A DNA stretch of 10,544 bases from Gemmatimonadota bacterium. GTDB taxonomy: Bacteria > Latescibacterota > UBA2968 > UBA8231. Position 1 is the stretch's first letter; each line of letters starts with the position of its first letter. Shown one piece after another: positions 1 to 10,544 of the stretch. The stretch is taken from positions 1 through 10,544 of the forward strand of contig JAPPEF010000303.1 in NCBI GenBank assembly GCA_028875335.1, read 5' to 3'. The position numbers and the translations under genes were made by a program. The notes under the pieces are model-generated. The model had not been told where the DNA came from, did not search any database, and saw only the letters and a program-made list of their open reading frames with translations.

Positions 1-1
1 C

Positions 2-568
2 CGCATGGAAGTGGCCGCGGCCTCAGCGACGAACATGATCAAGAAGCTCGCCGAGATGAACCTGCTCATCTACACGCCGTACCACGGGGTCGAGCTAACG
101 GCCAGTGGCGAGAAGATCGCCTTGGAGACCATTCGCCACCACCGCTTGATCGAGCTATATCTCAGCCAAGCGTTGGGCTATTCCTGGGACCAGATCGATG
201 CCGAGGCCGACCGCCTAGAGCACGCTATTTCCGAGGAATTTGAAGACCGCATCGACGAGGCTTTGGGCTATCCGACCGTCGGTGCCCACGGCGAGCCAAT
301 TCCCACCAAGCAAGGCCAGATTGACCACCCGAAGTACCGCCGTCTCTCCGAGCTACAAGACGGCCAGTCCGCGGTCATCCGCCGCGTCAGCGACCGCAAT
401 CCCCAGATGCTGCGCTATATGGAAAATTTGCAATTGCGCTTGGGTACCCGAGTCGAAGTCACCGCCAAGGCACCCTTTAACGGTCCGCTGCAATTGAAGA
501 TCGACGCCTCTAAGGAGGTGTCGCTAGGGCTGGAAGTGGCCGGTAGTATCTTCGTCGAAGCCGATTAA
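2..568 (+). CDS. DtxR/MntR-family metal-dependent transcriptional regulator (5' partial)
   Basis: Metal-sensing repressor that binds DNA when loaded with Fe(II) or Mn(II). The reading frame is open through the left edge. The ATG at base 5 falls inside the recognition-helix region (ASATNMIKKLAE), so it is not the real start and the first part of the winged helix is missing. Numbering from that Met, the dimerisation and metal domain spans about residues 44-100. H46/E50 match the H79/E83 pair of DtxR, and D69/E72/H73 match C102/E105/H106. The Cys position is Asp here (MntR has Glu), so the metal preference cannot be called safely. Residues about 110-187 form the C-terminal SH3-like FeoA domain. 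The gene converges on the LON-domain gene and the two overlap by 4 bp. Family assignment is firm; the regulated genes are not visible. Confidence 0.9.
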   Translation, partial: RMEVAAASATNMIKKLAEMNLLIYTPYHGVELTASGEKIALETIRHHRLIELYLSQALGYSWDQIDAEADRLEHAISEEFEDRIDEALGYPTVGAHGEPIPTKQGQIDHPKYRRLSELQDGQSAVIRRVSDRNPQMLRYMENLQLRLGTRVEVTAKAPFNGPLQLKIDASKEVSLGLEVAGSIFVEAD

Positions 569-1218
569 GAGCCTTCTCTATGGCTCCCGGTGTGCCCATT
601 GGAGGACGCTAAGCGATGGAGCTTGCGCTCCGCCTCTAGCAGGGGAATTATTTGCTCAAAGTACTCGCAGAGCGCGTGTAGGCGACCATTCTCGGTCGTC
701 ATTTCCAGCAGTTGTTGCCTAATCTCCAGATCGAGGCCCGTCACTTGGGCCATTTGAAAGGCGTTTTGCATAGACCCTACCTCGGCGTGCGCGCCGGTCA
801 CTTCCTCGAGTTGCTTCACCAATTTTTCTAAGGCCGCAACGGCCTTGGCCAAAAGCACTGGATCCGTCGGCTCCTCGGTGTCATCTACGTATTCTACCCA
901 CGCCTCTAAGTAGGGTTTGTGCTCGTCAATGCGCGCAATGCGAAAGCGCCGCGCGCCGCGGACGATGATGTTGAGTCGTCCATCGTCGAACTCATCGAGC
1001 ACTTTGGCCAACAGCATTGCGCAGCCCACCTCGCCCTGTACCTCGCGATCCTTCCCCAGAATCATGCCAATGGGCAGAGTCTCACCGCGCTCGTCAGCCG
1101 CCCGCACATCGGCGAGCATCTGCTTGTAGCGCGGCTCAAATATGTGCAAGGGCACGATTTGGTCGGGGAAGACCACTATCGGCAGGGGAAAGAGTGGAAT
1201 CGGATTGCAATCTAGCAT
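565..1218 (-). CDS. LON substrate-binding (Lon N-terminal) domain protein
   Basis: A 217-residue stand-alone protein related to the N-terminal substrate-recognition domain of Lon protease, without the AAA+ and protease domains. The diagnostic start is visible: PLFPLPIVVFPD at residues 8-19 and LHIFEPRY at 24-31. It is followed by a GMILG strand, a GC-rich-protein style CAMLLAKV strand and a GARRFRI strand, then a helical C-terminal part. This length is normal for bacterial single-domain LON proteins, whose exact role is poorly defined; protein quality control is assumed. I chose the ATG at 1218 because the frame extends further upstream only to a TTG (1296), and the family motif begins a few residues after the ATG. 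No clear Shine-Dalgarno sequence is seen. It is divergent from the PcfJ-domain gene across about 175 bp. Confidence 0.88.
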   Translation of the reverse strand: MLDCNPIPLFPLPIVVFPDQIVPLHIFEPRYKQMLADVRAADERGETLPIGMILGKDREVQGEVGCAMLLAKVLDEFDDGRLNIIVRGARRFRIARIDEHKPYLEAWVEYVDDTEEPTDPVLLAKAVAALEKLVKQLEEVTGAHAEVGSMQNAFQMAQVTGLDLEIRQQLLEMTTENGRLHALCEYFEQIIPLLEAERKLHRLASSNGHTGSHREGS

Positions 1219-1393
1219 GGGCGCGTCGTGCTGGGTTGGTTGATAAGAGCAAATTAAACCGCCGATACCAGCGAGGGCAAGCGGTGGCTGTGGCAACTAG
1301 GAATTTTCGATCTACTGCGACGCGGTTGGCACTATTGACATTATACTAGCTGCGAGACTCATTAAGGAGTGCTCTCAAAACCGGGACTTGGCT

Positions 1394-2983
1394 ATGGCGC
1401 GCCGCCGCAAAAGAAATGTCCGCAGCGAGATCGAGCGAGCCCACAACCGGGCTAATCTCAGAAGCCACATCCGCGCCCTCGGCCTCCAATCCGAGGACGA
1501 GTACCGGGCTTGGTGTCGCAAGCGCGGTTTGGGCGACGGACTCCACAAGAGCAATCGCCAGATCCAAAAAGAGCGCCAAGCCGCCCGCCGCCAACAGGGC
1601 GAGGCCGCGCTCACCCGCACCCGCCAACAAACGCGCAGCCCAGCCAACACCATCCGCCAGCTCTACGACCGCACGCTCCCCAAGGGACGGCTCGGTGCCG
1701 ACTACCTCTACAAGATCCGCGGCCTCTTCAACGCCTTTCCCCACGGCCCGACGCGCCGCGCCTTTCTCGACATTCTGCTCCAAGCCGCACGCCGCGCCGA
1801 CCTGTTTCGCCTCGATCCCGTCATCCCCGCTTTCGGTGCCCACCCAGATAACAACTTCATCGAAGGTCTAGCCGCCTTGGCCCGCCATTCAGAAGACTGG
1901 GTGCGGCCCGTGGCCGAGTGGGTGCCGCCGAGCCACAACCCCCGCAAGCAGTTTCACCACCTCGCCTGCCACCTGCTGGCCCGCTATGACGTGCCCACTT
2001 TTATGGATGCGGCCTTTTTCACCGCCGCGATGCCAGAGGCTGGCTTGCATCAGGCGTGGTTCAAACACATCGGCTCGGGGCAGAACATCCGCACCGCCGA
2101 CCTCCCCGTCGCCTTGAGCAAGAAGTCGGCCCACTGCTTCCTCGCCGCCCCCGACGACCTCTCCATCGCCTATGCCCTACGCTGGGGACAAGTCTTGGGC
2201 CAAGGCGGCAGTCCGGCGCTGGCGCGGGCGGTGATTGGCACCCGGCTGGGCCAGTCGTTTGAAAACGAGGACTTTTGGTCCACTGCGATCCTGTTTTTTG
2301 CCAACAATCCCATGCTCGACCCGGCTCACGTCGGCCCTATCGTCGATTTTATCCACGATCAGAAATATGTGCCGCAGCAAATCGCCCTGCCCGGCGGTGG
2401 CTTCGAGCAAAGGCCGCCGGCGCAGCCGAACTTTTCGCTGAAGAGCCGCAGCATTCCCAAGCTGTTGCGCCAAGTTGACGAGTGGCACGAAGCGCTGGCG
2501 CGACAGGTGCTGCTACCCGATGCAGAGGACGAGCCAGACAGAGCTGGCGGCAAAAAGGTGCGCGTCCGGCACATGTCTTGGGGCGCTTCGAGTATCGGCG
2601 AATTCGAGATGAAGCAGGAGGACAAGCAACTCGGCGAAACCCTCACCTGGAGCGTAAAGGAGCTGCTCTCCAACCACGAACTGGGGGCCGAGGGCCGCGA
2701 AATGGGCCACTGCGTCTATACCTACGCCAAGAGCTGTCGCAACGGCAGTACCTCGATCTGGTCCCTCGGCTTAGAAGACGGCAAAGGCCACCGCCACCGC
2801 ATCCTCACCATCGCCGTCGATCCACGCAGCCGCACCATCACCCAAATCCGCGGCCGCTTCAACGCCTTGCCCAACGCCAAAAACAAAAAGAACCTAGAGC
2901 GCGCTTACCAGAAAATGCTGCTCCGCTCGCACAACGTGCTCGGGCAGTGGATGAGCCGCGAATTCATCAGCAAGCGCTGCTGA
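1394..2983 (+). CDS. PcfJ-like domain protein of unknown function
   Basis: A 529-residue basic protein. The N-terminal ~75 residues are rich in Arg, Lys and Gln (MARRRKRNVRSE...), suggesting nucleic-acid contact or coiled structure. The middle (about 90-400) is helical and unrecognised. The C-terminal part carries the PcfJ-like signature: MGHCVYTYA with H439/C440, a short strand ending in WSL, then a strand ILTIAV and a turn TQIRGRFNALPN. PcfJ is named from conjugative plasmid pCF10, and its biochemical role is not established. No conjugation gene is visible here. A TTG six bases upstream (1388) is possible, but ATG 1394 is preferred. AAGGAG at 1364-1369 is too far (24 nt) for ideal pairing, and a -10-like TATACT at 1342-1347 has no partner -35. 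The HigA-like gene starts 8 bp after the stop, so the two may be co-transcribed. Confidence 0.72.
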   Translation: MARRRKRNVRSEIERAHNRANLRSHIRALGLQSEDEYRAWCRKRGLGDGLHKSNRQIQKERQAARRQQGEAALTRTRQQTRSPANTIRQLYDRTLPKGRLGADYLYKIRGLFNAFPHGPTRRAFLDILLQAARRADLFRLDPVIPAFGAHPDNNFIEGLAALARHSEDWVRPVAEWVPPSHNPRKQFHHLACHLLARYDVPTFMDAAFFTAAMPEAGLHQAWFKHIGSGQNIRTADLPVALSKKSAHCFLAAPDDLSIAYALRWGQVLGQGGSPALARAVIGTRLGQSFENEDFWSTAILFFANNPMLDPAHVGPIVDFIHDQKYVPQQIALPGGGFEQRPPAQPNFSLKSRSIPKLLRQVDEWHEALARQVLLPDAEDEPDRAGGKKVRVRHMSWGASSIGEFEMKQEDKQLGETLTWSVKELLSNHELGAEGREMGHCVYTYAKSCRNGSTSIWSLGLEDGKGHRHRILTIAVDPRSRTITQIRGRFNALPNAKNKKNLERAYQKMLLRSHNVLGQWMSREFISKRC

Positions 2984-2991
2984 TTCCATAG

Positions 2992-3297
2992 ATGGCTACC
3001 AACGGCACCAAAGTGAACATGACTCCTTCGCATCCGGGAGACTTCATTCGCACGGAGATTATCGAGGAGTTGGGTCTGAACGTGACAAGGGTAGCCGAAA
3101 TTCTGGCGGTTCGGCGGGCAACGCTTTCGGATTTACTAAACGGCAACGCTGCGCTATCGCCAGAGATGGCTCTGCGCATCGAGAAGGCATTCGGCGTGGG
3201 TATGGACATGTTGCTGCAGATGCAGGCTTGGTACGACGCCTCGCAGATGCGCGCCCGTGCAAATGAGATCAGTGTACAACGCTATGAACCTATCTAA
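2992..3297 (+). CDS. higA: HigA/VapI-family XRE antitoxin, apparently orphan
   Basis: A 101-residue helix-turn-helix protein of the HigA type, which normally represses its own operon and neutralises the HigB mRNA interferase. Visible family marks are HPGDFI at residues 14-19, the XRE helix-turn-helix at about 31-50 (TRVAEILAV...ATLSDLLNG), SPEMALRIEKAFG at about 56-68, and a late QAWYD motif. An internal ATG (3019) sits just before the HPG motif and could be the true start. Neither start has a good ribosome site. higB normally lies directly upstream, but the 8 bp before this gene lead straight into the PcfJ-domain gene, and no HigB-like protein is encoded after it. Base composition drops here relative to the upstream gene, which suggests separate acquisition. 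Confidence 0.85.
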   Translation: MATNGTKVNMTPSHPGDFIRTEIIEELGLNVTRVAEILAVRRATLSDLLNGNAALSPEMALRIEKAFGVGMDMLLQMQAWYDASQMRARANEISVQRYEPI

Positions 3298-3327
3298 CTT
3301 GGTATTCACACTCTTGGAGTATATGCC

Positions 3328-3555
3328 ATGACTACGATACCGATCAGAGAAGCAAGTTCGCGGCTTAGCGAATTGATTGACCAACTACAGCCGGGTGAGG
3401 AAATCGGGTTGACGCGCGGCAGCGACACCGTTGCACGGCTAGTGAAAAATAGCACTCAAAAGCAAGCACGACAGTTTGGCCTTGGAAAGGGCAAATTGAC
3501 GATCCTTGACGATGACGATGAGCACCTTGAGCATTTCCAGGACTATTTGCCGTGA
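3328..3555 (+). CDS. Phd/YefM-family antitoxin
   Basis: A 75-residue type II antitoxin. The N-terminal Phd-type DNA-binding and dimerisation fold is visible as IPIREASSRLSELIDQL, then GEEIGLTRGSDTVARLV (about residues 5-40). The acidic tail (DDDDEHLEHFQDYLP, residues 61-75) is the typical toxin-wrapping segment of this family. A ribosome site GGAG at 3316-3319 lies 8 nt before the ATG. The stop overlaps the GTG start of the PIN toxin (bases 3552-3555, GTGA), the usual translational coupling of such pairs. By family knowledge it represses its own operon. No operator palindrome was identified. Confidence 0.88.
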   Translation: MTTIPIREASSRLSELIDQLQPGEEIGLTRGSDTVARLVKNSTQKQARQFGLGKGKLTILDDDDEHLEHFQDYLP

Positions 3556-3938
3556 ACCTGTTACTCGATACGCACGCGTTTCTTTGGATGTCGCTCGATG
3601 ATCCGCAACTCAGCGAGACAGCGCGGGGGGAACTGTCCGACACCGAGAATGAGCTGTACCTTAGCCCTGCATCTTACTGGGAGATTGCGATTAAAATATC
3701 GATTGGTAAATACAATCTTACTGAGCCACTTGCTGCGTTCGTCAAACGCGAAATTATCGCTAACAATTTTAAGGTGCTACCAATCGATATCGATCATACT
3801 GCCGAAATAAGTGCGCTGCCCTTTCACCACAAAGATCCGTTTGATCGAATGCTCATTGCTCAGTCAATGGTAGAAAACTTTCCACTCGTGAGTCGGGATA
3901 CCATCCTCGATCAATATGGTGTTGTACGTATTTGGTAA
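3552..3938 (+). CDS. PIN-domain (VapC-like) ribonuclease toxin
   Basis: A 128-residue PIN-domain toxin, expected to be a Mg-dependent RNase inhibited by the antitoxin encoded just upstream. The acidic catalytic residues are all present: D6 in LLLDTHAFLW, E44 in SYWEIAIK, D98 in DPFDRMLIAQ and D116 in VSRDTILD. The length is normal, so the toxin appears intact. Translation starts at GTG 3552 inside the end of the antitoxin gene. The DNA is markedly AT-richer than its surroundings: by hand count, bases 3661-3720 contain 21 G/C of 60. This points to acquisition by transfer. Confidence 0.92.
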   Translation: MNLLLDTHAFLWMSLDDPQLSETARGELSDTENELYLSPASYWEIAIKISIGKYNLTEPLAAFVKREIIANNFKVLPIDIDHTAEISALPFHHKDPFDRMLIAQSMVENFPLVSRDTILDQYGVVRIW

Positions 3939-3978
3939 CAGCGATTAAAGAACTCTTTCTGCGCTATCTTGCTTCCGC

Positions 3979-4281
3979 ATGGAAAACACATACTTCGTCC
4001 CAGCCGACGCCGAGCACGTCGCCCGACAGAAAAACAAAGCCAAGGAACTGCGTCGCTCCCAATGGTGGAAGCGCAAACGGGCTTCTGGCCAGTGCCACTA
4101 TTGCCATCAGTCATTCCCGCCCGATGAACTAACCATGGATCACGTGGTGCCGCTCGTCCGCGGCGGCCGCACCACCAAATCCAACGTGGTGCCTTGCTGT
4201 AAGCACTGCAACAGCCAAAAACAGCACCTGCTCCCCGTCGAATGGGCAGCCTATCTAGAGCGGCTGTGCAACGAAGGCTAG
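3979..4281 (+). CDS. Small HNH endonuclease
   Basis: A 100-residue protein with a complete zinc-stabilised HNH nuclease core. It has CHYC at 39-42, the catalytic DHVVP at 54-58 (D54/H55), the GG turn at 62-63, N69, and the second zinc pair C74/C77 followed by N78 and K81. A basic N-terminal helix (about 13-35, many Lys and Arg) could hold DNA. Stand-alone HNH proteins of this size may be mobile-element remnants, restriction-like nucleases or repair factors, and nothing here separates these. Base composition returns to high GC (4141-4200: 42 of 60 by hand count), so it probably does not belong to the toxin-antitoxin patch. Its stop codon overlaps that of the convergent DHDPS-like gene. Confidence 0.9.
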   Translation: MENTYFVPADAEHVARQKNKAKELRRSQWWKRKRASGQCHYCHQSFPPDELTMDHVVPLVRGGRTTKSNVVPCCKHCNSQKQHLLPVEWAAYLERLCNEG

Positions 4282-5219
4282 TGATAGTCCACAATGTCTG
4301 CTATAGCCGCTGCCACTTCCTCTGCCACTTCCGCCGGCACCCGAGGATTGAACGGGCCGCCATCGCCGCCGTCCACATCGCTGAATCCCCCCAAGTGCAT
4401 GGCCTCGACCACAGCCGAGTAGTTGTACATGCGGCCATCGCGGAAGCGAATTCCCTCTAGAGCCGCAAGCTTGTCTTCAATCTGCTGCGAGGTCGCAAAA
4501 TCGCCCCGACGCTGGGCGTTGTTGATCTCGTCTGAAGCGCGGGCAAAGGCCACGTTGATCCCCGACGTATGCCCCTTGGTACCGCGCTCGGCCGGTCCAG
4601 TCGAGCGGTCCCCCACGCCCCAAATCACCAGCGCAGCCCCTTCTTCCACACCCGCGACAATCGGCTCAACATCATCAACCGTGGTGCCAATCTTCAGCCC
4701 CACGAAGTGTTCGGACTCGTTCATCAGCCGCACGGCTATCTCGCGCTCGGCTTGGTTGCGCAGGTAGTAGAGCAACTGGGCCCCACACGAACTTCCCAAT
4801 CGCTCGGCAAAGTCCATGTAGTACGCGAAAATGCCCTCTGGACTGGCCACGCCCGTAAGCGGCATGACGAGATAGACATCCGGGGGATATTCGAGCGCGG
4901 CCTCCCGCTCGATCAACCGCTCGGCATCCCCAACCGGATTCGGAGCAAGCCCAGACATCAGCACCCCGCGTCCCCCCATCTGCTCGCCGGTAAAGCCCAA
5001 CAGCCGCACTTGCTCGTCCGCGCTAATGTGGTGGATCAAGCTGGTGCCGGCGATGCCAATCACTCGGGGCCGGTCGCCATCCAAGTGATTGTTCTCCATC
5101 AAGTAGTTGATGTTCTTGGCGTGGGCCTCGTAGTCGATTTGCCCGCCGCGAAAAGGAACCACCGGAATGGAGGTAACCGAGTTTAACGCGGCGAGTAGGT
5201 CTTCTTTTTGCAATGGCAT
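4278..5219 (-). CDS. Divergent DHDPS/NAL (DapA) superfamily protein
   Basis: A 313-residue protein with the class I Schiff-base aldolase/lyase TIM-barrel layout of dihydrodipicolinate synthase and N-acetylneuraminate lyase. The likely Schiff-base lysine is K176 in FVGLKIGTT, and Y151 in QLLYYLRN aligns with the catalytic Tyr. Two hallmarks are changed: the usual GTTGE loop reads GTSLIHH (58-64), and the usual YN-x-P reads YYLR. A true lysine-biosynthesis DapA is therefore unlikely, and a different 2-oxo-acid substrate is implied. ATG 5219 is chosen over a TTG at 5231 because GAGG at 5226-5229 sits 6 nt before it. It is the last gene of the minus-strand BMC operon, 33 bp after the flavoenzyme. 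It lacks the N-terminal module of its paralogue. Substrate unknown. Confidence 0.82.
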   Translation of the reverse strand: MPLQKEDLLAALNSVTSIPVVPFRGGQIDYEAHAKNINYLMENNHLDGDRPRVIGIAGTSLIHHISADEQVRLLGFTGEQMGGRGVLMSGLAPNPVGDAERLIEREAALEYPPDVYLVMPLTGVASPEGIFAYYMDFAERLGSSCGAQLLYYLRNQAEREIAVRLMNESEHFVGLKIGTTVDDVEPIVAGVEEGAALVIWGVGDRSTGPAERGTKGHTSGINVAFARASDEINNAQRRGDFATSQQIEDKLAALEGIRFRDGRMYNYSAVVEAMHLGGFSDVDGGDGGPFNPRVPAEVAEEVAAAIADIVDYH

Positions 5220-5225
5220 GTTTAA

Positions 5226-5229
5226 CCTC
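5226..5229 (-). promoter_or_regulatory. Ribosome binding site (GAGG) for the distal DHDPS-like gene
   Basis: Read on the minus strand, GAGG lies 6 nt upstream of ATG 5219. It overlaps the region just before the alternative TTG at 5231, which it could not serve. It therefore decides in favour of the ATG. Confidence 0.6.
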
Positions 5230-5252
5230 AACTGTGTTAAGTGGCAGTGAAT

Positions 5253-6326
5253 TCAACGCTCGGGCGCGAAGCGGCGCATGTCGCGCCCCGGAGTTCCCTC
5301 GGCGATCCAACGGGCGACGATCTGACCGGTAATTGGGCCCAGCAAGACCCCATTTTTGTAGTGCCCAGAGGCCACGAAAACGCGCGGCGCATCCGTCAGC
5401 GGGCCGATGAGCGGACGCCCGCCTCGGGGCTTGGGCCGCAGACCGGCCTGCTGGCGCAACAGCGGCAAACATCTTCCCAGCGCGGAGTGTACCTCCGAGG
5501 CAAACTGCGCAGCGGCTGCGCAGGTCGTTGCCAACCGAAAGCCGACCTCCTCCGCCGTCGCTCCCACGATCGTTTCGCCGCCGTCTGGAATAAAGTGGCG
5601 TCCATTTATCCTCACTAGGTGGCGCAGCGGGGCACCGGCAAAACGCGCTTGTTGACCCCGCACCGGGCGCAGTGCGACTTGGGCACCGAGTTGCGCTGCC
5701 AAGCCGCCGGTCCACGCCCCAGCCGCCAAAACCACAAAGTCGGCACGATGGGTCCCGCGACTGGTGGCGACCTCGACGGTCTCGCCTTCGTGGGCAATGC
5801 GCCAGACGCGCTCACCCCAATCGGCAGACGCACCCTGCCGGACGGCCGCCGCCCAAAGCGCCGCGCCCAACTTGAGGGGATCCACCCGGTGATCGTCGGC
5901 AAAATACAGCCCCTCGCCGCCGTCCAACCCCGGCTCCGCATCGCGCAAGGCCCGCTCGTCGAGCCGCTCGACCCGACAGCCGCGCTCGCGGTTGAAGCGC
6001 CATACCTCCTCTAGCTGGGATGGGTCGGCAAAAAGATCGATACCGCCGAGGGGACGCCAGCCCACGTCTGCCCCCAAGTCTTCGGCTAGGTCGCGGGCCA
6101 GCCGAGCGTGCAAAGCGTGACCATCGCGGAAAAGCTGGGCGTAGGGATTGTCTCCGCCGTTGCAGTGGGTGAGAACGCCCAACGAGGCCCGGCTCGTGGG
6201 CGAGCCTGCGGGGATCCCCTCGTCGAGCAGGACGACCTGCGCGTCTTGCCGAGCGAGGAAATAGGCCGTCGAGCGGCCGATGATACCGGCCCCAACTACC
6301 AATACGCGTGCGCCCGTCAGGGCCAT
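5253..6326 (-). CDS. FAD-dependent D-amino-acid oxidase / ThiO-like glycine oxidase family protein
   Basis: A 357-residue flavoenzyme of the DAO superfamily, expected to oxidise a primary or secondary amine or amino acid to an imine, with O2 or another acceptor. The Rossmann motif VVGAGIIG (G12, G14, G17) and an acidic ribose-binding end of strand 2 (D35/E36) open the protein. RGQQARF, then FIPDGGETIVGAT, and the C-terminal SGHYKNGVLLGP (320-331) are ThiO-like. The position taken by the substrate-carboxylate Arg in B. subtilis glycine oxidase (recalled as HxRNG) is Lys324 here, so the substrate may differ. No thiamine gene is nearby. The ATG directly abuts the TAG of the upstream DHDPS-family gene (0 bp), implying coupling. 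No N-terminal targeting extension is seen. Confidence 0.85.
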   Translation of the reverse strand: MALTGARVLVVGAGIIGRSTAYFLARQDAQVVLLDEGIPAGSPTSRASLGVLTHCNGGDNPYAQLFRDGHALHARLARDLAEDLGADVGWRPLGGIDLFADPSQLEEVWRFNRERGCRVERLDERALRDAEPGLDGGEGLYFADDHRVDPLKLGAALWAAAVRQGASADWGERVWRIAHEGETVEVATSRGTHRADFVVLAAGAWTGGLAAQLGAQVALRPVRGQQARFAGAPLRHLVRINGRHFIPDGGETIVGATAEEVGFRLATTCAAAAQFASEVHSALGRCLPLLRQQAGLRPKPRGGRPLIGPLTDAPRVFVASGHYKNGVLLGPITGQIVARWIAEGTPGRDMRRFAPER

Positions 6327-7508
6327 CTAGCGACCGACAATCGGCGGTAGGTTGGTCGCCGGGCAGGCGCGGGGGCCTTGGACTGGATAGCCCATATCCG
6401 CGAGGACGCAGTTGATTTGGGCCTCTAGCTTGATCAGGTACTCCTGTTCGGACGCGCTGCTCGACGCGCGCGCTGGGCCTACGTCAAAGCCACGGGCCGC
6501 TACGCCGGTCTTAAAGCCCTCTGGGAAGTTGACCCCGAGGAGCATCAAGTTGATGAGATCGAGGATGCGGTATTGCAGTTCGCGGGCCCGCTCGATATCG
6601 CCGCTTTTGGCTTTTTCATAAAGTTCGACGATCACCTCTGGGACAATGCCCGAGGTGGCAATGGTGCCTCCGTTGGCTCCCATGAGCACCGAGGGGAATA
6701 CGAGTTCCTCGCAACCAGTCATCACCACGTAATCGGAGCGCTGTTGGCGCAGGCGGTTCATGGTGTTGAGCAGCCTCGGCAGGTCGCGGCTGGAGTCCTT
6801 GATGCCGAAGATCCGATCGTAGGGCAAGAGCCGCTCCAGCAAATCTATCGACAGCTCTTGGGTAAATTGCGGGATATTGCACAGCAGGATATCCAGCGGC
6901 GATTCCTCGGCGATTTCGGCGAAGTACTCGAAAAGGCTCTCGGTGGAAATCTCGTAGTAATAGGGAGGCATCAGCGCAATGGCATCTACGCCGAGTGAGG
7001 CGTAGTATTCGGCCATCTTGAGCACGTCGCGCAAGTTGGCCTCGCTGGCTCCAGCCAGTACGGGTACGCGTCCCTTATTGACCTCGCAGACCAGCCGCAC
7101 CACGTCTTGGCGTTCCTCCTGCGACAGGCGCGAGAACTCGCCCGTGCTGCCGTTTGGGTACAGCCCGTGGACCCCAGCCTCGATCAGCCAGTTGATGTAC
7201 CGCTCCATCTCGGCGTGGTTGATCCTGTTCTGGCTGTCCAAAAGGACGATATTGGGGCAGAAGATGCCAGCAAATGCCTGGCGTCCGGCGGCGCGAGGAA
7301 CCGCTGGCGTCGGTGCTGGTGTCAGTGTTGTCGTTGGGGGAGCTTGGCTGCTGGCTTCCCGGCGTACGATCTCAACGCCTTGGGCATGCAACAAGTCTTG
7401 CGCCGAGGGCGTCAGCTTGGCCCCCGGGCCGATCTCGACCTGCCGCTCGCCCTCCAAGCGGCCCTCCAAGGTCTGAGCGGTAATTACTGCATCGTCAATC
7501 CGAATCAT
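6327..7508 (-). CDS. DHDPS/NAL-family lyase with N-terminal BMC-associated module
   Basis: A 393-residue protein in three parts. Residues 1-52 form a small module (VITAQ...GAKLTPSAQDLL...GVEIV) that recurs at the N-terminus of the cysteine-rich protein of this operon. It resembles, from memory, the LTPAA..L..RGI module of EutT/EutQ-type BMC proteins. Residues 53-76 are a Pro/Thr/Ala linker. From F79 on lies a complete DHDPS-type barrel: the GSTGE loop at 120-124 and the Schiff-base lysine K237 in FGIKDSS. The catalytic-Tyr position of the usual YN-x-P motif is Cys210 (LLCNIPQFT), a TGC codon. A role as aldolase, dehydratase or deaminase on a 2-oxo acid is inferred, and the substrate is unknown. 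The module suggests packaging in the compartment. GAGGA at 7517-7521 lies 8 nt before the ATG. Confidence 0.86.
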   Translation of the reverse strand: MIRIDDAVITAQTLEGRLEGERQVEIGPGAKLTPSAQDLLHAQGVEIVRREASSQAPPTTTLTPAPTPAVPRAAGRQAFAGIFCPNIVLLDSQNRINHAEMERYINWLIEAGVHGLYPNGSTGEFSRLSQEERQDVVRLVCEVNKGRVPVLAGASEANLRDVLKMAEYYASLGVDAIALMPPYYYEISTESLFEYFAEIAEESPLDILLCNIPQFTQELSIDLLERLLPYDRIFGIKDSSRDLPRLLNTMNRLRQQRSDYVVMTGCEELVFPSVLMGANGGTIATSGIVPEVIVELYEKAKSGDIERARELQYRILDLINLMLLGVNFPEGFKTGVAARGFDVGPARASSSASEQEYLIKLEAQINCVLADMGYPVQGPRACPATNLPPIVGR

Positions 7509-7516
7509 TTTTTGCG

Positions 7517-7521
7517 TCCTC
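7517..7521 (-). promoter_or_regulatory. Ribosome binding site (GAGGA) for the modular DHDPS-family gene
   Basis: On the minus strand, GAGGA is 8 nt before ATG 7508, just after the TAG of the four-domain BMC gene. It is one of the better ribosome sites in the operon, which fits independent, strong translation of this enzyme, and it supports including the N-terminal module in the protein. Confidence 0.6.
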
Positions 7522-7522
7522 G

Positions 7523-8671
7523 CTAAACGTGCGGCAGGCGGCCTTCGAGGCCGCTGTAGGGCTGCGGAATTGCGTAGGCCGAGACCAGTTCTCCGTGTTC
7601 AACGGCCTCCTCCCGACCCGCATCTATGGCGACCTGCACGGCACCGACATCGCCGCGCACGACCGCGGCCGTCAAGTAGTACCCCACCTTATAGGCTCCC
7701 TCGTATTCGACGGCCGCAGCCTTGAGCATGCGATCAACGGCCCGCACCAAGGCCACGGTACTGCGCGTCTCAATCAGCCCCATGGCCTGCCGCGCACCCG
7801 CGCCAAGGCCCTCGGCCGCAGTGGCAAAACGGGCGACGAGCGCGGGATCGGGTCTAGAGACTACGGCCGAAGCGTCGAGCTCCCCCAAGGCCGTGGCTGC
7901 CTCGGCCCCGGCGCGCACTGCGGCCTGCACGTCGTCGAGATGGCCGGTGGCCAGCGCGGTAATCCGCCCGCCACTACCAATGCTCAAGCGCTCGACTTGC
8001 ACATCCCCGGCCTTGAGCATGGCGTCGGCGCTGCCCACGACCGTGGCGTAACCAATGGTCTCTATGAGGCCCAAAGCACCGGTGGAGCGCAGCTCGACCG
8101 CTGGCGCGGGCGGCAACAGAGGGCCTAGCCCCTCACTAGGCTGCGGCAAAACGAGCGTCGCGTACACAGTGCCAATCCGCTCGGCTGCTTGTCGGCCAAT
8201 TTCCAGCGCCGTCTGCACGGCCGCCACATCGCCAAAAATCGGCGCGTGACACAGCGCGCCGCCGATGAAGGCCCAACCCCCTAGCTCCACCTGGGCGGCC
8301 TTGAGCATGGCATCGGCACCGGCCACTAGCGGCGTCAGGCCCTGCGTCTCCAACAAGCCAATCGCCTGTGGCTGTACCTGCTCGGCACCGAGGCCGGTTG
8401 CGTGGGGCATGGCGTCTGTGGCGCGCGCATCCGGTCGCGGCACCACTTGCGTGCCAATCAGTTCGCCGGTGCGATTCGCCTCGACCTCGCCGACGCGGAT
8501 GGCCGCTTCTACATCAGCCACTTGGCCGGAGATTACGGTGGTGAGCCAACCCGAGCCAATGCCGTGCCGACCGCACAGTTGCACCTCAGCGGCCTTGAGC
8601 ATGGCATCGGTAGAAGCCATTAGCGACGCCATGCCGCGCGTCTCCAGTATGCCGATCGCTCCGCTAGACAC
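7523..8671 (-). CDS. Shell protein with four tandem BMC domains
   Basis: A single open frame encodes four complete BMC (Pfam00936-type) domains. Numbering from the possible upstream GTG at 8677, they lie at about residues 6-83, 104-181, 200-277 and 297-374. Each starts with an AxGLxET-like strand, has an AMLKA helix (RMLKA in the fourth; K28, K126, K222, K319), a pore loop, a GDV/AV-type helix and ends in PxP. The pore loops differ: GIGSGW, FIGGAL, SIGSGG and KVGYYL. Linkers of about 20 residues separate the domains. Known shell proteins have one (BMC-H) or two (BMC-T) domains, so this equals two BMC-T or four BMC-H subunits in one chain. No internal stop or frameshift is seen. GTG 8671 is preferred because GGGAGG precedes it by 5 nt. 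The 5' end lies inside the preceding BMC-T gene. Confidence 0.9.
   Translation of the reverse strand: MSSGAIGILETRGMASLMASTDAMLKAAEVQLCGRHGIGSGWLTTVISGQVADVEAAIRVGEVEANRTGELIGTQVVPRPDARATDAMPHATGLGAEQVQPQAIGLLETQGLTPLVAGADAMLKAAQVELGGWAFIGGALCHAPIFGDVAAVQTALEIGRQAAERIGTVYATLVLPQPSEGLGPLLPPAPAVELRSTGALGLIETIGYATVVGSADAMLKAGDVQVERLSIGSGGRITALATGHLDDVQAAVRAGAEAATALGELDASAVVSRPDPALVARFATAAEGLGAGARQAMGLIETRSTVALVRAVDRMLKAAAVEYEGAYKVGYYLTAAVVRGDVGAVQVAIDAGREEAVEHGELVSAYAIPQPYSGLEGRLPHV
7556..8662 (-). repeat. Four degenerate in-frame repeats of about 290 bp encoding BMC domains
   Basis: The plus-strand decamer cttgagcatg, which encodes the AMLKA/RMLKA helix, appears at 7721, 8012, 8300 and 8594. 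The spacings are 291, 288 and 294 bp, i.e. 97, 96 and 98 codons. Outside such conserved blocks the copies have diverged strongly, so this is an old domain duplication maintained by selection, not a recent DNA-level repeat or an assembly artefact. Confidence 0.8.
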
Positions 8672-9248
8672 CGCCACCTCCCATCGGCGCGGCGTATGCA
8701 GCCAAGACTTCTGGCCTCGGCTGTGGAATCAGCGCCGTGCCCAGCAAGTGCTCGCAGTCCGCGAGCAACTTTCGCGCGACGGCGATGGCTTCGTTGACGG
8801 CCCCTACGTCTCCCAAGATTAGCGAACACACCACGCGGTCGTGGATTGTCAGCACGTTGATTACCTCGACGGGAGCCGTCTTAACCATCTGATCGTTGGT
8901 GTGAATGTGGGCCCCATAGCCGCGCGTCTCGACCAATCCTAGGGCACCAGCGGGAAAGTCGCTGTCGGGCTGGACCGGAAAATCGACAAAATGGCGGCAA
9001 GCGGCAGCGGGTTGGAGTAGAGGAGCAGCCACCACGTGTTCTATCACGCTGCGGGCCGCCTCTTCACCGTTTTGCAGCGCCGCGGCCACATCGCTGATCG
9101 ATCCGGTGAAAAAGGCCGTAGTATAACCGCCGATTGACGACCAACCTGCGAGCTTAACGTCCGCGGCCTTGCAGGCCGCATCTGCACCCACAATGGCAGC
9201 GGCCACGCCCTGCACTTCGATCATGCCGACTGCCGGATCGCCCGCCAT
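8664..9248 (-). CDS. Two-domain BMC shell protein (BMC-T), divergent pores
   Basis: A 194-residue tandem BMC protein, predicted to form trimers that act as pseudohexameric tiles in the compartment shell. Domain 1 (about 4-80) opens with VGMIEVQG and has a GDV-like block altered to GSISDV. Domain 2 (about 99-178) opens with ALGLVETRG and has an intact GDVGAV. The pore loop of domain 1 is SIGGYT, but domain 2 has TIHDRV, with His and Asp instead of glycines, so the trimer pore should be chemically unlike a BMC-H pore. Cys141 lies just after that loop, but there is no obvious Fe-S ligand at the pore as in PduT. The tail is MGGGGV. ATG 9248 follows the TAA of the cysteine-rich gene by 3 bp, and no clear ribosome site is visible. 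Confidence 0.92.
   Translation of the reverse strand: MAGDPAVGMIEVQGVAAAIVGADAACKAADVKLAGWSSIGGYTTAFFTGSISDVAAALQNGEEAARSVIEHVVAAPLLQPAAACRHFVDFPVQPDSDFPAGALGLVETRGYGAHIHTNDQMVKTAPVEVINVLTIHDRVVCSLILGDVGAVNEAIAVARKLLADCEHLLGTALIPQPRPEVLAAYAAPMGGGGV
8677..8682 (-). promoter_or_regulatory. Ribosome binding site (GGGAGG) inside the upstream BMC-T gene
   Basis: On the minus strand, GGGAGG sits 5 nt before GTG 8671 and overlaps the competing GTG at 8677, so it supports the inner start. It is embedded in the codons for the glycine-rich C-terminus of the preceding BMC-T protein. The two shell genes are thus translationally coupled. Confidence 0.55.
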
Positions 9249-9251
9249 AGC

Positions 9252-9704
9252 TTAATCTGCCAGCCGGTGAATTACTAGCTCGGTGATTTGCTCAATTAGG
9301 GCTTCGGGGTCGGAGGCTTGGCCCCGTTCAATCTGTTGCAAAAGCGTCTTGTAGCGATTGCAACCCTCGCAACTCGCCTCGGGATCTCCCGCCTTCTTGC
9401 GCTCGTGAACGGCGCAATCGCCGCAGTGTGCTGGCTCGACGTACCCCGAGCCAAATTCCTCGTGCTCGCAGCCGCAGGCGCGGTCGGGATGCTCGCACCG
9501 GCCCGCGTCCGCAACGCCCTCGGCAGCGGCAGCTGCAACGGCCTCGCCACGACTTAACTGCAAGCGGTGCTGGCGGATGTAGTCCCAAGCCGTCGGCGTC
9601 AAGATGGCGCTGGGAGCCACGCTGAGCGTCCGCTCGCCCTTGTGCTCGCGTCCGAGCAAGTCGCCGGTTACTACCGGGGCGTCGATGTGCAAAGCCTCGG
9701 TCAC
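9252..9704 (-). CDS. Cysteine-rich BMC accessory protein with encapsulation-peptide-like C-terminus
   Basis: A 150-residue protein not recognised as a named family. Residues 7-55 align without gaps to residues 4-52 of the modular DHDPS-family enzyme (18 of 49 identical by eye, including LTPxAxD). An Ala-rich linker follows. Residues 70-115 hold seven cysteines: C70, C77, C79, C94/C97 (CGDC) and C112/C115 (CEGC), with H72, H81, H93 and H100 nearby. This would suit zinc or an Fe-S cluster. The last helix (DPEALIEQITELVIHRLAD, 132-150) is amphipathic and resembles BMC encapsulation peptides. It starts at GTG 9704, 4 bp after the BMC-H stop, without a good ribosome site. A cargo-shell adaptor or redox/metal protein of the core is inferred; no enzymatic fold is evident. 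Confidence 0.75.
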   Translation of the reverse strand: MTEALHIDAPVVTGDLLGREHKGERTLSVAPSAILTPTAWDYIRQHRLQLSRGEAVAAAAAEGVADAGRCEHPDRACGCEHEEFGSGYVEPAHCGDCAVHERKKAGDPEASCEGCNRYKTLLQQIERGQASDPEALIEQITELVIHRLAD

Positions 9705-9708
9705 CTAG

Positions 9709-9972
9709 CTAACCAAGGTGGTCTGTCAGTCCCTCAGTCGGACGAGGAATCACGTGGACGCTGCGCAACTCGCCGATGCGCTGGGCGGCTTGCGCTCCCG
9801 CATCCACGGCCGCTTTGACAGCCGCTACGTCGCCTTCGACCAGCACGGCGATTAGGCCACTGCCCACGCGCTTTTGGCCCGCATAGCTCACGTCCGCGGT
9901 CTTCAACATGGCGTCGAGGGCTTCGACGACGCAGACCAAACCTCGGGTCTCGACCATGCCCAATGCTTTCAT
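9709..9972 (-). CDS. Single-domain BMC shell protein (BMC-H, PduA/EutM-like)
   Basis: An 87-residue canonical BMC-H protein that should form the hexameric tiles making up most of the shell facets. It contains ALGMVETRG at the start, the DAMLKTADV helix, the pore loop KRVGSGL, the [13 protein letters not shown] block and the C-terminal HVIPRPT. The GSG pore is typical of small polar metabolite channels in this family. The length is normal and the protein looks intact. AGGAG at 9980-9984 lies 7 nt before the ATG, the best ribosome site of the operon, fitting the high copy number needed for BMC-H. It follows the two-domain protein by 12 bp. Confidence 0.97.
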
Positions 9973-9979
9973 TATTTGT

Positions 9980-9984
9980 CTCCT
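9980..9984 (-). promoter_or_regulatory. Strong ribosome binding site (AGGAG) for BMC-H
   Basis: On the minus strand, AGGAG is placed 7 nt before ATG 9972. It is the closest match to the consensus in the operon and sits in the short gap after the preceding TAG. Confidence 0.65.
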
Positions 9985-10544
9985 CTACAAGTACAGCGCG
10001 ATGAGATCGTCGTGCGGGCGGGGAATCACGTGTTGCGACACGAGCTCGCCCACGCGCTCGGCCGCCTCGGCACCAGCGCTGACCGAAGCCTGCACCGAGC
10101 CGACGTCGCCACTGACCATGACGGTGATGTACCCGCCGCCGATGTCCTGGAGCTTGACGACCTCCACATTGGCGGCCTTGCTCATGGCGTCGGCCGCTTC
10201 GATCACGCCGATGGATCCCTTCGTCTCAATGAGACCCAAGGCGCGGACGCGGCCATCGCTGTCGCCGCTGTCGCCGCGCTCGGGCACGACGGTCGTCAAT
10301 TCGCTGTGCGGGCGGGGAATCACGTGGACCGAATGCACCTCTCCGACCTTGGCCGCAGCAGTCGAGCCAGCATCCACGGCCGACTTGACGGCCGCCACAT
10401 CGCCCGCGCAAAACACAGTCACCAAGCCAGAACCGACTCTATCCCAGCCCAAAAGCTGGACGCTGGCGGCCTTGGCCATGGCGTCGCCGGCCTCGACGAC
10501 CCCGACCAACCCCACGGTTTCTACCATGCCTATTGCATCCGACA
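9985..10544 (-). CDS. Two-domain BMC shell protein (5' end at window edge)
   Basis: A tandem BMC protein of about 185 residues. Domain 1 (about 4-80) reads AIGMVETVG..., with pore loop DRVGSGL and GDVAAVKSAVDAG, ending HVIPRPH. Domain 2 (about 97-178) reads ALGLIETKG..., with pore loop DIGGGY and GDVGSVQASVSAG, ending HVIPRPH. A short acidic linker (RGDSGDSDG) joins them. Both halves resemble BMC-H closely, including both HVIPRPH ends, so it looks like a simple fusion of two BMC-H units. The frame continues past the internal ATG at 10527 as S-D-A-I-G, and the last two window bases are TG on this strand. The true ATG therefore probably has its A one base beyond the window. It is the first visible gene of the operon; the promoter must lie outside. 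Confidence 0.93.
   Translation of the reverse strand, partial: SDAIGMVETVGLVGVVEAGDAMAKAASVQLLGWDRVGSGLVTVFCAGDVAAVKSAVDAGSTAAAKVGEVHSVHVIPRPHSELTTVVPERGDSGDSDGRVRALGLIETKGSIGVIEAADAMSKAANVEVVKLQDIGGGYITVMVSGDVGSVQASVSAGAEAAERVGELVSQHVIPRPHDDLIALYL

Follow-up and report, generated by a model that had tools for sequence, protein, structure and literature searches.

The window is a stretch of 10,544 nucleotides. It carries, on the minus strand at positions 7523 to 8671, a gene for a shell protein of 382 amino acids with four BMC domains, which we call QBMC. When QBMC was compared with Pfam-A, PF00936 was the sole family found. It matched four stretches (E = 3.8e-79) and scored 261.1 bits against a cut-off of 24.5, in agreement with the four complete BMC domains in one chain described in the initial annotation. 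We read the start codon as the GTG at 8671, with the putative start supported by a GGGAGGT ending four bases ahead. The frame is also open at an alternative GTG at 8677, which would give 384 amino acids. On the opposite strand of the same span, the plus-strand frame 1 translation contains stops.

In the 382-residue numbering, the four domains begin at residues 5, 103, 199 and 296. The period is 98, 96 and 97 residues, in line with the 96 to 98 given in the initial annotation, and the linkers between domains are 18 to 20 residues long. We examined conservation using 92 aligned sequences: QBMC from the window, 82 of the 116 four-domain proteins from a protein search, and nine loci. The commonest pore loop of D1 (residues 5–82, positions 8426 to 8659, minus strand) is RHG[IV]GSGW. 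For D2 (residues 103–180, positions 8132 to 8365, minus strand) it is FIGGALxH, with an invariant W133. D3 (residues 199–276, positions 7844 to 8077, minus strand) has IGSGGR and D4 (residues 296–373, positions 7553 to 7786, minus strand) has YKVGYFLTA. The four loops all differ and each is specific to its position. The edge lysine was found in all 92 sequences for D1 (Lys26), D2 (Lys124) and D3 (Lys220), and in 98% of them for D4 (Lys317). We take this to be the position of PduA Lys26. QBMC thus has both the gathering score and the conserved edge lysine of a PF00936 shell protein. The alignment also bears out two earlier proposals, that the pore loops are different and that each domain is individually conserved.

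We then considered how widely the four-domain chain occurs. Scanning one genome per species gave 79 loci. Thirteen of these (L001–L013), from 13 different MAG records, encode full-length QBMC with all four domains and 56–98% identity; the remaining 66 are one- to three-domain relatives. Some of the MAGs with QBMC loci have record titles that read Gemmatimonadota or Gemmatimonadetes. QBMC was also found (E ≤ 1e-30) in 27 of 64 genomes from the phylum of the L004 genome, an uncultured member of the Latescibacteria. Three protein searches, from which we kept the best 120 of 1812, 230 and 174 matches, gave 165 distinct natural homologues. The same four-domain layout was present in 160 of these (369–404 amino acids). 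The other five have three domains; they lack the first domain, are broken before the fourth or appear recombined. They resemble fragments, late-started or frameshifted versions, or a recombinant. For nine close relatives (36 pairs), summed dN over summed dS was 0.098. By part, the ratio was 0.128 for D1, 0.045 for D2, 0.108 for D3, 0.062 for D4 and 0.162 for the linkers.

These data bear on the idea that QBMC is an artefact of sequencing or assembly that fused two BMC-T genes, an error that the initial annotation had itself raised. The five three-domain homologues, which look broken or late-started, show that the records of this family are not free of errors. However, the frame is intact in 13 loci and in 160 of the 165 listed proteins, and the dN/dS value also counts against an artefact, which we consider to have a negligible probability. 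Chance, a frameshift, mis-assembly and an erroneous join of BMC-T genes are all ruled out as origins of QBMC by the loci from 13 different MAG records together with the homologues. Two related genes have other arrangements. At L116:1224-2397 a four-domain gene is divided 3+1, with the break in the D3/D4 linker, and the fourth domain has its own frame, beginning just past the stop of the three-domain ORF. We left this split out of the count because fission and frameshift look alike there. An Epulopiscium MAG (L048:10010-10906) encodes a three-domain BMC chain of 298 amino acids. This chain is distinct from the four-domain family and seems to be an in-frame fusion of a BMC-T with a BMC-H.

Immediately upstream of QBMC is a minus-strand gene (8664 to 9248) for a BMC-T-like shell protein of 194 amino acids with two BMC domains, hereafter the partner. 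The 3′ end of this gene overlaps the 5′ end of QBMC by 8 nt and the two are probably translationally coupled. Immediately downstream of QBMC (6327 to 7508, minus strand) is a gene for a DHDPS-family class I aldolase/lyase (PF00701, E = 1.5e-56). As expected of its family, the enzyme likely cleaves its substrate by a retro-aldol reaction into pyruvate and an aldehyde. The aldolase has a conserved N-terminal extension of ~75 amino acids with what we take to be an EutT/EutQ-like motif, resembling the start of those proteins, and is a probable cargo enzyme. Among the commonest variants of 27 aldolase sequences, KDSSRD was found in 24 of 24, and GSTGE in 19 of 20 with GSMGE in the other. The residue before NIP is Tyr in 18 of 23 and Cys in five; the window has Cys.

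The remaining genes around QBMC are also on the minus strand. Further upstream are a conserved Cys-rich protein of 150 amino acids (9252 to 9704), whose N-terminal motif resembles that of the aldolase and which has no Pfam match, an EutM-like BMC-H (9709 to 9972; PF00936, and 110 bits for NF012018, below the cut-off of 133) and a second two-domain shell protein (9985 to 10542; PF00936 twice), whose 5′ end is cut by the window. The Cys-rich protein scores 19 bits for TIGR02536, far under the cut-off. A complete relative of the second two-domain protein, at L004:8696-9256, has 186 amino acids. Both domains of this protein are EutM-like, with 48% mean mutual identity, and the protein seems to be a natural equivalent of 6ner, the engineered BMC-H tandem. 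Beyond the aldolase are a ThiO-like FAD-dependent amine oxidase (5253 to 6326; PF01266) and a second, divergent DHDPS-family protein (4278 to 5231; PF00701, E = 6.5e-10). Near the locus, the stretch from 2992 to 3938 contains an HTH gene, a Phd/YefM-like antitoxin (under the Pfam cut-off) and a PIN-domain gene, and differs among relatives. Positions 1388 to 2983 encode a PcfJ-like protein of 531 amino acids. A PcfJ-like gene lies beside the locus in four of 13 cases (L003, L004, L006 and L009), several loci being too short to show it.

We compared the gene order across the 27 QBMC loci (L092–L118) found in the phylum. The partner gene is immediately upstream of QBMC in each of the 25 loci whose sequence extends that far, and the aldolase gene is immediately downstream in all 27. 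Partner orthologues (E < 1e-50) occur in 26 of the 64 genomes, each of which (26/26) also has QBMC. In the twenty-seventh QBMC genome (G048) the partner copy is interrupted by a contig end; in G025 the partner search gave only a weak match of 36%. In L010–L013, the partner, QBMC and aldolase genes stand alone. There, the other shell genes, BMC-H included, are on separate contigs, and neither the EutM-like two-domain gene nor the gene for the Cys-rich protein adjoins QBMC. The FAD amine oxidase gene is also missing beside QBMC in these loci and hence is not essential to the module. Since the aldolase gene accompanies QBMC as strictly as the partner gene does, the synteny supports a functional unit and not contact as such.

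The loci of relatives extend beyond the point where the window ends, at 10544. L004 encodes an aldehyde dehydrogenase (PF00171/NF011927, 649 bits, cut-off 403) and a PduL-type phosphotransacylase (PF06130/NF011652, 224 bits, cut-off 209), and L008 encodes a BMC-P (PF03319). Together with BMC-H, these genes of the relatives make up a metabolosome core, accompanied by a DHDPS-family aldolase. In such a compartment the shell would enclose an aldehyde pathway. Judging from the gene families, the aldolase would release the aldehyde, which would pass to acyl-CoA through a CoA-acylating aldehyde dehydrogenase and to acyl-phosphate through PduL. We also considered hydroxyproline catabolism, which uses an epimerase, D-hydroxyproline oxidase, pyrroline-4-hydroxy-2-carboxylate deaminase and ketoglutarate semialdehyde dehydrogenase. 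DAO- and DHDPS-family genes are present, but the dehydrogenase is of type NF011927 and the DAO gene is missing beside QBMC in L010–L013.

Shell genes also occur elsewhere in these genomes. In G001, three clustered BMC-P genes (C1:3155167-3155962; L085, L124) form a satellite shell locus away from the main locus. The trio is found at matching places in G002, G003 and G005, and in G004 it shares a contig with the main locus, ~4 kb off. G001 has two more single BMC-H genes, L122:4239-4532 and L123:4607-5056, each at its own site on the same chromosome; no other shell genes were found around them within the 10 kb examined.

We next turned to predicted structures. AlphaFold2, run on a single QBMC chain as the initial annotation had proposed, placed all four domains with high confidence overall (pLDDT 92.4, pTM 0.91). 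D3–D4 superpose on both domains of one 6ner tandem chain, and the predicted geometry of the partner's domain pair is that of D3–D4. The model argues against a loosely tethered domain. Among the solved chains listed (60 of 63), the longest BMC match was the two-domain 6ner, over query residues 4–187. In Foldseek searches with the QBMC and partner models, natural BMC-T chains reached only TM ~0.4, with rmsd 14–17 Å, as if one domain superposes and the second is placed elsewhere. In VIA, the alignment with HO-5812 covered 94 residues of the partner model. PduT was absent among the 50 matches listed by VIA for either model, which excludes nothing. Some natural BMC-Ts, HO-5812 among them, are circularly permuted, and circular permutation may add to the structural difference from BMC-T.

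As the initial annotation pointed out, four domains in one chain cannot evenly close a single hexagon alone. It offered three ways out: 1.5 chains to a hexagon, a pair of linked hexagons, or an extra domain that bridges tiles. Three QBMC chains would bring 12 domains, sufficient for two hexagons, or chains might span adjacent tiles, and linkers of 18–20 residues might permit a swap between tiles. We consider it improbable that QBMC assembles by itself in these ways. AlphaFold2 gives one well-defined four-domain body with D3–D4 resembling the 6ner pair, rigid four-domain arcs would fill hexagons only by splitting one chain, and the strict pairing with a two-domain gene would be left unexplained. 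The options offered also omit that gene, at 8664–9248, whose product brings just the two domains that are lacking. A deliberately incomplete tile, with its gap serving a large substrate or the docking of cargo, would follow from the two empty places that a four-domain arc leaves in the predicted structure. This seems to us very improbable, as a two-domain gene is at hand to close the gap; a leaky shell also works against aldehyde containment.

Four domains and two make six and, hence, we propose a two-chain tile. We lean slightly towards QBMC and the partner forming a 1:1 hexagonal tile, with six different fixed positions, in the shell of an aldehyde-handling microcompartment. QBMC would be a facet protein. 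The whole-chain pTM and D3–D4 geometry predict that its four domains form a rigid arc over four consecutive places of the hexagon, and the partner would fill the other two. The tile may join its neighbours via the usual edge lysines, kept in all four QBMC domains. Six different ordered positions, each with its own pore loop, imply an asymmetric central pore. The stricter form of the proposal is an obligate 1:1 pseudohexamer without internal symmetry, in which six genetically distinct domains surround a single pore, some places having small loops and others Ser, Tyr, His and Arg side chains; we would give this an even chance.

Several observations weigh against the 1:1 tile. The aldolase co-occurs with QBMC just as strictly, and the partner could make its own homotrimer. 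Furthermore, no natural six-domain fusion of partner and QBMC was found among the best 120 of 230 matches to the read-through chain; those 120 cover 52–69% of the query and are 322–404 amino acids long. The gap could also be filled by others. Two BMC-H subunits or the EutM-like two-domain protein might occupy the two places, leaving the BMC-T-like neighbour to form ordinary homotrimers. Both candidates are encoded in the main locus and hetero-hexamers of BMC-H paralogues have been reported (available portions of PMC6788708 and PMC12058022). However, only the BMC-T-like gene adjoins QBMC wherever upstream sequence is available, the BMC-H genes are on other contigs in L010–L013, and the partner's predicted pair geometry matches D3–D4. 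We therefore regard filling by BMC-H or the EutM-like protein as unlikely.

The history of the domains also bears on the 1:1 tile. One tree combined the six positions (T1 and T2 of the partner, Q1–Q4 of QBMC) with BMC-H and the EutM-like two-domain protein; in it, each position formed its own clade, partner domains included (0.91–1.0). In a wider tree with outgroups the other five were recovered (0.95–0.997) but the partner's first domain formed no clade, which counts against the tile. FastTree grouped T2 with Q3 (0.82–0.93) and Q1 with Q4 (0.77–0.84). Constrained IQ-TREE runs favoured T1–Q1, T2–Q3 and Q2–Q4; a fast unconstrained run scored under the best constrained run, indicating shallow searches. 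A MAFFT alignment that placed partner rows on D2–D3 was left out of the analysis. For the 15 pairings of the six domain classes, the AU test rejected none, a further point against the tile, and the RELL and ELW columns excluded six. Two origins were considered. Tandem duplication of one BMC-T (D1D2 similar to D3D4) is unsupported, and duplication of a three-domain unit (partner plus QBMC as ABC-ABC), suggested by the FastTree groupings, was dropped; the AU test keeps all 15 pairings.

Shell models usually assume facet tiles of identical one- or two-domain chains. If the 1:1 tile is correct, a shell pore would have a defined asymmetric chemistry, the order of four subunits being fixed and a neighbouring gene adding exactly two. 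It would also give protein engineers a template for tiles with a single addressable position. As far as we know, no other natural facet tile has its subunit order and pore chemistry so fixed, which would make it the first. In the literature searched, including the available portions of PMC8217296, PMC4207490 and PMC8007038, we found no account of a chain that exceeds two BMC domains; the supplements lay outside the search, and the 2021 catalogue may give the locus a code name there.

In the accessible text of that catalogue (PMC8217296), BMC-H has one and BMC-T two pfam00936 domains, and the MCPdb paper, in the part available, lists single, tandem and permuted forms (PMC8007038). Like BMC-T proteins such as PduT (3n79) and HO-5812 (5dih), QBMC has several PF00936 domains of the same fold per chain. 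Unlike them, it has four and not two, and so is not a BMC-T, a type whose homotrimers form a pseudohexagon. Nor is it a BMC-H, which has one PF00936 domain and forms a homohexamer. The tandem 6ner is an engineered fusion of two BMC-H, whereas QBMC is natural and its four domains differ. CcmO is the two-domain chain of the β-carboxysome locus. QBMC scores 270.3 for the CcmO model NF053792 (cut-off 270) and JGI names some relatives CcmO. However, the cut-off is barely reached, the model has 205 positions, QBMC has four domains, and relatives are flanked by metabolosome core genes in aldehyde-dehydrogenase/PduL loci; QBMC is thus not a CcmO. According to the available text of PMC12058022, current models take BMC-H proteins as homo-oligomers, and the paper argues for hetero-hexamers. 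The CcmK3/CcmK4 and PduA/PduJ hetero-hexamers (PMC6788708, PMC12058022, as far as available) are, like the proposed tile, of mixed subunits with six-fold symmetry broken. In those, separate one-domain chains mix; in QBMC, the order of four domains is fixed covalently.
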